Positions 1 through 64,000 of a stretch of DNA of 64,000 bases are shown here, piece after piece. The notes beneath the pieces are model-generated. The model worked only from the letters and a program-made list of their open reading frames with translations, searched no databases and was not told the origin of the DNA. The DNA is from Aquimarina intermedia. GTDB lineage: Bacteria > Bacteroidota > Bacteroidia > Flavobacteriales > Flavobacteriaceae. Every line of letters starts with the position of its first letter. Within the stretch, counting starts at the first letter, position 1. Where the stretch lies: NCBI RefSeq assembly GCF_008124785.1, contig NZ_VNHU01000004.1, forward strand, positions 1 to 64,000, given 5' to 3'. The translations under genes were made by a program, and so were the position numbers.

Positions 1-38
1 TTTTTTTCATAATTTCAAGCTTTATATATTTAACCTCT

Positions 39-83
39 CCTAAAGGTAGCTAATACAATTAAAATCAAAAAGCTACCTTTAGG
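39..83. repeat. 13-bp perfect inverted repeat (hairpin)
   Basis: Arms CCTAAAGGTAGCT (39-51) and AGCTACCTTTAGG (71-83) are perfect inverted repeats separated by 19 AT-rich bases. Neither strand has a clear T-run directly after the stem, so it is not a textbook terminator. It lies immediately upstream of a decayed membrane-protein gene and could be its leader or the terminator of a gene outside the window. Confidence 0.6.
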
Positions 84-88
84 TTTAG

Positions 89-661
89 TTCAACAACAAC
101 TATAAGAAGTATTTTTTAAAAATCTTAATTGTATCGCTCTTTACTAGCACATTAGTCGGAATTTTTGTTTTCCTTTTAGGTGACTTAGGAGAAACTGAAG
201 TTCGACTTTTATTTACAACCTTAACAATCGGTGGCTACAGTCTTACCGAGCTTTGTAGTTCAACAATTCAATACAGAAATAAACTAAAAGTCTTATCTTA
301 GGTAGGAATGCTAATTTCAGTTCTAGGCTTTTTAGTGACAATTGCAGCCATATGGGAACTTATTGATTTTAATGATATATGGCTCCTAGTTATTGTATTT
401 ATTATTCTTACAGTAGCAATTGCACACGTATCGCTTTTGCTTCAGATACGTCCAAGAACAAATACTACCAAATATTCATAAATCGTGATGATCCTTTTTA
501 TTTCAATAGTTGGACTAATGCTAATTAAATTGACCTTTAGCGAATTTAATGAAAGTGAATTTTACTTTAGACTCTTAGGAGTGTTTGCCATTCTTGACAT
601 TTTAGGGACTATTGCAACGCCCGTACTAAATAATATTAGAGGTACTACCGCCAATAATTAA
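89..661 (+). pseudogene. Degraded four-helix membrane protein gene with two in-frame stops
   Basis: A single reading frame from about 89 to the stop at 659-661 reads continuously as a small hydrophobic protein. It is interrupted by TAG at 299-301 and TAA at 480-482. The segments before, between and after the stops are all membrane-like (for example LIVSLFTSTLVGIFVFLLG, then ISVLGFLVTIAAIWELI, then MILFISIVGLMLIKL), so they form one original product of roughly 180 residues. No ATG lies at the 5' end; the frame opens after a TAG at 86-88. It looks like a small Bacteroidota hypothetical integral membrane protein that has been inactivated. The middle piece (308-482) could still initiate at an ATG, but a functional product is unlikely. 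The family is not recognised by name. Confidence 0.75.
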
Positions 662-990
662 GCCTTCATATGGCCGCTATGACCAAGCATAAATACGGTA
701 TTGACTCATCCGGGCCAATATTTTTTTGTATGGAGATTGCTACCAGTTTCTATAGATCTTTTTCATGCATCTATATTATTGTCTCCTTTCTTGAACTTTT
801 ACCTTCTGCCTAGTCCCTCTTGACTGGCATTGGTTTATCTTAAATAAAATCTGTAGCTTAGGCTCAATTACAACCCACTACCTACCCTACTTAGAAATTT
901 AAGGATAGTGAATAGTAAAAGAACTCTATAGTTACTTTAGGTGATTAAATATTATTTCTAGCAAACATTTTGAAAAGGACCAAACAATAA
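662..990. other. Intergenic stretch, nothing recognised
   Basis: About 330 bases between the broken membrane-protein gene and the AraC-family gene. I see no long open frame, no RNA gene and no convincing promoter match. Confidence 0.5.
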
Positions 991-1806
991 ATGGACTATC
1001 AAACATACAATCCACATACTGACTTAAAATCACTTGTTAGTTGCTTTTGGACTTTGAAAGTACCAACGCAAACCGAACCACAAAAACAACGAATTGTACC
1101 AGACGGCTGTATTGAAATGGCGTTTATTCTTGGAGACGACATAAGGAGGTACACTTCCGAAAATGAATTTATACTACAACCTCGTGCAATGGTACTCGGA
1201 CAAACAATTGAACCTTTTTTCATTGAACCAACAGGGTTTGTGAATACATTTGCTGTCCGATTTTATCCTTTTGGATTTGCAAACTTTGTTTCTGAACCAA
1301 TCAAAAACTTGGTAAATAAAGAAACGCCAATACAACAACTTTTTGGAATACAAGCGGCAAATGATTTAGAACAAAAAATAATCAAAGCGGTAAACACCGA
1401 ACAACGGATAGGGATTATCGAGAAATTTCTTTTAAACAAGCTTAATGACGAAAAAACAATTAATTCAATTGTAAAAGACACCGTTGATTCCCTTTTATCT
1501 ACCAATGGTAGTGCTTCAATAGCTTCAATTTTTAAAGATAAACCTTCAAAACGGAGACAACTTGAAAGAAACTTCAGAAAGCAAATCGGTGTTAGTCCTA
1601 AGCAATTGGGAAAGGTAATTCGACTCCAAACCGCTTTGAAAATGTTGCTTGACCCAAAGTCAGAAAACTTAACAGATATTGCTTATAAAAGTGAATACTT
1701 TGACCAAGCACACTTCATAAAGGACTTTAGAGAATTTACAGGAATAAACCCTAAAGAGTTTCTCGCTCACGAAGGCTTGGCCCTTTCTGCTCTTTTTTAT
1801 AAATAA
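991..1806 (+). CDS. AraC-family transcriptional regulator (DUF6597-type N-terminus)
   Basis: A 271-residue cytosolic protein. The N-terminal ~150 residues match the DUF6597-type sensory half found in many AraC-family proteins (DYQTYNPHTDL, then IVPDGCIEMAFIL and the RFYPFGFANF segment). The C-terminal ~100 residues form the double helix-turn-helix DNA-binding domain, with the recognisable SPKQLGKVIRLQTAL and DIAYKSEYFDQAHFIKDFREF, TGINPKEF signatures. The family binds promoter DNA, usually as an activator responding to an unknown small ligand. It is monocistronic, with decayed DNA upstream and a VOC lipoprotein 75 bp downstream on the same strand that may be its target or simply a neighbour. 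The ligand cannot be inferred. Confidence 0.9.
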   Translation: MDYQTYNPHTDLKSLVSCFWTLKVPTQTEPQKQRIVPDGCIEMAFILGDDIRRYTSENEFILQPRAMVLGQTIEPFFIEPTGFVNTFAVRFYPFGFANFVSEPIKNLVNKETPIQQLFGIQAANDLEQKIIKAVNTEQRIGIIEKFLLNKLNDEKTINSIVKDTVDSLLSTNGSASIASIFKDKPSKRRQLERNFRKQIGVSPKQLGKVIRLQTALKMLLDPKSENLTDIAYKSEYFDQAHFIKDFREFTGINPKEFLAHEGLALSALFYK

Positions 1807-1881
1807 CTCATAGTGTCGCATTTTTACAATTTCAAGCAACTTTCTACTGCTAAATTTGTCCTGTAAACAACAAGTCGAAAA

Positions 1882-2376
1882 ATGAAAGATATTATACTCA
1901 TTACAATTATTGCCTTGACCTTTGGCATAGTATCCTGTAAAAATAAGGAGACTTCTGCTTCCCAACCAGACCCAGCTAAAGAGACTACATTAAAAAATGA
2001 TACGAATATGAATAGTTTTATATCAATAGTTGAGATTCCGGCAACGGACATTTCACGAGCCATTAATTTTTACAAAGAAATTTTAGGTATAGAGATTGAA
2101 AAATTGAGTTTCCCAGAAATGGAAATGGGCTTATTCCTATACCAAGACCAAATGGTAACAGGAGTTATTATGAAAGGAGAAGGTTACGAACCTTCTGCCA
2201 GCGGAGTTACCATTTATCTCAATGGCGGAGATAACCTGCAAACTATTCTTGATAAAGTAGAAAAGAACGGTGGAAAAATCATTATCCCAAAATCACCTCA
2301 TGCAGATGAGATTGGATTTTTTGCTATTTTCCACGATTCAGAGGGAAATAAAATCGGACTTCATTCGCCAAATTAA
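1882..2376 (+). CDS. VOC-superfamily (glyoxalase-like) protein with lipoprotein signal
   Basis: A 164-residue protein. Residues 1-19 form a lipoprotein signal peptide ending in FGIVSC with the lipid-attachment cysteine at 19. A Ser/Lys/Glu-rich linker follows, and from Met43 there is a complete vicinal-oxygen-chelate domain (SIVEIPATDISRAINFYKEI, ending in FHDSEGNKIGLHSPN). VOC proteins of this size are normally cytosolic dimers acting in glyoxal detoxification, antibiotic binding or ring cleavage. An exported, membrane-anchored version is unusual. Met43 (ATG at 2008) would give an ordinary cytosolic VOC protein of 122 residues, so the gene may have two start sites or may have acquired the signal. 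The substrate is unknown. Confidence 0.82.
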   Translation: MKDIILITIIALTFGIVSCKNKETSASQPDPAKETTLKNDTNMNSFISIVEIPATDISRAINFYKEILGIEIEKLSFPEMEMGLFLYQDQMVTGVIMKGEGYEPSASGVTIYLNGGDNLQTILDKVEKNGGKIIIPKSPHADEIGFFAIFHDSEGNKIGLHSPN

Positions 2377-2582
2377 AAAAAGAGCGAACAAACAACAATA
2401 TGTCTAAAGTCAGAGTAAATAGGTGCTGAGTCGAAAGGTCATTTTCTTTTTTGTAAAGGTGCCAAATTTTTATAAATTAAACAAGAAATATAAATACGCT
2501 GATTGATTGATTCGAGTGTGTTCACCCTTGTTTCAATTCATACATTTGGTGTTGTGGATACTATCTGAAAACGTATAACTAA

Positions 2583-3377
2583 ATGAATAAAACAATATTT
2601 GAGATTACTAAAATGGATTGTCCTTCAGAGGAAAATCTTATCCGAATGAAATTGGACGGAATTTCAAGTATTGCGAATTTGGACTTTGATATTCCAAACC
2701 GAAAACTGACTGTTTTTCACAGTGGAGAATCTGACCAAATCGAAAAGTCAGTTATCGAACTGAAATTAGGTGGAAAGAAAATCTCGACTGAGCAGACTGA
2801 CAAAACGGAATTTAAAGAAAGTACAAACCAAAAAAAACTACTCTGGTCAGTTCTTGCTATCAATTTTACCTTTTTCCTAATTGAAATGACAACAGGGATA
2901 ATCTCAAAATCAATGGGACTTGTTGCTGATAGTTTGGATATGCTTGCTGACAGTTTTGTTTATGGAATTAGTTTGTTTGCTGTTGGCGGAACTTTAATTA
3001 AGAAAAAGCGGATTGCCAAACTAGCCGGATATTTTCAAATAACACTAGCAGTTATCGGATTTGTGGAAGTTTTAAGGAGATTTTTTGGAGATGAGAAACT
3101 CCCCGATTTTTCAACCATGATTATTGTGTCGATTTTTGCACTTATCGCAAATGGAATTTGTCTATATATTTTACAAAAGTCGAAGAGCAAAGAAGAAGCT
3201 CACATGAAAGCCAGCATGATTTTCACTTCGAATGACGTGATTATTAATTTAGGTGTAGTTATAGCAGGCCTTTTAGTCAATTGGATGAATTCAGGAAAAC
3301 CAGATTTGATAATAGGGACAGTAGTGTTTGGATTAGTAATCCAAGGGGCAATTAGGATTTTAAAATTGAGCAAATGA
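2583..3377 (+). CDS. Cation-efflux (CDF-like) membrane protein with HMA-like N-terminus
   Basis: A 264-residue protein. Residues 1-75 look like a ferredoxin-fold heavy-metal-associated domain that has lost the CxxC pair (MDCPSEENLIRMKL). From residue ~85 a six-helix cation diffusion facilitator domain follows. Helix 2 carries ADSLDMLADS, matching the DxxxD metal site of the family. The equivalent helix-5 site reads IFTSNDVIIN, where the usual HxxxD histidine is absent and only the Asp is kept. It probably exports divalent metal ions by proton antiport, but the altered site and the short C-terminus (no cytoplasmic dimer domain) make the substrate and even transport activity uncertain. It is monocistronic. 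Confidence 0.8.
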   Translation: MNKTIFEITKMDCPSEENLIRMKLDGISSIANLDFDIPNRKLTVFHSGESDQIEKSVIELKLGGKKISTEQTDKTEFKESTNQKKLLWSVLAINFTFFLIEMTTGIISKSMGLVADSLDMLADSFVYGISLFAVGGTLIKKKRIAKLAGYFQITLAVIGFVEVLRRFFGDEKLPDFSTMIIVSIFALIANGICLYILQKSKSKEEAHMKASMIFTSNDVIINLGVVIAGLLVNWMNSGKPDLIIGTVVFGLVIQGAIRILKLSK

Positions 3378-3907
3378 ATAGAAAATTCAACGCTGAAAAC
3401 CAAGCTAAACAGAAAAAAACTTATGGGGAACTACATTTCTATAAACAATTGTAATTAAAGCGGTTATTTAAAGTCTTCTCTTCAAAAAAATCTTCGTGCA
3501 GATTAAAACTTTTGTACTTCTAATTTGACCTTCTCCGGTTTAACTGTAGTAGATAATTATAGTCACAAGTGCCTAGCTATCCATGCGAGAAAATGCTTTA
3601 AAGGAAGTGGTGTTGTCCACGTGATGAAAAATACTATCGCTTTCACGAGCTAAGTGCTTCCAAAGCGTGTCAAGGTGCATAATGCAAGTGAGTTTAATTG
3701 GCGGATATTTCTCCCATGATTTCATAAAAATGAATGAAAATAGCCCAGATTCTCTAGGTATGACCAGTACCTAAAATGGGGGGAAGTCACTTGCTAAAAA
3801 TTTTGTATTTTAGACGCCACAGCTTTGTGGTAATCTTGCAAAATGGATAAGTTAATAATGTATGGACACTGTGTTTCATATACCCAATCGTGGAAATAAT
3901 CAGATAT
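3378..3907. other. 530-bp intergenic region, no confident gene
   Basis: No full-length gene is visible. A short minus-strand frame of about 65 codons (roughly 3590-3785) is open but starts after a stop without a convincing start site and matches nothing I know. It may be a gene remnant. The stretch lies among accessory genes and two pseudogenes, consistent with decayed DNA. Confidence 0.4.
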
Positions 3908-4858
3908 ATGAAAACATTAATAATCGCCTATATAGTTTTATTTAATAGCGTCACTCTTGCACAAGAAATTTTTTTTGTGAAAGCAAAAAATGGACTTATT
4001 ATAAGAGAATTACCCGATATTAAATCTAAAAGAATAGGAAAGTTCCGTGATGGTCATAAAGTTGAAGTTATTGAGCGTACTGACAAAAGTCTTACTATTT
4101 GGGATAGTCAAGAAGAAATAACCGGTAGATGGTATAAAGTCAGATCATTTAACCAATATCCATCACCTATTGTAGGGTATGTTTTTAACCAATACCTACT
4201 AAGCGTAAAAACTGAATCTAATAATGCAAAATTAATAGACACTAAAGATTACAAGATTATTATTTCGGAAACTACTGAGGAAGAATTTAACAATGTACCT
4301 ATCGCTAAAGATTCAAGCCATTATTATATGGATGAAGTAGATTGTAAAAAGGCAGGCTACCTTTCGACAGTGTCTTCAAAAGAATTTAAGCTTAGGTTGG
4401 TAGATGATAGACAATTTACACTTAATATAGAAAGAATTGATAAGGATTGGGAAAATCAATTTTTCGGTTACACGTTTGTTCATTATGATACAGTTAGAAA
4501 TCTATATGTGTTTTGGGAAAACTGGTTAGAAGCAGGTAATCCAATTATTGTCAATGGTTTGAACGGTGAAATAATAGATGTAATGGGAAGAAAATTTTCT
4601 TCTAGTACAAATGAAAATATTTTTGCCTCTTATGCGATTGATATTTGGGCAGGATGGACGCCTAATGGAATTCAAGTCTTCGAGGTTCAAAATGGTTCTT
4701 TAATTGAATTATATAAAATCGATCCAAGTTATTTGTTAGATGAAAACTGGGGACCTGTTGAGCTAAAGTGGATAGACGAATCAACAATTCTTATAGAATG
4801 TAAAGTTATAGATTCAAAAGAATCATTTTACAAAAAACTTGAATTCAGAAAAAAATAA
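3908..4858 (+). CDS. Secreted SH3b-domain protein, function unknown
   Basis: About 316 residues from the ATG at 3908. An upstream in-frame GTG at 3890 would spoil the signal peptide. Residues 1-19 are a classical signal peptide (MKTLIIAYIVLFNSVTLAQ). Residues ~20-100 form a bacterial SH3 domain, with the AKNGLIIRELPDIKSKRIGK start and the RWYKVR...GYVFNQYL end. The remaining ~210 residues are a beta-rich region with no family I recognise (VFWENWLEAGNP, WAGWTPNGIQVFEV). SH3b proteins of this kind sit in the periplasm or on the surface and bind peptidoglycan or other proteins. It is isolated, with no operon partner. Confidence 0.75.
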   Translation: MKTLIIAYIVLFNSVTLAQEIFFVKAKNGLIIRELPDIKSKRIGKFRDGHKVEVIERTDKSLTIWDSQEEITGRWYKVRSFNQYPSPIVGYVFNQYLLSVKTESNNAKLIDTKDYKIIISETTEEEFNNVPIAKDSSHYYMDEVDCKKAGYLSTVSSKEFKLRLVDDRQFTLNIERIDKDWENQFFGYTFVHYDTVRNLYVFWENWLEAGNPIIVNGLNGEIIDVMGRKFSSSTNENIFASYAIDIWAGWTPNGIQVFEVQNGSLIELYKIDPSYLLDENWGPVELKWIDESTILIECKVIDSKESFYKKLEFRKK

Positions 4859-4960
4859 TGACTATTCAAACTAATAAAAAAGTTATGAACCAATCTGGAT
4901 TTAATGGTTGCATAACGACTATAAAATAATAATTAAAATAGTCATAAAAATACTGATGAG

Positions 4961-4990
4961 ATTATTGGGCACTTATATTATTCCAATAAT
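4961..4990. repeat. Small inverted repeat upstream of DUF1059-like remnant
   Basis: ATTATTGG (4961-4968) and CCAATAAT (4983-4990) form a perfect 8-bp inverted repeat 30 bp before the ATG of the frameshifted DUF1059-like gene. It may be a leader hairpin or an operator; nothing else supports a specific role. Confidence 0.35.
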
Positions 4991-5020
4991 ATAACAGTCA
5001 AAACTATTAAACCGATACTT

Positions 5021-5256
5021 ATGAAAACAATGACATGTAAACAATTAGGAGGTGCATGTGACCAAAAATTCGAGCGAATACTTTTGAGGAGGTGGCTGCA
5101 TTAAGTAAAGTCCATGCTATGGCTATGTGGCAACTGGGTGATCAGGCTCATATACGCGCTATGAACGAAATGCAAAGTTTAATGAAATCACCTGAAGCAA
5201 TGAATCACTGGATGGAGAATAAAAGAATAATTTTTGAAGCGCTTGAAAACGATTAA
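5021..5256 (+). pseudogene. DUF1059-like small protein gene broken by a 1-nt deletion
   Basis: ATG at 5021 starts MKTMTCKQLGGACDQKFE, the characteristic beginning of DUF1059-like small proteins. The frame then runs into TAA at 5102-5104. In the frame one step away the protein continues without a break from about 5077 (NTFEEVAALSKVHAMAMWQL, later NHWMENKRIIFEALEND) to TAA at 5254-5256. Restoring one base near 5074-5076 rebuilds an ordinary ~78-residue protein. Either the gene is inactivated or there is a sequencing/assembly error at this point. No slippery heptamer is present, so programmed frameshifting is not supported. The family function is unknown. Confidence 0.82.
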
Positions 5257-5346
5257 TATATCTTAAGCCTTGTACATCTTCAACTAACAACTACGTAATA
5301 TTCTCTTTTTATGTATTACGATAGTTTACTAAGAAATCCGACAGCA

Positions 5347-6333
5347 TTAAGTAGATAGAATATCCGAGATTCTGAGTAATTCCTTATTAATACTATGGTC
5401 CTCTCGTAAACCTTTATCAAAATCGGTCTTGGTTATTTCGTTGTTTAGTAAGCCTACCATCACATTTTTTTCACCGTCCAATAGCAATTCAACCGCACGA
5501 ACGCACAAGCGACTTGCCAAGGTTCGGTCAAAGCAAGAAGGAGAACCTCCACGTTGCATATGGCCTAAAACGGTTACACGCACATCATAATTGGGTAAGT
5601 TTTCGGTAACATAATCTGCTAGCTCATATACGTTTTTTCCTATCTTATCGCCTTCACTCACTACTACAATACTGGATGATTTTCCCGAACGTCGGCTTCG
5701 TTTTAAGGATTCAAGTAAACGTTCCAGCCCTAAATCTTCTTCTGGAATCAGGATTTCTTCGGCACCTGCTCCTACTCCGCTGTTTAAGGCTATAAATCCT
5801 GCGTCGCGTCCCATGACTTCCACAAAGAACAACCGATCATGAGAACTGGCAGTATCTCTGATTTTATCAATAGCTTCTACCACCGTATTGAGCGCAGTAT
5901 CATATCCAATTGTAAAGTTTGTACCTGCAATATCATTATCAATAGTACCCGGAACCCCGATAATCGGAATATTATATTCTTCATTAAAGATCTTCCCGCC
6001 TTTGAAGGTACCATCTCCTCCAATTAAGACCATTGCATCTACCCCAATTTTCTTAAGGTTTTCTGCAGCTTTTTGTCGACCTTCCTTGGTTCTAAAAGCT
6101 TCTGATCGGGCGGATTTCAGAATGGTTCCTCCTCGGCTTATGATGTTACGTACAGAACGCGCGGTCATCACAGTATAATCTCCTTCGATCATTCCTTGAT
6201 ACCCTCGATAAAAACCAATACACCGCACATCATAATACGCACAAGCTCTCGCTACAGCACGAATAGCTGCGTTCATTCCCGGAGAATCGCCTCCGGATGT
6301 CATTACACCAATGGTTTTAATCGGTCTTGCCAT
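5347..6333 (-). CDS. pfkA: ATP-dependent 6-phosphofructokinase
   Basis: A 328-residue protein, the standard length of bacterial PfkA. It phosphorylates fructose-6-phosphate to fructose-1,6-bisphosphate, the committing step of glycolysis in the cytosol. Seen directly: the ATP-loop GGDSPGMN (14-21), GGDGTFKG from residue 105 with the glycine typical of ATP- rather than PPi-dependent enzymes, and the catalytic PGTIDND (128-134). The substrate-binding VEVMGRDAGF and the C-terminal GHMQRGG motif are also present. It begins 14 bp downstream of tamB on the same strand and probably shares its transcript. The open reading ends ~90 bp from the broken DUF1059-like gene. Confidence 0.97.
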   Translation of the reverse strand: MARPIKTIGVMTSGGDSPGMNAAIRAVARACAYYDVRCIGFYRGYQGMIEGDYTVMTARSVRNIISRGGTILKSARSEAFRTKEGRQKAAENLKKIGVDAMVLIGGDGTFKGGKIFNEEYNIPIIGVPGTIDNDIAGTNFTIGYDTALNTVVEAIDKIRDTASSHDRLFFVEVMGRDAGFIALNSGVGAGAEEILIPEEDLGLERLLESLKRSRRSGKSSSIVVVSEGDKIGKNVYELADYVTENLPNYDVRVTVLGHMQRGGSPSCFDRTLASRLCVRAVELLLDGEKNVMVGLLNNEITKTDFDKGLREDHSINKELLRISDILST

Positions 6334-6347
6334 AAATTACTGATCTT

Positions 6348-9300
6348 TTAGTTGGTAGTTTTTTTATTTGTAAAATTAATATACTCCGGACGTTTTTCAA
6401 CTGCTACACTATCTTTTTTTACCAAAGATTCTTTTTCTTCCCGGGTAGCAAAAATCTTCTTCCATAACTCATTAAAATTATCAAAATCTACCGAATATGA
6501 AAGCCCTACACCTTGTGTATAACCGTTATTTTTTCCAATATATTGAATATCGTTTTCCCGATTAAAAATTTTACCACGCAACGTCCCTTGTTCATTAAAC
6601 AAATACTCCACTTCTACGTTACCTACAACCACCGATTCACTTACACCGCCTACGGGAACCCCCACCTGTCCGTTTATTAAGATTCGATTATTAATTTTGG
6701 TAGATAAGGTAACTCCAAATTGATCTGAGGTTTCTTCGTCCAAGACACGGTCTCCCTGAGTATAATTAAGGCCTACCTGAAACTTATCATCTTCACCGGA
6801 AAAAATTCCATTTACCAAACTGGAAGCACGTTCAACCAAATTTCCGGTAATTGCATTCTGTCCCAACGTAAAGTCATTATAAAACTGTCCCTGTGTAACT
6901 AAGGATAAAGCTTGTAATTCTCTTGCTGACTCACTCTCCAAACGATACTCCAATTCACTTTTGACAATCGAATTTAAGAACGGGAATTCAATATTAAAAT
7001 CCAGATCCGGTTGTACCAATTCACCTTTCAGATCCACCACTACTTCTACTGGAATCTTTTTATTAAAGGTTGCATTTTCTAACAAAACTGCCGGATTGGC
7101 TTCTGTTCTGTACACCGCACTAAGGTTTAACACAGCACGTGTTGGACTGCCATCCCAGTTAATACTTCCCCCGGATCGTACATTAAATACCTTCTCTACA
7201 AAAGCTCCGTATCTAAAATTGTACACACCTTCATAGGCATAAAAATCCCCCCACATGTTGAATTTTCCATTGGTATTGATTTCTATCAAAAGGGTACCGG
7301 CACCTCTTCCTTTTAGTGAACTCCCAGTATTTTTATCGATTACGATTTCAACTTCTGCGTTACGATTAACATCGAGATCAAAGTTCAGTTCGAGTCCCTT
7401 TACTTCTTCTATAATAATCTCTTCTCCTGCTAATCTTGCTTTTTTCTCTTCCGGACTTAAAAAATGGATATAACTACTCTCTCCCAGAGATTCTGATTCG
7501 TTCAACGGAATTTTAAAAACCGTTCCCTTCTCTGTAGTTGCATTAACATCAATTACCAATTCGTCACTGGGACCATGAATTTTTGCGTCTCCACTGATAA
7601 AAGCAGTTCCATAATACAATGAAAACTCATCCTCTTCGGTATCGAGCACTAATAATCGATCTGCGTCCAGTTTTAATCCCAAATACCATTTTGAGAATCT
7701 CTTATGACGAATAAAACCACCCAGAGTTCCTTTAGAATTATATTTGGTATCGGTTATAGCAATATCTTCAAAAATAAAGTTTTGCTTATTGAGCGAAATA
7801 CGAGCATTATCCTCCAGCGCCAGATCCACGTTTAAATAGGGAATACGCAATCCGGCATTATTTAATACCAAATTTCCATTGATATTAGGATTCACGTAAT
7901 CTCCAGTTACCGATGCTCTACCAGAAGCTGTACCTCTTAAATTATCCAGCACAATGCCGCCTAAGGCACTAAAACCGGACATATCAAGACCATTAAGACC
8001 AATATTCAAGTTGATATTAGAGCTATCTTCACCAACATCAATTCCCCCAATAGCTGAAAACGTTTTCACACCCGTACTATCGGTCAACTTCGTATTAATA
8101 TTATACTGGGTCAAAGATTCATTACCGGCAACATTAAGTTTTAGTTCCCCTAATTTAGAAGTATTAATCTGTAAATCCTCAATAGTTATAGTGGAACTTG
8201 GAAAGTACACCCCTTCTTCCTGAAAGACTCTTAAATTTCCATCAACCACGCCCTTGAACCTCAAACTGTCAAGACTTGGTGTAATTTTATATAGATCTAC
8301 ATCGCTGAATACGGCTTTGATATCTTTGAAATCACTTCCTTTTGTAACACCACTTATCTCAATTTTCTCATTTTTGTGGGTAAGAGAGATAGGTCGAATC
8401 CGCACGGTTTCAAAACGATTGTCAAAGATGATCTTATTATCGGATTTGCTTTTGTTATGATTAGCGTACCAAGTATACCCCTTAAAAGTAAAGTCCGACT
8501 TTCTAAGTCCGATTACTGATTTATTATCCTCATTAATCGTGTGATAAAACTCTAAATTAAAATTGTCCTCGTTATTTGTACCACCCTTAAATTCTGAACG
8601 CATAAACAATGTATCCTTAAGAGTCACGTTAATTAAACTAAACTCTGAAGCATCATAAAAATTAGAGTCAATACTATCAATGGCTACATAGGTGTTGAAA
8701 ATCGGATTCTTATTATCTACCTGTATATCTACTTTTTCGAATAAATTATCAAATGCCTTGATCGAGGGTGATTTGAACGTTAGTTTAAACTCAGAGTCGT
8801 TGCTTTCTACCCGCCCTTTGATAAAGGTATTCGGTGCAAACTGAATTTCGGGTAAAAAAACATCCACGATCTTATTGTAGATATTAAAGTTGAATTCCAT
8901 AAACTCATCATCGGTTATGGCTACAGGTTCGAAATTGGTATATAAGCTGGCAATGGAGTTTCTGAATAAATCATATACATTCTCAAACCTGAACTTACCA
9001 CGTACACTCCCCTGAATGATATCCGGACTGTTTATGCTGATCGTACGTACATTATCAGTATCAAAACTGGAAACCACCTCAAAATCTTCAAAATAATAGT
9101 CCGATTTCTGATTTTTGTATAAGGTTTCCTGAAAGCTGATCGTTCCAACCACATCGTTGATTCCAGATCCTTTCATATCCATGATTACATCTCCCTTAAA
9201 GATGGATAAGCTATCACGAGTAAATAAATTAAGTGTATTGAGGTCTATATACTCCACATTGGCAACAAAATCGTAGTTATTTATGGTTTTATCCATATCT

Positions 9301-10775
9301 ACAACTCCGTTAAAAATCAACTGAATATTTGGATCATCAATAACTAAACGACCGTCAAATACAGGATCCTTTAATCCACCTACTACCGAGATATTGTTAT
9401 ATGTATAGCCATTAAATTCTAAAGCACTGATATCTCCTTCAATTTTGGTGTCCAGGTTCGCCAAGGTGAATCCGTTACCGTCAACATCAATATTAAATGC
9501 CGCTTTGCCCAACGATTCTTTTCCTAATAGTTGTCCGAGATTAAAACTTTCGGAAATGATATTTCCATTATACGTTGCGTTTTTAGCATTCTCTAGCTCT
9601 CCTAACAATACAAAAGCATAAATTTTACCTAACTGCGAGTAAAAATCCATGTCCAAATCCACTGCGTTGGGAGTAACCATGATGTTTCCCGTCCCACGAA
9701 TACTACCAAACTGATAGAGTTGTTTGGGTAACGAAGAGCCTAGAATGTTTGGCAAAAGATTGACTAAATCGTAATAATTTGTCGTCAGGTTATCAAACTT
9801 ACCATTAAGTTTAAAATTTTTAGGATCAGAGACTGCATTTCGTATATGCAAATCTCCACGAATAATGGTTCGGTCAAGTCCAAGAATATTCGCATCTATT
9901 AATTTAAAATCATTTAATGTCCCCCGTAAAACTGTATTGTCAAACGTGATGGTATGGTCTTTCCCAAATTCCTTATAAAAAGGAATAAGATCGTTTGTAG
10001 ACATATCAGCTTCGGTAAAAGCAGCAGTAATATCAACTTTATTTTCAAAATCGGAAAAATTCTCTTTGGTATAGGAGAGCGCAATTTCTCCCATAATTTT
10101 TGAATCTTGAGTTTCCAGATTAAAATCTCTGAACAACATCTGTGTCTCTGTCAATGAGAACTTTGTTTGCAAATTACTTACATCCAAGCCTCGGGCTTCT
10201 TTTAAGGATAGCGTATTTGTCGTGATATAAAAATCCGGTCCGTCTACCTTCAGATCCTCCGCATCGATAACGATATCCGTAAAATCCAGCACTTCGGGAT
10301 TAGAAATATTTTCATTCACATAACTGAACGCTCCGTTTTCAACAGTAACATCTTCTGCCGTAAGTACGAAACTCGAACGTTCCCGTTTTTTTTCGGTATT
10401 AAATTTTCTTACAAAAATCATAAGGTTATCACTGGACTCACCTTCATAGATTTTCATATTAAAATCCAGACTGTCAATTGCTACAGCACCTAATTCGGGC
10501 TGCCCCTTTGTAATTTCCTTTAGATTGAGAATAGAGCCTTCGATTGCTTTGGCATAGATAAGTGTATCCTTATGATGATCTCTTATAAAAACTTCCTGCA
10601 AATCAAGGTTACCGGAATAGGTCAAACCAATTCTGCCAATACTTAGATCGACATCGTATGTTTCATTGAGGTAATTCGTGAGTTTTTTACCAAAGAAAGT
10701 TTGTATTCCGGGAATCGAAAACAGAATCACCAGAATAGCAAAAATGGCAATTAGAACGGTAAGGGTTCTAATCAA
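6348..10775 (-). CDS. tamB: TamB-type translocation/assembly module protein (AsmA/DUF490)
   Basis: About 1475 residues, typical for Bacteroidota TamB. An N-terminal hydrophobic anchor (VLIAIFAILVILFSIPGIQ) is followed by a very long beta-rich repetitive region and a C-terminal DUF490 domain (AGTLLIEINTNGKFNMWGDF, then YNFRYG and the VVGNVEVEYLFN end). TamB-like proteins span the periplasm as a lipid-conducting groove and support outer-membrane protein or lipid transport. The start given is a TTG. The same frame stays open upstream to 10862 and encodes a basic stretch (KVKTIIRIKKFGK) suited to precede the anchor, but it contains only ATN codons, so the true start is uncertain. It is divergent from tsaD and followed by pfkA. 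Confidence 0.93.
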   Translation of the reverse strand: MIRTLTVLIAIFAILVILFSIPGIQTFFGKKLTNYLNETYDVDLSIGRIGLTYSGNLDLQEVFIRDHHKDTLIYAKAIEGSILNLKEITKGQPELGAVAIDSLDFNMKIYEGESSDNLMIFVRKFNTEKKRERSSFVLTAEDVTVENGAFSYVNENISNPEVLDFTDIVIDAEDLKVDGPDFYITTNTLSLKEARGLDVSNLQTKFSLTETQMLFRDFNLETQDSKIMGEIALSYTKENFSDFENKVDITAAFTEADMSTNDLIPFYKEFGKDHTITFDNTVLRGTLNDFKLIDANILGLDRTIIRGDLHIRNAVSDPKNFKLNGKFDNLTTNYYDLVNLLPNILGSSLPKQLYQFGSIRGTGNIMVTPNAVDLDMDFYSQLGKIYAFVLLGELENAKNATYNGNIISESFNLGQLLGKESLGKAAFNIDVDGNGFTLANLDTKIEGDISALEFNGYTYNNISVVGGLKDPVFDGRLVIDDPNIQLIFNGVVDMDKTINNYDFVANVEYIDLNTLNLFTRDSLSIFKGDVIMDMKGSGINDVVGTISFQETLYKNQKSDYYFEDFEVVSSFDTDNVRTISINSPDIIQGSVRGKFRFENVYDLFRNSIASLYTNFEPVAITDDEFMEFNFNIYNKIVDVFLPEIQFAPNTFIKGRVESNDSEFKLTFKSPSIKAFDNLFEKVDIQVDNKNPIFNTYVAIDSIDSNFYDASEFSLINVTLKDTLFMRSEFKGGTNNEDNFNLEFYHTINEDNKSVIGLRKSDFTFKGYTWYANHNKSKSDNKIIFDNRFETVRIRPISLTHKNEKIEISGVTKGSDFKDIKAVFSDVDLYKITPSLDSLRFKGVVDGNLRVFQEEGVYFPSSTITIEDLQINTSKLGELKLNVAGNESLTQYNINTKLTDSTGVKTFSAIGGIDVGEDSSNINLNIGLNGLDMSGFSALGGIVLDNLRGTASGRASVTGDYVNPNINGNLVLNNAGLRIPYLNVDLALEDNARISLNKQNFIFEDIAITDTKYNSKGTLGGFIRHKRFSKWYLGLKLDADRLLVLDTEEDEFSLYYGTAFISGDAKIHGPSDELVIDVNATTEKGTVFKIPLNESESLGESSYIHFLSPEEKKARLAGEEIIIEEVKGLELNFDLDVNRNAEVEIVIDKNTGSSLKGRGAGTLLIEINTNGKFNMWGDFYAYEGVYNFRYGAFVEKVFNVRSGGSINWDGSPTRAVLNLSAVYRTEANPAVLLENATFNKKIPVEVVVDLKGELVQPDLDFNIEFPFLNSIVKSELEYRLESESARELQALSLVTQGQFYNDFTLGQNAITGNLVERASSLVNGIFSGEDDKFQVGLNYTQGDRVLDEETSDQFGVTLSTKINNRILINGQVGVPVGGVSESVVVGNVEVEYLFNEQGTLRGKIFNRENDIQYIGKNNGYTQGVGLSYSVDFDNFNELWKKIFATREEKESLVKKDSVAVEKRPEYINFTNKKTTN

Positions 10776-10790
10776 TATCTTCCCGAATTT

Positions 10791-10818
10791 TTTGATACGT
10801 ATTATTGTTTTAACTTTG
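10791..10818 (+). promoter_or_regulatory. Probable promoter of tsaD
   Basis: TAACTTTG at 10811-10818 is an exact TAnnTTTG Bacteroidota -7 element, with TTTG at 10791-10794 upstream (16-bp spacer, shorter than the usual 19-20). It lies 39 bp before the tsaD start. It also overlaps the possible 5' extension of tamB on the other strand. Confidence 0.55.
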
Positions 10819-10856
10819 CTGACAATATTAACAATTTCTATGCCCTTTTCCTCATA

Positions 10857-11879
10857 ATGAGTTCACAAAATATATACATCCTGGCAATTGAATCATCTTG
10901 TGATGATACCTCTGCAGCTGTACTATGCAACGATAAAGTATTGTCAAATGTTGTGGCAACACAAAAAATTCATGAACAATATGGTGGTGTAGTTCCAGAA
11001 CTTGCTTCACGTGCGCATCAGCAACACATTGTACCTGTGATAGATCAGGCTATTAAGCAAGCAGGAATTACCAAAAAAGATCTACATGCTATTGCGTTTA
11101 CCAAAGGTCCGGGTCTTATGGGTTCATTATTAGTTGGCACTTCTTTTGCCAAGTCCCTGGCGCTCGCTTTGAACATTCCGTTAATCGCGGTAAATCACAT
11201 GCAAGCCCATATTTTAGCTCATTTTATCAAAGAAGACGGGTATAAAACACCGCAATTTCCGTTTTTGGCAATGACCATCAGTGGCGGACATACGCAAATT
11301 ATAGAAGTCCGGGGTTATTTTGATATGAAAGTAATCGGCGAAACAATTGATGATGCCGTGGGCGAAGCTTTTGATAAAAGTGCCAAGATTCTCGGTTTTC
11401 CTTATCCGGGAGGTCCTTTAATTGATAAGTATGCTAAACTTGGAAATCCAAAGGCATTTCCCTTTACCAAACCTAAGGTTGACGGACTAAATTTTAGTTT
11501 TAGCGGACTTAAAACAGGGGTATTATATTTTATTCAAAAGAAAGTAAAAGAAAATCCAGATTTTATTACAACCAATCGTGATGACATCTGTGCTTCAATT
11601 CAATATACTATTGTTAATATCCTGACTGATAAGCTGAAAAAAGCAGTCAAGCAGACGGGCATTACTCAAATTGCTATTGGGGGTGGTGTATCTGCCAACT
11701 CCGGTATCCGAGAAGCTCTACAAAAAGCCGAACAAAATTGGGGATGGACTACGTATGTGCCAAAATTTGAATATACCACTGATAATGCAGCGATGATTGG
11801 TATTGTAGGGTATTTAAAATATCTCAACAAGGATTTTACCGATATGAGTGTGGTTGCCAAAGCCCGAATGAAATTTTAA
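10857..11879 (+). CDS. tsaD: tRNA N6-threonylcarbamoyladenosine transferase TsaD
   Basis: A 340-residue protein, the expected length. TsaD transfers the threonylcarbamoyl group from TC-AMP to A37 of ANN-decoding tRNAs, with TsaB and TsaE as partners (not in this window). Visible signatures are AIESSCDDTSAAV at the N-terminus, the metal-binding HMQAH (114-118), the SGGHTQI nucleotide motif, the GEAFDKSAKILG loop and IGGGVSANSG near the C-terminus. It is the first gene of a plus-strand run with rsmE 15 bp downstream. Divergent pairing with tamB is a common arrangement in Flavobacteriia. Confidence 0.97.
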   Translation: MSSQNIYILAIESSCDDTSAAVLCNDKVLSNVVATQKIHEQYGGVVPELASRAHQQHIVPVIDQAIKQAGITKKDLHAIAFTKGPGLMGSLLVGTSFAKSLALALNIPLIAVNHMQAHILAHFIKEDGYKTPQFPFLAMTISGGHTQIIEVRGYFDMKVIGETIDDAVGEAFDKSAKILGFPYPGGPLIDKYAKLGNPKAFPFTKPKVDGLNFSFSGLKTGVLYFIQKKVKENPDFITTNRDDICASIQYTIVNILTDKLKKAVKQTGITQIAIGGGVSANSGIREALQKAEQNWGWTTYVPKFEYTTDNAAMIGIVGYLKYLNKDFTDMSVVAKARMKF

Positions 11880-11894
11880 AACAATCCTGAGACC

Positions 11895-12599
11895 ATGCAA
11901 TTATTTTACAGCACAGATCTTACAGAACAGGCTTCGACCTATTCATTTTCGAAGGAAGAAAGTAAACATATACATAAAGTCCTTCGTAAATCTGAAGGGG
12001 ATCGTTTGCATGTTACAAACGGTAAAGGCTTGTTATGCAAAGGAATCATCACGTTTGCCAATGCGCAACGCTGTGATATCCTGATTGAGGAAACCCACCT
12101 CACTCCGCCCAAACCTTACCGGTTGCACATGGTGGTAGCTCCTGTAAAAATGAATGATCGCTTTGAGTGGTTTCTGGAAAAAGCTACAGAGATTGGTGTA
12201 GACGAAATTACGCCGATTCTTTGTGATCATAGCGAACGTAAAGTAATTAAACCCGAGCGTTATGAAAAAATTCTGCAAAGCGCTATGAAACAATCACAGC
12301 AAACCTTTCTTCCTAAATTAAATGGGTTGATTCCGTTTTCTGAGTTTCTTACGCAAGAGCAAAAAGGTATCTTGTGTATTGCACACTGCGAAGATGGTCA
12401 AAAACAAAATTTAAAAACCTTGGTTGTCCCCAAACAGGAGATCACCATACTGATCGGACCCGAAGGTGACTTTTCGCCTGACGAAATCCAAAAGGCACTG
12501 AATTATAAATTTCAACCGATAACGCTTGGAGCAACGCGCTTGCGAACAGAAACGGCCGCTATTGCAGCTGTTCACAGTGTTGCGTTTATTAATTCGTAA
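11895..12599 (+). CDS. rsmE: 16S rRNA (uracil-1498-N3)-methyltransferase RsmE
   Basis: A 234-residue protein of the SPOUT fold. RsmE methylates U1498 of 16S rRNA in the assembled 30S subunit using SAM. The N-terminal PUA-like part contains EESKHIHKVLRKSEGD. The C-terminal knotted domain shows ILIGPEGDFSPDEI (IGPEG at 187-191) and LGATRLRTET (211-220), the SAM-binding knot of the family. It begins 15 bp after tsaD and is likely co-transcribed with it. A 156-bp gap follows before the DUF4159 gene. Confidence 0.96.
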   Translation: MQLFYSTDLTEQASTYSFSKEESKHIHKVLRKSEGDRLHVTNGKGLLCKGIITFANAQRCDILIEETHLTPPKPYRLHMVVAPVKMNDRFEWFLEKATEIGVDEITPILCDHSERKVIKPERYEKILQSAMKQSQQTFLPKLNGLIPFSEFLTQEQKGILCIAHCEDGQKQNLKTLVVPKQEITILIGPEGDFSPDEIQKALNYKFQPITLGATRLRTETAAIAAVHSVAFINS

Positions 12600-12755
12600 G
12601 GAATTAAACATGTAGTTTTAAAAATTTTTCGTGGAATTCAGACATATTTTTATCAGTATCATCTATAAAATATCGCTGCGTTAATAGTATCTAAACGTTA
12701 GCTTCCCTGATTAAATTTTTAGTACTTTTAACATCTAATTAGAGTTTGTAAGTGT

Positions 12756-13394
12756 ATGAAAATTCTTTGTAGTCTCTTATTCATAGTTAGCATCGCCATA
12801 CAGGCACAGGAAATTGCAGTATTACATTATAAAGGTGGTGGGGATTGGTATAGTAACCCTACTGCACTCCCTAACTTAATTACCTTTTGCAACAAAACAA
12901 TCGGTACAGTCATTGACACAAAACCTGAGGTGGTAACACCGGATAGCTCTGATCTTTATAATTACCCTTATATACACATGACTGGCCATGGCAATGTCTA
13001 CTTTAGTGAATCAGAAGCTCAGAATCTACGTGCGTACCTCATGAGTGGTGGTTTTTTACATATTGATGATAACTATGGGATGGAACCGTTTATTAGAAAA
13101 GAATTGATAAAGGTTTTTCCTGATAAAGAATTAGTAAACTTGTCTCCCTCACATCCTATCTTTTCAACTGCTTTTCCGTTCAAAGACGGATTGCCTAAAA
13201 TTCATGAACATGACGGTAGCGCTCCGCAAGCGTTGGCAATTATGGAGAATAACCGTGTTGTTCTGCTATTTACTTTTGAAAGTGATCTTGGTGACGGATG
13301 GGAAAGTCCTGAAGTACATAATGACCCGGAAGACGTTCGCCTAAAAGCCTTGCAAATGGGAGCGAACATTATTAAATACGCATTTAACTACTAA
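12756..13394 (+). CDS. DUF4159 domain secreted protein
   Basis: A 212-residue protein with a signal peptide (MKILCSLLFIVSIAIQAQ) and a DUF4159 domain for the rest: LHYKGGGDWYSNP, then YPYIHMTGHGNV and GGFLHIDDNYGM. The domain has a class I glutamine-amidotransferase-like fold but its function is unknown. In Bacteroidota it is regularly found beside RNA-methylation genes, as here between rsmE and a SpoU methyltransferase. Its stop codon overlaps the ATG of the next gene by one base (TAATG), indicating coupled translation. It probably has its own promoter in the 156 bp before it (TACTTTTA lies upstream). Confidence 0.88.
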   Translation: MKILCSLLFIVSIAIQAQEIAVLHYKGGGDWYSNPTALPNLITFCNKTIGTVIDTKPEVVTPDSSDLYNYPYIHMTGHGNVYFSESEAQNLRAYLMSGGFLHIDDNYGMEPFIRKELIKVFPDKELVNLSPSHPIFSTAFPFKDGLPKIHEHDGSAPQALAIMENNRVVLLFTFESDLGDGWESPEVHNDPEDVRLKALQMGANIIKYAFNY

Positions 13395-13909
13395 TGACCC
13401 AGCAATTACATCATACCTCTGATGCTTTTCAGAAAAGAGCGCATCCTATCGTTTTAATCTGTGATCATATAGGTTCTCCCGCTAATATTGGGAGTATTTT
13501 TAGACTTGCCGACAGTTTTGGTGTCTCTCATATTTATTTTATTGGGGAACATATTGCTATAGAGAGTAAACGTATGGAACGTACTGCCAGAGCAACACAT
13601 AAAATAGTTTCGTATGATGTGCTTCCTGATGCTACCTCCCTGTTACCTGAATTAAGGGGTAAAGGATATGCAGTAGTAGCGCTGGAAATTACCGATACCA
13701 GTACACCAATCCATAACTATAAAATAAATCAGGAGCAACCCATTGCGTTGATTCTGGGAGAAGAAAATACAGGCGTATCTCAAGAATTATTAGCGCAGGC
13801 TGATACGTCGGTTCATATTAATATGTATGGCAACAATAGTAGCATGAATGTAGCAATGGCTACAGGCATCGCTTTATATGAATTAACAACACAACTTAAC
13901 CATGTCTAA
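13394..13909 (+). CDS. SpoU/TrmH-family RNA 2'-O-methyltransferase
   Basis: A 171-residue protein, the short single-domain SPOUT form. It carries the three family motifs: motif 1 GSPANIGSIFRLADSFGV, motif 2 IALILGEENTGVSQELL and motif 3 NNSSMNVAMATGIALYE. Such enzymes methylate the 2'-O of a ribose in tRNA or rRNA with SAM, using a trefoil-knot dimer. The exact target cannot be read from sequence; TrmL- or TrmH-like activity is possible. It overlaps the DUF4159 gene by 1 base and the AI-2E transporter gene by 8 bases, so all three are one operon. Confidence 0.93.
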   Translation: MTQQLHHTSDAFQKRAHPIVLICDHIGSPANIGSIFRLADSFGVSHIYFIGEHIAIESKRMERTARATHKIVSYDVLPDATSLLPELRGKGYAVVALEITDTSTPIHNYKINQEQPIALILGEENTGVSQELLAQADTSVHINMYGNNSSMNVAMATGIALYELTTQLNHV

Positions 13910-15011
13910 CTCACCCAACCGTATTCATTCAAAAGCAATTACCCTCGGGATACTCAAAGCTGTAGGGGTACTTGTAGCTGTAGCTGTCGTACTTTGGTTT
14001 TTATACAAGATTCAGTCTGTATTGGTGTATATAGCCTTTGCAGCAGTCATCTCTCTTATGGGTCGGCCATTGGTAGTTTTTTTTAAACGCCGATTGCATT
14101 TTAGAAATACCATTGCAGTTATCTGTACCCTGTTCATAATTACCATTCTCTTTCTAAGTATATTTACGCTGTTTATTCCAATAGTTATCGAACAGGCTCA
14201 ATTGATTGGTGAAATAAATATTGAAAATGTAGGTGATGATCTGGATCAGCTTAACAATCAAATTAGTGAATTCTTTGGAATTAATCGTCTTAGTTTTGTC
14301 GAATTAGTTAAGCAATCAGACCTGGTTAACTTTATTAATTTCAGGTCTATCCCAGATATGGTCAACTCTTTTCTCAACATCTTTGGTTCCGTAATGTTGG
14401 GCATTTTTTCTATTCTTTTTATCTCTTTCTTTTTCTTAAAGGACAGTCAGATTCTGGAAGGTAGTTTACTTGCCTTTGCACAACAGGGTGACGAGGGAAA
14501 ATTTAGAACTGCATTTAACAAGATTAAAGACCTGTTATCAAGATATTTTGTTGGACTCCTTTTGCAGATCACCATCATATTTGTACTCTACACGATCTTA
14601 CTTTTAGTTTTTGGTATCAACAATGCCATCGCCATTGCATTAATTGCGGCTATTTTTAATATCATACCCTATATCGGACCCTTAGTCGGCGGGATGTTTA
14701 TTATTGTACTGGCAACAACCAGTAATTTGGGAATGGATTTTTCTACAGTAATCTTCCCAAAACTCGTCTATATCGTCATTGGCTATATGATCGTTCAACT
14801 GGTGGATAATTTCTTTAATCAACCTATTATTTTCGGAAACAGTGTAAAATCGCATCCATTAGAGATCTTTTTGGTCATTATTATCGGCGGTTTACTTTTT
14901 GGAATTGGAGGCATGATCGTAGCGATACCTGCTTATACTTCGTTAAAAGTGATTGCAAAAGAATTTTGGTCAGAATATAAGATCGTTGCTAAACTCACAA
15001 AAGATTTGTAA
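13902..15011 (+). CDS. AI-2E family transporter (YdiK/PerM-like)
   Basis: A 369-residue integral membrane protein with about eight hydrophobic segments (two near residues 15-60, one at ~65-95, a pair at ~155-180, then four from ~215 on). The conserved FNIIPYIGPLVGG loop and the LDNFFNQPIIFG-like segment (VDNFFNQPIIFGNSVKSHPLEIF) identify the family. Members are secondary exporters; some move autoinducer-2 or Na+/H+, but the substrate in Bacteroidota is unknown. It starts 8 bases inside the SpoU gene and ends directly at the GTG of the next gene, so translation is coupled on both sides. Confidence 0.92.
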   Translation: MSNSPNRIHSKAITLGILKAVGVLVAVAVVLWFLYKIQSVLVYIAFAAVISLMGRPLVVFFKRRLHFRNTIAVICTLFIITILFLSIFTLFIPIVIEQAQLIGEINIENVGDDLDQLNNQISEFFGINRLSFVELVKQSDLVNFINFRSIPDMVNSFLNIFGSVMLGIFSILFISFFFLKDSQILEGSLLAFAQQGDEGKFRTAFNKIKDLLSRYFVGLLLQITIIFVLYTILLLVFGINNAIAIALIAAIFNIIPYIGPLVGGMFIIVLATTSNLGMDFSTVIFPKLVYIVIGYMIVQLVDNFFNQPIIFGNSVKSHPLEIFLVIIIGGLLFGIGGMIVAIPAYTSLKVIAKEFWSEYKIVAKLTKDL

Positions 15012-16205
15012 GTGAATACCAAGCTATTGCTCCCCGAAGTACAGGATTTTATTTTTAAAACCTCTAACGAGTCCGTAGATCTTACTAAACTGATCTTGGC
15101 AGGAAGTCCGTTTGAAGGTATTACCATACAAGAGCTGGCGCAACAAATTGCGGGTCGACAAAAGGCCTTACAAAAACTAAACTCCTGGGCCTCGTGTCGT
15201 GATATTATTTATCCGCCTACCCTTAATCTGGAACAAACTTCATCTGATACCACCGCAACTTATAAAAGTACATTGGTAAGCGGCGACTCCTTGATTGATC
15301 TTACTGGAGGTTGGGGTGTTGATGCATTTGCCTTTAGCCAACAAATACATCAGGTGCTTCATTGTGAACTCAATCCAACGCTCAGTGAACTTGCTACTCA
15401 CAATTTTAAGATCCGTAAAGCAAACAATATTAAAACAAAATGCGGAGATGGATTAGAGGTGCTTAAAACAAGTGAAAAACTCGATTGGATCTACGTTGAT
15501 CCCTCTCGACGATCAGATACAAAGGGAAAAGTTTTCTTTTTACAAGATTGTCTGCCGGATGTTACTGTGCATCAGGAACTTTTTTTTGAAAAAGCCGATA
15601 ATATCCTTATTAAGACCTCTCCGCTCCTAGATCTCCAACACGGAATCGAAACTTTAAAGCATGTAGCTAAGATTCACGTCGTGGCTGTAAACAACGAGGT
15701 AAAAGAATTGCTTTGGGTACTAAAGAAGGATCACACAGGGTCTGTCAAAATTACCACGGCTAATATACACAAGCAAGGAACTGATATATTCACGTTCAAA
15801 TACGGAAGTCGTACCTTACAACAAGTATCCTATGGATTACCTTCAGACTATTTGTATGAACCGAATGCCGCAATTTTAAAAAGTGGTAGTTTTGCTAACG
15901 TAGGAGAAACATACGAGCTTGATAAATTGCATCCCAATAGTCATCTCTATACATCCCATACCCGCGTTACCTTCCCCGGAAGGGTTTTTGAAATCATAGA
16001 GGTCATCCCGTTTTCAAAAAAAGAAGTAAAGGGACTGGGCATCACCAAGGCTAATATAACAATCCGTAATTTTCCTGATACCGTTGCTACGCTGCGTAAA
16101 CGGCTCAAAATAAAGGACGGCGGAGAGGATTATTTATTTTTTACAACAGATCTTAATGAGCGAAAGATTGTAATACATGTCAAAAAAAATAGCGACGCAA
16201 TCTAA
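15012..16205 (+). CDS. Class I SAM-dependent methyltransferase with THUMP-like C-terminus
   Basis: A 397-residue protein starting at GTG directly after the upstream stop. The N-terminal helical part (~1-85) is followed by a Rossmann methyltransferase: motif I LIDLTGGWGVDAFAFS, acidic loop HCELNP and the catalytic-region WIYVDPSRRSDTKGK. A C-terminal THUMP-like domain ends in FPDTVATLRKRLKIKDGGEDYLFFTT. The family (Bacteroidota-wide) is presumed to modify RNA, but the target is not known. It is last gene of the operon; its stop codon sits in the loop of a strong terminator hairpin. Confidence 0.9.
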   Translation: MNTKLLLPEVQDFIFKTSNESVDLTKLILAGSPFEGITIQELAQQIAGRQKALQKLNSWASCRDIIYPPTLNLEQTSSDTTATYKSTLVSGDSLIDLTGGWGVDAFAFSQQIHQVLHCELNPTLSELATHNFKIRKANNIKTKCGDGLEVLKTSEKLDWIYVDPSRRSDTKGKVFFLQDCLPDVTVHQELFFEKADNILIKTSPLLDLQHGIETLKHVAKIHVVAVNNEVKELLWVLKKDHTGSVKITTANIHKQGTDIFTFKYGSRTLQQVSYGLPSDYLYEPNAAILKSGSFANVGETYELDKLHPNSHLYTSHTRVTFPGRVFEIIEVIPFSKKEVKGLGITKANITIRNFPDTVATLRKRLKIKDGGEDYLFFTTDLNERKIVIHVKKNSDAI

Positions 16206-16222
16206 GATTACGCCACTATTTT
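16186..16222. terminator. Bidirectional terminator with stop codon in its loop
   Basis: AAAATAGCGACGCAATC (16186-16202) pairs with GATTACGCCACTATTTT (16206-16222): 14 of 17 Watson-Crick pairs plus three G-U pairs, and the three-base loop is the TAA stop codon of the methyltransferase gene. A-rich and T-rich ends on both sides serve both the plus-strand operon and the convergent minus-strand gene ending at 16242. Confidence 0.8.
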
Positions 16223-16241
16223 CACTAAATATATCTAACTA

Positions 16242-16721
16242 TTAAAATGAGCTTACTGCTTTTTCAACTTTAAAAAAGTCTTCATCTTCTTTTTCAATCA
16301 TGTAATCCTTATCCTCTACAGAGTAATTAAACTCTCTACCTTTAACTCGGATCAAGAAACCATCTTTTGCAGGAAAGATATTAAAATCTTTGTCTGCTTC
16401 CTTAATGTACGATAGCTCAATTACATTATCAAATGCATCGTTATTATCATCATTAATTGAGATTACCTTAGTCACCATTTCTGGAGTTTCTACACGATCC
16501 TGATTTACTTTATCTATATCATTTTCGTCCAGTTTTACCGGGCTCATCTCTTTATTTTTGATCTTTACGACATAGGGCATCTTTTTATCCCCTTTATCAA
16601 TCTCGTACGTCTTTTCGATCGTTTCTTTTGTTAGCTCTATACTTTGATCCTGTGCACTTGCAATCGAAACTAAATTCAATGTAAAGGCAAAGGCCATCAT
16701 TTTTAATGCTGTAATATTCAT
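16242..16721 (-). CDS. Secreted protein of unknown function
   Basis: A 159-residue protein with a signal peptide (MNITALKMMAFAFTLNLVSIASAQ) followed by a charged, Asp/Glu/Lys-rich mature part with no family I recognise. It contains beta-type segments such as MPYVVKIKNKEMSPVKL and DGFLIRVKGREFNYSV. Probably periplasmic. It stands alone downstream of the YtxH gene (75-bp gap) and is convergent with the methyltransferase operon. Confidence 0.7.
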   Translation of the reverse strand: MNITALKMMAFAFTLNLVSIASAQDQSIELTKETIEKTYEIDKGDKKMPYVVKIKNKEMSPVKLDENDIDKVNQDRVETPEMVTKVISINDDNNDAFDNVIELSYIKEADKDFNIFPAKDGFLIRVKGREFNYSVEDKDYMIEKEDEDFFKVEKAVSSF

Positions 16722-16796
16722 AAGTATGTGGTATTTAAATTAATAATTGGTATGCTTCTTCACTAATTCCGGTAAAGGATGGTTAGTCCTTAGTAA

Positions 16797-17126
16797 TTAA
16801 TTAGAAGATATAACTTCGTTACGTTTCTTCAACGTTTCTAATTTCTTTTCGAGAGAAGTAATTACGTCATCAGCTTTTACACTCATGTTACTTACCAGTC
16901 CATCTAATTCATTTTCAAACTCAGCCTTTTTAGAGGTAAATCGTGAGTTGATTTCTGTTGAAAAAGCGTTGGCTTTGTCCATGATATCACCTTTAGCATC
17001 TACAGCTTTTTTCTGTATTTTGGTTCTGGTGTTTTTACCCTTGTCCGGAGCAAATAAAATTCCGATTGCGGTACCTACTGCTGCTGCTGATAATACTCCT
17101 AAAATTGTGTTGCTTCTGTTTGACAT
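16797..17126 (-). CDS. YtxH domain small membrane protein
   Basis: A 109-residue protein. An N-terminal glycine-rich hydrophobic segment (LGVLSAAAVGTAIGILFAPDKGK) is the YtxH signature. It is followed by a long amphipathic helix with Lys/Glu/Asp heptads ending in LEKKLETLKKRNEV, likely a coiled coil. YtxH proteins are general-stress proteins of the inner membrane with no known enzymatic role. The start at 17126 follows a T-rich leader. The neighbouring secreted protein is on the same strand. Confidence 0.88.
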   Translation of the reverse strand: MSNRSNTILGVLSAAAVGTAIGILFAPDKGKNTRTKIQKKAVDAKGDIMDKANAFSTEINSRFTSKKAEFENELDGLVSNMSVKADDVITSLEKKLETLKKRNEVISSN

Positions 17127-17459
17127 GTTTTTTTTATTTTAAGTTAATAGTCTACTTTATGTATTGAGTTGCTTTTGATTGGTATATTATGTATTTCCAG
17201 CAATTCAACAGTGTAAAGATACTATCAAACAGCCTTGGTATAATGGAGTTTAACGCTGTTTAACCCTTATTAATACTAGTTAACAGAAGTAAATGTTAAA
17301 TTGAAAACGGAGTGTTAAAGGCTTTAAGTATTGTTTTGCTTTCGCGAAAGAAAATGCTGTTGAGAATTGTTTTATACCCTCTAATATGTGTGTATTTTAT
17401 ATAAAACGCATCGCAATAATTGGAGAGAGATTACTAAATTTAAAAAAAAATCTACCAGT
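17127..17459. other. Intergenic region with CTTTCGCGAAAG palindrome
   Basis: About 330 bases between divergent genes. The only feature I can point to is the perfect 12-bp palindrome CTTTCGCGAAAG at 17339-17350. This sequence is frequent in some Flavobacteriaceae genomes and may be an iterated palindrome rather than an operator. An in-frame GTG at 17388 upstream of the next gene is a less likely start. Confidence 0.5.
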
Positions 17460-18005
17460 ATGGATCCTTATGATATTCGATCGTCTTTAAACTACACCGT
17501 ATATATAGAGCATTCTCAATGCTTAAAAATAGCAGCAGATCAAAATGATGAATTATTTATAAAAGCTATTCAGGATAGAAATTCTGAACGACAGTTGCAA
17601 GTCGGACTTTTAAACTCAACAATGTTATTATATTCAGTAAGTGTTGAACTTATATTTAAAGCCAGAGCACTATATGAAGAAAGAGAGGATATTCTTAGCG
17701 GAAAAATTACAGATTTTAATTCATTCATGAACCAATGGAAAAAATCGCGATCTCACGGACATGATTATTTTCAAATAATCGAGCATTATAAATTAGCTTT
17801 AGAACCTGAAGAAAAAAAAGTTTTTAAAGAACTGTTATCTTATACAAGCTGGGCTGGAAGATTTCCCTTTCCAATGAAAGAAGAAGAAATTGAGAAATTG
17901 GAAAAAGGATTTGGATCAAGAGGAAAATTTAATAAAAAGTATCGATCAATAATTGAAACATTTATTCAGAATCAAAAAGATCAAATGCAAAACATAAATT
18001 CATAA
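17460..18005 (+). CDS. Helical cytosolic protein, faintly HEPN-like
   Basis: A 181-residue protein from the ATG at 17460; a GTG at 17388 would add 24 basic residues. It is all-alpha in character: NSTMLLYSVSVELIFKARA, then SRSHGHDYFQIIEHYKLAL and KKVFKELLSYTSWAGRF. The combination of a long aromatic helix with a following HxxDY element and a short repeat helix recalls HEPN-type domains. The strict Rx4-6H ribonuclease motif is not clear, so this is only a suggestion. It is 17 bp upstream of an SRPBCC-type gene on the same strand and likely co-transcribed. No known function. Confidence 0.6.
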   Translation: MDPYDIRSSLNYTVYIEHSQCLKIAADQNDELFIKAIQDRNSERQLQVGLLNSTMLLYSVSVELIFKARALYEEREDILSGKITDFNSFMNQWKKSRSHGHDYFQIIEHYKLALEPEEKKVFKELLSYTSWAGRFPFPMKEEEIEKLEKGFGSRGKFNKKYRSIIETFIQNQKDQMQNINS

Positions 18006-18022
18006 TTACAAAATTGAAGAAA

Positions 18023-18508
18023 ATGCCCGAAATTAAAATAAAAACCATCATCAACGCCAAACGTCTAATTGTTTTTGATCTGTCCCGAAGTATTGATCTC
18101 CATAAAATATCTACAGAGCACACAAATGAAACTGCTATTGACGGTAAAACTGAAGGACTAATAGAACTTGGTGAATTTGTAACCTGGAGAGCTAAACACT
18201 TTGGTATATATCAACATTTAACTTCAAAAATAACGAAATATGATCGTCCCAATTCATTTACAGATGAAATGGTCAAAGGAGCCTTCAAAAGTTTCAAACA
18301 TGATCATTATTTCAAAGAAGTAAATGGTAGAACCGAAATGATTGATCTATTTACGTATGAATCACCATTAGGTATATTGGGGAACATTGCTGACAGCTTA
18401 TTTCTTGAAAATTATATAAAAAGACTTTTAATAAAAAGAAATGATACTATAAAGCTTTATGCAGAATCCGGAAAATGGGAAGAATTATTGACTAGCACAC
18501 AGAAATAA
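18023..18508 (+). CDS. SRPBCC-family ligand-binding protein
   Basis: About 161 residues from the ATG at 18023; an upstream TTG at 18014 is also in frame. The whole length fits the START/Bet v1 (SRPBCC) fold: AKRLIVFDLSRSIDLH, TEGLIELGEFVTWRAKHFG, KYDRPNSFTDEMVKGAFKSF and DLFTYESPLGILGNIAD. In Flavobacteria such proteins are often labelled as cell-division-like proteins, but they are best described as small hydrophobic-ligand binders of unknown role. It pairs with the helical protein upstream. Confidence 0.87.
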   Translation: MPEIKIKTIINAKRLIVFDLSRSIDLHKISTEHTNETAIDGKTEGLIELGEFVTWRAKHFGIYQHLTSKITKYDRPNSFTDEMVKGAFKSFKHDHYFKEVNGRTEMIDLFTYESPLGILGNIADSLFLENYIKRLLIKRNDTIKLYAESGKWEELLTSTQK

Positions 18509-18517
18509 GGTCTCACA

Positions 18518-18706
18518 CAATGGAAATATAATCTTCACCTGCCGAAATTTCCGATTGAAGTACGGAAATATCATCTTTAACTAAGGAAATATCCTCTTGA
18601 AGTAAAGAAATATCATCTTGAGGTGCCGAAATGTCATCTTGATGTACGGAAATATCATCATGACCTGCCGAAATTTTCGATTGAAGTATAGAAATCTTAT
18701 CTCACG
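18518..18706. repeat. 21-bp tandem repeat, nine imperfect copies
   Basis: Contiguous 21-bp units start at 18518, 18539, 18560, 18581, 18602, 18623, 18644, 18665 and 18686, with a further decayed copy to ~18727. The common core is GAAATATCATCTTGA. The period is a multiple of three, and on the minus strand one frame stays open from about 18701 to a TGA at 18513-18515. That frame reads as eight heptads of the type QDDISxL/xx. It has no start codon. It may be a remnant of a coiled-coil-coding repeat or a non-coding minisatellite. Confidence 0.85.
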
Positions 18707-18920
18707 ACAAAGAAATTCATGTTGTAGGATATTAGTAGCAAACTATTAAAAGGAAATTCATGGATTTATACTGATGCTCAATAAATTCTATTCTTTTTTA
18801 ACATAAAATTTTACTTTTTTATAATTAATTGCTACTTTGCTCTCTCTTAACGAACAAACACCCACCCCACTTAGTTACGTTGTACGTACACTGTATTGTA
18901 ACCAATTTATTTAAATATAT

Positions 18921-19565
18921 ATGACTAAACAACAGATCAACAAGTTGGACATGTACCAGGCGGTACAAACTTATCTGGACACTAACACCAAAAAATGGAG
19001 TGCAATTCCTAAACTGTTGGAATTTAAGAATGAATTAGATCAACTGCTTATCAACTTACACGAGGATAGTAAAAATCAGGAAGGAGCTAAACTCTATCTG
19101 GGCAGTAACAAGGTTGCACAAAAACGCATCGTAGCCGAAAAAGCAGATATTCTAAATGACATTCTTGAAGCCTACGCTGCGATTGAAGAAAAGAAGGGAC
19201 TGGAACAAAAAGCAGCTAAGTCTTTTTCAGAACTATATAAGTTGCGCAATCAGGACTTTATTCTAGTCATTAATGAAACGATAAGCTTGTTAGAAGTACA
19301 TCTAAAAGCCTTAGCAATATATGGTGTGACTGCAGAGCAAATTACAGATCTAAAAACAAGTCTTGATGGGTTTTTGGAGTTACACGGTCAGCCGAGACAA
19401 TATCGTATTGAGAGTAAGCAAGCGACCATGAGCTTATCAGAGTTATTTGATCAACTAACAGAATTGCTAACGAACAAGTTAGACAAAATCTTAAAGAGTT
19501 TTAAACGTACGGATAGTAACTTTTATAATGGTTACGAAGCTGCGAGAATAATCGTAAACGTATAA
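18921..19565 (+). CDS. Helical protein of unknown function
   Basis: A 214-residue, almost wholly alpha-helical soluble protein (MTKQQINKLDMYQAVQTYLD start; QKAAKSFSELYKLRNQDF; MSLSELFDQLTELLTNKLDKI). I know comparable hypothetical proteins from Flavobacteriia but no function. It has no signal peptide or transmembrane segment. It is monocistronic: a degenerate TACTTTG lies ~85 bp upstream and a strong terminator directly follows the stop codon. The 400 bp before it contain the 21-bp repeat. Confidence 0.72.
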   Translation: MTKQQINKLDMYQAVQTYLDTNTKKWSAIPKLLEFKNELDQLLINLHEDSKNQEGAKLYLGSNKVAQKRIVAEKADILNDILEAYAAIEEKKGLEQKAAKSFSELYKLRNQDFILVINETISLLEVHLKALAIYGVTAEQITDLKTSLDGFLELHGQPRQYRIESKQATMSLSELFDQLTELLTNKLDKILKSFKRTDSNFYNGYEAARIIVNV

Positions 19566-19572
19566 TTGAATC

Positions 19573-19604
19573 AAAGCCGAATCCTAACCCGATTCGGCTT
19601 TTTT
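19573..19604 (+). terminator. Rho-independent terminator
   Basis: AAAGCCGAATC (19573-19583) pairs perfectly with GATTCGGCTTT (19591-19601) around a 7-base loop and is followed by Ts. It begins 7 bases after the stop of the helical protein gene and marks the end of that transcript. It also rules out the TTG at 19566 as the start of the next gene. Confidence 0.92.
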
Positions 19605-19643
19605 AAAAAAAAAAACCAATCACACTTTCTAAACTACCACAGC

Positions 19644-20027
19644 ATGCAAACCCTTATTAAAATCATTATCCTAGTTATTAAAGCAACCCTGGCACTTTTG
19701 TTATTGGCTTGTAATAGTACAGAAGATCAACTAACCAATGATTGGAAAGTACGCAAAATGGAACGAATGGTTTCTGTAACTGCAGATACACAAGCTCCTA
19801 TCAATATTACAGTACATAAAAAAGCGACATATAAGCTGGAGTCCACTAAAATGGCAAAAATTATCACGCAAACAGGTTCAAAAATTACCGGTTCATGGCA
19901 AGTAGAAGATTCAATTCTAACCATTAAAACCAAAGAAGAACAAAAGCGTTTTACGATTGATACATTGGCTGTAGATACGCTTATCCTAACTTCAGATCGA
20001 TTTAAGTTTTATATGGGGCTTGATTAG
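19644..20027 (+). CDS. Small lipoprotein, lipocalin-like
   Basis: 127 residues from the ATG at 19644. Upstream in-frame codons run through the preceding terminator and are rejected. Residues 1-22 form a lipoprotein signal peptide ending in LLLLAC, followed by NSTEDQLTNDWKV. The mature part is beta-rich with alternating polar and apolar residues (KITGSWQVEDSILTIKTK, TLILTSDRFKFYM), the pattern of small lipocalin-like lipoproteins common in Bacteroidota. It probably sits in the outer or inner membrane facing the periplasm. No partner genes. Confidence 0.78.
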   Translation: MQTLIKIIILVIKATLALLLLACNSTEDQLTNDWKVRKMERMVSVTADTQAPINITVHKKATYKLESTKMAKIITQTGSKITGSWQVEDSILTIKTKEEQKRFTIDTLAVDTLILTSDRFKFYMGLD

Positions 20028-20082
20028 TAAGTTTTGATATCTTTATTATATATTTAGTTTTTTAGTTAGAAGTTTTATCACA

Positions 20083-20883
20083 ATGAATCATCCTCTACCC
20101 TTAGATTTAAACCAAGAATGTATTGAAGAAAACTCTCCTCTAAATAACCTTAAACCAGCTGCAGCAAAGTTACTTCTGGATGGTTCTGGTGTAGACGTTT
20201 TGGATATAATCAGACTTACAGTCCTCGATTTAATATTTAAAAAAGTCTTAGTGATTAGAACAGAGTTTAGGAAATCACATTCCAGAGACAATCAACTTAG
20301 GCACTATACTATTATTGAAACTGGTACAAATTTTAAAAAATACGTTCCCGATCAATTTGAAAAATACTTTACAGAAATTCTTGATGACACCACTTTTTAC
20401 TATTTACGAAGTTATCTGAAGAAGATATATACTAATCTCCCAAGTAATTACATTTGCTATCGCTACGTTATAAAAGGCTCTTATCTAGAATATACTCACA
20501 AAAATTCATGGTTAATTGCATTGCTCCAATTAACAATTCAAAGTAAAAAAGGAACGATTTTAAAAAGAAGTATTAAAAGCTACTTAGACAAAACGCAAAA
20601 AAGGGTTTCAAATGGAGATATAAGCACGTTACATTCAATTTTAAACGAATTAGGTAGTCATATATTTATTCTTGATAGATCAATATATGATTTATTCAAT
20701 AAAGTGAAATTTAAAAACTCAAATAAAGATTATCAGAATACCGATGCACATCTATCATATGATCATATAATTTGTGACGATTTTGATAATCAACTAAATG
20801 TAATAAGTCAAAACTTTGACACGCTAGAGATTAATTTTAGTGATAACAGTGACTCTGATAATTATGACGCAGATTTTGATTGA
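20083..20883 (+). CDS. Protein of unknown function with acidic tail
   Basis: A 266-residue soluble protein that I do not recognise. Residues 22-60 (LKPAAAKLLLDGSGVDVLD, then LTVLDLIFKKVLVI) resemble the small winged-helix seen in DUF2207 C-terminal regions. The centre is helical and Tyr/Lys-rich. The last 25 residues are strongly acidic (NFSDNSDSDNYDADFD). No signal peptide. It lies between a lipoprotein gene and the dihydrouridine synthase with its own leader, so no operon context helps. Confidence 0.65.
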   Translation: MNHPLPLDLNQECIEENSPLNNLKPAAAKLLLDGSGVDVLDIIRLTVLDLIFKKVLVIRTEFRKSHSRDNQLRHYTIIETGTNFKKYVPDQFEKYFTEILDDTTFYYLRSYLKKIYTNLPSNYICYRYVIKGSYLEYTHKNSWLIALLQLTIQSKKGTILKRSIKSYLDKTQKRVSNGDISTLHSILNELGSHIFILDRSIYDLFNKVKFKNSNKDYQNTDAHLSYDHIICDDFDNQLNVISQNFDTLEINFSDNSDSDNYDADFD

Positions 20884-20947
20884 TGCTTTTAAAATCCAAA
20901 TGAAATAACACCTTCTTTGAGCCTCCCAATTATTAAACACTTTACAC

Positions 20948-20955
20948 TATATTTG
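20948..20955 (+). promoter_or_regulatory. Probable -7 element of dus
   Basis: TATATTTG is an exact TAnnTTTG match 16 bp before the dus start codon. A clear -33 TTG at the usual 19-20-bp spacing is missing. Confidence 0.5.
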
Positions 20956-20971
20956 CCGCTTATTAAAATAC

Positions 20972-21913
20972 ATGGCTACTACCCTACTTTCTTCTCCTTT
21001 ACAAGGTTTTACTGATTTTAGATTTCGTAATGCGTTTCAAAAATATTTTGGAGGTATTGATACCTTTTATGCGCCGTATATTCGGCTTAATGGTAAATTA
21101 GTTATCAAGTCTTCATATCAGCGTGATCTGCAACCTGAAAACAATACAACACTCGAAGTGATACCGCAGGTAATGACCAACGATGCCGATGAGTTCTTAT
21201 TTGTCATCAAATACATACAGGAACTGGGGTATAAAGAACTTAATTGGAATTTGGGTTGTCCGTATCCCATGGTAACCAAACGTGGTATGGGATCAGGTTT
21301 GATCTGTGAACCTCAAAAAATAAATCATATCCTTGAGCGTGCACATAATGAAACCGATGTCGTGATTTCTATGAAGATGCGCATGGGCTATGAGCATAGT
21401 GAAGAGATCCTGGACACCTTTCCCATTCTCGATAACTACCCGCTTAAAAATATTGCGATTCATGCCCGAATCGGTAAACAGTTATATAAGGGCGGTGTAG
21501 ATCTGGATGCTTTTGCACGTTGTATCGATGCTACCAAGCATACCTTGTATTATAACGGTGATATTACTTCGGTTACAGGTTTTAAGACTATGCAGGAACG
21601 TTTTCCTATGATTCATCACTGGATGATAGGTCGTGGACTTATTGCAGATCCGTTTTTACCACAAATGATTAAGAACAATACTACAGAGTATCCCAAGGAT
21701 CGATTCAAAATCTTTAAGGCTTTTCACGATACCATCTATCAGGAATATGATGCCGCTTTATCAGGGCCTACTCCAATTAAAATGAAAATGCAGGGTTTTT
21801 GGGAATATTTTGCGCAAGCTTTTCCTAATCCACAGAAAACTTTTAAGAAGATAAAGAAGGCAGGAAATCCACGAGCCTATCAAAGTGCAGTGGCAGAGAT
21901 CTTAAAAGAGTAA
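20972..21913 (+). CDS. tRNA-dihydrouridine synthase family protein
   Basis: A 313-residue FMN-dependent TIM-barrel enzyme that reduces uridine to dihydrouridine in tRNA D-loops. Signatures are SPLQGFTDFRFR at the N-terminus, NWNLGCPYPMVTKRGMGSGL with the catalytic cysteine, SMKMRMGYEHSEE and IHARIGKQLYKGG with the FMN/tRNA-contacting residues. GRGLIADPFLP also matches. The C-terminal helical tRNA-binding domain is present. The exact Dus class (DusC-like) is not certain. Its stop lies 1 base from the convergent end of the flexirubin operon. Confidence 0.95.
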   Translation: MATTLLSSPLQGFTDFRFRNAFQKYFGGIDTFYAPYIRLNGKLVIKSSYQRDLQPENNTTLEVIPQVMTNDADEFLFVIKYIQELGYKELNWNLGCPYPMVTKRGMGSGLICEPQKINHILERAHNETDVVISMKMRMGYEHSEEILDTFPILDNYPLKNIAIHARIGKQLYKGGVDLDAFARCIDATKHTLYYNGDITSVTGFKTMQERFPMIHHWMIGRGLIADPFLPQMIKNNTTEYPKDRFKIFKAFHDTIYQEYDAALSGPTPIKMKMQGFWEYFAQAFPNPQKTFKKIKKAGNPRAYQSAVAEILKE

Positions 21914-21914
21914 G

Positions 21915-22394
21915 TTATTCTTTTGAAAAGGCACCGGAGTTTTTAATAAATCCACTGAGTAACTTCTTGAGAGCAGGATCGGTAACAGTCGATATATTTT
22001 CTTGAATATACGCTTTATCTTCCTCCATATTTCTACGATATCCTACTATTTTGGGCACATTGGATTGAACACTCAAGCGTATCATACGAAGCTCTATATT
22101 TGCAGAGTCTTCGGTAATCGCAGTTTCGATTAACTTTTTTCCTTCCTTAAAATAGCTTAGCTTGTCTTTGATACTTCCCGCAACAGATGCTTTTAGGGTA
22201 AGTGCGGCCCCGTGATACCCTTGATACACAGGTTTTGAAGAAGGCATAGTTTCTTGAGTAAGCTTATAAAATTCTTCGATTGTTTCTTCGTTAGCACTGA
22301 TCTCACGATAGGCTTCTCTGATGACATTGAGTTCTTCGGCATTATTAAATGAAGCAACCGCGCAAAACAAACTTATAAGAATTTTTATACCCAT
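21915..22394 (-). CDS. Small helical protein, last gene of pigment operon
   Basis: A 159-residue protein with a weak N-terminal hydrophobic segment (MGIKILISLFCAVASF), possibly a signal peptide, and an otherwise helical, TPR-like mature region (FKEGKKLIETAITEDSANIE, RMIRLSVQSNVPKIVGY). It starts 2 bp after the preceding dehydratase gene and is the last of 22 genes on the minus strand. Similar proteins accompany flexirubin clusters, but no function is known to me; a role in envelope assembly of the pigment is only inference. Confidence 0.7.
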   Translation of the reverse strand: MGIKILISLFCAVASFNNAEELNVIREAYREISANEETIEEFYKLTQETMPSSKPVYQGYHGAALTLKASVAGSIKDKLSYFKEGKKLIETAITEDSANIELRMIRLSVQSNVPKIVGYRRNMEEDKAYIQENISTVTDPALKKLLSGFIKNSGAFSKE

Positions 22395-22396
22395 CG

Positions 22397-22762
22397 CTAT
22401 AGTCTTTCAAAAAGAACCACCACTTTTAAAGCGATCGTCTCATTATACATAATCGTATTCTTAACTTTAATTTCCTCTTCTGTGTCGGTAAAGGTATTCG
22501 AAATCACTAAGTCCGGATGCTTATCTGGATTTATGACCGCCATAAACTTTACGTTTGAAGCTTTTTTCATAAACAAGGGCGCACCGACACGCTCTTCTGT
22601 GAGTTCCTTAATAATCTGAAGCATACATACGCCCGGAGTTACCGGATTGTTGGGGAAATGGCCTTTAAACAATGCACTGTCCGCATTAAGACGAACCTTA
22701 GCTGTTTGAACAGTATCTTCTACTGTAATCTCTTGAGTGGTATATAAATCTGCTATAAGCAT
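22397..22762 (-). CDS. 3-hydroxyacyl-ACP dehydratase (FabZ-like hotdog)
   Basis: A 121-residue hotdog-fold protein with the FabA/FabZ signature FKGHFPNNPVTPGVCMLQI; the catalytic His is at 35. It would dehydrate 3-hydroxyacyl-ACP intermediates to the trans-enoyl form. In a polyene cluster, repeated use without an enoyl reductase leaves the conjugated double bonds. It starts 2 bp downstream of a lipoprotein gene, within the long minus-strand operon. One of two dehydratases in the cluster. Confidence 0.88.
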   Translation of the reverse strand: MLIADLYTTQEITVEDTVQTAKVRLNADSALFKGHFPNNPVTPGVCMLQIIKELTEERVGAPLFMKKASNVKFMAVINPDKHPDLVISNTFTDTEEEIKVKNTIMYNETIALKVVVLFERL

Positions 22763-22764
22763 GC

Positions 22765-23385
22765 TTAGTTTTTAATAAGTTCCAGCGCCATTGCCAAGGC
22801 AATATCGTGATGATTAATTGTTATTGCAGTCGCTTTGTTAATATCAACAGCATCAAAGTTAATGGTGATTTGCTTCCCTAACATTCCGCTGCGAATAATA
22901 CGCGATAACTGTTCGGAATCACCTGTGTAAAAATAAAAATTCTTTTGGCTTCTCCCTGCAGTTTTGAGAACTTTATAAGTGACACCTTGATAGGCTTTCT
23001 TAATTTCAGCTTTCGGTTGTATCAAGGTAGTAAAATCTCTTAGCAAGGTATTAATAATAAACTTCTTATCCATTGCTTCGATAACCGTATGAACCTTATT
23101 GCCTTTCGGACTCAATTCAAAATCAAAAAAAGTAGTTCCAAACTGCGAAGTACATACCACGCGATGTGCGTCTTCCCCTATTCTCTTGATAATTAGCAAC
23201 CCGCTCATTTCGTTACCATACACCTCAATATTAATCTTGTACACATAATCGTACTCAAAATCCGTAAAAAAAGGATTAACCGTTGGTTGTTGTACTACTG
23301 CAAGTGGTTTATAGGTATTCTTGGGTACAACAGACTTACACTGCACAAATACCAATGCGAGGAGACTAATGGCTAAAAACCGCAT
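22765..23385 (-). CDS. Pigment-cluster outer-membrane lipoprotein
   Basis: A 206-residue lipoprotein: signal peptide MRFLAISLLALVFVQC with lipidated Cys16. The mature part is beta-rich (NIEVYGNEMSGLLIIKRI, TTFFDFELSPKGNKVHTVIE). In aryl-polyene clusters a lipoprotein of similar size (DUF3261 type) follows the LolA-like gene and is thought to help place the pigment in the outer membrane. The gene overlaps the LolA-like gene by 20 bases, supporting a functional pair. Assignment to a named family is not certain. Confidence 0.75.
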   Translation of the reverse strand: MRFLAISLLALVFVQCKSVVPKNTYKPLAVVQQPTVNPFFTDFEYDYVYKINIEVYGNEMSGLLIIKRIGEDAHRVVCTSQFGTTFFDFELSPKGNKVHTVIEAMDKKFIINTLLRDFTTLIQPKAEIKKAYQGVTYKVLKTAGRSQKNFYFYTGDSEQLSRIIRSGMLGKQITINFDAVDINKATAITINHHDIALAMALELIKN

Positions 23386-23992
23386 CGGGAATAGGTGTGT
23401 TAACAGATTGATTTGTAAATGTAATGGCTGTATAATCCCCGGAAGGCTCTATTAACTTCACTGCAGATACCAGCAAGGTACTAGCATCAAAGGTGAGTTC
23501 AATTTGCTTAAATAAAGATCCTAAGGCCTTATCAAGCGGTGCAAGGTCTACGCGATACGCTGTATCGTTTTTGTAAAACTTCATATCGAACTCTTCTTTA
23601 TTAAGCATATCACCACTTACACTTCTTGAGACTAAGGCATTGAGTTTGTTGAAAACCTTACTTGATGATAGATTTACGTCACTTTTCTTGCCTTCGTCAT
23701 TAATATACAGTGTATCCTCTTTAAAAATAACACTGTACACATACGGATTATCATACGACCACTTGATAATATCGGGTGCCGTAAAGTACAAAGTACCATC
23801 ACTCTCTATCGGATTTGATAAAAACGCAATATGTTTTGACTGTACAAAAGAATTAACCAACGAAGTCGTGGTTTTGGCTGATTGATGCACCTGCTTTTTG
23901 AAGTTTAGAATCTCATCGTGTGTTAACTCTTTTTCCTGTGCAATAGCAGTTACAGAGAGTAAGAATATCAAAGCAGTTAATGCGTTACGCAT
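23366..23992 (-). CDS. LolA-like outer-membrane lipoprotein carrier
   Basis: About 208 residues from the ATG at 23992. This start gives a clean signal peptide (MRNALTALIFLLSVTAIAQ) and overlaps the deacetylase stop by 8 bases; an upstream ATG at 24052 would add 20 unnecessary residues. The mature protein has the LolA fold: LVNSFVQSKHIAFLSNPIES, GTLYFTAPDIIKWSYDNPY and a late KQIELTFDASTLLVSAV. LolA proteins ferry lipoproteins across the periplasm. The pigment-cluster version probably carries the flexirubin or its lipid precursor to the outer membrane together with the next lipoprotein. Confidence 0.87.
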   Translation of the reverse strand: MRNALTALIFLLSVTAIAQEKELTHDEILNFKKQVHQSAKTTTSLVNSFVQSKHIAFLSNPIESDGTLYFTAPDIIKWSYDNPYVYSVIFKEDTLYINDEGKKSDVNLSSSKVFNKLNALVSRSVSGDMLNKEEFDMKFYKNDTAYRVDLAPLDKALGSLFKQIELTFDASTLLVSAVKLIEPSGDYTAITFTNQSVNTPIPDAVFSH

Positions 23993-24758
23993 AAGCGGGA
24001 ATTTCGAATAGTTCATCAATAGTAACCGGTGTAAGATTGTTAGATTGTACAACTAGCAATAACTGTTCCAATACAGTTACTGTTATTTCTTTTGTATCAT
24101 GTAATAAAATAACATCTCCGGAAGTCAAGTTTTTAGTAATTCGTTTAAGGATAAGTTGTGCTGACGGAATCGTAGTGTCAAACGATCTTTTATTCCATCC
24201 AATAACATGATGCTTTGTTTCCTTTATGGCTCGCGCGATATTAGGGTTGGTTACACCGTAAGGAGGTCTAAAAAGTAATGGACGCTTTCCTGTATATTTT
24301 TCAATAGAGTAATCTGCTGTTTTAATCTCTTCGGTAAAACGTTTTGTACCATACAAATCAATCCACTGTGCATGTGTTTGGGTATGATTGGCAATGACAT
24401 GTCCGTCATCAATAATTTTTTGTGCAATATTCGGATGCTTCTCTACCTGCTGACCAATACAAAAAAAAGTAGCCTTGACATTAAATTTGCGAAGCACTTC
24501 GAGAATAGTCAGCGTATTGATATCGGGACCGTCATCAAAAGTAATCGCTATGGCACCTGTTTTATTTGTTTTGGCAGCGCTTAACGCTTTTAAGAAGTAT
24601 CCCGAACGAATAGTAATCACACCGTAGCCGGTGATTAATAACCAAGAAAATGCTATAATAAGGAGTACCCACCAGGAAATCTTATTATAAAATAAACCGA
24701 TCAAGGTGGTAATCGCCAGAACAGAAAATAAAATATTTACAAATAACCGCATTAGCAT
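23985..24758 (-). CDS. NodB-type polysaccharide deacetylase family protein
   Basis: A 257-residue protein. Two membrane helices (residues ~5-52) anchor a NodB-homology domain with all five family motifs visible: TFDDGPD (motif 1), NHTQTHAQ (the HxxxH motif 2), RPPYG (motif 3), a Trp motif (GWNKRSFDT) and VILLHD (motif 5). These are metal-dependent N- or O-deacetylases. In a pigment cluster it may remove an acyl or acetyl group from a precursor, but the substrate is unknown. It overlaps the KS-like gene upstream by 7 bases and the LolA-like gene downstream by 8. Confidence 0.88.
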   Translation of the reverse strand: MLMRLFVNILFSVLAITTLIGLFYNKISWWVLLIIAFSWLLITGYGVITIRSGYFLKALSAAKTNKTGAIAITFDDGPDINTLTILEVLRKFNVKATFFCIGQQVEKHPNIAQKIIDDGHVIANHTQTHAQWIDLYGTKRFTEEIKTADYSIEKYTGKRPLLFRPPYGVTNPNIARAIKETKHHVIGWNKRSFDTTIPSAQLILKRITKNLTSGDVILLHDTKEITVTVLEQLLLVVQSNNLTPVTIDELFEIPAYA

Positions 24759-25819
24759 TGCTGTAACAACGCAAAGCTATGATTTTTACCTCGATATTGA
24801 TTATACAAGAGTATAGTTTTAAAAGAGGATGTTTCTTTTTTGTTCATTTTAACTATCTCCGGCAGCTGTTGTTTATTAAAAATCTTGCATCCTAACCAGT
24901 ATGCAAAGGCAGAAGCAGTATGATGTTCACCAATTAGATGTTTATATCCTATTTGCTGTACATCTGCAAAGACTCCTTGCTGTAGCTTATGGTAATATAA
25001 ATCAAAATCACCGTCTCCATTAGTACCTAAAATGACAGCATCCAGATCTGATATCTCAACCGAGTTTCGCTGCATAAATTCTTTGAGTTCATCCTCGACT
25101 TCCTCAGGAGTCGCTTGATTGAAGATAGTAACATCCAGAATTTCAGCAATATTTTTATTGGAACTGTCATTGGTTACCGTCATAAAGGTAGCACCTTCAC
25201 TGGTGACTGTTCCCGAACTGGTAGAAAAAAGTAAATCAATAACAGCTAAGGGTTCTGATTTGATATGCCCATCCAGCGTATGCAAACGTGAAGAATTTTT
25301 GGCAATTTCATCAATTCCCCCCACCAAAATATGTTGGTTTTCTTTTTCTAAGAGTTTTAGTTTGGCATCCATCAAAGCAACTTCAAAAGAAGCCGCCGCT
25401 TGTACATAGGTTACATTATAGGCTTTGCAATTAAGTCCTAAAGCTATTTGCCCTCCCACTGTATTATGGGTAGACTGAATAAATAAGGTAGGCGTAAGAA
25501 ACTGTTCGTCGTTATGTAAGATATTTTCAAGAAACTTTTCAGAGTCCTGTTTACATCCCATACCGGTTCCGGTAATTATAGCATCCGGCATCTCAATACC
25601 CGCTTGATCCAGTGCCATTTGAGAAGCTGTAACGCCCATCTTAACTGATTTGGACATACGACGCATAGCGGCAGGTTTGATGTATTTTTTATAGTCAGGG
25701 TCTATAGCTCTAAAAATAAGCTCTGTGTGCTCCACAACATCATCAAAGAAAGCATCTCCATCTGTAGTAAGTTGTGCAGAAATCCCTGCAATACCATTGA
25801 TAAAACATTTACCGCTCAT
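24752..25819 (-). CDS. Ketosynthase-like protein lacking the active-site cysteine
   Basis: 355 residues with a thiolase/ketosynthase fold. Where active FabF enzymes have the nucleophilic Cys (TACSSS), this protein reads YVQAAASFEVAL around residue 142, and the HGTGT motif is replaced by GTNGDGDFD. The second histidine region (GEHHTASAFAY) is retained. It therefore resembles a chain-length-factor partner, forming a heterodimer with an active ketosynthase. Its gene overlaps the 3' end of a cysteine-bearing FabF gene by 4 bases, exactly the arrangement of KS/CLF pairs in type II polyketide and aryl-polyene clusters. Confidence 0.85.
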   Translation of the reverse strand: MSGKCFINGIAGISAQLTTDGDAFFDDVVEHTELIFRAIDPDYKKYIKPAAMRRMSKSVKMGVTASQMALDQAGIEMPDAIITGTGMGCKQDSEKFLENILHNDEQFLTPTLFIQSTHNTVGGQIALGLNCKAYNVTYVQAAASFEVALMDAKLKLLEKENQHILVGGIDEIAKNSSRLHTLDGHIKSEPLAVIDLLFSTSSGTVTSEGATFMTVTNDSSNKNIAEILDVTIFNQATPEEVEDELKEFMQRNSVEISDLDAVILGTNGDGDFDLYYHKLQQGVFADVQQIGYKHLIGEHHTASAFAYWLGCKIFNKQQLPEIVKMNKKETSSFKTILLYNQYRGKNHSFALLQQC

Positions 25820-27012
25820 TGTTTTTTAAAAATTAAGGTGGAACAGTTACCTCCAAAACCAAAGGAATTGGAAAGTACCGTTTTAACAGCTTGAGAGCTA
25901 AGTTTTGTCTGAGGTGTAATCGGACATGCTTCCATTTTAGTTTCAAAATTCAAATTCGGAAAAATAATTTCTTCCTGCATGGATAGGATTGAAAACACAG
26001 CTTCAACTGAACCTGCAGCAGCCAAGGTGTGACCAGTGTAGGCTTTAGTAGAACTAAAAACAGGTACTTGATCCCCAAAAATACGTGTAAGTGCAATACC
26101 TTCGGATAAATCATTGTTTGGGGTAGCGGTACCATGCGCGTTTACATAATCAATCTGACTATGATCCAATTGTGCTACTTCGAGCGCCTCTTTCATCGCA
26201 AGATAGGCGCCTTCGCCATTAGATGAGGAAGCTGTTTGATGAAAAGCATCATTTGTGTTGGCCCATCCATTCACTCTCGCCAACACTTTTTTATTTTCCT
26301 GAGCAACCATCTGATCGCTTTCTAATACTAAATATGCTGCAGCCTCGCCGAGGTTTAATCCCTTACGATGTTCATCAAATGGTGTACACACATCATCAGA
26401 TAAGATCATAAGCGTACCAAAACCGTTTATTGTGAACTTTGATAAAGCATCGGTTCCCCCAACAATCACGCGATCCAGTTGCCCTGCTTCAATCATTCTG
26501 GCGCCAAGCATAATAGCATTGGCAGCCGAAGAACAAGCGGTGCTTATGGTAGAAACATACCCTCGAATACCTAAATACTTAGAAATAGATTGTGTAGTAA
26601 AACCTGCATGTTGGGCTTCAATATAGCGATGATACGTATCAGTGTTGGTATAGTCCAAATAATGCTTTTCGGTAGTATCCATACCCCCGACACTCGTTCC
26701 TGATATAAAACCGGTTCTTGAGGTAATGGCATCTGTGATACCAGCATTGTGAATCGCCTCCTTTGCCGCGATCGCTCCCAGCATGGCTGTTCGAGAAAAA
26801 CTATTTATCGTATCCAGCCCTAACATATTAATAAGCTCATCATTGGTCTTTTTAATTTCACCAACCATAATCTCATCCCGTTTTCTGGTATCGACATGTT
26901 CTATTCTAGAAATACCTCCGATCTCTGAACGTAAGGCGTGCAAATTATCTTCAACGGTGTCACCGATTGAAGAAATAATACCCATACCTGTGATGGCTAC
27001 GCCATTTTTCAT
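25816..27012 (-). CDS. Beta-ketoacyl-ACP synthase (FabF-type), active-site Cys present
   Basis: 398 residues from the ATG at 27012, which sits one base after the ACP stop (TAATATG). An upstream start at 27036 would overlap the ACP gene. The Cys-His-His triad is complete: STISTACSSAANAI, NAHGTATPNND and KAYTGHTLAAAG. It condenses malonyl-ACP onto the growing chain. It is followed with a 4-base overlap by a Cys-less partner, so the pair probably builds the polyene. The preceding ACP gene is the likely carrier. Confidence 0.93.
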   Translation of the reverse strand: MKNGVAITGMGIISSIGDTVEDNLHALRSEIGGISRIEHVDTRKRDEIMVGEIKKTNDELINMLGLDTINSFSRTAMLGAIAAKEAIHNAGITDAITSRTGFISGTSVGGMDTTEKHYLDYTNTDTYHRYIEAQHAGFTTQSISKYLGIRGYVSTISTACSSAANAIMLGARMIEAGQLDRVIVGGTDALSKFTINGFGTLMILSDDVCTPFDEHRKGLNLGEAAAYLVLESDQMVAQENKKVLARVNGWANTNDAFHQTASSSNGEGAYLAMKEALEVAQLDHSQIDYVNAHGTATPNNDLSEGIALTRIFGDQVPVFSSTKAYTGHTLAAAGSVEAVFSILSMQEEIIFPNLNFETKMEACPITPQTKLSSQAVKTVLSNSFGFGGNCSTLIFKKQ

Positions 27013-27013
27013 A

Positions 27014-27271
27014 TTATTTGGTACGGTTGTTTTCAATATACGCTGCCATTACACCAATAGATTCAAAAATAGCTTTTCCTTCTTTTGGATCTTTTAATTT
27101 AATACCATAATCCTTTTCTAGCAATACAATAAGTTCAAGAGCATCAATTGAATCTAGTCCCAGTCCGTCACCAAATAGGGGATCATTATCATCAATATCA
27201 CTTACTTCGATATCTTCTAAACTTAGTTGTTCTATTATTTTCTCTTTTAATTCTAATTGTAAATCTGCCAT
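27014..27271 (-). CDS. Acyl carrier protein
   Basis: An 85-residue acidic helical protein with the phosphopantetheine attachment motif GLGLDSIDALELIV; the modified serine is in LDS. It would carry the polyene intermediates as thioesters. It lies 2 bp after a truncated KS-like gene and directly before a FabF-type gene. The cluster has a second ACP (36359-36607), suggesting that one serves the aryl polyene and the other the dialkylresorcinol or acyl transfer step. Confidence 0.93.
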   Translation of the reverse strand: MADLQLELKEKIIEQLSLEDIEVSDIDDNDPLFGDGLGLDSIDALELIVLLEKDYGIKLKDPKEGKAIFESIGVMAAYIENNRTK

Positions 27272-27273
27272 GT

Positions 27274-27888
27274 TTAGGTATGATAAAGTTTATTTAATTG
27301 TTCTTCGGTTAAAATGGTATTCCCTTTTCGGGAAATGATTGCCAAAAATACGTCATATTTATTACTATCCAAATTCACCCATCCGCAAATTACATTGCTT
27401 GCTTTATTAGTATCTAAAAGCAATCGGGAATAGTCAGTTAACAGCTTTGCATCAAATTGCTCTGAAACAAAAAACGCATTTTCACCTTTAAATTGGTGAC
27501 GTATACTAATCTCTCCCAACACGATATTGGGTAACGTATATACAAATACTGCAGGCGAAGGAAAATAATCCTCTTTATTGGCAATACTCTCTTGGTGTAT
27601 TCTATCAGTCGCCAAACTTGATGATCGATTCGATAACACTAAGGCTGTTTGATTATCGGGCTTTTCTGCGTTACGTAACAAAGCTTCGGTGGCCAAAAAA
27701 CCTAGTTTGCATAAGGTATCCATTTTATAAAACTTAGGGTATTTGATTCCTAAACTTTTATAGATTGCTTTAGTAAATTCTTTTACAGTTCCTTGCTCCT
27801 CATGAACGTACAATACTTTATTATCTACAATAACCTTATTGTCTTTTATGCTACAAAAAGAAGTTATCTTATAATCTTCAACCATCAT
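27274..27888 (-). CDS. Short ketosynthase-like protein (N-terminal half only)
   Basis: 204 residues that align with the N-terminal half of ketosynthases: TLCKLGFLATEALL, ALVLSNRSSSLATD, FPSPAVFVYTLPNIVLGEISI and RHQFKGENAFFV. Where the nucleophilic Cys should follow, the sequence is SEQFDAKLL, and there is no His-containing C-terminal half. It is not a degraded gene: it is full of ordinary codons, overlaps the preceding KS gene by 4 bases and is followed by the ACP after 2 bp. It probably acts as a non-catalytic partner or scaffold. Confidence 0.78.
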   Translation of the reverse strand: MMVEDYKITSFCSIKDNKVIVDNKVLYVHEEQGTVKEFTKAIYKSLGIKYPKFYKMDTLCKLGFLATEALLRNAEKPDNQTALVLSNRSSSLATDRIHQESIANKEDYFPSPAVFVYTLPNIVLGEISIRHQFKGENAFFVSEQFDAKLLTDYSRLLLDTNKASNVICGWVNLDSNKYDVFLAIISRKGNTILTEEQLNKLYHT

Positions 27889-29027
27889 ATAGAAACTTTT
27901 TTAAGTACTAGGGCTACATTACATCCGCCAAAACCAGAGGCTGTTTTTAGAACATGCTGCATAGCTATTGCTTTGTTTTTTTTTATCACATCGATGGGAT
28001 AAGAAACCCCAAGTTCATCAAACCCCAACGAACAAACTACTTCATTGGCCAGAAGATGATGTTTTGCTATAATAGTTTCCAATAATGCTGATGCTCCCAA
28101 CGTATGACCATAATATCCTTTAAGACTATTTACCGGGATATCTTCTAATCCCGAACGACTAAAAGCTATAGATTCCATCTCATCATTAAAGGGAGTGGCG
28201 GTACCATGCGCAGAAATGTAATCAATGTCACTTGCAGACACTTTTGCCTCATCAAGCGCACGTTGTATACTTAAATACAAGCCTTCTCCTGTTCTGGACG
28301 GGCCCGATATATGATTAGCGTCATTTGCTGAGGCTTCTCCCACTACTTCTACAACCTCACTAATATTTGTGTTCTTGATTGAACCACTAATCCAAGTAGC
28401 TGCAGCTGCTTCTCCCAAACTAATACCGGTTCTATTTTTGCTAAAAGGCTTGCAGGGTTTTGGGCTTACGGCCTGAAAAGAGAAAAAACCGGATAAGGTA
28501 AACTCTGATAATAAATCTCCCCCAACCACAATAACATCCTCATAATGTCCCGCCTGAATCATCCTTTTGGCAATTGCAATAGCTAATCCACCGGAAATAC
28601 AGGCATTGGAGATAATCGTTGGCGAATTGCCTAACTTATAAAATTGCTGTATTGCAGATGCAAGGGTATCAAGGTACGCACGATCTGTGTTATTTTCTTT
28701 TAACTGATCAATATTTCCTTTGGTTGTTGAGATCAAAACTCCGCATCGTGTAATATCCAATTGCGGATTCTTATCGAGCAAACGTTGCATGGCGAGCAAC
28801 ATCATTTTTTCAAGCTTAGTATATGAAGCGATCTCAGAAAGAGCGTCCCATGCATCAGTTAAGCGTTTTTCATCAATAAGACCTCCATAAAAGCTATCAG
28901 TATGAATCGACGTATCCTTTACTTCTACTATTCCGGTTGTATTATTTTTTAGATTTTGTAAATTTTCCTCTACAGAAAACCCCAAAGGAGAAATAATACT
29001 ATCATCAACTATATATACCGACTTCAT
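27885..29027 (-). CDS. Beta-ketoacyl-ACP synthase (FabF-type)
   Basis: 380 residues from the ATG at 29027, which matches where ketosynthases begin (MKSVYIVDDSIISPLGFSV); a longer frame to 29075 would overlap the thioesterase gene. Catalytic Cys143 lies in IISNACISGGLAIA, with ISAHGTATPFND and KGYYGHTLGASA completing the triad. It is shorter and more diverged than the other two FabF-type proteins in the cluster. It overlaps the Cys-less KS-like gene downstream by 4 bases, so those two may be a second heterodimer. Confidence 0.9.
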   Translation of the reverse strand: MKSVYIVDDSIISPLGFSVEENLQNLKNNTTGIVEVKDTSIHTDSFYGGLIDEKRLTDAWDALSEIASYTKLEKMMLLAMQRLLDKNPQLDITRCGVLISTTKGNIDQLKENNTDRAYLDTLASAIQQFYKLGNSPTIISNACISGGLAIAIAKRMIQAGHYEDVIVVGGDLLSEFTLSGFFSFQAVSPKPCKPFSKNRTGISLGEAAAATWISGSIKNTNISEVVEVVGEASANDANHISGPSRTGEGLYLSIQRALDEAKVSASDIDYISAHGTATPFNDEMESIAFSRSGLEDIPVNSLKGYYGHTLGASALLETIIAKHHLLANEVVCSLGFDELGVSYPIDVIKKNKAIAMQHVLKTASGFGGCNVALVLKKVSI

Positions 29028-29058
29028 GTAAATTTCTTTTATACTTTTCTCAAGTTGC

Positions 29059-29508
29059 TTAGTCAACCAATCCAACTTTACGTTTCCATTCCATAAAAAA
29101 ATCAGGAATTGTTAGCGACATATTTCCGTCCATGTCCAAAAAAACTTGAGTAGTCTCTCCACTACACACTAGCTCTTCCCGTTGATTGTAAACGTTGTAT
29201 TTAAAAATCATTTTGGCAGCAGGACTATCCACAAAAATGGTCTCGATCGTTGCAACATCACCGTACGTAAGCGGTAGTTTATGATCACAATTAAAATTCA
29301 CAATCGGTGTTACAAAATTATTCGATTTTACATCCAAATATGATATGTTTTCATTGCGACCAAAAGCTTCTCTTCCCTCTTCAAAATACGTTACATAAAT
29401 CCCATGCCAAACGATATTTAAGGGATCACAATCATTAAAACGAACACGAACCTGGTGCCTGTTTGTAAGGTTTGTAACACGTTCTTTAGATCGATTTTTT
29501 CTTTTCAT
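29059..29508 (-). CDS. Acyl-CoA/ACP thioesterase (4HBT hotdog)
   Basis: 149 residues from the ATG at 29508. The frame extends to 29550, but that overlaps the permease more deeply. It has the 4-hydroxybenzoyl-CoA thioesterase signature RFNDCDPLNIVWHGIYVTYFE with the conserved Asp, and a hotdog-length sequence after it. It would hydrolyse an acyl thioester, for editing or for releasing a chain from the cluster's ACPs. Comparable thioesterases are standard members of aryl-polyene clusters. The first residues (MKRKNRSKERV) are basic. Confidence 0.87.
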   Translation of the reverse strand: MKRKNRSKERVTNLTNRHQVRVRFNDCDPLNIVWHGIYVTYFEEGREAFGRNENISYLDVKSNNFVTPIVNFNCDHKLPLTYGDVATIETIFVDSPAAKMIFKYNVYNQREELVCSGETTQVFLDMDGNMSLTIPDFFMEWKRKVGLVD

Positions 29509-30775
29509 AATAAAATATAGCAATTGCGATAGTACTAATAAAAAAACCAATTAACAAACCTAGCTCGGGTAGAATCTCAAAAAAGCCTCCTTTTCGTAGG
29601 AAACAATCATAAAACGCTTCAAGGCCCCAATTCATGGGTGATATTTTTGCTATTACTTGCATTGCATCGGGCATAGCAAAAACAGGAACCCATACTCCTC
29701 CTATTGCCGCCAAGATGACGACTAAAACTGCTCCAAAAGGTGCCGCTTGTTCATGACTGTTAAATAGTGTTCCAAGAAGAATTCCTAATCCAATAGCAGC
29801 CAAACCAGCTGCAAAAGCAACGAGATAAAGAAATCCGAGATTTGAACCTACCTGTAACTCAGGTAATCCCATTTGTGGAAAAACAACTATCCCTAAAATT
29901 AAGATGAGCGTAAATTGTAAAAGACTAACTATAAGATATACCGCTGCCTTACCTCCAATAATTGTATGGTAGGCTACCGGAGTTGTACGTAGGCGTACAA
30001 AGGTACCCTGCCCCTTTTCATGTACCAAGTTTAGTGATATCGGCAGGATCATAAAAAAGATAGCAAATAATGTCCAAGCAGGAATATTATGTTGTACAGA
30101 ATTAGGTAATTCTATCGCACCCTTCAAAGAAGGATTAATTTGTTCGTAGGCAACAAAACTCTCTCGCTTAAAAGATCCAATGCTTTGGGTAGTACCCAAA
30201 GCCTCTTCAAACGCTTTATAAATAGTTTTGGTTTCAATAGTGGCTATCAGCTTATCAATCGAAAACATTACAGAGCTGCGAAAGGTTTCTTGTGTAATGG
30301 GATCAAAATAAATACGGACTGTTTTTTTTGAAAGTTTTTGAGGAACTTCAATAGTATCAGCTGTTAATTCTTCACCCTGCAGTTCTGCCAGAATTTTATC
30401 GATATTATCTTTGATCTGTGCATTCAGATCTGTACTTAAGCCTTCGGGTATCACAATAGCCAGTTGATAGTCTCCTGAAGCAACTAATGCTTCTGCCTTT
30501 GCTTCTGACAATGCTTTTTGATTATAACTAGTAATCGGATTAAGAAAGGGTAAACTATCAAAACGCCTATTGATTTCTGTAGAAAGTTCACCTTTATCAT
30601 GATCCACTAACAAAATATCCATCGTACTTCCGGAAACGGACTTAAAGGTAGCATCCTGAATTAACGTGATGGTGATAACCAGTACAATCGGCATCAAAAA
30701 CAAAATAATTAACCCTCCAGGATCCCTTAGTAATAAAAGTGTTTCCTTATATATTGAGGCAATTAGTTTACGCAT
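29486..30775 (-). CDS. ABC-2 type transporter permease
   Basis: A 429-residue ABC-2 permease. One N-terminal helix (GLIILFLMPIVLVITITLI) is followed by a ~200-residue periplasmic domain and five C-terminal helices (ILPISLNLVHEKGQGTFVRL marks the conserved coupling region). It forms the membrane half of an exporter with the adjacent ATPase, whose gene overlaps it by 8 bases. In this cluster it is the only obvious exporter and may move the pigment or its lipid precursor across the inner membrane. Confidence 0.92.
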   Translation of the reverse strand: MRKLIASIYKETLLLLRDPGGLIILFLMPIVLVITITLIQDATFKSVSGSTMDILLVDHDKGELSTEINRRFDSLPFLNPITSYNQKALSEAKAEALVASGDYQLAIVIPEGLSTDLNAQIKDNIDKILAELQGEELTADTIEVPQKLSKKTVRIYFDPITQETFRSSVMFSIDKLIATIETKTIYKAFEEALGTTQSIGSFKRESFVAYEQINPSLKGAIELPNSVQHNIPAWTLFAIFFMILPISLNLVHEKGQGTFVRLRTTPVAYHTIIGGKAAVYLIVSLLQFTLILILGIVVFPQMGLPELQVGSNLGFLYLVAFAAGLAAIGLGILLGTLFNSHEQAAPFGAVLVVILAAIGGVWVPVFAMPDAMQVIAKISPMNWGLEAFYDCFLRKGGFFEILPELGLLIGFFISTIAIAIFYYEKKKSI

Positions 30776-31523
30776 AATCTCTAAGTTCTTTTCCTGTTAA
30801 GGTTATAAAGACGTCTTCCAGATTTCTAGCATCCTTCGTAGAGTTTATCAGATTTTCAGGGGTGTCATCAGCTATGATACGACCCATGTCTATAATACCT
30901 ACCCGAGTACATAATTCTTGCGCTTCTCTCAAGTGATGAGAGGTATAAATTATCGTAGTGCCCTCAGCATTAAGAATTCTCAACTGTTCTGTGATTGCTT
31001 TTTTTGACTGAACATCTACTCCAACGGTGGGCTCATCCAAAAAAAGTAATTGCGGATTATGAAGAATACCGGCAATAAGATTGATTCGTCTTTTCATTCC
31101 GCCAGAAAAAGTTTTGATTTTTTTATTAGCAAAAGATAGTAAGCCCATTGCCTCAAGCAGAGATCCTATTCGTGATTGTAGTTCAGTTTTTGAGAGTCCG
31201 TACATACTCCCAAAATATTGTAAATTCTCTTTTGCAGTAAGCGATGGATATAAGGCATATTCTTGTGGTACCACCCCAATTAATTTTTTTACCTCCTGTA
31301 AGTTTTCATTTAGTGGGTTTCCATTTATATAGACCGTTCCCGAAGAAGGATGTAGTAAACCGCATAAAATTGATATCAACGTAGTTTTACCGGCGCCGTT
31401 AGGTCCTAACAATCCAAAAACTTCATTTTTGTAAATCTTGAGATTGACAGTATCTAATGATTTGAAATCTGCACCACGATATTGTTTTGAAATACCCTCT
31501 ATATGTACTATCGGATCCGGCAT
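30768..31523 (-). CDS. ABC transporter ATP-binding protein
   Basis: A 251-residue nucleotide-binding domain: Walker A GLLGPNGAGKTT (40-48), Q-loop VPQEYALYPSLTA, signature FSGGMKRRINLIAG, Walker B LLFLDEPTVGVD and switch His in YTSHHLREA. It energises the ABC-2 permease encoded immediately downstream (8-base overlap). It starts 1 bp after the BtrH-like gene. The CCmA/DrrA-like architecture suits export of lipophilic products. Confidence 0.95.
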   Translation of the reverse strand: MPDPIVHIEGISKQYRGADFKSLDTVNLKIYKNEVFGLLGPNGAGKTTLISILCGLLHPSSGTVYINGNPLNENLQEVKKLIGVVPQEYALYPSLTAKENLQYFGSMYGLSKTELQSRIGSLLEAMGLLSFANKKIKTFSGGMKRRINLIAGILHNPQLLFLDEPTVGVDVQSKKAITEQLRILNAEGTTIIYTSHHLREAQELCTRVGIIDMGRIIADDTPENLINSTKDARNLEDVFITLTGKELRDYA

Positions 31524-31524
31524 A

Positions 31525-32529
31525 TTATAACGTACTAACTGCTTTTTTTAATTCCTGATAGAAGGCCTTTTCCTTTAAAGCAATAGTTTCAAGCTTATCT
31601 GCAACCTTGTTATAGGCATCAGTCTCTTTACTTCTATTTTTATATAATCTGGAAGCATCAATAGCAAAATCTCTCCATAAGTCCCCAATAGCTGTCATTT
31701 CTCGGGACAGTTCATTGAGTCTTGGCAGTGCCAATATTTGTGAAGCTTCTTGTAGAAAAGCCGCATAAATAAATCGAAAACCGCCGCCACCGGTACCAAT
31801 TTCCTCTTGCATTCGTACCAATTGACCTAAGTAATGATTAGTTTTTTTGACTCCGATTTTGTTAGGCCAAGTTCTTATTTTTTTAGAAACGTAAAGTATC
31901 CCTTTAACACCAACCACAGGAACCGGTGCTAACATATGTTTGCAGGTTTGCTTGATACCTTTGACAATTGCCTTTTCCAACTTGAACTTCTTAGGAAGTG
32001 CAGTTGGGTAGTAAATATGTCCTTTAGGAGCAAATGCCCCTTTTGCGAATCGTACTTTCTCTAATTCCTTTACTGTAAGTGTAGTTACTTCGGGCATTAC
32101 GGGATCACTAATCAAATAAGTGTCCTCTTCTTTACCATAAACCACTAAGTTATGTGCGTTGAAGTGAAAGCGATACTCATCAGGAAAATAGGTGAGATTA
32201 TAAACGCCTACCTGTAACCCTACCGGATTGTTTTGCGCCAGTTCCCGATCTAGAACCTGCTGCGCTTTACTTTTAGATTTGAATTTAATGCGTTTTATTT
32301 TAAATCCAAGACGTTTACTAACTCTTGAAAAAATAAAACCTGGTACAGGTCTAAAACTGAATGCCGGTGCAAAATTTACTTTTATGAACGGTAAGTAGAT
32401 AAAAAAAGCACCCGATCCAATACCGAATATCATTGGCTCACTTAATTCTAATCCATTATGATGCAATAAGTTAGACACCACTCCATTCTCACAATGTGCA
32501 GATTGATTATGCTGAAAATCTATTTTCAA
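31525..32529 (-). CDS. BtrH-like (C39-type) acyltransferase domain protein
   Basis: 334 residues. The N-terminal half matches the BtrH N-terminal domain: HNQSAHCENGVVSNLLHHNG with candidate nucleophile Cys13, and a His in RFHFNAHNLVVYGKEED followed by YLISDPVMPE. The C-terminal half is a helical DUF4872-like region (RFIYAAFLQEAS). BtrH itself transfers an acyl group from an ACP onto an aminoglycoside in butirosin synthesis. By analogy this protein could transfer the polyene acyl chain from an ACP to the dialkylresorcinol to make the flexirubin ester. That is inference. It overlaps its upstream neighbour by 4 bases. Confidence 0.83.
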   Translation of the reverse strand: MKIDFQHNQSAHCENGVVSNLLHHNGLELSEPMIFGIGSGAFFIYLPFIKVNFAPAFSFRPVPGFIFSRVSKRLGFKIKRIKFKSKSKAQQVLDRELAQNNPVGLQVGVYNLTYFPDEYRFHFNAHNLVVYGKEEDTYLISDPVMPEVTTLTVKELEKVRFAKGAFAPKGHIYYPTALPKKFKLEKAIVKGIKQTCKHMLAPVPVVGVKGILYVSKKIRTWPNKIGVKKTNHYLGQLVRMQEEIGTGGGGFRFIYAAFLQEASQILALPRLNELSREMTAIGDLWRDFAIDASRLYKNRSKETDAYNKVADKLETIALKEKAFYQELKKAVSTL

Positions 32530-32927
32530 ACTTTTGGGTTTTTTAATTCTGATACAGAAATATCAAAAACTTCTGCGTATTTCTTTAACGTACGTTTTTT
32601 TAGTCGGGCAAAAACTTTAGGCCGTAAATGTCTTTTAACTTTGAATTTCCAAAACCCAACATAACTAGCCAAAATGGTAACATCCATTCTGTGTAGCTCC
32701 ATATAATAGGCAATTGGACTTGCGGTTCCAGCCAAAAGTGCCTCTTTGGTTTCCTTAAGTCGTTCTTCGATAAGCTCCAAAGATTCGTTTAACACCTTAT
32801 TCTTAGTTTCCCAACCAGAACTGAGTGTTTTGTCATAATTTCCTTGCTCATCAACCGCATACACCACTTCTTTAATGTTTACTTTAGACAAGCAACTTTC
32901 GTCTTGTGGCACCTCATTCTTTTTCAT
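32526..32927 (-). CDS. Pigment-cluster protein of unknown function
   Basis: A 133-residue basic protein with no signal peptide or family I recognise. A helical stretch (NKVLNESLELIEERLKETKE) is followed by a region with an aromatic/basic pattern (YVGFWKFKVKRHLRPKVF). The end (LKKYAEVFDISVSELKNPKV) looks like a helix-turn-helix of the XRE or sigma-70 region-4 type (KYAEVFDISVSEL). It overlaps the BtrH-like gene by 4 bases and lies 9 bp after the dehydratase gene. A small regulator or an accessory factor of BtrH is possible. Confidence 0.7.
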   Translation of the reverse strand: MKKNEVPQDESCLSKVNIKEVVYAVDEQGNYDKTLSSGWETKNKVLNESLELIEERLKETKEALLAGTASPIAYYMELHRMDVTILASYVGFWKFKVKRHLRPKVFARLKKRTLKKYAEVFDISVSELKNPKV

Positions 32928-32936
32928 ACGTACGAT

Positions 32937-33401
32937 TTATTGATCAACAATAATAGTTTTCATTTCTGATGAAGCTAATAAAACCTCATTTTTGTCACGT
33001 ACTTCAATAGTAACCAACGTAACTTGCATAATTTCGGCTACTATCGTTACTGTAGTTATAATTTCATCTCCTATTTTAGGGAGTTTAAAAATAGTCGCAT
33101 GTTTTATTGATCCTATAAAACCTGTTTTGGGCTTTTCGTTTTTACCTTTATTCAAGAAACCTCGATACCCTCGATGCAACGCTATGGACTGTGCCATATT
33201 TTCGACCAAGCCGCCTTCTGTAAAATGTGATCCATTACAGAGAATATTATCTGAAGTTATGGTGAAGCCTGATACCACACTATCTTCACTATAATCTAAC
33301 ATTTTGTCAATCATAACGAAAGGATCTTTTTGAGGAATTAATTTTTTGATTAACTCTCGATCGGCACTATGGGATATATTGGTCATATTTTTCATTAGCA
33401 A
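32937..33401 (-). CDS. ApeP/FabA-like 3-hydroxyacyl-ACP dehydratase
   Basis: A 154-residue hotdog protein. The motif GSHFTEGGLVENMAQSIALH corresponds to the FabA/FabZ active-site region with the catalytic His kept, while the PxxPG of FabZ is replaced by TEGGL as in the aryl-polyene dehydratases of the ApeP/ApeI type. It would dehydrate 3-hydroxyacyl-ACP intermediates of the polyene. The gene overlaps darB by 7 bases. The first Met (33401) or Met3 could be the start. Confidence 0.85.
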   Translation of the reverse strand: MLMKNMTNISHSADRELIKKLIPQKDPFVMIDKMLDYSEDSVVSGFTITSDNILCNGSHFTEGGLVENMAQSIALHRGYRGFLNKGKNEKPKTGFIGSIKHATIFKLPKIGDEIITTVTIVAEIMQVTLVTIEVRDKNEVLLASSEMKTIIVDQ

Positions 33402-34528
33402 ACAGTCAGTAAACTATAAAAATACGAAAAACGGCCGCTTTCAGGTACAGCAACAAGCAAACGATCTCCTTTCTTTAACTTACCGGAAGTAACCAGCGCG
33501 TCAATAATCAAATAAATTGAGGCAGAACCGATGTTCCCCACATCTGCCAAGTTCGTGAACCATTTTTCATTCGGGATGACGATACCTGCATCCTGCATTG
33601 CTTCTTGTAACTTATCTCCAAAGTAGAACGAAGAAATATGCGGAAGAAAATAATCTATAGTTGAAACATCAACCTGTTTTTTTTCTAATACATCTTTAAG
33701 ACTTTCAACCCCTTTTTTTGAAACGAATTCATCAAGAATTTTTACATCTTGTTTTAATGAAAATATAGATTCATTAAGCCAGCTCTCAGGTTCATATTCA
33801 CTCCAGGGCTTTAGTGATCCGTCTTCCATCTTATCTCCACCGGCATACATACACGCTTCTAATTCATTTGCATACGAATATGCCTGCATCCATTCAATTC
33901 GCAACGGGAATTCACCTTTAGGCTCATTTTCTAATAAAAAAGCACCAGCACCATCTGAAAGCATCCATCTTAGAAAGTCTTTCTTAAAGCCCACTACCGG
34001 TTGCTCTTCAAGACTTTTTAAATTCTCAACTTCTTTATCAAATTTATGTCCTTGCATCCAAGTAGATACTCGCTCTGACCCGGTACAAATCGCGTTGTTC
34101 TTATCATCAGCTTTAATTGCCAAATATCCATATTTGAGGGCACTCATACCCGAACAACATACTCCTGATGCCGTGTTTAATTCAATATTCTCTACATCCA
34201 TCAACCCGTGCACCATTGAAGCGTGGGCTGGCAATAAATTATCCGGAGTCGATGTACCACAGGATAATAATTCTATTGAAGTAGGAGCTATAGTTTCTTC
34301 AAGTAGATTTTGAATCGCAGCAGCAGTGATATCTGCATTATTATGTGTACTGTTCCCCGCTTCATCTAAGGCGTAATACCGCGTTACAATTCCATTATTG
34401 CGCAACACGATTCTTCTAGCCCGTGACGTCTGTCCGTCAACAAAACCTAACTTAGATTCCATCTCATCATTAGTCACAGGTTTATTGGGTAAAAAATGTG
34501 CTGTTTTGGTAATATAAACTTCTTTCAT
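33395..34528 (-). CDS. darB: DarB-type beta-ketoacyl-ACP synthase III
   Basis: A 377-residue KASIII-family protein. Active-site Cys125 lies in TASGVCCSGMSALKYG, with His in YFLPHISSFYF and Asn in ADVGNIGSASIYL completing the Cys-His-Asn triad. DarB links a beta-ketoacyl unit with a second acyl thioester to give the cyclohexanedione precursor that DarA aromatises to a dialkylresorcinol. The direct neighbour is darA, 10 bp upstream, as in known flexirubin and DAR clusters. The protein is longer than FabH, as expected for the family. Confidence 0.93.
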   Translation of the reverse strand: MKEVYITKTAHFLPNKPVTNDEMESKLGFVDGQTSRARRIVLRNNGIVTRYYALDEAGNSTHNNADITAAAIQNLLEETIAPTSIELLSCGTSTPDNLLPAHASMVHGLMDVENIELNTASGVCCSGMSALKYGYLAIKADDKNNAICTGSERVSTWMQGHKFDKEVENLKSLEEQPVVGFKKDFLRWMLSDGAGAFLLENEPKGEFPLRIEWMQAYSYANELEACMYAGGDKMEDGSLKPWSEYEPESWLNESIFSLKQDVKILDEFVSKKGVESLKDVLEKKQVDVSTIDYFLPHISSFYFGDKLQEAMQDAGIVIPNEKWFTNLADVGNIGSASIYLIIDALVTSGKLKKGDRLLVAVPESGRFSYFYSLLTVC

Positions 34529-34538
34529 AAATGTATTC

Positions 34539-35462
34539 CTATCTTAACCTTACCGATTGATAGTATTTTTTATCTCTTTTTATTTTTCCGTAAAGTGGTA
34601 AATAAGTCAACAAAAATATAATAAAAACGATAGGTACTACTATCCAAATGGCAAATAACAAGTAATAATTAAAAACTTTCAGCAAACGAGCTCTGCGGAT
34701 TTCTGATTTTTGTCCGGTATGATAAATAATCTTCGACCATTTATCAAAAACTCTGTTTCCTCCCTGATCTGATCGAATTAAAAAAGGTTTGACCACTACA
34801 CCCCCAACACTTACGATATCTTCTTGCAAAGTGGCGAACTCTGCTTTCTCAATGTATTTTTTTAAAATTTCCCCAAATTTATCAGCGGATTTAATATCTG
34901 TCTCAGAGACTCCAGGTTTTGGGAAAAAGCCCAGATATTTTGTTTTCTTTCCTCCCATCATCCAGTGTACAATAGTAATGACACTGATATGATTTACATG
35001 TCTATCTACAAAAGCTATATTGCCGACCAACTTAGCATTTATTTTAAATAAAAGCTTTTTTATTTTTTCCTGAGCTAAGATCCACATATTACGGGACCCA
35101 TTGACAGTAACTACCGGGGTGTTTTCGAGAAGTACTCTGGCTTCTTCACTTTTTAGGAAAGAATTTATGGGAATAGATGGAGATAGATACCAAACAGTGT
35201 ATCCAAGAATTATCAAATCAAATTTTGTATCTTTTATATGCTGAGGAAGTGGTTTATTAGGTTTGGTTTTTTGTAAAAAGGTTTCTGGAAATACCTGAAA
35301 AAAATCTTCTTTTTTCCATGGAAACTTATAGGGTTGCTCAGGTTCAATTGCATGAAAAACCACGTTCATGTCTGCGCTCTCAACTAATGGTTTTGCCAAG
35401 TTAGATAATATTTCCCTGAGCTGACCACTTTGACTATAATACAGTATTAAAATATTTTTCAT
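34539..35462 (-). CDS. darA: DarA-type dialkylresorcinol condensing/aromatising enzyme
   Basis: A 307-residue protein. The N-terminal domain is flavodoxin-like (NILILYYSQSGQLREIL start, DLIILGYTVWYLSPSIPINSF, NGSRNMW), consistent with an FMN-dependent oxidation of the cyclohexanedione to the resorcinol. A C-terminal membrane helix (YYLLFAIWIVVPIVFIIFLL) anchors it to the inner membrane. This domain order is typical of DarA. It starts one base before the end of the acyltransferase gene and is followed by darB. Confidence 0.92.
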   Translation of the reverse strand: MKNILILYYSQSGQLREILSNLAKPLVESADMNVVFHAIEPEQPYKFPWKKEDFFQVFPETFLQKTKPNKPLPQHIKDTKFDLIILGYTVWYLSPSIPINSFLKSEEARVLLENTPVVTVNGSRNMWILAQEKIKKLLFKINAKLVGNIAFVDRHVNHISVITIVHWMMGGKKTKYLGFFPKPGVSETDIKSADKFGEILKKYIEKAEFATLQEDIVSVGGVVVKPFLIRSDQGGNRVFDKWSKIIYHTGQKSEIRRARLLKVFNYYLLFAIWIVVPIVFIIFLLTYLPLYGKIKRDKKYYQSVRLR

Positions 35463-36356
35463 TTACTTGTTAGATATATCATCCCAATAATCATAGTAAT
35501 TAAACCACTGGAGTGGATATTTTTGAAGCATTACCTCAAGATTTCTTAAATACTCCTTTAGAACGTGTCTGGGGCGAATGGGTGTTTCTTTAAAAATAGG
35601 AGTTCTGGCGTATAAATTATAGTTCTTACCCCTTCCTTTCATTATATACATAAAAAGAATTGGTATTTTCTTTCTTGCTGCCAACTTAAAAGGTCCTGAA
35701 GGAAATTTAGCAGACTTCCCTAATAACTCTTCTTCCAGAAACTGAACACCTTCCACATAGCGATCTGAAGCAAAAATGATAACTTCATTATTGGATAATG
35801 CATCATTCATTTCAAAGATATGTGACATATCAGGTTTTATCACAATAAAATTCATTTTCGTATCTTGAGAGACTGCTCCTACGTACTGTTTTATTTGCTC
35901 ATTTTCCTGATCGGTAACAATCAAATTAATAGCAGTTCCATTAAGATCAAAATCGTCAAAAAAGTAGCGTGCAATATTAAAACTACCTATATGCGCACTG
36001 AAAATAACACCACCGTCCCCTTGATCAATCAGAGCTTGCATTCGTTCTCGACCATCATGATTGAAAACAAATTTTTCTCTCAAACCGAAAGAAATAGCAG
36101 TACGATCAATTAAGGTTTGACCAAAAACAAAGTAATTTTTATAGATACTAACAATAGACTTAAAGAATGTATAGTTAAGCCTTTGTCTAAAATAATAATA
36201 ACTGGTGCGGGTTGACGTGTATGAGAAAATCACGTAATAAGCAGCTACGAATATAAGAACTGAATACGCAGCCTTAAGACCAAAATTCTTGATTAATGCA
36301 ATAAAAATTTTATACCCTAAGGGTGTTCCCTTCGCTTTACCCTGCCATTGCGCCAT
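35463..36356 (-). CDS. LpxL-like lysophospholipid acyltransferase (LABLAT)
   Basis: A 297-residue protein of the lipid A late acyltransferase (LABLAT) family. N-terminal helix AAYSVLIFVAAYYVIFSYT; the family active-site element in SAHIGSFNIARYFF, with His in an HxxxxN form instead of the usual HxxxxD/E; and the C-terminal motif PLQWFNYYDYW. In aryl-polyene clusters such enzymes attach the polyene to a lipid-linked sugar or other acceptor at the membrane. It lies 2 bp after the second ACP, which may be its acyl donor. Here it could acylate the DAR or anchor the pigment. Confidence 0.88.
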   Translation of the reverse strand: MAQWQGKAKGTPLGYKIFIALIKNFGLKAAYSVLIFVAAYYVIFSYTSTRTSYYYFRQRLNYTFFKSIVSIYKNYFVFGQTLIDRTAISFGLREKFVFNHDGRERMQALIDQGDGGVIFSAHIGSFNIARYFFDDFDLNGTAINLIVTDQENEQIKQYVGAVSQDTKMNFIVIKPDMSHIFEMNDALSNNEVIIFASDRYVEGVQFLEEELLGKSAKFPSGPFKLAARKKIPILFMYIMKGRGKNYNLYARTPIFKETPIRPRHVLKEYLRNLEVMLQKYPLQWFNYYDYWDDISNK

Positions 36357-36358
36357 AA

Positions 36359-36607
36359 TTAAGCATTCACTTTTCTCTCTATGAGTTTATAAAAGTCCTG
36401 AAAACTTTCTATCCCTACGAAATCTTCACCAACTAATTTTACTCCGAACGTTGCTTCGATTGCAACCACTAAATCTACATAATCAAGACTATCCAGATCC
36501 AATGTTTCTTTCAGGTTTGCTTCTGGAGAAATCTCATCAGATTCTACTTCGAATTCTTCTATCAGAAATTCATCTACTTTCTCAACAATAACACTTGTTT
36601 CCATCAT
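36359..36607 (-). CDS. Acyl carrier protein
   Basis: An 82-residue acidic protein with the phosphopantetheine motif KETLDLDSLDYVDLVVAI (Ser in LDS). It is quite different from the other ACP (27014-27271) and more like those that partner aryl-polyene ketosynthases. It lies 21 bp after the FabF-type gene and 2 bp before the LABLAT gene, so it probably carries the polyene from ketosynthase to acyltransferase. Confidence 0.93.
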   Translation of the reverse strand: MMETSVIVEKVDEFLIEEFEVESDEISPEANLKETLDLDSLDYVDLVVAIEATFGVKLVGEDFVGIESFQDFYKLIERKVNA

Positions 36608-36628
36608 CCTTAGTAATTTTTTCCTATC

Positions 36629-37846
36629 CTAAACTTTTTTTATAACAATTGCCGAATTTGTTCCCCCAAATCCAAATGAATTCGACAAAAATACATTTAT
36701 TTCTTTATCTAACGTTTTGTTTGTAAGATTTAACTTAGCAGAATCCTCGTCGGGATGTTCCAAATTTATGTTAGGTGCTATAAAAGAATTGTTCATCATT
36801 ATTAAAGAATAAACAATTTCACTGGCTCCTGCCATCCAACATTCATGCCCTGTCATTGACTTAGTAGAACTCACATAAGGTTTTGACTTACCAAACACTT
36901 CGTCTATTGCCTTTGCCTCATTAGCATCACCAATGGGTGTTGACGTAGCATGCGCATTCACATAATCTACCGCTGCCGGATCCATTGCTGCTTGCTCAAC
37001 AGCTCTCTTCATAGCTCTGGCCGGACCTTCTTGGTTAGGCGTCGAAATATGATCTCCATTTGAAGAAAAACCATAGCCTACAATTTCTCCTAAAATAGTT
37101 GCTCCCCGAGCTATTGCACTCTCATAACTTTCTAAAAAAAGTGAAGCACCACCACCGCTTGGGACTAAACCGTCACGCTTTGTATCAAATGGACGAGATG
37201 CTTGTTGAGGCTGCTCTTCATTAACCGAAAAAACACCTAAGCCATCAAAACTACCAAAGGCATATTCATTTATTTCTTGTGCGCCCCCGCAAATGACATA
37301 ATCCTGAAGCCCTTGTTTGATCAAAAGATACCCCATTCCTACTGAATGTGATCCACTGGCACAGGCCGCGCTAATTGTGAAGTTTATACCTTTCAATTTA
37401 AATACGGTAGACAAATTCATGGTCACCGTAGAATTCATCGATTTAAAAACACCTCCTGATCCAACCAGGGTCGTATCTTTTTTAACTCGTATTTTGTCTA
37501 TAGCTTCCATCACAGACTCCGCCGTACTGTCATTTCCAAACAAAATACCAATTTCTTTAGTGTCCAAAAATTCCTGATCAACACCTGCTTGATCAAAAGC
37601 TTGTTTTGTGGCGATATAAGCATATTCTGACTCAGACCCAAAACTTATTCGTTGTCGTCTACTTAACTCTTTCTTAAGATCCGGTTTTGGCACAGTACCC
37701 GTTAACGCTGAACGGTATCCAAAATCCTTACGCGCCTGATCATAGACAATTCCGGATTTCCCTTCATACAGAGACTCCTTTACTTCGTCGACATTTTTAC
37801 CTATGCACGAATAAATCCCCATACCTGTGATTACAACTCTGCGCAT
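36629..37846 (-). CDS. Beta-ketoacyl-ACP synthase (FabF-type)
   Basis: 405 residues. Catalytic Cys162 in FTISAACASGSHSVG; the first His lies in NAHATSTPIGD (Ala and Ser in place of the usual GTG) and the second in KSMTGHECWMAGAS. It should be a competent elongating ketosynthase. FabG is encoded 3 bp upstream and an ACP 21 bp downstream, which is a minimal elongation set. The HATST variant is common in aryl-polyene (ApeO/ApeR-type) ketosynthases. Confidence 0.93.
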   Translation of the reverse strand: MRRVVITGMGIYSCIGKNVDEVKESLYEGKSGIVYDQARKDFGYRSALTGTVPKPDLKKELSRRQRISFGSESEYAYIATKQAFDQAGVDQEFLDTKEIGILFGNDSTAESVMEAIDKIRVKKDTTLVGSGGVFKSMNSTVTMNLSTVFKLKGINFTISAACASGSHSVGMGYLLIKQGLQDYVICGGAQEINEYAFGSFDGLGVFSVNEEQPQQASRPFDTKRDGLVPSGGGASLFLESYESAIARGATILGEIVGYGFSSNGDHISTPNQEGPARAMKRAVEQAAMDPAAVDYVNAHATSTPIGDANEAKAIDEVFGKSKPYVSSTKSMTGHECWMAGASEIVYSLIMMNNSFIAPNINLEHPDEDSAKLNLTNKTLDKEINVFLSNSFGFGGTNSAIVIKKV

Positions 37847-37849
37847 ACC

Positions 37850-38581
37850 TTAAGAATAGATTCCACCATTTATATTTACTATTTCGCCTGTGATATATGA
37901 TGCTTTTTTTGAAGCTAAAAAAGACACCAAATCCGCCACTTCTTCTGCTTCTCCAAAACGATTTGCAGGTATCATACGTTTTAAATCTTTCTCATCCATC
38001 TCGGCGGTCATATCAGTTTTAATAAAACCCGGAGCTACTGCGTTCACAGTAATTTTACGTTTTGCAACTTCTTGAGCCAATGCTTTTGTTGCACCTACTA
38101 ATGCACCTTTTGCAGCAGAATAATTGGTCTGTCCGGGTGTGCCCTTTACTCCTGAAACAGATACAACATTGATTATTCGTCCATATCTATTGCTAAGCAT
38201 TTTTTGAATCAAGTGATTCGTTACGTTATAAAAACCATTAAGACTAATATCCACAACTTGATGCCAATCTTCAGGTTTCATCCACATAAACAAACCGTCC
38301 CGTGTAATTCCAGCGTTGTTAATTAGGACTTCTATTAACGCATCGGGATGCTCTGACATCCAAGTATCAATCGCTGTATGTACCGCTTGTTGATCTGAAA
38401 CATCAAACTTAAGCAGGTCACAAGTTCCTCCGGCATCCTCTATGGCAGCTTTTGTGTTATTTGCAGCTGCATCATTTGATTGATAATTCAATACTATCGG
38501 ATACTCTAAATCGATAGCTAATTTAAGAGCTATTTCTCGTCCAATACCCCTGGATCCACCCGTTACTAAAGCATATTTCAT
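37850..38581 (-). CDS. fabG: 3-oxoacyl-ACP reductase FabG-type
   Basis: A 243-residue short-chain dehydrogenase. NADPH-binding TGGSRGIG (7-14), NNAG in LINNAGITRDG, catalytic Ser in VSVSGVKGT and the YSAAK catalytic pair are all present, and the C-terminal INGGIYS fits FabG. It reduces the beta-keto group after each condensation. It is the first gene of the 22-gene operon, with an exact TAnnTTTG -7 element 33 bp upstream. As no enoyl reductase follows in the cluster, reduction stops at the alkene, giving a polyene. Confidence 0.95.
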   Translation of the reverse strand: MKYALVTGGSRGIGREIALKLAIDLEYPIVLNYQSNDAAANNTKAAIEDAGGTCDLLKFDVSDQQAVHTAIDTWMSEHPDALIEVLINNAGITRDGLFMWMKPEDWHQVVDISLNGFYNVTNHLIQKMLSNRYGRIINVVSVSGVKGTPGQTNYSAAKGALVGATKALAQEVAKRKITVNAVAPGFIKTDMTAEMDEKDLKRMIPANRFGEAEEVADLVSFLASKKASYITGEIVNINGGIYS

Positions 38582-38613
38582 TCTCGAATATTATATTTTT
38601 TCAAAATAAGTTA

Positions 38614-38621
38614 CAAATGTA
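38614..38621 (-). promoter_or_regulatory. Probable promoter of the pigment operon
   Basis: On the minus strand TACATTTG is an exact TAnnTTTG -7 element whose last base is 33 bp upstream of the fabG start. A TTG at the usual -33 distance is not clear, so activator dependence is possible. The 177 bp between the ammonia-lyase and fabG contain no other feature I can support. Confidence 0.6.
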
Positions 38622-38758
38622 CTTATTGAGAAATTGAATTTAAGATTTAATTAACAACCGCCAAAAGAAAATGGAAATTTAACACGTCATAACTTCTTAA
38701 TCTGTGTTAGCCTAATTTTTGCTAAAACGTTCCCTTATTCTTTTTATAGAAGCTAAAA

Positions 38759-40288
38759 TTATATCGCAGGATTATTTTTCAAATAGTCCTTTACATTTTG
38801 TACAAAAGGATACGTAATATAATCTTTTGTAAAAGGAGGCACAATCTCTTTTATATCCTTTACCAATTTCTTAGTTTTTGACGACAATTTAGAACCAAAG
38901 TCTAAAAATTCTAAGGCTTGCACTATAGTCATGACCTCGATAGCTAACACCTCATAGGTGTTTTCTATAACAGTTTTCGTCACATTGGCCGCATTAGTCC
39001 CCATACTCACGATATCTTGATTATCGTTATTGTTTGGGATACTGTGCACATACATTGAGTTTGACAGCATTTGATTCTCAGCCGTTGTTGAGACAGCTGT
39101 AAATTGCACACCCTGCATACCAAAATTGAAACCAAGTTTCCCCAGATTCACAAATGGAGGTAAAATATCGTTAAGCTTAGAGTTCAACAGGTAGTTCAAC
39201 TGTCTTTCTGCCAGCATAGACATTTTGGTGGTAACCAATTTTAGTTTATCCATTTCCAACGAAACATAATCTCCGTGAAAATTTCCCCCATGGTATACAT
39301 GCTTTGTCTTTACATCTATAATTGGGTTGTCATTTGCTGAGTTTAATTCTTCAATAAGAATTCGACCTACATGTTTTATCGTATCACTAACGGGACCTAA
39401 TATCTGCGGTACACAACGTAGGGAATAGTATTCCTGTACTTTTTCTTTGAAGTATAAGTCTTCGGTTTGCCCCGAATACAAATGTTCTGTTCGATCACGA
39501 GTCAATTTACTATCTGCAAGATGCGCACGCATTTTTTCAGCGACCTCTTGCTGTCCAATATGCAGTTTGCTATGATTAAGCTCTACTGATAAATGATCAT
39601 CGTAAGCTTCAACTATTTCATTAATCGCCGAAGAACAACAGATCGACCAATCCAATAATTTTTGCGCATTGATCACATTCACAATTCCTATCCCGGTCAT
39701 AGCAGAAGTTCCATTCATTAGAGCAAGTCCCTCTCTAACTTTGATTTGAATCGTGTCAATCCCCAATTCTTTAAAAACATCTTGGGTCTCACGTCTTTCT
39801 CCTTTATAAAAAACCTCTCCTTCACCGATTAAGACGAGTGCTAAGTGTGCTAATTGAACCAGATCACCACTAGCTCCAACGCCACCATGTTCAAAAATTA
39901 ATGGTGTAATATCATGATTAATCAGGTCTTGTAATCGCTCCACAACCGAATGATGTACTCCCGACTTACCTAAAGACAACGTATTAAGTCTAGCCAACAT
40001 CAGCGCTTTAACGTAAGCCGGTTCCATGGCTTTACCCGTTCCGGAAGAGTGACTACGTATTAGATTAAATTGAAGTTCGATTCTATCTTTATCATCAATT
40101 TTATATTGCGCCATTGGCCCAAAACCTGTATTCACTCCGTAAATAACTTTATTTTCAGAAAAAGACAACAGAAATTCATGACTTTCCTTCACTCTATTGA
40201 GGACAGCGTCGTGTATCGTTACATTTTCGTTTTCAAAAATGACCTTTATAAAGTCATTAATTTCTAATCTTTTACTTGGTTCTAACAT
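38759..40288 (-). CDS. Tyrosine (aromatic amino acid) ammonia-lyase
   Basis: 509 residues of the HAL/PAL/TAL family. The MIO cofactor triad ASG is at 139-141 in GGVGASGDLVQLAHLAL; YGVNTGFG (50-57), IRSHSSGTGK and the SANDNPI and EQD-like GVQFTA regions are intact. It closely resembles, over its whole length as I remember the sequence, the Flavobacterium johnsoniae tyrosine ammonia-lyase of the flexirubin cluster rather than catabolic histidase. It would release 4-coumarate from tyrosine as the aryl starter. It is on the same strand as, but 177 bp from, the fabG operon and has its own promoter. Confidence 0.9.
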   Translation of the reverse strand: MLEPSKRLEINDFIKVIFENENVTIHDAVLNRVKESHEFLLSFSENKVIYGVNTGFGPMAQYKIDDKDRIELQFNLIRSHSSGTGKAMEPAYVKALMLARLNTLSLGKSGVHHSVVERLQDLINHDITPLIFEHGGVGASGDLVQLAHLALVLIGEGEVFYKGERRETQDVFKELGIDTIQIKVREGLALMNGTSAMTGIGIVNVINAQKLLDWSICCSSAINEIVEAYDDHLSVELNHSKLHIGQQEVAEKMRAHLADSKLTRDRTEHLYSGQTEDLYFKEKVQEYYSLRCVPQILGPVSDTIKHVGRILIEELNSANDNPIIDVKTKHVYHGGNFHGDYVSLEMDKLKLVTTKMSMLAERQLNYLLNSKLNDILPPFVNLGKLGFNFGMQGVQFTAVSTTAENQMLSNSMYVHSIPNNNDNQDIVSMGTNAANVTKTVIENTYEVLAIEVMTIVQALEFLDFGSKLSSKTKKLVKDIKEIVPPFTKDYITYPFVQNVKDYLKNNPAI

Positions 40289-40354
40289 CGTTATTTGGTA
40301 ATTTTTTTCGATAAAACGTAGAAATTTGGAGATTACTCTCTATTTTTACGATGC

Positions 40355-40362
40355 CAAATGTA
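40355..40362 (-). promoter_or_regulatory. Probable -7 element of the ammonia-lyase gene
   Basis: On the minus strand TACATTTG, exact TAnnTTTG, 67 bp upstream of the lyase start codon. It lies inside the upstream TTG-started extension of the divergent FAD-enzyme frame, which supports ATG 40389 as that gene's true start. Confidence 0.5.
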
Positions 40363-40388
40363 ATGTATTTAATGTAGCTGAAAAAATC

Positions 40389-41630
40389 ATGAAAAAAGAA
40401 ATTGTCGATGTTCTTGTAATTGGTGCCGGTCCCTCAGGAAGTGTTAGCGCAGCTTATCTTCAAAAAAACAACATCAATGTCAAGGTGGTCGAAAAATGTA
40501 AGTTCCCGAGATATCAGGTTGGAGAAAGTTTAATTCCGCGTTGTATGGATAATTTTGAAGAAGCAGGATTGCTGGATTGTCTGACAAAACAAGGATATCA
40601 AAAAAAATATGGAGCACGTTTTATAAAAGATGGAGCTCATGGAACTTTTGATTTCAGCAAAAAACATGGGGAAGGTTGGGACTGGACATGGCAAGTACCC
40701 CGAGATCATTTTGACAAAACACTTACAGATGAATTAACCGCACAAGGTGTGCCGATAGCTTTTGAAACTGAAGTGAAAGATATCAAGTTTCATGATGAGT
40801 ATTCAGTAACTCGTGTACAACATACCGATGGAACTGAGACTGAAATTACAGCAAAATATATCATTGACTCCAGTGGATTCGGACGCGTAATTGCCAGACA
40901 ATTAGGTCTCGAAGCTACACCAAAAATCGCAGAACACGGTTCGATTTTTACTCAGGTGAAGGATGTAAATCGTCCTGAAGGATCAGAAGGAACATTGATA
41001 ACTTTTGAGATTATTGAGACCGAAGTATGGTTCTGGTATATTCCATTTTCTAACGGAAATACAAGTATTGGTTTTGTAGGCCCCATGGAATGGATGAATA
41101 AATTTAAAGGTTCAAATAGTGAAGTTTTATCACAAATGATGGAAACATCGATATATTATAAAGAACAATTTAAAGATGTACCTTACTTATTTGAACCCTA
41201 CAAAGTGGCGAACATAGCTAAAAATGTTACCAAACTATATGGCAAAGGCTTTGTATTAACCGGAAATAGTGCAGAGTTTTTGGATCCTGTGTTTTCATCT
41301 GGGGTTTCTTTTGCTACTGAATCGGGATTAAAGGCGGCAAAATTAGTAATTAAAGAACTAAACAACGAAGCGGTAGACTGGGAAGAAGATTTTGTTACCT
41401 ATATGAAAAAAGGCGTGGATGTCTTCTCTACCTATGTTAAAGAGTGGTATAGCGGTAACTTGCAAAAAATCATTTTTCATAAAAATAGCAACGAAGTTAT
41501 TAAAGAACAAATTTGCGCAGTATTAGCAGGTTATGTATGGGATGAAACTAATCCTTTTGTCAAAAAGCACAGTCGACTTATCCGTAATGTAGCTAAGCTG
41601 ATAGAGATGGAAGAAAAAATGACGGATTAA
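40389..41630 (+). CDS. FAD-dependent halogenase/hydroxylase-like enzyme
   Basis: 413 residues from ATG 40389 (MKKEIVDVLVIGAGPSGSV, with the GxGxxG FAD motif). A TTG at 40326 would add 21 residues without function. FPRYQVGESLIPRC and GWDWTWQVPRDHFD contain the halogenase-type WxWxxP element (WTWQVP), and FLDPVFSSGVSF is the C-terminal FAD-contact motif. Flavin halogenases and related hydroxylases modify aromatic rings; flexirubins are often chlorinated, methylated or hydroxylated on the terminal phenol. It is divergent from the ammonia-lyase and likely tailors the aryl head. Chlorination versus hydroxylation cannot be told from sequence. Confidence 0.85.
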   Translation: MKKEIVDVLVIGAGPSGSVSAAYLQKNNINVKVVEKCKFPRYQVGESLIPRCMDNFEEAGLLDCLTKQGYQKKYGARFIKDGAHGTFDFSKKHGEGWDWTWQVPRDHFDKTLTDELTAQGVPIAFETEVKDIKFHDEYSVTRVQHTDGTETEITAKYIIDSSGFGRVIARQLGLEATPKIAEHGSIFTQVKDVNRPEGSEGTLITFEIIETEVWFWYIPFSNGNTSIGFVGPMEWMNKFKGSNSEVLSQMMETSIYYKEQFKDVPYLFEPYKVANIAKNVTKLYGKGFVLTGNSAEFLDPVFSSGVSFATESGLKAAKLVIKELNNEAVDWEEDFVTYMKKGVDVFSTYVKEWYSGNLQKIIFHKNSNEVIKEQICAVLAGYVWDETNPFVKKHSRLIRNVAKLIEMEEKMTD

Positions 41631-41661
41631 TAGTATTGAATACTACTGAGAATGTTATTAT

Positions 41662-41708
41662 AAACTAAAAAAAACGGGGGCTTAAAAAGCTCCCGTTTTT
41701 TTTAGTTT
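41662..41708. terminator. Bidirectional terminator
   Basis: AAACTAAAAAAAACGGG and CCCGTTTTTTTTAGTTT form a long inverted repeat closing on a GC-rich stem top (GGGCT/AGCTCCC with a short AT loop). A-run on one side and T-run on the other serve the convergent FAD-enzyme gene (ends 41630) and the secreted protein gene (ends 41738). Confidence 0.9.
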
Positions 41709-41737
41709 ATATAGTTCAGGCACAACTAAACTTATCT

Positions 41738-43363
41738 TTACTTTTTAGTATCAGCTCGCTCAACTTTTACCAACAGATTACTTTTTTTACCATCAAACAC
41801 TTCAATAATAAGATCTCCGTTAGCTAATAATGGAGCTTTGCTAAGCAACATGCTTTCTAGTCTGGAGTTTCGTATATCACTTCCGGTTAAGATCGGTTCT
41901 TTGAATACCTCACCTGTTGTGTCATTAATCACATAGGAGGTCAAGTATAGGAATTCCTTTTTATCATCATAGTATTTTTGGGGAAATTCATCAAAAGACC
42001 TTTTAAGGTTGGTAAAATCATCTACAAAAAACAAATAATGCTTTCCGTTAGTTTTAAAGTTTTTATAAGACATACTACCTTTACCTCTGATCCCTATTTG
42101 ATACTTTGGCAGTTTATGCATCCATACCATCTGTGAGGAAGCAGAAACTTTAAACGATAGAATATCTCTGTAATAGTATCTGTAGGTAGTTCTCGAACCA
42201 GACGAACTAGAGGTAGTTTGTGAAGTTACATACCGTTGTTCTCCTAAAACAACAAAACTACCGTCAGGGTTAAAAATGATGTCATTTACTTTTATATTTT
42301 CAAAATCTTTTTTATCATCACCTTTTTGAGTTCCTTCGTTAACACGAGTTTCTCGCTGTGCAGCTAATTCTACCAGTTTTTCATTTGGAAAATCAGCCTT
42401 TATTATATTTCCAAAGACTCCCTCTTCTGATAAACGTCCTGAAAACACACCATTTATTTCGTCCTGTGAACTCGTATTACTGTAAAATCCGGATACACGT
42501 ACCAAACCGGTAATGTCTTTGGTTATTACAGCGTCCTGTACTAAATTAACGCCTAAATCAATTTTACTTTTAGTAAACTCCTTATCCTCTTCTCCTATCT
42601 TAAATACTTCTGTTCTAAAGTTACTTTTCAATTTATCTTTATCAGATGATGATGAGATAAAAATTGAAGCAGTCATATAAAAGTTACCATCATCATCAAT
42701 AGCAAAATCTTCGTTAAGCATATGCTCTGACGGATACGGTAATGTGATTTTGCGTTTCCATAAAAGTGACAAATCAGCATTATAGATGGCAACCCCAATC
42801 TTGTCAGCTTTTTCACCACCGGTTTCTACTCTGAATAAAACAAGTACCTTACTGCCATCAAATGATTTTTTAAACACAAATTTATTGATTCTTCCGCCTG
42901 CATCAAATCCATAGGTACTTACAAAACCAAAATCTCGATCAATGTTTTCTTTGTCTGTGACTAATTGTATCGGCTTCTGCGCTGCCACCCCGGTGACAGA
43001 AATTTGTTGTGCATAAGCTTTATCCTTAATAGTATAAAAAACTACTGCCTTACCGTCCAGTTCCATAACGGATTGAAAATCGCCCTTATCTTCAATAATC
43101 TGACGCTTCTTGACATCTTCTTTCAGGTCTTGTAAGGAAAAACGCTGAATAGTCATATCCTTTCTTCCCTTTTTGATGGCGACCATACGCTGACCGGAAG
43201 CCACAAAATAAGTTCCCATGTTTTTTATTCGCTTATACTTTTCACCCATGCTGAAATTAAAATCTTCAGACAGTATGGGTTTTTGCGAAAACATACAGCT
43301 TGTCACAATAAACATAAGTAAACAGAAAAATCTAGGTTTTAGACAATATTGCATAGTATTCAT
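41738..43363 (-). CDS. Large secreted protein of unknown function
   Basis: A 541-residue protein with an N-terminal signal peptide (PRFFCLLMFIVTSCMFSQ, where a Cys could be lipidated) and a repetitive beta-rich mature region with propeller-like repeats (GGRINKFVFKKSFDGSKVLV, FAIDDDGNFYMTASIF, DIIFNPDGSFVVLGEQRYV). I recognise the type from Bacteroidota genomes but not a function. It is monocistronic: exact TATATTTG 28 bp before the start and a shared terminator behind. Not obviously linked to the pigment cluster. Confidence 0.75.
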   Translation of the reverse strand: MNTMQYCLKPRFFCLLMFIVTSCMFSQKPILSEDFNFSMGEKYKRIKNMGTYFVASGQRMVAIKKGRKDMTIQRFSLQDLKEDVKKRQIIEDKGDFQSVMELDGKAVVFYTIKDKAYAQQISVTGVAAQKPIQLVTDKENIDRDFGFVSTYGFDAGGRINKFVFKKSFDGSKVLVLFRVETGGEKADKIGVAIYNADLSLLWKRKITLPYPSEHMLNEDFAIDDDGNFYMTASIFISSSSDKDKLKSNFRTEVFKIGEEDKEFTKSKIDLGVNLVQDAVITKDITGLVRVSGFYSNTSSQDEINGVFSGRLSEEGVFGNIIKADFPNEKLVELAAQRETRVNEGTQKGDDKKDFENIKVNDIIFNPDGSFVVLGEQRYVTSQTTSSSSGSRTTYRYYYRDILSFKVSASSQMVWMHKLPKYQIGIRGKGSMSYKNFKTNGKHYLFFVDDFTNLKRSFDEFPQKYYDDKKEFLYLTSYVINDTTGEVFKEPILTGSDIRNSRLESMLLSKAPLLANGDLIIEVFDGKKSNLLVKVERADTKK

Positions 43364-43390
43364 AGATAAGCATCTTAGGTTAAGGTTCTA

Positions 43391-43398
43391 CAAATATA
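43391..43398 (-). promoter_or_regulatory. Probable -7 element of the secreted-protein gene
   Basis: Minus-strand TATATTTG, exact TAnnTTTG, 28 bp before the start at 43363. No TTG stands at the usual -33 position. Confidence 0.5.
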
Positions 43399-43546
43399 AA
43401 ATACTTATTGAATATGATGAAGTATGCTGAACTTTAAATCAATTAGTAATAGTGTGATTGATATTATTTTTTTATCTTGAATAAAACTGATTTTCAATTA
43501 TTTAAAATAAAATTCAAATAAACACAAAAATAATGCAGTAAAAGGC

Positions 43547-43577
43547 TTGCATCATACTCTCATAAAAACTACATTTG
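43547..43577 (+). promoter_or_regulatory. Promoter of the tRNA cluster
   Basis: TTG (43547-43549), 20-bp spacer, TACATTTG (43570-43577): a full Bacteroidota promoter match, 47 bp before the first tRNA. Confidence 0.75.
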
Positions 43578-43624
43578 CATCCGCATTTGAAACAGTAATG
43601 CGACGTTCTTTACAAACAATTATT

Positions 43625-43708
43625 GGAGAGGTGCCAGAGTGGTAATGGAGCAGATTGCTAATCTGTCAACGCGTAAGTGTTGCCAGGGTTCGAATCCCTG
43701 TCTCTCCG
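43625..43708 (+). tRNA. tRNA-Ser (anticodon GCT)
   Basis: Acceptor GGAGAGG pairs with TCTCTCC (43701-43707), discriminator G. Anticodon stem GCAGA/TCTGT with loop TTGCTAA, GCT at 43657-43659. A long variable arm and TTCGAAT T-loop confirm class II Ser. The CCA end is not fully encoded (GCA follows). First gene of a three-tRNA transcript. Confidence 0.97.
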
Positions 43709-43733
43709 CAATAATTTTTGATTATTTCAGTTT

Positions 43734-43808
43734 CGGGGTGTAGCGTAGCCCGGTTATCGCGCCGCGTTTGGGACGCGGAGGTCGCAGGTTCGAATCCTGC
43801 CACCCCGA
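43734..43808 (+). tRNA. tRNA-Pro (anticodon TGG)
   Basis: Acceptor CGGGGTG/CACCCCG, discriminator A. Anticodon stem CCGCG/CGCGG with loop TTTGGGA, TGG at 43769-43771. T-arm GCAGG-TTCGAAT-CCTGC is intact. Confidence 0.97.
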
Positions 43809-43825
43809 CTTTTACAAGTAGTTAC

Positions 43826-43899
43826 GGGCTCGTAGCTCAGCTGGATAGAGCACCTCCCTTCTAAGGAGGCGGTCATAGGTTCGAATCCTATCGGGCTCA
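43826..43899 (+). tRNA. tRNA-Arg (anticodon TCT)
   Basis: Acceptor GGGCTCG/CGGGCTC, discriminator A. Anticodon stem CCTCC/GGAGG with loop CTTCTAA, TCT at 43860-43862. T-arm ATAGG-TTCGAAT-CCTAT. Last of the three tRNAs; a terminator follows at once. Confidence 0.97.
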
Positions 43900-43900
43900 C

Positions 43901-43933
43901 AAAAAGTCTTACTAGAAATAGTAAGACTTTTTT
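43901..43933 (+). terminator. Terminator of the tRNA cluster
   Basis: AAAAGTCTTACTA and TAGTAAGACTTTT form a 13-bp perfect hairpin with a GAAA loop followed by Ts, starting two bases after the Arg tRNA. Confidence 0.92.
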
Positions 43934-43983
43934 GTTTTCATACACCTTATTAGAGTTTTCAATTCCACACTAAGATTCTGTGA

Positions 43984-44015
43984 AACAAAAAAAACACCTA
44001 TTAAAGAGGTGTTTT
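43984..44015 (-). terminator. Terminator of the fasciclin gene
   Basis: On the minus strand AAAACACCT / AGGTGTTTT is a perfect 9-bp hairpin with a 7-base loop followed by eight Ts, 26 bp after the fasciclin stop. Confidence 0.9.
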
Positions 44016-44040
44016 ACATAAGAAGTCATTAATTCTATTC

Positions 44041-44637
44041 TTACGGCATCACTACAGTGTCAATGGCATGTATCACTCCATTAGAAGCTTCAACATCTGT
44101 CATGACAACTTTAGACGTGGTTCCTTGTGAATCGGTAAGGATCACGCTTCCATCTTTTATAGTAGCTGTTAACTGACCTCCTTGCACTGTATTTACCATG
44201 TAGGATCCGTTGTTATCATTAATAGCTTGTATAAGGTCAGCGGCACTAATGCTACCAGATACCACATGATATGTTAGTATCTGAGATAGTTTCTCTTTAT
44301 TTTCTGCCTTTAAGAGACCATCTACCGTTCCTTCAGGTAATTGATCAAAAGCTGAGTTTAGCGGTGCAAAAACGGTAAAAGGTCCGTCTCCGTTAAGAGT
44401 ATCTACCAAGTCAGCCGCTTTTACTGCCGTCACTAAAGTTGTAAACTTATCGTTTGAAGAAGCTACGGAAACAATTGTAGACTTTTCTTGTAGAGGCGTC
44501 GACAGATCTTCTGAAACTACATTCGTCTCCTCTTTCTCCATCTCCTCTTTCTCTGTTTCTTTCTGCTTAGTATTGTTTGCGCAAGCTATAGTAAAAAGAA
44601 ATATACTCAATGCACATATTGTCATTATCTTTTTCAT
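44041..44637 (-). CDS. Fasciclin (FAS1) domain lipoprotein
   Basis: A 198-residue lipoprotein. Signal peptide MKKIMTICALSIFLFTIAC with lipid Cys19, a Lys/Glu linker, then one FAS1 domain (~60-197): TTLVTAVKAADLVDTLNGDG, FTVFAPLNSAFDQLPEGT (the H1 motif) and DVEASNGVIHAIDTVVMP (the H2 YH/IH motif). FAS1 proteins mediate surface adhesion or protein interaction. Monocistronic, with its own terminator behind. Confidence 0.94.
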   Translation of the reverse strand: MKKIMTICALSIFLFTIACANNTKQKETEKEEMEKEETNVVSEDLSTPLQEKSTIVSVASSNDKFTTLVTAVKAADLVDTLNGDGPFTVFAPLNSAFDQLPEGTVDGLLKAENKEKLSQILTYHVVSGSISAADLIQAINDNNGSYMVNTVQGGQLTATIKDGSVILTDSQGTTSKVVMTDVEASNGVIHAIDTVVMP

Positions 44638-44890
44638 AATCTTTTTTTTTATAAAGATAAATATAAAGTGTTCTTCTCTATAGCTATCAATTTTTAAACT
44701 TTAGTTAAATTATTGATTATGAATTAATAGGAAGTTTACATTTCTAAAAAACTGAAGCAAAAAAGAGCAAAGACTCACTAATTTATGCCAATATGACAGC
44801 TAACAATAATTTGTCAGACCGATTCACCTTACCAACAGCTTTTTATAGGTAAGTTTTGAAAGAAGAAGGAAGAATGATTCAAAAATAAAA

Positions 44891-45322
44891 TTAAATGGAA
44901 TCAATATGTGGATGCAGGATGTCGTATTCAATTTTTTTGGATATCAAATTCTTAAAGAAGTCCATACTCTCAGCAAGTTTATCGTCCTTGGTTAAATTAA
45001 CAAAACGACCTTGTGCGTGAATACTTATCACCTGTCTATCATACAAATAAAATTGATAATACGGAACTATCCAAATACATTGGGCAGTACTAGACTTAAG
45101 CGTCATGATTATACCTTTAGTTCTAAGCTCAATAGTAGCCTGAACCTTTAGTTCTTGCCCACCAAGTAGCGTACCTATTTTAGGGCTAAGTTGTTCAACA
45201 ACAAAAGAACGCGATTTTATTAAGTCTGAGGTCATTCGTTTAAACAAGTTAAAACGAGCACCTACTTTATTATTAATTATTTTTCGCTCTTTGTCATTAA
45301 GACGTTTGGCTGATATTAACAT
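44891..45322 (-). CDS. Conserved hypothetical protein
   Basis: 143 residues, no signal or membrane segment. A basic N-terminal helix (RLNDKERKIINNKVGARF) is followed by a beta-rich middle (LGGQELKVQATIELRTKGII, IVPYYQFYLYDRQVISIHA). I have seen similar proteins in Flavobacteriia near stress genes but know no function. A strong hairpin (45337-45365) lies just before its start. The 250 bp downstream to the fasciclin gene show no feature. Confidence 0.68.
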   Translation of the reverse strand: MLISAKRLNDKERKIINNKVGARFNLFKRMTSDLIKSRSFVVEQLSPKIGTLLGGQELKVQATIELRTKGIIMTLKSSTAQCIWIVPYYQFYLYDRQVISIHAQGRFVNLTKDDKLAESMDFFKNLISKKIEYDILHPHIDSI

Positions 45323-45336
45323 CTATATAAACATTT

Positions 45337-45365
45337 AGTGCCTCAACTAAAAAGAGTTGGGCACT
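45337..45365. repeat. Hairpin in a leader
   Basis: AGTGCCTCAACT (45337-45348) pairs with AGTTGGGCACT (45355-45365), 11 pairs with one bulged T. It lies between two minus-strand genes, 15 bp before the start at 45322. No T-run follows, so it may be a leader structure rather than a terminator. Confidence 0.5.
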
Positions 45366-45420
45366 ATTTATCAAAGACCTTAAAGATCTTAAAGATCTTA
45401 TATTAGAAAACATTACGCAT

Positions 45421-45663
45421 CTAAACTGTGCTGGATCCTTTAAGGCGTTTTTCTATCTTTTTTTTCTTGGCGGTCAAGAGTTTCATTAAATCCATAATCT
45501 CAGGATCTTTATTCTCCTTATACACGTCATTGAGACTCAAAATTAACTCTTTGGCCTCTCTTGAAGCTGACACTCTATCACTTGTAGACATATTGCTCAT
45601 ACTTCGACTTTCGAATTCTAAAGCTTTTTCTATTAAACTCACACAAAAATTTTTAATAAACAT
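45421..45663 (-). CDS. Small helical protein
   Basis: About 80 residues from the ATG at 45663 (the frame extends to 45690). It is charged and alpha-helical: SLIEKALEFESRSMSNMS, ASREAKELILSLNDVYKENK and a basic tail KKKKIEKRLKG. The opposite strand also has an open frame of the same length, but its product has the composition of an antisense shadow. Short stress-type protein of unknown function. Confidence 0.55.
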   Translation of the reverse strand: MFIKNFCVSLIEKALEFESRSMSNMSTSDRVSASREAKELILSLNDVYKENKDPEIMDLMKLLTAKKKKIEKRLKGSSTV

Positions 45664-45737
45664 ACAAAATCGTTCACTTAGAACAATCAAAGTTTAAACA
45701 AAATTAACATTGTTCACTCATTTTTCATTCCAACCTT

Positions 45738-45752
45738 GGTAGTACTACTACC
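45738..45752. promoter_or_regulatory. Palindrome GGTAGTACTACTACC, possible operator
   Basis: Contains the perfect 10-bp palindrome GTAGTACTAC (45739-45748) with an extra CTACC giving overlapping symmetry. It is 75 bp upstream of the start of the small helical protein gene on the minus strand, so it may be a regulator site. No regulator is assigned. Confidence 0.35.
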
Positions 45753-45959
45753 GGGAAAGCTAAACTTTAATTGCTGAACACTTAGTATACATTCAACAAT
45801 AATGCCATAACCAATAAAAACTCACATTTATTGAGTTTATCCAAAATTCGATAATTTTGAACAGTAATAATTTACTTCGCCAATTCGCAAATACTTTTTG
45901 CAAACAATTTTATCGCGAAGAAGAATAAATTACTATTTTAGCTTAAAACCACTAGATAT

Positions 45960-46133
45960 ATGAACACTGATAAAACAAAAACCGAGGCATTAGTAAACAA
46001 GTGCATTCAGCATTGGGATGCTTTGATGGAGGATGAAAGGTTCAAAGCTTTTTATTATATGAAGATGACGCAAACCCTCAATATGGATATTGATGAAATT
46101 TTTGAAAAAGCATTAAAGGCTAAAGATTTATAA
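45960..46133 (+). CDS. 57-residue small protein
   Basis: ATG at 45960 to TAA at 46131: 57 residues, helical and soluble (KTEALVNKCIQHWDALMEDE, AFYYMKMTQTLNMDIDEIFE). The composition, lack of stops and internal motif HWDALMEDERF are like small proteins I know from other Flavobacteriia. It is between the palindrome region and a convergent gene ending at 46137. No function known. Confidence 0.72.
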   Translation: MNTDKTKTEALVNKCIQHWDALMEDERFKAFYYMKMTQTLNMDIDEIFEKALKAKDL

Positions 46134-46136
46134 AGA

Positions 46137-46391
46137 TTAACCCGCTTGCAAAAAATTATTTTTAACCATCCGTGCGTTATACCGGGTGAGCAGCATATTT
46201 TTTACGGTGTCAAGATCAATGCTTACCTTTTGAAGCTGATCTATTTTTTTCTTTAAGCATCCTTCCTGTAATTTGATTTCATCTTCTAAACGAGCATCAA
46301 TATCTTGCTCCAGCGCTTTTAGGACGTCTTCATCTAAGTATTTGCTTTTATCTTTAAGTTTGTTTTTGGCTATTTTCTTTTTCATCCTCAA
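46137..46391 (-). CDS. Small coiled-coil protein
   Basis: 84 residues, highly charged and helical: KKKIAKNKLKDKSKYLDEDV, ALEQDIDARLEDEIKLQEG and KKKIDQLQKVSIDLDTVKN suggest a coiled coil. Its start overlaps the stop of the membrane-protein gene upstream by 4 bases (ATGA), so the two are co-translated and probably function together. Function unknown. Confidence 0.68.
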   Translation of the reverse strand: MRMKKKIAKNKLKDKSKYLDEDVLKALEQDIDARLEDEIKLQEGCLKKKIDQLQKVSIDLDTVKNMLLTRYNARMVKNNFLQAG

Positions 46392-46984
46392 TCCATTGAA
46401 TCAATTATTTTAACAGTTTCTATTGTATACTCTGTGGCATCCTCCTCCTTGATGTATTTCCCTTTAATAGTAATTGCTATATGACGCGTTAGCTTTTTAA
46501 TATTTTGAATTAGAACTTTCTTTTCCTTATTTAAAAATTTTATTAAATAAAGTGTAAATACCAAGAAAACAAAAACCAAAATACAGAATCCAAAGGCGTA
46601 CACGTGTAAAAGAGCATCGTCCAAATGGTAGACATCAGGATATATTACCCAATAGAGTTGAATAAAATAAAAATAAAGTGGCACGAAGTATACAAATTTA
46701 TAAGGCTTCAACATTGCCCCAAAGCATAAAAACATCGGAGATAAAGTTTGACATAAAACCCACAACATAGTTTGTACATCAGAAAAACCAAAGGTCTCTT
46801 CTATTCCAAAAGTGGAAATTTTATCTGTAAATAACATAGCTCCTGATAATATGATAAACGAAGAAGCAATTAGCCCTTGTAAAGTGCCACTTTTATTTTC
46901 ATTAAAATTAGCCCTTTGGTCGAGAAACCCGGTTCTTATCAACTTGATAAATTTCGTACTCATTAATTTCTGAAGTTTCTTCAT
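46388..46984 (-). CDS. Four-helix membrane protein
   Basis: Up to 198 residues with four membrane segments (GLIASSFIILSGAMLF; MLWVLCQTLSPMFLCFGAM; FVYFVPLYFYFIQLYWVIY; YAFGFCILVFVFLVFTLYLI) and a basic C-terminal cytoplasmic tail. The start shown overlaps the small lipoprotein gene (46908-47051) by 77 bases in another frame. A start inside, such as Met8 at 46963, still overlaps. It is followed by the coiled-coil gene. No family recognised. Confidence 0.68.
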   Translation of the reverse strand: MKKLQKLMSTKFIKLIRTGFLDQRANFNENKSGTLQGLIASSFIILSGAMLFTDKISTFGIEETFGFSDVQTMLWVLCQTLSPMFLCFGAMLKPYKFVYFVPLYFYFIQLYWVIYPDVYHLDDALLHVYAFGFCILVFVFLVFTLYLIKFLNKEKKVLIQNIKKLTRHIAITIKGKYIKEEDATEYTIETVKIIDSMD

Positions 46985-47051
46985 TTAATTCTGATTTTTC
47001 ACAAGAGATAAACAAGGCTCCTACTGCGAATACTGTAATTAATTTTTTCAT
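46908..47051 (-). CDS. 47-residue small lipoprotein
   Basis: ATG at 47051, TAA at 46908-46910. MKKLITVFAVGALFISCEKS is a lipoprotein signal with Cys17, followed by an acidic 30-residue tail ending in QVDKNRVSRPKG. Very small lipoproteins with exactly this layout are widespread in Flavobacteriia. It overlaps the membrane-protein gene by 77 bases in a different frame; one of the two annotated starts may be wrong. Unknown function; outer-membrane or periplasmic. Confidence 0.78.
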   Translation of the reverse strand: MKKLITVFAVGALFISCEKSELNEETSEINEYEIYQVDKNRVSRPKG

Positions 47052-47060
47052 GATGTTTGT

Positions 47061-47082
47061 TTTTTAAGATTAGTCTTAAAAA
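47061..47082. repeat. AT-rich hairpin in lipoprotein leader
   Basis: TTTTTAAGA and TCTTAAAAA are perfect 9-bp arms around TTAG, 10 bp before the lipoprotein ATG on the minus strand. A second pair TTATCTTA/TAAGATAA lies further upstream (about 47102-47132). Possible leader structures. Confidence 0.4.
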
Positions 47083-47262
47083 TATCAAGCAATCATGGAA
47101 GTTTATCTTAATTTAACATAAAAACTAAGATAATACAAATATATGACAGCTAGCCCCTTAAATGCATACGGGAAACCCACAAAGTTTTTACCGTAATACT
47201 TGTTATTACAGCGAAATATAAAATTCCATTTGAAGCCTTTTTTTACTATCCTGCCTAACATA

Positions 47263-47305
47263 TGATATTAATCATTGTATACTTATCTAGTGTCAAATAC
47301 ATTTG
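47263..47305 (+). promoter_or_regulatory. FNR/CRP-type box plus -7 element of usp-cls operon
   Basis: TGAT-ATTA-ATCA at 47263-47274 (flanked to ATGAT...ATCAT) is a perfect FNR-type palindrome. TACATTTG (47298-47305) is an exact TAnnTTTG. The box centre to the first T of the -7 element is 29.5 bp, placing the box at about -41.5. Gene start follows at 47324. Confidence 0.78.
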
Positions 47306-47323
47306 AACTATTAAAACTGTATC

Positions 47324-48169
47324 ATGAAAAATATTCTGCTGCTCACTGATTTTTCCGAAAATTCTGAAACTGCAATACACTATGCCTTGCAATTACACCA
47401 GGGAGAGTCTTGTAATTTTATTCTTTTACACGTTCAAAAAGCTTCTAATTATACTAGCGACGATCTTATGGTTTCGCAAGCTACAACAAGCGTTCACACT
47501 TCGATATTAGGTGAGACCAAGAAAAAGTTAGAAAACATACGTCATGGATTAGAAAAACAATACACATCAAAAAAATTCTCTTTTGAGGTGTTAGTTGATT
47601 ATGATTCCTTCACAGATGCTATTGAACAAGCTGTCAAAATGAAAAAAATAGCTTTGATAGTTATGGGTACCAATGGCGCTACCAATGCCAAAGAAGTGCT
47701 TTTTGGCAGTAATACTGTGAAAGTAATTCGTTCTGTATCTTGTACTGTTCTAGCTATTCCACAGCACACTACTTTCACAAAGCCTCGTACTGTCCTTTAT
47801 GCTTTGGATTATTTTGAAAATTTTGATTCACTTAGTACCAATCCTCTACTCGACCTCCTTGAAAAATTTAAAAGTACTCTCAAAATTCTCAAGATAAAGG
47901 AGGACGAAACAGTTACTGAGGCTGAAAAAAATGATATTATAGCCATGAAAGAAAAATTCAGCAACGTTAGACATACTTTTCATACCATGATCAACATTCC
48001 AACCGCATTGGCTATTGAAAGCTTTGTCCAAATTATGAATATTGATATCACTGCTGTGGTATTACATGATGAGAGTTTACTAGAGCGATTCTTTAAAGGA
48101 TCCGAAACTTCGAAGATTAGTTATGGATCCAAAATCCCTCTCTTAGTTTTAAAGCGTGGGAAAGTTTAA
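47324..48169 (+). CDS. Universal stress protein (tandem UspA domains)
   Basis: 281 residues with two UspA domains. The N-terminal one starts KNILLLTDFSENSETAIHYA and ends with MGTNGATNAKEVLFGSNT, which matches the ATP-binding motif G-2x-G-9x-G-S. The C-terminal one (from ~145) lacks that motif. ATP-binding Usps act in stress and growth arrest; targets are usually unknown. Followed 5 bp later by cardiolipin synthase in the same transcript, driven by an FNR-type promoter. Confidence 0.93.
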   Translation: MKNILLLTDFSENSETAIHYALQLHQGESCNFILLHVQKASNYTSDDLMVSQATTSVHTSILGETKKKLENIRHGLEKQYTSKKFSFEVLVDYDSFTDAIEQAVKMKKIALIVMGTNGATNAKEVLFGSNTVKVIRSVSCTVLAIPQHTTFTKPRTVLYALDYFENFDSLSTNPLLDLLEKFKSTLKILKIKEDETVTEAEKNDIIAMKEKFSNVRHTFHTMINIPTALAIESFVQIMNIDITAVVLHDESLLERFFKGSETSKISYGSKIPLLVLKRGKV

Positions 48170-48174
48170 TTACT

Positions 48175-49596
48175 ATGATTTATGACATACTTATCGCTGT
48201 TTACATTTTAATTGCTAGTTTAATTGTAATCCAGCTTATCTTGAATGGTTTAAGACCAGCAAAAACTTTGGCTTGGATGCTTGCTATTTTCACTATTCCG
48301 GTAGGCGGAATTTTATTGTATTTCATTTTAGGAAGAAACCGAAGAAAGAACAAACTTATTCACTATAAGCACACAGATAAGATTAAAGCATTTGTAGAAA
48401 AATCTGTTCAGCATTGTCAACCTGTCTCTTTATTTGAGTACGAAGAGCATAAAAAGCTAATACAGTTAATTATTAATACAACCTCTTTTTTACCAATTAC
48501 AGGAAATGCCTTCAGATATCTCAAAAATGGAAAAATTACCTTTGAAGCTATTTTTGAGGCATTGCGAAGTGCAAAATCCTTTATACACATTCAATATTAT
48601 ATTTTTGAAGATGGTGAACTTGCTGATATTTTTATTGAGATTTTTAAAATTAAAGTTAAAGAAGGCGTTCAAATACGAATACTCTACGATGCTATTGGCA
48701 GTTTGTCTCTTAGTAAAAAGTATATTAAACAATTAAAAGATATTGGTGTCGAAGTTTATAGTTTTTTACCAGTGCGATTTGGTCGTTTTCTTGCATCTAT
48801 TAATTATCGAAATCACAGAAAGATAATCGTTGTAGACAATAAAATTGCATTTACAGGAGGCATTAATTTATCTGACAAATACATAAAAAATGTTTCGCTT
48901 CTCGGCATTTGGCATGATATTCACCTCGAATTAAAAGGTCCCATTGTAAATAATATTCATGCTATTTTTGCCACAGATTGGTCATTTGTATCAGAAAAAG
49001 ATGATATTTTACATCCCTCCTATTTTTCTCCAACTTTACCAGTGGGTAAGGCCACAGGACAAATTGTTTACAGTGGTCCAGATTCTGAACAGAGTGCGAC
49101 ACAACAGTTATATTTTTCTATGATTACTGAAGCTTCGAGCTATGTATATATCGCTAATCCTTATATCATACCTGGCGAGGCGATTCTCGACGCATTAAAA
49201 GTTGCAGCTTTAAGCGGAGTTGATGTTAGATTACTACTCTCCGATAAGTCAGATAGCCGATTAGTGCGATGGTGCGTTCGTTCGTACTTTGAGGAGTTAT
49301 TAGTAGCCAAAGTAAAAATTTACCTGTATCCTGATAACTTCCTGCATAGCAAAATAATCGTTGCCGATGATACCGTGGCTTCTATAGGTACCACAAATAT
49401 GGATATCCGAAGTTTTGAACAAAACTATGAGGTCAATGCATTAATATATGATGATGATTTTGCAATTAGCTTGAAAGATGATTTTTTAAGGGATTGTAAA
49501 AAGAGCGCTATTATTGATTATAGTGAATTTGAAAAAAGATCGAATAAAGAGAAGATGCTCGAGGGAATTGCCAAAATGTTTAGCCCTGTCCTTTAA
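48175..49596 (+). CDS. cls: Cardiolipin synthase
   Basis: 473 residues: two N-terminal membrane helices (YDILIAVYILIASLIVIQLI and TLAWMLAIFTIPVGGILLYF) and two phospholipase-D HKD motifs, NHRKIIVVDNKIAFTGGINL and HSKIIVADDTVASIGTTNMD. It condenses two phosphatidylglycerols to cardiolipin and glycerol at the inner membrane. Co-transcribed with a universal stress protein, suggesting membrane remodelling under the same signal. Complete at standard length. Confidence 0.95.
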   Translation: MIYDILIAVYILIASLIVIQLILNGLRPAKTLAWMLAIFTIPVGGILLYFILGRNRRKNKLIHYKHTDKIKAFVEKSVQHCQPVSLFEYEEHKKLIQLIINTTSFLPITGNAFRYLKNGKITFEAIFEALRSAKSFIHIQYYIFEDGELADIFIEIFKIKVKEGVQIRILYDAIGSLSLSKKYIKQLKDIGVEVYSFLPVRFGRFLASINYRNHRKIIVVDNKIAFTGGINLSDKYIKNVSLLGIWHDIHLELKGPIVNNIHAIFATDWSFVSEKDDILHPSYFSPTLPVGKATGQIVYSGPDSEQSATQQLYFSMITEASSYVYIANPYIIPGEAILDALKVAALSGVDVRLLLSDKSDSRLVRWCVRSYFEELLVAKVKIYLYPDNFLHSKIIVADDTVASIGTTNMDIRSFEQNYEVNALIYDDDFAISLKDDFLRDCKKSAIIDYSEFEKRSNKEKMLEGIAKMFSPVL

Positions 49597-49665
49597 ACGA
49601 AAGTACCATCCACCTAAAAAATTCATATGCGTTTCTCATCAAGAGAAATCAAGATTTTATGTTTT

Positions 49666-49709
49666 GTAACAAAAGTTACTGTGTATGCTTTAGAGAAATA
49701 CTATTTTTG
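49666..49709 (+). promoter_or_regulatory. GTAAC-N4-GTTAC box plus -7 element of sulfur operon
   Basis: GTAACAAAAGTTAC (49666-49679) is a perfect palindrome of the Crp-family (HcpR-like) kind. TATTTTTG (49702-49709) is an exact TAnnTTTG. Box centre to -7 first T is 29.5 bp, identical to the TGAT-type promoters in this island. The gene starts at 49783. Confidence 0.75.
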
Positions 49710-49782
49710 TGCCATAATACAACAAGTTTAATTCAAGTGCTTTGACCAATTATCAGTCTAGAGTGCCCAAAAATATATACTT

Positions 49783-51198
49783 ATGAATATTGAACAAATT
49801 TATACCGGATGTTTGTCGCAAGGTGCTTACTATATAGAAAGTCAAGGAGAAGTAGCCATTATCGACCCTTTGCGTGAGGTGAAACCTTATATGCTAAAGG
49901 CTGAAAATGATAAAGCAAAAATAAAATATATTTTTGAAACTCATTTTCATGCAGACTTTGTTAGTGGACATGTAACACTGGCCAAAGAAACCGGAGCTTC
50001 TATAATCTATGGCCTCAACGCAAATCCTACTTTTGAAGCCATTATTGCAGAGGATGGACAAGAGTTTAAACTTGGTAATATCACAATAATAGCGCTTCAT
50101 ACTCCTGGTCACACCATGGAAAGTACGACCTATTTACTCCGTGATGAAAAGGGGAAAGATCATGCAATTTTTAGTGGAGACACATTATTTTTGGGAGATG
50201 TAGGCAGACCAGATCTCGCTCAAAAAGCCGCGCATTTGACTCAGGAGCAACTTGCCGAAACTTTATTTGACAGTTTACGCAATAAAATTATGCCGCTTGC
50301 CGACGATGTAATAGTATATCCTGCACACGGTGCCGGATCTGCCTGCGGGAAGAACATGATGAAAGAGACCGTAGATACGTTGGGTAACCAAAAGAAAATG
50401 AATTATGCACTACGTGCTGATATGACAAAAGAAGAATTTGTAAAAGAAGTAACTGATGGTTTACTACCACCACCACAATATTTTCCTTTAAATGTAAAAA
50501 TGAACAGAGAAGGCTACGCAGATATAGATCAGGTTATCAAAAAAGGTACGACTGCTCTCCATCCAGACACTTTTGAAGCCATGGCTAATGAGGCAGGTGC
50601 AATTGTATTAGATGTACGTCATCAAGATGAATACGTCAAAGGACATATCCCCCGCTCTATATTTATTGGTATCGATGGTGGGTTTGCTCCTTGGGTTGGA
50701 GCCTTAATCGCCGATGTAGCGCAACCGATATTGTTGGTAGCACCAGAAGGTAGAGTTGAAGAAACAATTACAAGACTATCTCGCGTAGGATTTGATAATA
50801 CTTTAGGCTATCTTGAGGGAAGTTTTGAAGCCTGGAAAAAAGCTGGTAAAGATTTTGACACTATATCATCTATTTCGGCTGAAGAGTTTAAAACAATAAA
50901 GGAAGAAGAAGAAATACCTGTTTTTGACGTGCGTAAGGATGGAGAATTTACAGCTGAACATGTTGAGCAAGCTACAAATACTCCTTTAGACGTTATTAAT
51001 GAGCATCTTAGTGAGTTTCCAGATAACAAAAACTTTTATGTTCATTGTGCGGGAGGGTACCGATCTGTAATAGCCGCTTCTATTTTGAAGAGTCGTGGAA
51101 TTCACAATTTGATCGATGTGGCCGGAGGTTTTAATGCAATTAAAGAAGCGGGTGTAGAAACCACAGAATATGTGTGTCCTTCAACCTTAACCTCATAA
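49783..51198 (+). CDS. MBL-fold persulfide dioxygenase-like protein with two rhodanese domains
   Basis: 471 residues. The N-terminal metallo-beta-lactamase domain of the ETHE1/BlrB type has THFHADFVSGH, HTPGHTMEST and FSGDTLFLGDVGRPDLA. Two rhodanese domains follow: the first (~260-365) reads LLVAPEGRVEE where the catalytic Cys should be and is inactive; the second has FYVHCAGGYRS with the Cys. The expected role is oxidation of persulfides/sulfane sulfur to sulfite and sulfur transfer. Heads a sulfur operon with a methyltransferase and YeeE/YedE proteins. Confidence 0.93.
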   Translation: MNIEQIYTGCLSQGAYYIESQGEVAIIDPLREVKPYMLKAENDKAKIKYIFETHFHADFVSGHVTLAKETGASIIYGLNANPTFEAIIAEDGQEFKLGNITIIALHTPGHTMESTTYLLRDEKGKDHAIFSGDTLFLGDVGRPDLAQKAAHLTQEQLAETLFDSLRNKIMPLADDVIVYPAHGAGSACGKNMMKETVDTLGNQKKMNYALRADMTKEEFVKEVTDGLLPPPQYFPLNVKMNREGYADIDQVIKKGTTALHPDTFEAMANEAGAIVLDVRHQDEYVKGHIPRSIFIGIDGGFAPWVGALIADVAQPILLVAPEGRVEETITRLSRVGFDNTLGYLEGSFEAWKKAGKDFDTISSISAEEFKTIKEEEEIPVFDVRKDGEFTAEHVEQATNTPLDVINEHLSEFPDNKNFYVHCAGGYRSVIAASILKSRGIHNLIDVAGGFNAIKEAGVETTEYVCPSTLTS

Positions 51199-51203
51199 GT
51201 CTT

Positions 51204-51845
51204 ATGGAGTCTACGTTGGATTTTGACAGAGAGAAACATTGGGAAAATATCTATAATTCCAAATCATTTAATGAGGTGAGTTGGTATCAAAAGGTCCCTG
51301 ATACAAGCTTGAAGTTTATAATAGATGCTAAACTCCCAAAGTCGGCTAAAATAATAGACGTAGGTGGCGGTGATAGCTTACTTGTTGATCATTTATTGCG
51401 TTTAGGTTACCAAAACATCACTGTACTTGACATTTCGCATAAAGCAATTGACCGGGCGAAGGAACGATTAGGTATTTTGGCGTCAAAAATAACCTGGATT
51501 GTTGAAGATATTACAAATTTTAAAACTTCACAACAGTATGATCTTTGGCATGATCGGGCAGTATTTCATTTTTTAACCAGTGAACATGATGTGCAAGCAT
51601 ACAAAAGTACACTCAATCATACCTTGACAGAAGATGGCAAAGCAATCATAGGAACTTTTTCTGAATCCGGTCCTACCAAATGTAGTGGTATTGAAATCAA
51701 GCAGTATTCTGATACTAGTTTAAAAAACACTTTTTCGCCTGATCTCCTGGCCACTTCGTGTGCATTCTTTGATCATAACACTCCATTTAACACCAAACAA
51801 AATTTCGTTTTCTGCAATTTTAAGAAATCAACTAACAATTTATAA
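51204..51845 (+). CDS. Class I SAM-dependent methyltransferase
   Basis: 213 residues from ATG 51204, 5 bp after the upstream stop; a GTG at 51174 would overlap it. Rossmann motif IIDVGGGDSLLVDHLL, acidic loop ITVLDISHKAIDRAKERL and catalytic-side DLWHDRAVFHFL are visible. The type is that of small-molecule or thiol/metalloid methyltransferases (TehB-like). Its position between a persulfide dioxygenase and YeeE/YedE proteins suggests a sulfur substrate, by inference. Confidence 0.9.
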   Translation: MESTLDFDREKHWENIYNSKSFNEVSWYQKVPDTSLKFIIDAKLPKSAKIIDVGGGDSLLVDHLLRLGYQNITVLDISHKAIDRAKERLGILASKITWIVEDITNFKTSQQYDLWHDRAVFHFLTSEHDVQAYKSTLNHTLTEDGKAIIGTFSESGPTKCSGIEIKQYSDTSLKNTFSPDLLATSCAFFDHNTPFNTKQNFVFCNFKKSTNNL

Positions 51846-51855
51846 ATACTAACTT

Positions 51856-52413
51856 ATGAATGCTATTTTTCAACCCTGGCCATGGTATGTTTCTGGTCCT
51901 CTCATTGCCTTAGTTATGATCGTTTTATTATTGATCGGTAAGAACTTTGGGATGTCATCAAATTTACGAACCATGTGTACCCTATGTGGTGCAGATAAGG
52001 CTGCTGACTTCTTTAAGTTTGACTGGAAAGCGCAGCGATGGAATCTTATTGTGGTTGTAGGTGTAATTATTGGCGGTTTTATCGGCGCAAACCTTTTATC
52101 AGAGACCACAGCAGTTGCTATTAATCCGGATGTAATAACAGATCTTAATCAAAAAGGATTTACTAGTGCAGGTGAGGCATATTTACCCGAATTGCTCTAT
52201 TCGACAACAGTCTTTTCTGATATTAAAAATTTATCACTCTTAATTTTAGGTGGCTTTTTGGTTGGTTTTGGAGCACGATACGCCGGAGGATGTACTTCGG
52301 GTCACGCAATTTCAGGACTAAGTAATTTACAGTTGCCTTCGCTTATTGCGGTGATAGGCTTTTTTATTGGTGGCATTTTTATGATCCACGTTATCTTCCC
52401 ATTTTTATTTTAA
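51856..52413 (+). CDS. YeeE/YedE thiosulfate/sulfur transport protein (first half)
   Basis: 185 residues with four to five membrane helices and the family cysteine motifs: MCTLCGADKAADFFKFD after helix 1 and GFGARYAGGCTSGHAISGLS near the C-terminal third. YeeE (TsuA) proteins import thiosulfate by relaying it over conserved cysteines. Here the transporter is split into two half-length genes, this and the following one (4 bp apart), which is common in Bacteroidota. Confidence 0.93.
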   Translation: MNAIFQPWPWYVSGPLIALVMIVLLLIGKNFGMSSNLRTMCTLCGADKAADFFKFDWKAQRWNLIVVVGVIIGGFIGANLLSETTAVAINPDVITDLNQKGFTSAGEAYLPELLYSTTVFSDIKNLSLLILGGFLVGFGARYAGGCTSGHAISGLSNLQLPSLIAVIGFFIGGIFMIHVIFPFLF

Positions 52414-52417
52414 GCAT

Positions 52418-52831
52418 ATGAGATCTATTTTATATTTAATTATCGGTATTTTTTTCGGAATTGTCCTATTCAAATCAGAGGCTGCCTCTTGGTTTAGAAT
52501 CTATGAGATGTTTCAGTTTAAATCTTTTCATATGTATGGCATCATTGGTTCAGCCTTAGTAATTGGCGTTATTGCCATTCAGATTATCAAACGCTTTAAA
52601 GTGAAGTCTGTGTACGGAGAAATCATCACAATTCCGCCAAAGGCAAAAAGCTTTAGTCGCTATATGTTTGGAGGAGTATTATTTGGTTTGGGATGGGCAT
52701 TAGCCGGTGCATGTCCCGGTCCCATTTTTGTATTAGCGGGTGCCGGATATTTACCAATTTTAGTGGTCCTACTTGCGTCTATATTTGGCACATTCATATA
52801 TGGAATTCTTAAAGATAAACTTCCCCATTAA
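52418..52831 (+). CDS. YeeE/YedE (DUF6691) sulfur transport protein (second half)
   Basis: 137 residues, four membrane helices. The motif FGLGWALAGACPGPIFVLAG with the relay Cys is the family signature of the second half. Together with the preceding gene it probably forms a two-part channel for thiosulfate or sulfide species. It ends 4 bp before the convergent LDH-type gene, with no terminator visible between. Confidence 0.92.
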   Translation: MRSILYLIIGIFFGIVLFKSEAASWFRIYEMFQFKSFHMYGIIGSALVIGVIAIQIIKRFKVKSVYGEIITIPPKAKSFSRYMFGGVLFGLGWALAGACPGPIFVLAGAGYLPILVVLLASIFGTFIYGILKDKLPH

Positions 52832-52834
52832 TGA

Positions 52835-53842
52835 TTATACTTTTTCTTTAATTGATGTTAGTTCATAGGGTAAAGATTGCTCAGTTTCCCAAAATGTAAA
52901 TGCATTAATGGTTGTACTAGCAATATTTATTAATGCCTCATCGGTAGCAAAAGCCTGGTGAGGCGTTAATAACACCTTGGGATGTGCTATCATCTTCTTC
53001 AACATTGTATCTTTTGGAGGATGGAGCGAATGATTATAAAAAAAGATGCCATGTTCATGTTCATAAACATCTGACCCATACCATCCGATATGGTTTTTAT
53101 CTAATGCATCCATAATATCAGCAGTCTTAACCACTGCTCCTCTGGCAATATTAATTAACATCACATTTTTCTTCATCAGTGCAATACATGAGGCATCAAT
53201 TAAATGATGCGTGTCCGATGTCAACGGAACACTAATAATGATAATATCACTCTCAGTACATAAAGTATCCAGATCTGTATATGAAACTCCGTATTGTTTT
53301 GACAATTCCTTATTTTCAACTATATCGTTTGCAATCAATTTGCATCCAAATCCTGATAAAATTTTAACGAGGACCTTCCCTATTCTTCCGACACCCAAAA
53401 TGCCCACCTTTTTTTGGAACAAATCAAATCCCACCAAATTACTCAAGGAAAAGTTATATTTTTCAACATTTTTATTGGCAATTATTAATTTTCGATTCAG
53501 TGCTAATAGCAATGCCATAGCATGTTCTGCAATAGCATTTGGTGAATAATCCGGGGTATGGCTGATGCGTATTCCCAACTTTGTAGCAGCTTTAATATTG
53601 ACATTATCATAGCCCGCTGATCGTAATGCAATATATTTTACACCAAAATCTCTTAATAACTCCAAAACCTTAGCAGAACCATCATCGGCAGAAAAGATTG
53701 AAATACCATCAAAACCAATCGCCATCATAGCCGTATCGGCTGCAAGTCTTTCCGGAACATAATGTAAAGTATGATGGTCATTGTTTGCTTTTTCAAGATA
53801 AGGTATCTCAAAATCCTTGGCACTGTAAATTAAGATTTTCAT
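52835..53842 (-). CDS. 2-hydroxyacid dehydrogenase, D-lactate dehydrogenase type
   Basis: 335 residues. NAD-binding VGILGVGRIGKVLVKIL, catalytic Arg in INIARGAVV and catalytic His in LLTPHQAF, with an N-terminal substrate domain starting MKILIYSAKDFEIPYL. It fits the LdhA-type fermentative D-lactate dehydrogenases, reducing pyruvate with NADH. This is consistent with a low-oxygen island. It follows the lipoprotein gene by 35 bp in a minus-strand operon. Substrate specificity is inferred. Confidence 0.9.
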   Translation of the reverse strand: MKILIYSAKDFEIPYLEKANNDHHTLHYVPERLAADTAMMAIGFDGISIFSADDGSAKVLELLRDFGVKYIALRSAGYDNVNIKAATKLGIRISHTPDYSPNAIAEHAMALLLALNRKLIIANKNVEKYNFSLSNLVGFDLFQKKVGILGVGRIGKVLVKILSGFGCKLIANDIVENKELSKQYGVSYTDLDTLCTESDIIIISVPLTSDTHHLIDASCIALMKKNVMLINIARGAVVKTADIMDALDKNHIGWYGSDVYEHEHGIFFYNHSLHPPKDTMLKKMIAHPKVLLTPHQAFATDEALINIASTTINAFTFWETEQSLPYELTSIKEKV

Positions 53843-53877
53843 AGTATATTTTTTTGGCTAATGCGTACATCTATTGC

Positions 53878-54558
53878 TCATTCATCAATAAAGAAAAGGT
53901 CATCGGTTTCATCTGTCTCTGCACGCATCAATACGTTTTGTTCTTTGAGGGCCCAAATCAGGACTTTTATGTAATCATTTACTGCTTTTTCTATGCGTTG
54001 CGGCTCTGTAATATCAATAGAACCTTTCCATATGGTTTCTCGTTCCCGATCGGGGCAAACGCAGTACAGCGTGGACTCTGCATGATAGATTTTGTACTCA
54101 TCATAATACTTTTCATTATGATAAATGTTTTGATTATTAAAATAATCGTCCTTAAAACTGTCAAACATACGATCCATATTTTTATATGCTTGGGCCAAGG
54201 TCACCTTCTCCTCTACGCCAACGACTTTTGAAATTAATATAGCATCGAACCCTTGCTCAATCAGATTAGACTCTAAGGTAAGTAGTTCCTTTTCTGTTTT
54301 GGGATCTTCTGTATAATTGGTTTCAAAAACCTTGTAACTTGCCAACGCTTTTATACCGTTATTTTCCAGTTGATTAACCAATTTCTTTTCAAAATTTTTT
54401 CTGCTTTTTTCATCTCTTGTCATCCCTACAACTAAGACTTTTTGAGCTTCAAAGATGTCGATATCCGGATGCTTCCAATTCTCAATAAGTTCACTGGAAT
54501 TACAGCCTGAGAAGAGGATTCCGAAAAGTAATATCAAAATATGTTTAAAATTAATCAT
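53878..54558 (-). CDS. Lipoprotein of unknown function
   Basis: 226 residues from ATG 54558 (MINFKHILILLFGILFSGC gives the lipoprotein signal; a start at 54582 adds residues before it). Residues after the Cys contain EAQKVLVVGMTRDEKSRKNFE and DAILISKVVGVEEKVTL, typical of a periplasmic DUF4136-like or related family. Acidic end (ETDETDDLFFIDE). It overlaps the upstream gene by 8 bases. Function unknown. Confidence 0.78.
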   Translation of the reverse strand: MINFKHILILLFGILFSGCNSSELIENWKHPDIDIFEAQKVLVVGMTRDEKSRKNFEKKLVNQLENNGIKALASYKVFETNYTEDPKTEKELLTLESNLIEQGFDAILISKVVGVEEKVTLAQAYKNMDRMFDSFKDDYFNNQNIYHNEKYYDEYKIYHAESTLYCVCPDRERETIWKGSIDITEPQRIEKAVNDYIKVLIWALKEQNVLMRAETDETDDLFFIDE

Positions 54559-55075
54559 GTGTGCTAGGGTTGTTATGGACATTTAATAATGAATCTAATC
54601 GATTTGTTATTTTCTTAGCGTATAAAGGTGTATGTTCTATTATAGACTCTCCCGAAATCATATCAACATCTTTTAGACTGAAATTGTAACTTCCAATGGT
54701 GGAGAGAATTATTAACTTATTTAATTGATCTGGATGTTTTGCAATAAACTTTTTTACATTTTTAGGAGGGCTCGCATATTCCCATGAATTAATAATGATG
54801 AGCGCATCCCATTTATCAATTTTCACTGTAAAAAGGGTATACGCATCAATAATTTTAAAATAAATTGGTTCATTATGATAATGTTTAATAATATGCTGAA
54901 CCAATGAGTCTTTAAATGCACTACCTTGAGAGGCAATTAAAACTTTATTTGGCAACGCTCTAGAATTTACCTCAAACGGAATGACAGTATCCATAGAATA
55001 CGTGTAATCGTACCATATCCAAAAAGCAACGGACAAAAGGGAAAGCAAAATTCCTATTTTTATAAGGTTTCTCAA
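54551..55075 (-). CDS. Membrane-anchored protein of unknown function
   Basis: 174 residues with one N-terminal membrane helix (LIKIGILLSLLSVAFWIW) and a periplasmic domain that resembles a truncated flavodoxin/Rossmann shape (NKVLIASQGSAFKDSLVQHI, WDALIIINSWEYASPPKN). It overlaps the lipoprotein gene by 8 bases and lies 31 bp after the next gene upstream, so the four are one minus-strand operon ending in the LDH. Function unknown. Confidence 0.72.
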   Translation of the reverse strand: MRNLIKIGILLSLLSVAFWIWYDYTYSMDTVIPFEVNSRALPNKVLIASQGSAFKDSLVQHIIKHYHNEPIYFKIIDAYTLFTVKIDKWDALIIINSWEYASPPKNVKKFIAKHPDQLNKLIILSTIGSYNFSLKDVDMISGESIIEHTPLYAKKITNRLDSLLNVHNNPSTHD

Positions 55076-55106
55076 AAAGTTAGCTGCTTTATTAGTGTTA
55101 GTAAGA

Positions 55107-55550
55107 CTATTTTAATAATCGTTTTTGTTTATTATGTTTCATAATTGTCTTGATCAAATCAAAAACTTGTCGCTTTACAGCTTTATACTCATTCAAATAT
55201 TCAGTAACCTCAATGTATAACGACCTATTCTCTTCTTTATATTCTTTCTCTTCCTCCAACTGATTTATACCATCCATCAAAATGGTTAGTTTGTTGTGAT
55301 GATTGATAATCTTTTTGAGCATGGGTTCAATTGCTTTGCGCTTATCAGACAATCCATTAATGACAGTTTTACTCTTCGCAAAATTTTTATCTGATAACAT
55401 CTGCAGTGAGAAACTCTCCAATAATTCATCCAAAAAATGTTGTTCATCTTTAATAAATTTTAACTCAGAGATCCAGGTAAGGGCAATCTCATGCATTTCT
55501 TCAGGACTGCGCCATTCTATGTATTTTGGATTTATGGTTTTACTTTTCAT
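55107..55550 (-). CDS. Helical cytosolic protein of unknown function
   Basis: 147 residues, charged and all-helical: EEMHEIALTWISELKFIKDE, AIEPMLKKIINHHNKLTILM and EYKAVKRQVFDLIKTIMKHN. No signal or membrane segment. In size and helix pattern it resembles the protein at 56309-56713 and may be a distant paralogue. First gene of the operon that includes the lipoprotein and LDH. No FNR-type box is found upstream, in contrast to its neighbours. Confidence 0.68.
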   Translation of the reverse strand: MKSKTINPKYIEWRSPEEMHEIALTWISELKFIKDEQHFLDELLESFSLQMLSDKNFAKSKTVINGLSDKRKAIEPMLKKIINHHNKLTILMDGINQLEEEKEYKEENRSLYIEVTEYLNEYKAVKRQVFDLIKTIMKHNKQKRLLK

Positions 55551-55754
55551 CTGTTTGTTTTTTTATTGTTACTCTTCATAGATACATTTATATAAATCCT
55601 TCCTCCATATTCGCAACATGTATTAAAAACTATATTAAAAGTAGAAAGAAGCTGTTAATATGGTGTATTAAATCCATGCTTTCCTGTTCTTTAAAAACAG
55701 ATAAAAGTTTCTCGAATTAATACTCATTGATGACAACTTCTTTCTATAGTACAC

Positions 55755-56198
55755 CTATCCAATTTGAATGATCTTCTTTGGTAGTTCTTTGGCTTCCTCC
55801 TTTTTTGGTAATTTAAATTTTAAAATACCATTCTTATAAGTCGCCTTGACATCCTTTTTCTGATCTATAGTATTAGGTAATTGAAGTTTTCTATCAAACT
55901 CCCGGTAATTAAATTCTCTACGGGTATAGGTCTCATCTTCTTCTACTTCTTCTTTTTTAGACTTGGCGCACACATGGAGCATATCATCTTCCATAGTCAC
56001 CTCAATATCTTCTTTGGAGTACCCCGGAACCGCAAGTTCAATCTCAAAATCGTCCTTATGCTCTTTTACATTCATTGCTGGAAGATCTCTATCTTTTACA
56101 AAGAAATCATCAGAGAAAAATTCATTGGTATCTAACCAATTAGATACGTTATCGTTGATCCAAGGAAATCGTTTTTTACTGAAATTAATTAATGACAT
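55755..56198 (-). CDS. Hsp20/alpha-crystallin small heat-shock protein
   Basis: 147 residues. N-terminal arm with FPWINDNVSNWLDTNEFF, then an alpha-crystallin domain (DLPAMNVKEHKDDFEIELAV, PGYSKEDIEVTMEDDMLHV, FDRKLQLPNTID, ATYKNGILKFKLPK) and the C-terminal IxI-like KKIIQIG tail. It holds unfolded proteins under stress. It carries an FNR-type box 74 bp upstream, so induction by oxygen limitation or redox change is likely in addition to heat. Confidence 0.95.
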   Translation of the reverse strand: MSLINFSKKRFPWINDNVSNWLDTNEFFSDDFFVKDRDLPAMNVKEHKDDFEIELAVPGYSKEDIEVTMEDDMLHVCAKSKKEEVEEDETYTRREFNYREFDRKLQLPNTIDQKKDVKATYKNGILKFKLPKKEEAKELPKKIIQIG

Positions 56199-56240
56199 AA
56201 TGTTAAGTTTTAGATGTTATTATTTGTGTTTATTTTGATA

Positions 56241-56283
56241 TGAAAGTACCGTTTAACTCACTCAGATAAAATGATAAAAATCA
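56241..56283 (-). promoter_or_regulatory. FNR/CRP-type box plus -7 element of hsp20
   Basis: TGAT-AAAA-ATCA at 56272-56283 is a perfect palindromic FNR box. Minus-strand TACTTTCA (56248 down to 56241) is a one-mismatch -7 element. Centre-to-element distance is 29.5 bp, as in the other island promoters. Confidence 0.72.
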
Positions 56284-56308
56284 TGTTATTTATATTTTAA
56301 CAACAATA

Positions 56309-56713
56309 TTATTGTTTCAAAATATTAGCTGTCACTTTGTAAATTTCATTTTTTTGTTGGTTAAACATCTTACAGAAATCCTTATAGATATATTTCATCT
56401 TTTTGTGATTCTTATTGTAATAGTGATCACATGATATGGTATCACATTCCATTAAACCTCCCAGCTGATTTTCATGCTGATGCAATTTTTCGTACAACAC
56501 AGAAGATGCTTTTTCAATATCTTTGAGTTTAGTATTGAATCTTTCTAACAACTCATACAAATTGGGTACAGTTGGCTCAAAAGCCTTGGAAGCTAGCAAC
56601 TTTTTGAGAAAATACAGTTCAACTCCCAATGCTTGAAGATTAGTTTTCCAATTCATTACTTCTAAATGAAAGGATTTAACTTCTTTATCTTCCATCTCCA
56701 TCTCTGTTCTCAT
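56309..56713 (-). CDS. Helical cytosolic protein of unknown function
   Basis: 134 residues, helical and charged (FHLEVMNWKTNLQALGVELY, LERFNTKLKDIEKASSVLYE) with CDTISCDHYYNKNHKK, a Cys/His cluster that could bind metal. The start could also be Met5 or Met7. No family recognised. It stands alone with an FNR-type box upstream and lies between hsp20 and the metallohydrolase gene on the same strand. Confidence 0.72.
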   Translation of the reverse strand: MRTEMEMEDKEVKSFHLEVMNWKTNLQALGVELYFLKKLLASKAFEPTVPNLYELLERFNTKLKDIEKASSVLYEKLHQHENQLGGLMECDTISCDHYYNKNHKKMKYIYKDFCKMFNQQKNEIYKVTANILKQ

Positions 56714-56787
56714 AGCTCTTACGTATTAAGTTAACACTCTAAAAGGATCAAAATCACGCTACATCCTATCCTTAAAGCAGCTTGTAG

Positions 56788-56830
56788 CGAAAGTAATTGA
56801 GCAACCACAAATTAACTATGACAAAAATCA
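56788..56830 (-). promoter_or_regulatory. FNR/CRP-type box plus -7 element
   Basis: TGAC-AAAA-ATCA at 56819-56830 (FNR-like half-sites) and minus-strand TACTTTCG (56795 down to 56788) as -7 element. Spacing centre to element 29.5 bp. It serves the gene ending at 56309 (start 56713). It shares the extended AACTATGAYA...ATCAG flank with two usp promoters. Confidence 0.7.
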
Positions 56831-56857
56831 GGAGAAAGCAAAAACTGTTATAAATCA

Positions 56858-58222
56858 TCACAGATTTACCACCTCATTATGATTCGGTATTTTTACTCGC
56901 CAACTGTAAACATCCTTAATTTTAACACGTAAGCTGTCTAAGGCTGTTGCTTCGCCGTGTATTAAAAAAACCTGTTCAGGTATGTTTTTAATTTCATTGG
57001 TCCAGTCCAATAGCTCCGATTGATCCGCATGTGCTGATAAACTTTGATCATAAAAAATTCCGGCTCTTACAGGTATATACTTCCCAAATATTTTAATTTC
57101 GTGAGCGCCTTCTTGTAGTTGTCTTCCGCGAGTACCCTCTGCTTGATACCCTACCAAAAGCACCGAGGTATTTTGATTATCAATAAGTTGTTTTAAATAG
57201 GTTAAAACTCTACCCCCGGTAACCATACCGCTTCCGGCAATTACAATTTTTGGTGCAGGGTTGTCAATAACTTCCCAAGTCTCTCTATAAGAAGTTACGA
57301 TATTAATATGTTCGAAGATATTACGCAGCTCCGGTAAAGAAATTTTATGCCATTCCGAAAAGCGTTCAAACACAGAAATAACCGAGTTGCCCATCGGACT
57401 ATCTACATATATGGGTATATTAGGAATCTTATTCCTTTTATAAAGCGTCCACAAGATATACATCAGTGTTTGCAATCGTTCTACTGCAAATGAAGGAATT
57501 ATTAAAGTTCCGCCATTCTGAATAGTCTCCTTAATGAGGTATATTAATTTTTCTTCTATATTCTCTTCTGGGTGACATTTATTACCATAGGTGCTTTCTA
57601 AAAATAAATAATCCGCCCATTGAGGTTTCTTAGGGTTTCTGAGTAATTTATCGTTTTTACGTCCTACATCTCCAGAAAAAACCAAGACTTTTCCATTAAT
57701 TTCAAGCTCGATAAAGGTAGCACCAAGTATGTGACCGTTATAATTGAATCTATATCTGATATCCGTTGAAAGATCATACCACTCCCCTTCTTTCTTGTTT
57801 TTAAAACGTTGAATGGTTTGTTCTGCTTGCTTTATTGTGTAAAATGGTAGCGCTACTTCATGTATTGAATACCCCTCTTTATTAGCCTTTTCTGCTTCTT
57901 CTTCGTGAATTTTTGCACTATCTTTTAATATGATTTCGGTTATAGCCAAGGTTGGCGAGGTTCCTATGATGTCACCTGCAAATCCTTGTTGAACCAACCT
58001 GGGTAAATAGCCTGTATGATCTAAATGTCCATGGGTAAGTAATACTATATCAATTTGCGAAACATCTATTGGTAGTGGATCCCAGTTCAAACTTCTCAAC
58101 TTCTTTATTCCCTGAAACATTCCACAATCTATGAGTATATTTTGTTGCGGAGTTTCAATATAAAATTTTGAACCCGTTACCGTCTCCGCTGCTCCCAAAA
58201 AATGTATTTTTATTGCTGTCAT
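56858..58222 (-). CDS. MBL-fold RNA metallohydrolase (beta-CASP)
   Basis: 454 residues. Metallo-beta-lactamase domain with the zinc motif LLTHGHLDHTGYLPRL (H64, H66, D68, H69), FSGDVGRK and a beta-CASP insertion (LIIPSFAVERLQTLMYILW, IYVDSPMGNSVI, KIVIAGSGMVTGGRVLTYL). Bacterial relatives of CPSF-73 cut or trim RNA. The start overlaps the nuclease gene by 4 bases. Expected substrate is RNA under stress, by family knowledge. Confidence 0.94.
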   Translation of the reverse strand: MTAIKIHFLGAAETVTGSKFYIETPQQNILIDCGMFQGIKKLRSLNWDPLPIDVSQIDIVLLTHGHLDHTGYLPRLVQQGFAGDIIGTSPTLAITEIILKDSAKIHEEEAEKANKEGYSIHEVALPFYTIKQAEQTIQRFKNKKEGEWYDLSTDIRYRFNYNGHILGATFIELEINGKVLVFSGDVGRKNDKLLRNPKKPQWADYLFLESTYGNKCHPEENIEEKLIYLIKETIQNGGTLIIPSFAVERLQTLMYILWTLYKRNKIPNIPIYVDSPMGNSVISVFERFSEWHKISLPELRNIFEHINIVTSYRETWEVIDNPAPKIVIAGSGMVTGGRVLTYLKQLIDNQNTSVLLVGYQAEGTRGRQLQEGAHEIKIFGKYIPVRAGIFYDQSLSAHADQSELLDWTNEIKNIPEQVFLIHGEATALDSLRVKIKDVYSWRVKIPNHNEVVNL

Positions 58223-59073
58223 ATTGTATTTTCAAGATTACAAAGCATGTCGATCTCACTCATGATTTTATTTTTACGAGTATCTGATATTCCCAAATGG
58301 TCTAAATAAAACGTATCTTTAATGAGTTGTCTCAATAACACGACATCTCGACTAAGCAAAAATTGTTTCTCTCTATTACTGAGTAAAGTGGATGTAGTAA
58401 TGGGATACAATCCCAAACGATCGATACGATCTTTGAGCGCATCATTCTTGGGGTAATCCCAACTAAGTAATTGTAAATCGACACAACTCCCATATTGTAT
58501 AGCATCTGTAGTGAATCTGGTGTTAGTCACTACCCATCCTTTGGTGAACTGTGGGAAATAGGATTTGGTAATTTCATTCTTTTTAAGGATATCTTTATAG
58601 CGCGAGTGAATATAGAGAGGGACTTTTACATTACAATTACGTCCTTCTTCACTATGATATTTACATTCGATTAATAGATGCTGCTGCTCCTTTTTTGCAA
58701 TAACATCTACTTCGTGGGAAACGCAGTACCCCTGTATGATCTTGCCTACCTCAACAGTATACCCAGAAAATTTCAAAATCGCTGCTACAAAACGTTCAAA
58801 TGGGAAACCCGTGGGACCCAATTCATAAATAGCTTTTTTTAATTTGTATTTTGAAGCATACACCGATTTTTGCTGTTTAAGCATGGCAAAGGCTCTATTA
58901 TAAATTTCTTTGGTAGAAATCCCTTCATAAAGTTCATTGCGAACAGTATCCAAGATTTGCTGGATAATAGTATCATTTGCTCCACTACGTTGCAAGGACC
59001 TTCTAAGTTTTGTAAAGGAAAATTTTGCCCGTTCACCAGAAGATTTTATTACATCAATCTCTTGTGTTATCAT
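58219..59073 (-). CDS. ATP-cone domain fused to Mrr-like nuclease
   Basis: 284 residues. Residues ~3-92 form an ATP-cone (VIKSSGERAKFSFTKLRRSL ... YASKYKLKKAIYELGP), a nucleotide-sensing domain otherwise found in ribonucleotide reductases and NrdR. From ~85 a PD-(D/E)xK endonuclease domain follows with SHEVDVIAKK (Asp123) and LLIECKYH (Glu136, Lys138), the complete catalytic triad. It couples nuclease activity to ATP/dATP status, presumably. It overlaps the beta-CASP gene by 4 bases, so the two are one translational unit. Confidence 0.9.
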   Translation of the reverse strand: MITQEIDVIKSSGERAKFSFTKLRRSLQRSGANDTIIQQILDTVRNELYEGISTKEIYNRAFAMLKQQKSVYASKYKLKKAIYELGPTGFPFERFVAAILKFSGYTVEVGKIIQGYCVSHEVDVIAKKEQQHLLIECKYHSEEGRNCNVKVPLYIHSRYKDILKKNEITKSYFPQFTKGWVVTNTRFTTDAIQYGSCVDLQLLSWDYPKNDALKDRIDRLGLYPITTSTLLSNREKQFLLSRDVVLLRQLIKDTFYLDHLGISDTRKNKIMSEIDMLCNLENTI

Positions 59074-59097
59074 ATATGCATTGCTATAAGGTTAAAG

Positions 59098-59496
59098 CTA
59101 ATTTCTGTAATATTCTCTAACCCAAGCCTTCATCTGATTGTCTGTCATACTATCAGCTTTCTGCACTTCTCGAAGCTTTTTTATGATCATAGGATGATTT
59201 TCACTTAGCTCTTTTCTAAGCTTTTCTCCCGTTTCTGCCGGACCAAAAATTACGATGCTATTTGCTTCATCAAGAAAAGGAATGATTTTTTTAAAATAAG
59301 CCTTTGTTTGATGCTTCTCTCTTTCCAAATATTTGCTGTCTTGCACCACATCCTGAGGTCCTCCTTTAAACCGAGTGCCCGATCCTCCTTGAATATGGAA
59401 ATCTTCGATCTCAGAAAATACTGTTTCAATCGTGTCCTTTTCTAAATCAACAATTTTTGTTTTTTCTTTATCTATCCAAATACCTACATTTTTCAT
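59098..59496 (-). CDS. Small protein resembling release-factor-like (baeRF/host-attachment) family
   Basis: 132 residues. KNVGIWIDKEKTKIVDLEKD at the N-terminus and EANSIVIFGPAETGEKLRKE later match the compact central domain of bacterial eRF1-like (baeRF) or host-attachment proteins, which are thought to act on stalled ribosomes. The GGQ-type loop is not seen. It is 25 bp after a Usp gene and 24 bp before the ATP-cone nuclease, within one operon. Assignment is by pattern and moderate. Confidence 0.72.
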   Translation of the reverse strand: MKNVGIWIDKEKTKIVDLEKDTIETVFSEIEDFHIQGGSGTRFKGGPQDVVQDSKYLEREKHQTKAYFKKIIPFLDEANSIVIFGPAETGEKLRKELSENHPMIIKKLREVQKADSMTDNQMKAWVREYYRN

Positions 59497-59521
59497 CAGT
59501 GTGTTTTTTAAAATTCTGTTT

Positions 59522-60373
59522 TTAGTTTCTCAAATCGTGTAATGCCAATACCGGAATTTTAGAATGATAACCCAAATCTTTTACCATAGGTCTGGACAAA
59601 ATACTTCCAAAAAAAGTGTGCTTTTTATTAATAAAAGTAATCATGTCGCTCTGTCTACTCTCAACAAAGCAACTTAAAGCACTTTTAATATCTATGTTAT
59701 GCAAGGTGTGGAAAGAGTATTCTAACCCATCAAAGTATTCTTCGAGCAATTGCTTATTGTTTTCCTGTTCGGGAGTGAGCTTTTCTTTATCCGTTACATG
59801 CAAAACGCGGATGGATGAATTGTTATACTTAGCAATGTCTATTAAGAAATCCAACTCTCTGCGTTTGACGTGAGTTTTTAAACTGGACGGAAATACAATT
59901 TCTTTTGGTTCCTTAAAGGAAACTTCTTTAGGTATTGCCAGTACCGGACAGTTTCTTATTTTCTCCATGACCAATACCGTATTACTACCATAAATTACGT
60001 TACTCGCATTGGTAGCACCCTGAGTACCCATCACGATCATTTCAATATCTTTCATCTCCACAGTATCCCGTATGGCTTCCAGTAAGGTATTAAACTGAGA
60101 AATGGGAATGTACTCATGATTGGGATTTTCCTCTCTCATCCCTAACCGCTCGAGAATTTTAGCCAATCCCTTGTCTGACTTTTCTTTTAATTCCTCATAA
60201 ATTCTTTCGCCGGGTTCTGGCACCATCATACTGTCTAAAGCATAGCCGGTTGCATTAAAAGTGTTAAGAATATAAAATTCACATTGCTGATTTTTATACA
60301 GTTCAATTGCATATTTAATAGCGTTCCACGCGTTCATGGAAAAATCTGTTGGTAATAAAATTTTCTTTTTCAT
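59522..60373 (-). CDS. Universal stress protein (tandem UspA domains)
   Basis: 283 residues. First domain KKKILLPTDFSMNAWNAIKY with ATP motif GTQGATNASNVIYGSNT (perfect G-2x-G-9x-G-S) and PVLAIPKEV end; the second UspA domain lacks it. First gene of an operon with the baeRF-like protein, ATP-cone nuclease and beta-CASP hydrolase, under an FNR-type promoter (60442-60484) that overlaps the end of the preceding usp gene. Confidence 0.93.
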   Translation of the reverse strand: MKKKILLPTDFSMNAWNAIKYAIELYKNQQCEFYILNTFNATGYALDSMMVPEPGERIYEELKEKSDKGLAKILERLGMREENPNHEYIPISQFNTLLEAIRDTVEMKDIEMIVMGTQGATNASNVIYGSNTVLVMEKIRNCPVLAIPKEVSFKEPKEIVFPSSLKTHVKRRELDFLIDIAKYNNSSIRVLHVTDKEKLTPEQENNKQLLEEYFDGLEYSFHTLHNIDIKSALSCFVESRQSDMITFINKKHTFFGSILSRPMVKDLGYHSKIPVLALHDLRN

Positions 60374-60441
60374 CTGTAGGAGATTAATGGTTGTGATTTT
60401 TGATTAGTTAAGAAGATATACTTTAGATATATCGTACTCAA

Positions 60442-60484
60442 TAAAAGTAGTCCCTCAACCCTAATATAACTATGATATTTATCA
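60442..60484 (-). promoter_or_regulatory. FNR/CRP-type box plus -7 element of usp-nuclease operon
   Basis: TGAT-ATTT-ATCA at 60473-60484 is a perfect FNR palindrome. Minus-strand TACTTTTA (60449 down to 60442) is a close -7 element. Spacing 29.5 bp. The box overlaps the last codon of the upstream usp gene. Confidence 0.75.
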
Positions 60485-61330
60485 GCTTAGACCAGGAATA
60501 ACCATAAAAGGAATTTCCACGTGTAGTCCGATCTTTCTAATTACAGATTCGCGAGTCATTCGCTCAATAAAGCTATGCTTATAATTGACCATAAAGAGCA
60601 TACGAATGTTATACTCCCTTATATAATTACTGATACTCTCTGATTTTTCTTTCTGTTTTTCTAACCAATGTACACTCACTTCTACATCTCCCAAATGCTC
60701 CAAGAGCTTATCATAATTGTACTGCTGGATTTCATCCAACTTCCCTGTTTCTCTAATATGTAAAATGTGTAATTCTGCTTTAAACATTTCCAGTAATCTA
60801 GTTATTGGTGCAATCTCATCTTTACCATAAAAGCGACGTAGATCGGTTGAAAAGGCTATATCTTTGGGATTAGTAAAAACATACTCACTGGGAATCATTA
60901 AGGTAGGACACAGCGTATTGCCTTGAACGACTCGTATGGTATTGCTTCCCAAAAGATACTCCTTAGCACGTGTTGCCCCTTGGGTTCCCATTACTACAAG
61001 GTCTATTTTCTTACGTTTGATTGTATTTTGTACAGTTTCAACTAATTTTTTTGAAATAGAAAGCGTTTCAAAACTATGGTTATAATCCTCACAATCCCGT
61101 GTGATCGCGTGTAGTGTTTCTGCCAAACCATCTTTGGATGCACAACTTAGTCTGGTATACAACACGTTTCCCTTTGTGGTATCTATTCTACTTGTAAGTA
61201 TTGGTGTATCAACCTCAAAAGTATTTAAAAGATAAAATTTACACTCTTGATCCTTAAAAAGTCGTGTAGCATAGAATAAAGCATTGTAAGCATTTTGTGA
61301 AAAATCAGTAGGAACTAAAATGGTTTTCAT
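60482..61330 (-). CDS. Universal stress protein (tandem UspA domains)
   Basis: 282 residues. N-terminal UspA domain MKTILVPTDFSQNAYNALFY with ATP motif GTQGATRAKEYLLGSNT; C-terminal domain without it (ISNYIREYNIRMLFMVNYKH). Single gene with its own FNR-type promoter (61360-61402). Compared with its neighbours it is a diverged copy in the array. Confidence 0.92.
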   Translation of the reverse strand: MKTILVPTDFSQNAYNALFYATRLFKDQECKFYLLNTFEVDTPILTSRIDTTKGNVLYTRLSCASKDGLAETLHAITRDCEDYNHSFETLSISKKLVETVQNTIKRKKIDLVVMGTQGATRAKEYLLGSNTIRVVQGNTLCPTLMIPSEYVFTNPKDIAFSTDLRRFYGKDEIAPITRLLEMFKAELHILHIRETGKLDEIQQYNYDKLLEHLGDVEVSVHWLEKQKEKSESISNYIREYNIRMLFMVNYKHSFIERMTRESVIRKIGLHVEIPFMVIPGLS

Positions 61331-61359
61331 AATAATTATATATTAAAATCTAATACATA

Positions 61360-61402
61360 TAAAATTACTACGATCGAATGAACAGAACTATGACATAGAT
61401 CA
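61360..61402 (-). promoter_or_regulatory. FNR/CRP-type box plus -7 element
   Basis: TGAC-ATAG-ATCA at 61391-61402, with minus-strand TAATTTTA (61367 down to 61360) as -7 element. Spacing 29.5 bp. Shares the AACTATGAYA...ATCAG extended flank. Confidence 0.7.
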
Positions 61403-62257
61403 GGTATCTGAAGGAATTACCAGGAAAGGAATCTTGGTATTAAATGTTATTTTCCTGATCACTGCTTCCCTAATTAATTCTTCCAGAAAGCTGTGTTTAT
61501 AATTAATCATTGCTAACATCTCAACATCCTCTTCATCAATAAAGCTCGTAATTCCTTTGGTAACACCAGAAAAGTTGGGGACCACATAAAATTCATACTC
61601 CAGATTCTTAAAGTAATTATCCAAAGCACCAGAATTGTAGTTTTGCACATGAGACAAGGAAGGCGCGTCATATATGTGTAACATACAAACCTTTGCACCA
61701 AACTGTTTTGCAATTTTCTTAATTGGTTTTATTTCTGCTTTATAATAAATCCTCTCAAAATCGGTAGCAAATACAATAGAACGGATGGGTGAAAAATTCA
61801 CTTCATCAGGAATTACTAAAATTGGACACCTATCAACATTTTTAATGAGACTATGTGTATTGCTTCCCAAAAATAAAGCTCTGGCTCCCGTTGCTCCTTT
61901 GGTACCAATGCATATTAGCTCATACGTTTGTGTATTTACCATATCCTTAATAACGTCAACAAAATCCCCTTTTCTTGAATGAACATTGAACACGTGCGTG
62001 GAATCCGGATACGAGTTGGATATATCATCTAAGATACTGTTTAAACCCGCTTCCGACTCTTTTTTTATCAAATCCTGGAAAAATCCAATCCGTTGTGAAC
62101 TTAAGGTGGTAGCTAATTGTGAAGGATGTACATCATAGACATGAACAATATCAAATTGACATGAGCTGCCTTTATACAATTGCATCGCATACACAATAGT
62201 GTTCCATGCATTATCAGAAAAATCTGTTGGAATCAATATTCTTTTATCAGTTTGCAT
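61400..62257 (-). CDS. Universal stress protein (tandem UspA domains)
   Basis: 285 residues. DKRILIPTDFSDNAWNTIVY opens domain 1; ATP motif GTKGATGARALFLGSNTH. Second domain ends in FNTKIPFLVIPSD. It starts 5 bp after the preceding usp gene, so translation of the two is probably coupled, and both belong with the outermost usp gene to one transcript. Confidence 0.92.
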   Translation of the reverse strand: MQTDKRILIPTDFSDNAWNTIVYAMQLYKGSSCQFDIVHVYDVHPSQLATTLSSQRIGFFQDLIKKESEAGLNSILDDISNSYPDSTHVFNVHSRKGDFVDVIKDMVNTQTYELICIGTKGATGARALFLGSNTHSLIKNVDRCPILVIPDEVNFSPIRSIVFATDFERIYYKAEIKPIKKIAKQFGAKVCMLHIYDAPSLSHVQNYNSGALDNYFKNLEYEFYVVPNFSGVTKGITSFIDEEDVEMLAMINYKHSFLEELIREAVIRKITFNTKIPFLVIPSDT

Positions 62258-62262
62258 AAGCT

Positions 62263-63120
62263 CTAGGATGATTGTAACCGCTTTTCTGACGGAATCACTA
62301 AAAACGGAATATTTGTATGGTAAGCGATTTGATTAATTACCGGTTTAAAAAGCAAGTTTTCAAAGAAGGAATGACGATTATGGATCATAATCAACAGATT
62401 AATCTTTATTTTTTTCTGAAAATCTTCAACAGCTTCCATCACATCCATACCGTCTGCAATATGAAATATATGGGCATTTGTTTTGAAATAGTCGTCTAGA
62501 TATGCTTTCACTTCTTCTTGATGTGCATCTAACTTAACCCCGTAATACGCATTTAAAATATTCAATCGGGATCCGTGATCTTCACAAATATCTTTGATTA
62601 GCGGTAAAAATTCATTGGTAGTGTGCAGATTAAAGTCCGTAGGAAACAGTATTTCAAGTGGTTTTTCATATTCAAAATTATCAGGAACTGCTAACACAGG
62701 GCATTTAGCTTTCTTAATTGTATACATTGTATGCGTACCTATAAAAACTTCCTTCGCACCGGTAGCTCCCTTAGTGCCCATAATGATAAGATCTATAGAA
62801 TATTTATCTATCATCTCCTTAATCTCACCTATCAACGTATTAAATGCAGAACATCGCACAAATGTAAAGTTTGAAGTATCAAATTCTTCTTTTATCTTAT
62901 CTTCTGTTCGCTCGATATCCCGTTTAGAATTCATCATAGCCACATCCTCCATTCCATATAAGGTTGGATTTTCTATCAAATAGCCTGTGTGGTAAGATAC
63001 CGGTGTAAATGTATTTAGTAAATAAAAAGTAACTTCTTCCTTCTTCAACAACTGCATAGCATAACGAATGGCGTTCATCGCATTGTCAGAAAAATCAGTG
63101 GGTAATAAAACATTTTTCAT
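62263..63120 (-). CDS. Universal stress protein (tandem UspA domains)
   Basis: 285 residues. KNVLLPTDFSDNAMNAIRYA opens domain 1; ATP motif GTKGATGAKEVFIGTHT (G-T in place of G-S). Domain 2 with LLIMIHNRHSFFENLLF. It lies 24 bp after the gene at 63145-63990 and 5 bp before the next, in an array of five genes of the same length and orientation. Confidence 0.92.
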   Translation of the reverse strand: MKNVLLPTDFSDNAMNAIRYAMQLLKKEEVTFYLLNTFTPVSYHTGYLIENPTLYGMEDVAMMNSKRDIERTEDKIKEEFDTSNFTFVRCSAFNTLIGEIKEMIDKYSIDLIIMGTKGATGAKEVFIGTHTMYTIKKAKCPVLAVPDNFEYEKPLEILFPTDFNLHTTNEFLPLIKDICEDHGSRLNILNAYYGVKLDAHQEEVKAYLDDYFKTNAHIFHIADGMDVMEAVEDFQKKIKINLLIMIHNRHSFFENLLFKPVINQIAYHTNIPFLVIPSEKRLQSS

Positions 63121-63144
63121 AAATTTAGATTTAAAATTACGTAG

Positions 63145-63990
63145 TTATCTGCTTAGATTCTGCATAACGAAAAAAGGAACTTTTAAATGCAATCCTATTT
63201 TATCTATCGTTGATTGATATAATATACTTTCCAGATACGAATGTCTTGAGTTAATCATAACAAGCATTTGAGCTCCGTAATCATCAATACATGTATTGAT
63301 TGCCGTTGTTAAATCATCAGAATCTCGTGTATGAAATTTTATTTCATTATCAGACAACGCTTCCTCTAGAAAAGCCTTATTATCTTCTTGACGAATAGCT
63401 AATTTTTCAAATTTGGATACATATAAGCAATGGATAATAGATCGATAACTCTTTGATAAAGAATGCAAAATTTTCAACTCTCTACGCTTATAAGGCAACC
63501 TAAAATCAGTAGGAAACAGAATGGTTTTAGGCCGGATATAGTTATATCCTGAAGGTATGGCCAACACAGGACATTTTACATATTTTAATACCTGAAGGGT
63601 ATGACTTCCAAAAGTGATTTTACGGTCATCGGTTTTACCGCGAGTTCCCATAATAACCACATCAATATTTTGTTCGTCTACCAACTCATTAGTCTCATCT
63701 ACCAAGTTGCCAAATCTGGACAAGGTCTTATAGGTATGTCTCGGATTAGGTGATATTTCAGCGAGTTTTTTAAGTAATGCAGCTAGCGCGTTTTCAGACG
63801 TTTGAAGCACCGAGGCCTTATAATCATCTAATAGCTCACGTGAGATTACACTGTTATTATCATATACCTCATCAGCATAAGCATGCATAATAAAAAACTC
63901 ACATCGTTCATACTTAAAAAGTTCTACAGCATAGTGTAAGGCGTTCAATGCGTTATCAGAAAAGTCAGTGGGAACTATAATTTTTTTCAT
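63145..63990 (-). CDS. Universal stress protein (tandem UspA domains)
   Basis: 281 residues. KKIIVPTDFSDNALNALHYA opens domain 1; ATP motif GTRGKTDDRKITFGSHT, the most divergent of the five but all motif positions intact. First gene of the minus-strand array within the window; its promoter is beyond the end, so the presence of a box there cannot be seen. Confidence 0.92.
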   Translation of the reverse strand: MKKIIVPTDFSDNALNALHYAVELFKYERCEFFIMHAYADEVYDNNSVISRELLDDYKASVLQTSENALAALLKKLAEISPNPRHTYKTLSRFGNLVDETNELVDEQNIDVVIMGTRGKTDDRKITFGSHTLQVLKYVKCPVLAIPSGYNYIRPKTILFPTDFRLPYKRRELKILHSLSKSYRSIIHCLYVSKFEKLAIRQEDNKAFLEEALSDNEIKFHTRDSDDLTTAINTCIDDYGAQMLVMINSRHSYLESILYQSTIDKIGLHLKVPFFVMQNLSR

Positions 63991-64000
63991 CAGGCAGATT

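Follow-up and report, generated by a model that had tools for sequence, protein, structure and literature searches.

It is known for Bradyrhizobium diazoefficiens that the genes of a beta-CASP metallo-beta-lactamase protein (MBL), a PRPP synthetase (PrsA) and a thymidine phosphorylase (TP) are upregulated at 0.5% O2, and the ΔfixK2 mutant showed changes of −30.6-fold for MBL and −6.6-fold for TP (PMC9104804, PMC6515984). Usp, Hsp20 and phosphoketolase-acetate kinase genes stand in the same table as MBL and TP and, together with a host attachment protein gene, are further FixK2-dependent genes (PMC9104804, PMC6515984). In the earlier rhizobial paper, MBL, PrsA and TP were marked neither as direct FixK2 targets nor as bacteroid-induced (PMC9104804, PMC6515984). 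For ribosomes, it has been proposed that baeRF-1 proteins act with hibernation factors (PMC6514570).

The window, i.e., the whole analyzed stretch of 64,000 nucleotides from Aquimarina intermedia, carries the operon Usp-BRF-NUC-MBL (Table 1), in which gaps of 25 and 24 bp are followed by a 4-base overlap; this layout and the coordinates agreed with an earlier note on this DNA. The operon is part of a conserved 14-gene island (7 loci compared, window included), and a USP1 counterpart with 51–72% identity occupies the same position in 6 related loci. The dehydrogenase at the island end scored 219.8 bits against the NCBIfam D-lactate dehydrogenase model, below the cut-off of 356.

Table 1. Features of the operon and the surrounding island in the window.
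Feature	Position	Strand	Remarks
USP2-USP5	60482-63990	−	four more Usp genes; order conserved
FNR-like operator core	60473-60484		TGATATTTATCA; roughly 100 bp upstream of USP1
Usp (USP1)	59522-60373	−	first gene of the operon; Pfam Usp 4.1e-18, above cut-off
BRF	59098-59496	−	132-aa single-domain protein
NUC	58219-59073	−	ATP-cone, Mrr-type PD-(D/E)xK nuclease and C-terminal region common to AF1548
MBL	56858-58222	−	CPSF73/TTHA0252-type beta-CASP metallo-beta-lactamase protein, predicted RNase
cc134	56309-56713	−	134-aa protein; island-conserved; no Pfam family above cut-off
Operator core	56272-56283		TGATAAAAATCA; upstream of Hsp20
Hsp20	55755-56198	−	small heat-shock protein; Pfam 5.5e-24
cc147	55107-55550	−	147-aa protein; same sequence cluster as cc134
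174-aa and 234-aa proteins	53878-55075	−	hypothetical; island-conserved
2-hydroxyacid (D-lactate-type) dehydrogenase	52835-53842	−	kept at the island end

NUC combines an ATP-cone (2e-7) with an Mrr_cat domain (1.3e-6), both above the Pfam cut-offs; the ATP-cone spans about residues 8–76 and reached 31.9 bits for PF03477 (cut-off 25.8). The PD-(D/E)xK residues D123, E136 and K138 are present in the Mrr-type domain and, like E93, H120 and E121, were identical in 81/81 homologues, so that the D-ExK set described in the earlier note is indeed complete. Residues 94–273 match AF1548 (PDB 1y88) with an E value of 1.7e-23. With a profile of the ATP-cone alone, ribonucleotide reductases in the PDB were matched weakly (0.35–0.83) and ranked below helical-repeat designs and annexins. 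The structure models of NUC (mean pLDDT 49.5) and BRF (58.8), each calculated from a two-row alignment of the window and locus L002, were too poor to help interpretation, and a Foldseek search with the BRF model returned nothing at E ≤ 0.001.

MBL comprises the Pfam domains Lactamase_B, Beta-Casp and RMMBL. In the NUC-linked MBLs, residues H66, D68, H69, H164, D185, H398 and H422 were kept in 47/47 and H64 in 46/47, the remaining one having a gap. With its three domains, the HxHxDH motif and the C-terminal histidine motifs, MBL would qualify as a beta-CASP RNase. The domain identities claimed beforehand for NUC and MBL and the catalytic residues described for NUC were borne out by Pfam and the alignments. 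The best PDB profile match of MBL was Cas14 (4.1e-87), TTHA0252 was matched with 7.7e-81, and the nearest solved structures are mostly RNA processors. MBL as Cas14 of a type VII CRISPR system was rejected because the score of 386 bits lies below the NCBIfam cut-off of 800, because only positions 1–430 of the 612-position model were matched, leaving 431–612 unmatched, and because no CRISPR-like array was found in the window, where a search for direct repeats (≥23 nt, inside 120 bases) yielded nothing beyond a single 21-nt periodic family.

Since a contig scan with the single NUC protein gave one relative (Winogradskyella), the survey was carried out by search across genomes. NUC was found in 72/395 genomes of the window's phylum. 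MBL lay directly downstream in at least 43 of 77 NUC loci, as counted with the 62 top MBL matches of a longer listing and 16 from the BRF listing, two second-piece fragments of NUC in genomes G257 and G185 being left out. Among the MBL matches listed, 34/77 loci had NUC without an adjacent MBL, which counts against NUC-MBL as a module. With profile A1, seeded solely with NUC-adjacent MBLs, 43 of the 44 listed matches at ≥600 bits were NUC-linked, as were 43 of 50 at 500 bits, the 600-bit line having been chosen after the score gap (615.6 to 582) was visible. MBL-type proteins (E ≤ 1e-60) occurred in 236/395 genomes and NUC-linked MBLs in at least 41/395. In a tree that covered 12/19 non-linked listed places and 5 plasmid MBLs, with the linked MBLs of loci L076 and L089 missing, the NUC-linked MBLs separated from the unlinked ones with one exception and required 2 label changes as compared to a shuffled mean of 13.7; by their sequences, the NUC-linked MBLs share common descent. 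The NUC tree was built without the truncated NUC of L015, and L076 appears as solo in it, yet is paired in the locus count.

BRF was present in 81/395 genomes, but among the BRF matches listed it was found within 10 kb of NUC in 6/77 loci and adjacent to NUC in 4/77. In 15/82 loci, a Usp was encoded on the strand of NUC at most five genes away (neighborhood counts cover 82 of the 83 loci, L089 being dropped). BRF and Usp are separable from NUC-MBL because they occur independently of NUC in related genomes. The proposal of the earlier note that the four genes form one system was therefore not upheld; it is the last two genes that recur. The operon of four genes is of local occurrence, the conserved unit being NUC followed by MBL.

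The label baeRF-like given to BRF is weakly supported. BRF alone had no match in a Pfam search, but eRF1_2 was matched by 3/15 homologues (best 0.0045) and baeRF_family10 by 1/15 (2.3e-4), and the family profile matched pelota weakly (E 0.08). The loop differs in length and sequence among the 15 aligned homologues, with GGPQ kept in the 7 closest, and the GGQ-type catalytic loop of active aeRF-1-type peptidyl hydrolases was not found in this set. BRF is probably an eRF1-domain-2 (baeRF-like) protein.

An FNR-type promoter had also been suggested for the operon. The full TTGAT-N4-ATCAA consensus was not found at the operon, and TTGAYNNNNRTCAA (≤1 mismatch) was absent upstream of it, with 13 occurrences in the window versus 15.6 expected. 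Since the canonical FNR consensus was lacking, the shorter FNR-like core TGAT-N4-ATCA was kept, and to this extent the suggestion holds. The core occurs 6 times in the window versus 2.1 expected, a number reached by 4/100 shuffles, and lies ahead of USP1 in 5/7 loci compared, window included. In the window genome, it also precedes Hsp20, ccoI-ccoS-ccoN (cbb3 oxidase) and a run ending in thioredoxin-DeoC-DeoD. Its density was 48 in 84 kb intergenic versus 53 in 934 kb coding DNA (reversed control: 3 and 9). The conservation of this palindromic core at the operon and the cbb3 oxidase genes defines a predicted FNR/FixK-type regulon. Counting against a low-oxygen reading, the exact core was present at only 9/74 NUC operon starts (control 0), 5/12 tight cores of the window genome fall inside predicted genes, and the core preceded a DeoC-leading run in 6/15 genus genomes, 2 of these 6 being without a DeoC match.

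Pentose-releasing and energy enzymes recur near some loci. NUC-MBL is followed by TP and PrsA in 4/82 loci, a minority, and also on a Pontibacter actiniarum plasmid and on a plasmid of Criblamydia sequanensis, from another phylum, where phosphoketolase, glucan phosphorylase and acetate kinase lie in the surroundings. In three proteobacterial plasmid regions, MBL was accompanied in two by PrsA, phosphoketolase (Pfam XFP) and TP and in one by the arginine deiminase pathway and Usps. TP scored above the thymidine-phosphorylase cut-offs but, counting against the reading, below the AMP-phosphorylase one (481.7 versus 535). A LOG-family gene adjoined or lay near NUC in 4/82 loci. Deoxyribose-phosphate aldolase (DeoC) was present in 6/6 NUC carriers versus 5/13 other genus genomes (p 0.018; the genomes are related and p values not independent); in 5/6 carriers, it shares a contig with NUC, 26–46 kb apart.

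The combination of an energy-sensor nuclease with an RNase-type protein in a low-oxygen island suggests nucleic-acid breakdown for energy when oxygen and ATP are short. The previously proposed theme of energy state and nucleic-acid turnover in stressed cells is supported. NUC-MBL may be a low-oxygen, adenylate-gated nucleic-acid breakdown module whose pentose phosphates feed ATP production, which we consider quite possible and put forward tentatively; its basis at the sequence level is given by the domains, the catalytic residues, the NUC-MBL linkage, the shared core and the pentose-releasing neighbors at some loci. In such a scheme, a drop in oxygen would switch on NUC-MBL in the window organism through FNR/FixK-like control, with co-induction of Usp, the ribosome-factor-like BRF, Hsp20, the high-affinity oxidase and nucleoside-catabolism genes. 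The ATP-cone would gate NUC-MBL activity by the adenylate/dATP state; at low ATP, NUC could make entry cuts in RNA or DNA and MBL could degrade the RNA. TP with PrsA, LOG-type enzymes or DeoD with DeoC might then strip nucleotides and nucleosides to (deoxy)ribose phosphates for ATP formation via glycolysis or phosphoketolase-acetate kinase, while BRF, Usp and Hsp20 would protect idle ribosomes and proteins. The fullest version is doubtful and on the whole unlikely: a dedicated machine, oxygen-controlled and ATP-gated, would burn the cell's own nucleic acid, chiefly rRNA, to supply ATP in an emergency, with the ATP-cone nuclease opening RNA at falling ATP, the beta-CASP RNase completing its degradation and the released pentoses passing into glycolysis or the phosphoketolase/acetate kinase route.

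A non-catabolic role in RNA quality control or programmed RNA or ribosome processing during dormancy, with NUC-MBL trimming or retiring selected RNAs, an orderly stop of translation and BRF on idle ribosomes, deserves serious attention even if it is somewhat unlikely. It is consistent with the occurrence of BRF and Usp in the operon, with the RNA processors that make up most of the closest solved MBL relatives and with the partnership proposed for baeRF-1 proteins and hibernation factors (PMC6514570), but BRF rarely adjoins NUC among the matches listed, and sugar/energy and pentose-releasing enzymes recur beside some loci. We regard as improbable a DNA-directed role, with NUC as an Mrr/AF1548-like repair, recombination or DNA-salvage nuclease, the ATP-cone sensing dATP and MBL processing the ends of DNA in the manner of SNM1-like beta-CASP enzymes. 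It would fit the Mrr_cat and AF1548 similarity and the presence of DeoC in NUC carriers, an association that comes from related genomes, whereas the top matches of MBL are RNA enzymes with an RMMBL domain and the TP, PrsA and LOG neighbors point to ribose.

That NUC-MBL is an ordinary RNA-maturation pair caught by a stress promoter is quite improbable: MBL-type proteins are indeed common, but the NUC-linked ones stand apart from the tested unlinked MBLs, one excepted, have the same kinds of neighbors again in further contexts and phyla, and are dispensable, as they occur in at least 41/395 genomes. Least likely is defense by an abortive-infection nuclease pair triggered by a phage drain of ATP or dATP; the turnover of foreign nucleic acid entertained in the earlier note was likewise not supported. 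Patchy occurrence (72/395 genomes, 8/21 in the own genus), the Mrr-type nuclease and a distant similarity to ZorD (7.3e-6, 22 bits) speak for it. However, PADLOC gave no strong family match, ZorD being the best, phage records contained no match, and 29 stretches of viral contigs fitted a pattern, none of them a relative; on these grounds, defense was dropped as the main reading. The neighbors, moreover, are respiratory, fermentative and stress genes, and the FNR-like core precedes the operon.

Low-oxygen gene sets of unrelated bacteria share Usp, Hsp20, beta-CASP and phosphorylase genes, the joint purpose of which is unclear. For these, the NUC-MBL pair offers a concrete hypothesis, namely that cells use nucleic acid as a store of energy and that adenylates control its use directly. 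If true, the ATP-cone would be used beyond ribonucleotide reduction and its regulation.

Several described proteins resemble parts of this locus. TTHA0252/CPSF73-type beta-CASP RNases (PDB 2dkf) match MBL nearly over the full length with motifs kept, but the window gene, a predicted RNase, is paired with NUC. Cas14 (PDB 8yhd; NF045584) is the top PDB profile match, but its family cut-off was missed. The archaeal hypothetical protein AF1548 shares the nuclease domain and C-terminal region of NUC, while the ATP-cone lies outside since the match begins at residue 94. The predicted ATP-cone passes the Pfam cut-off for the domain of ribonucleotide reductases and NrdR, but in NUC it is coupled to a nuclease. 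The baeRF-1 clade of aeRF-1 shares with BRF a variable loop and, as predicted for BRF, a single eRF1-domain-2-like domain, whereas the neighborhood named for it is HPF instead of NUC-MBL, and the family link is weak (PMC6514570). The genes of the B. diazoefficiens operon bll3117-bll3116-bll3115, encoding TP, PrsA and MBL, resemble the window genes in kind, as compared by description only; the available table rows include no ATP-cone nuclease, and TP and PrsA are missing from the window operon. The likeness lies in a CRP/FNR-type low-oxygen regulator, with induction and fixK2 dependence measured in B. diazoefficiens.

The earlier note had proposed that a Usp (USP1), a release-factor-like protein (BRF), an ATP-cone nuclease (NUC) and a beta-CASP hydrolase (MBL) form one system. 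The four minus-strand genes are laid out as described there, and the observation is real, but the boundary was set around the wrong genes; the unit is the pair NUC-MBL. One fixed set of 395 genomes, all from the phylum of the window (taken to be Bacteroidota), was searched with three profiles, which detected NUC (E ≤ 1e-15) in 72 genomes, with 77 loci kept, BRF (E ≤ 1e-5) in 81 and MBL (E ≤ 1e-60) in 236. MBL was the next gene on the same strand at 43 of the 77 NUC loci (41 genomes), where the profile gap ranged from -4 to 55 bases in 42 cases and was 324 in the other; 34 loci had no neighbouring MBL. BRF lay within 10 kb of NUC at six loci, adjacent at four. Among MBLs scoring at least 600 bits, 43 of 44 adjoined NUC, and the 44th came from a genome carrying both genes unlinked. 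Linked MBLs share common descent, requiring 2 changes on the MBL tree versus a shuffled mean of 13.7, and the paired/solo label required 10 changes on the NUC tree versus 26.7. Thus, a NUC-linked MBL clade accompanies NUC, which also occurs without MBL. Within the genus, NUC was present in 8 of 21 genomes (window genome counted): six carriers kept the four-gene order, and two had Usp, NUC, MBL, thymidine phosphorylase (TP) and PRPP synthetase (PrsA), gene calling having placed a single additional small ORF among them.

The fusion of ATP-cone and nuclease was borne out, as both the ATP-cone and the Mrr-type PD-(D/E)xK domain exceeded Pfam cut-offs, and the catalytic residues are conserved. NUC residues 94-273 matched AF1548 (PDB 1y88; E 1.7e-23); therefore, the region past the nuclease domain is also common to both. 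MBL is a complete protein of the beta-CASP RNase type. The baeRF-like identity of BRF is likely, not proven, because family matches to eRF1_2/baeRF were weak, pelota reached E 0.08 and BRF alone had no Pfam match.

Coordinates of features in the window and in compared loci
Feature	Position	Strand	Remarks
MBL	56858-58222	-	
NUC	58219-59073	-	
BRF	59098-59496	-	
USP1	59522-60373	-	
Periodic repeat	18502-18711		21-nt period; 84-nt reference in six overlapping copies
ATP-cone-glucoamylase fusion	L058:7193-8719	+	Pfam ATP-cone 4.5e-7, Glycoamylase 3.6e-87 (one member tested)
ATPase-oxidase genes past window's end	L194:2463-6499		also L201; core upstream
Deo run	L195:2127-5203		

The pair lies in a conserved island, USP5-USP4-USP3-USP2-USP1-BRF-NUC-MBL-cc134-HSP20-cc147-p174-lipo234-LDH, whose order was kept in five genus members (one with additional Usp pieces) and in part in Winogradskyella litoriviva. 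The FNR-like operator core TGAT-N4-ATCA stood upstream of USP1, HSP20 and cc134 in 5/7 loci each (window included). Across 83 loci, 84 kb of intergenic sequence contained 48 copies and 934 kb of coding sequence 53 (reversed control: 3 and 9); at NUC operon starts the core was found in only 9/74 (control 0). TGATAWWTATCA had 12 sites in the window genome versus 2 for the reversed pattern. Five of these fall within predicted genes and could be fortuitous. Among the remainder are sites at the window operon, at a P-type ATPase gene with cbb3 oxidase genes behind it, at a run closing with thioredoxin-DeoC-DeoD, in the gap between a Usp and a peroxiredoxin gene, and ahead of an MBL-rhodanese gene.

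Just beyond the window's end, the P-type ATPase gene is accompanied by genes for COX1, FixO, FixP and FixG domain proteins and a radical-SAM gene, which we take to be hemN-like. Beside the Deo run lie genes for a PAS histidine kinase and for a response regulator that has a cNMP-binding domain; the locus sequence stops ahead of any HTH. Same-cluster kinase and RR-CRP genes directly precede NUC or its Usp/Hsp20 genes in L054, L100, L101, L102, L111 and L114; Pfam confirmed the L102 pair as a PAS kinase and a regulator combining response-regulator, cNMP-binding and Crp HTH domains.

TP and PrsA followed NUC-MBL at 4/82 loci, and also on plasmids of Pontibacter actiniarum and Criblamydia sequanensis. 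The latter (L178, another phylum) carries the four genes in a fermentation/glycogen run near an integrase gene, with phosphoketolase and glucan phosphorylase before and acetate kinase and a glucoamylase family gene after. NUC had two matches among 72,556 plasmid records and none among 50,697 phage records; MBL relatives (E ≤ 1e-60) occurred in 204 plasmid records. Of three proteobacterial plasmid records examined, two carried PrsA, phosphoketolase (Pfam XFP, annotated as epimerase), MBL and TP, and one had MBL beside the arginine deiminase pathway and Usps. A LOG-family gene was near NUC at 4/82 loci; there (L015, NUC truncated; L069; L082; L118) NUC lacks MBL, and three have two ABC-2 permease genes. 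NUC was near glutaredoxin at 7/82 loci and near an ATP-cone-glucoamylase fusion at 4/82, within one family of the phylum; the fusion is an apparent second energy-sensing hydrolase, and its cluster recurs in L056, L057 and L059, two genes past MBL-less NUC. DeoC was present in 11/19 genus genomes, i.e., 6/6 NUC carriers and 5/13 others (p 0.018, the genomes being related), and shared a contig with NUC, 26-46 kb away, in 5/6 carriers. A 131-aa gene opens the Deo run of the window genome; of the 15 genus genomes having this gene, 6 carry the core ahead of it (control 0). Since two of these six had no DeoC match, the link between core and DeoC is loose.

The sequence itself establishes the anatomy, residues, linkage, common descent, operator core and company described above. 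In the mechanism inferred from these, a drop in oxygen and in ATP would switch on NUC and MBL, which would degrade RNA, possibly DNA, to nucleotides; TP/PrsA, LOG or DeoD/DeoC would free pentose phosphates, yielding ATP through substrate-level phosphorylation. The ATP-cone could keep the nuclease off under plentiful ATP or, equally possibly, sense dATP. The leading alternative is an orderly retirement of RNA/ribosomes with no fuel purpose; baeRF-1 proteins have been proposed as partners of hibernation factors (PMC6514570). Low-oxygen, adenylate-gated breakdown by NUC-MBL feeding ATP production is the preferred but tentative reading, at somewhat below even odds, and that the cell burns its own nucleic acid as an emergency ATP source through this machine seems rather unlikely. 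The FixK2-target column of PMC6515984 and the loose core-DeoC tie weigh slightly against both.

The available parts of two studies cover rhizobial genes of the same kinds, MBL bll3115, PrsA bll3116 and TP bll3117 of Bradyrhizobium diazoefficiens. At 0.5% O2 they were among 71 genes/proteins over the looser threshold of the first study, with transcripts up 15.4-, 7.7- and 5.1-fold and protein log2 values of 2.9, 4.4 and 2.1, and were marked neither direct FixK2 targets nor changed in bacteroids (PMC6515984). PMC9104804 predicts that bll3117-bll3116-bll3115 form a single operon, whose FixK2 box is at -74; in delta-fixK2, MBL changed -30.6-fold and TP -6.6-fold, the same table listing phosphoketolase-acetate kinase, Hsp20, Usp and a host attachment protein. 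Among the matches listed from the open-access literature, none dealt with an ATP-cone nuclease alongside MBL or Usp. As far as searches reach, the pairing of NUC with MBL in a low-oxygen energy island has not been described before; the components and the setting are known.
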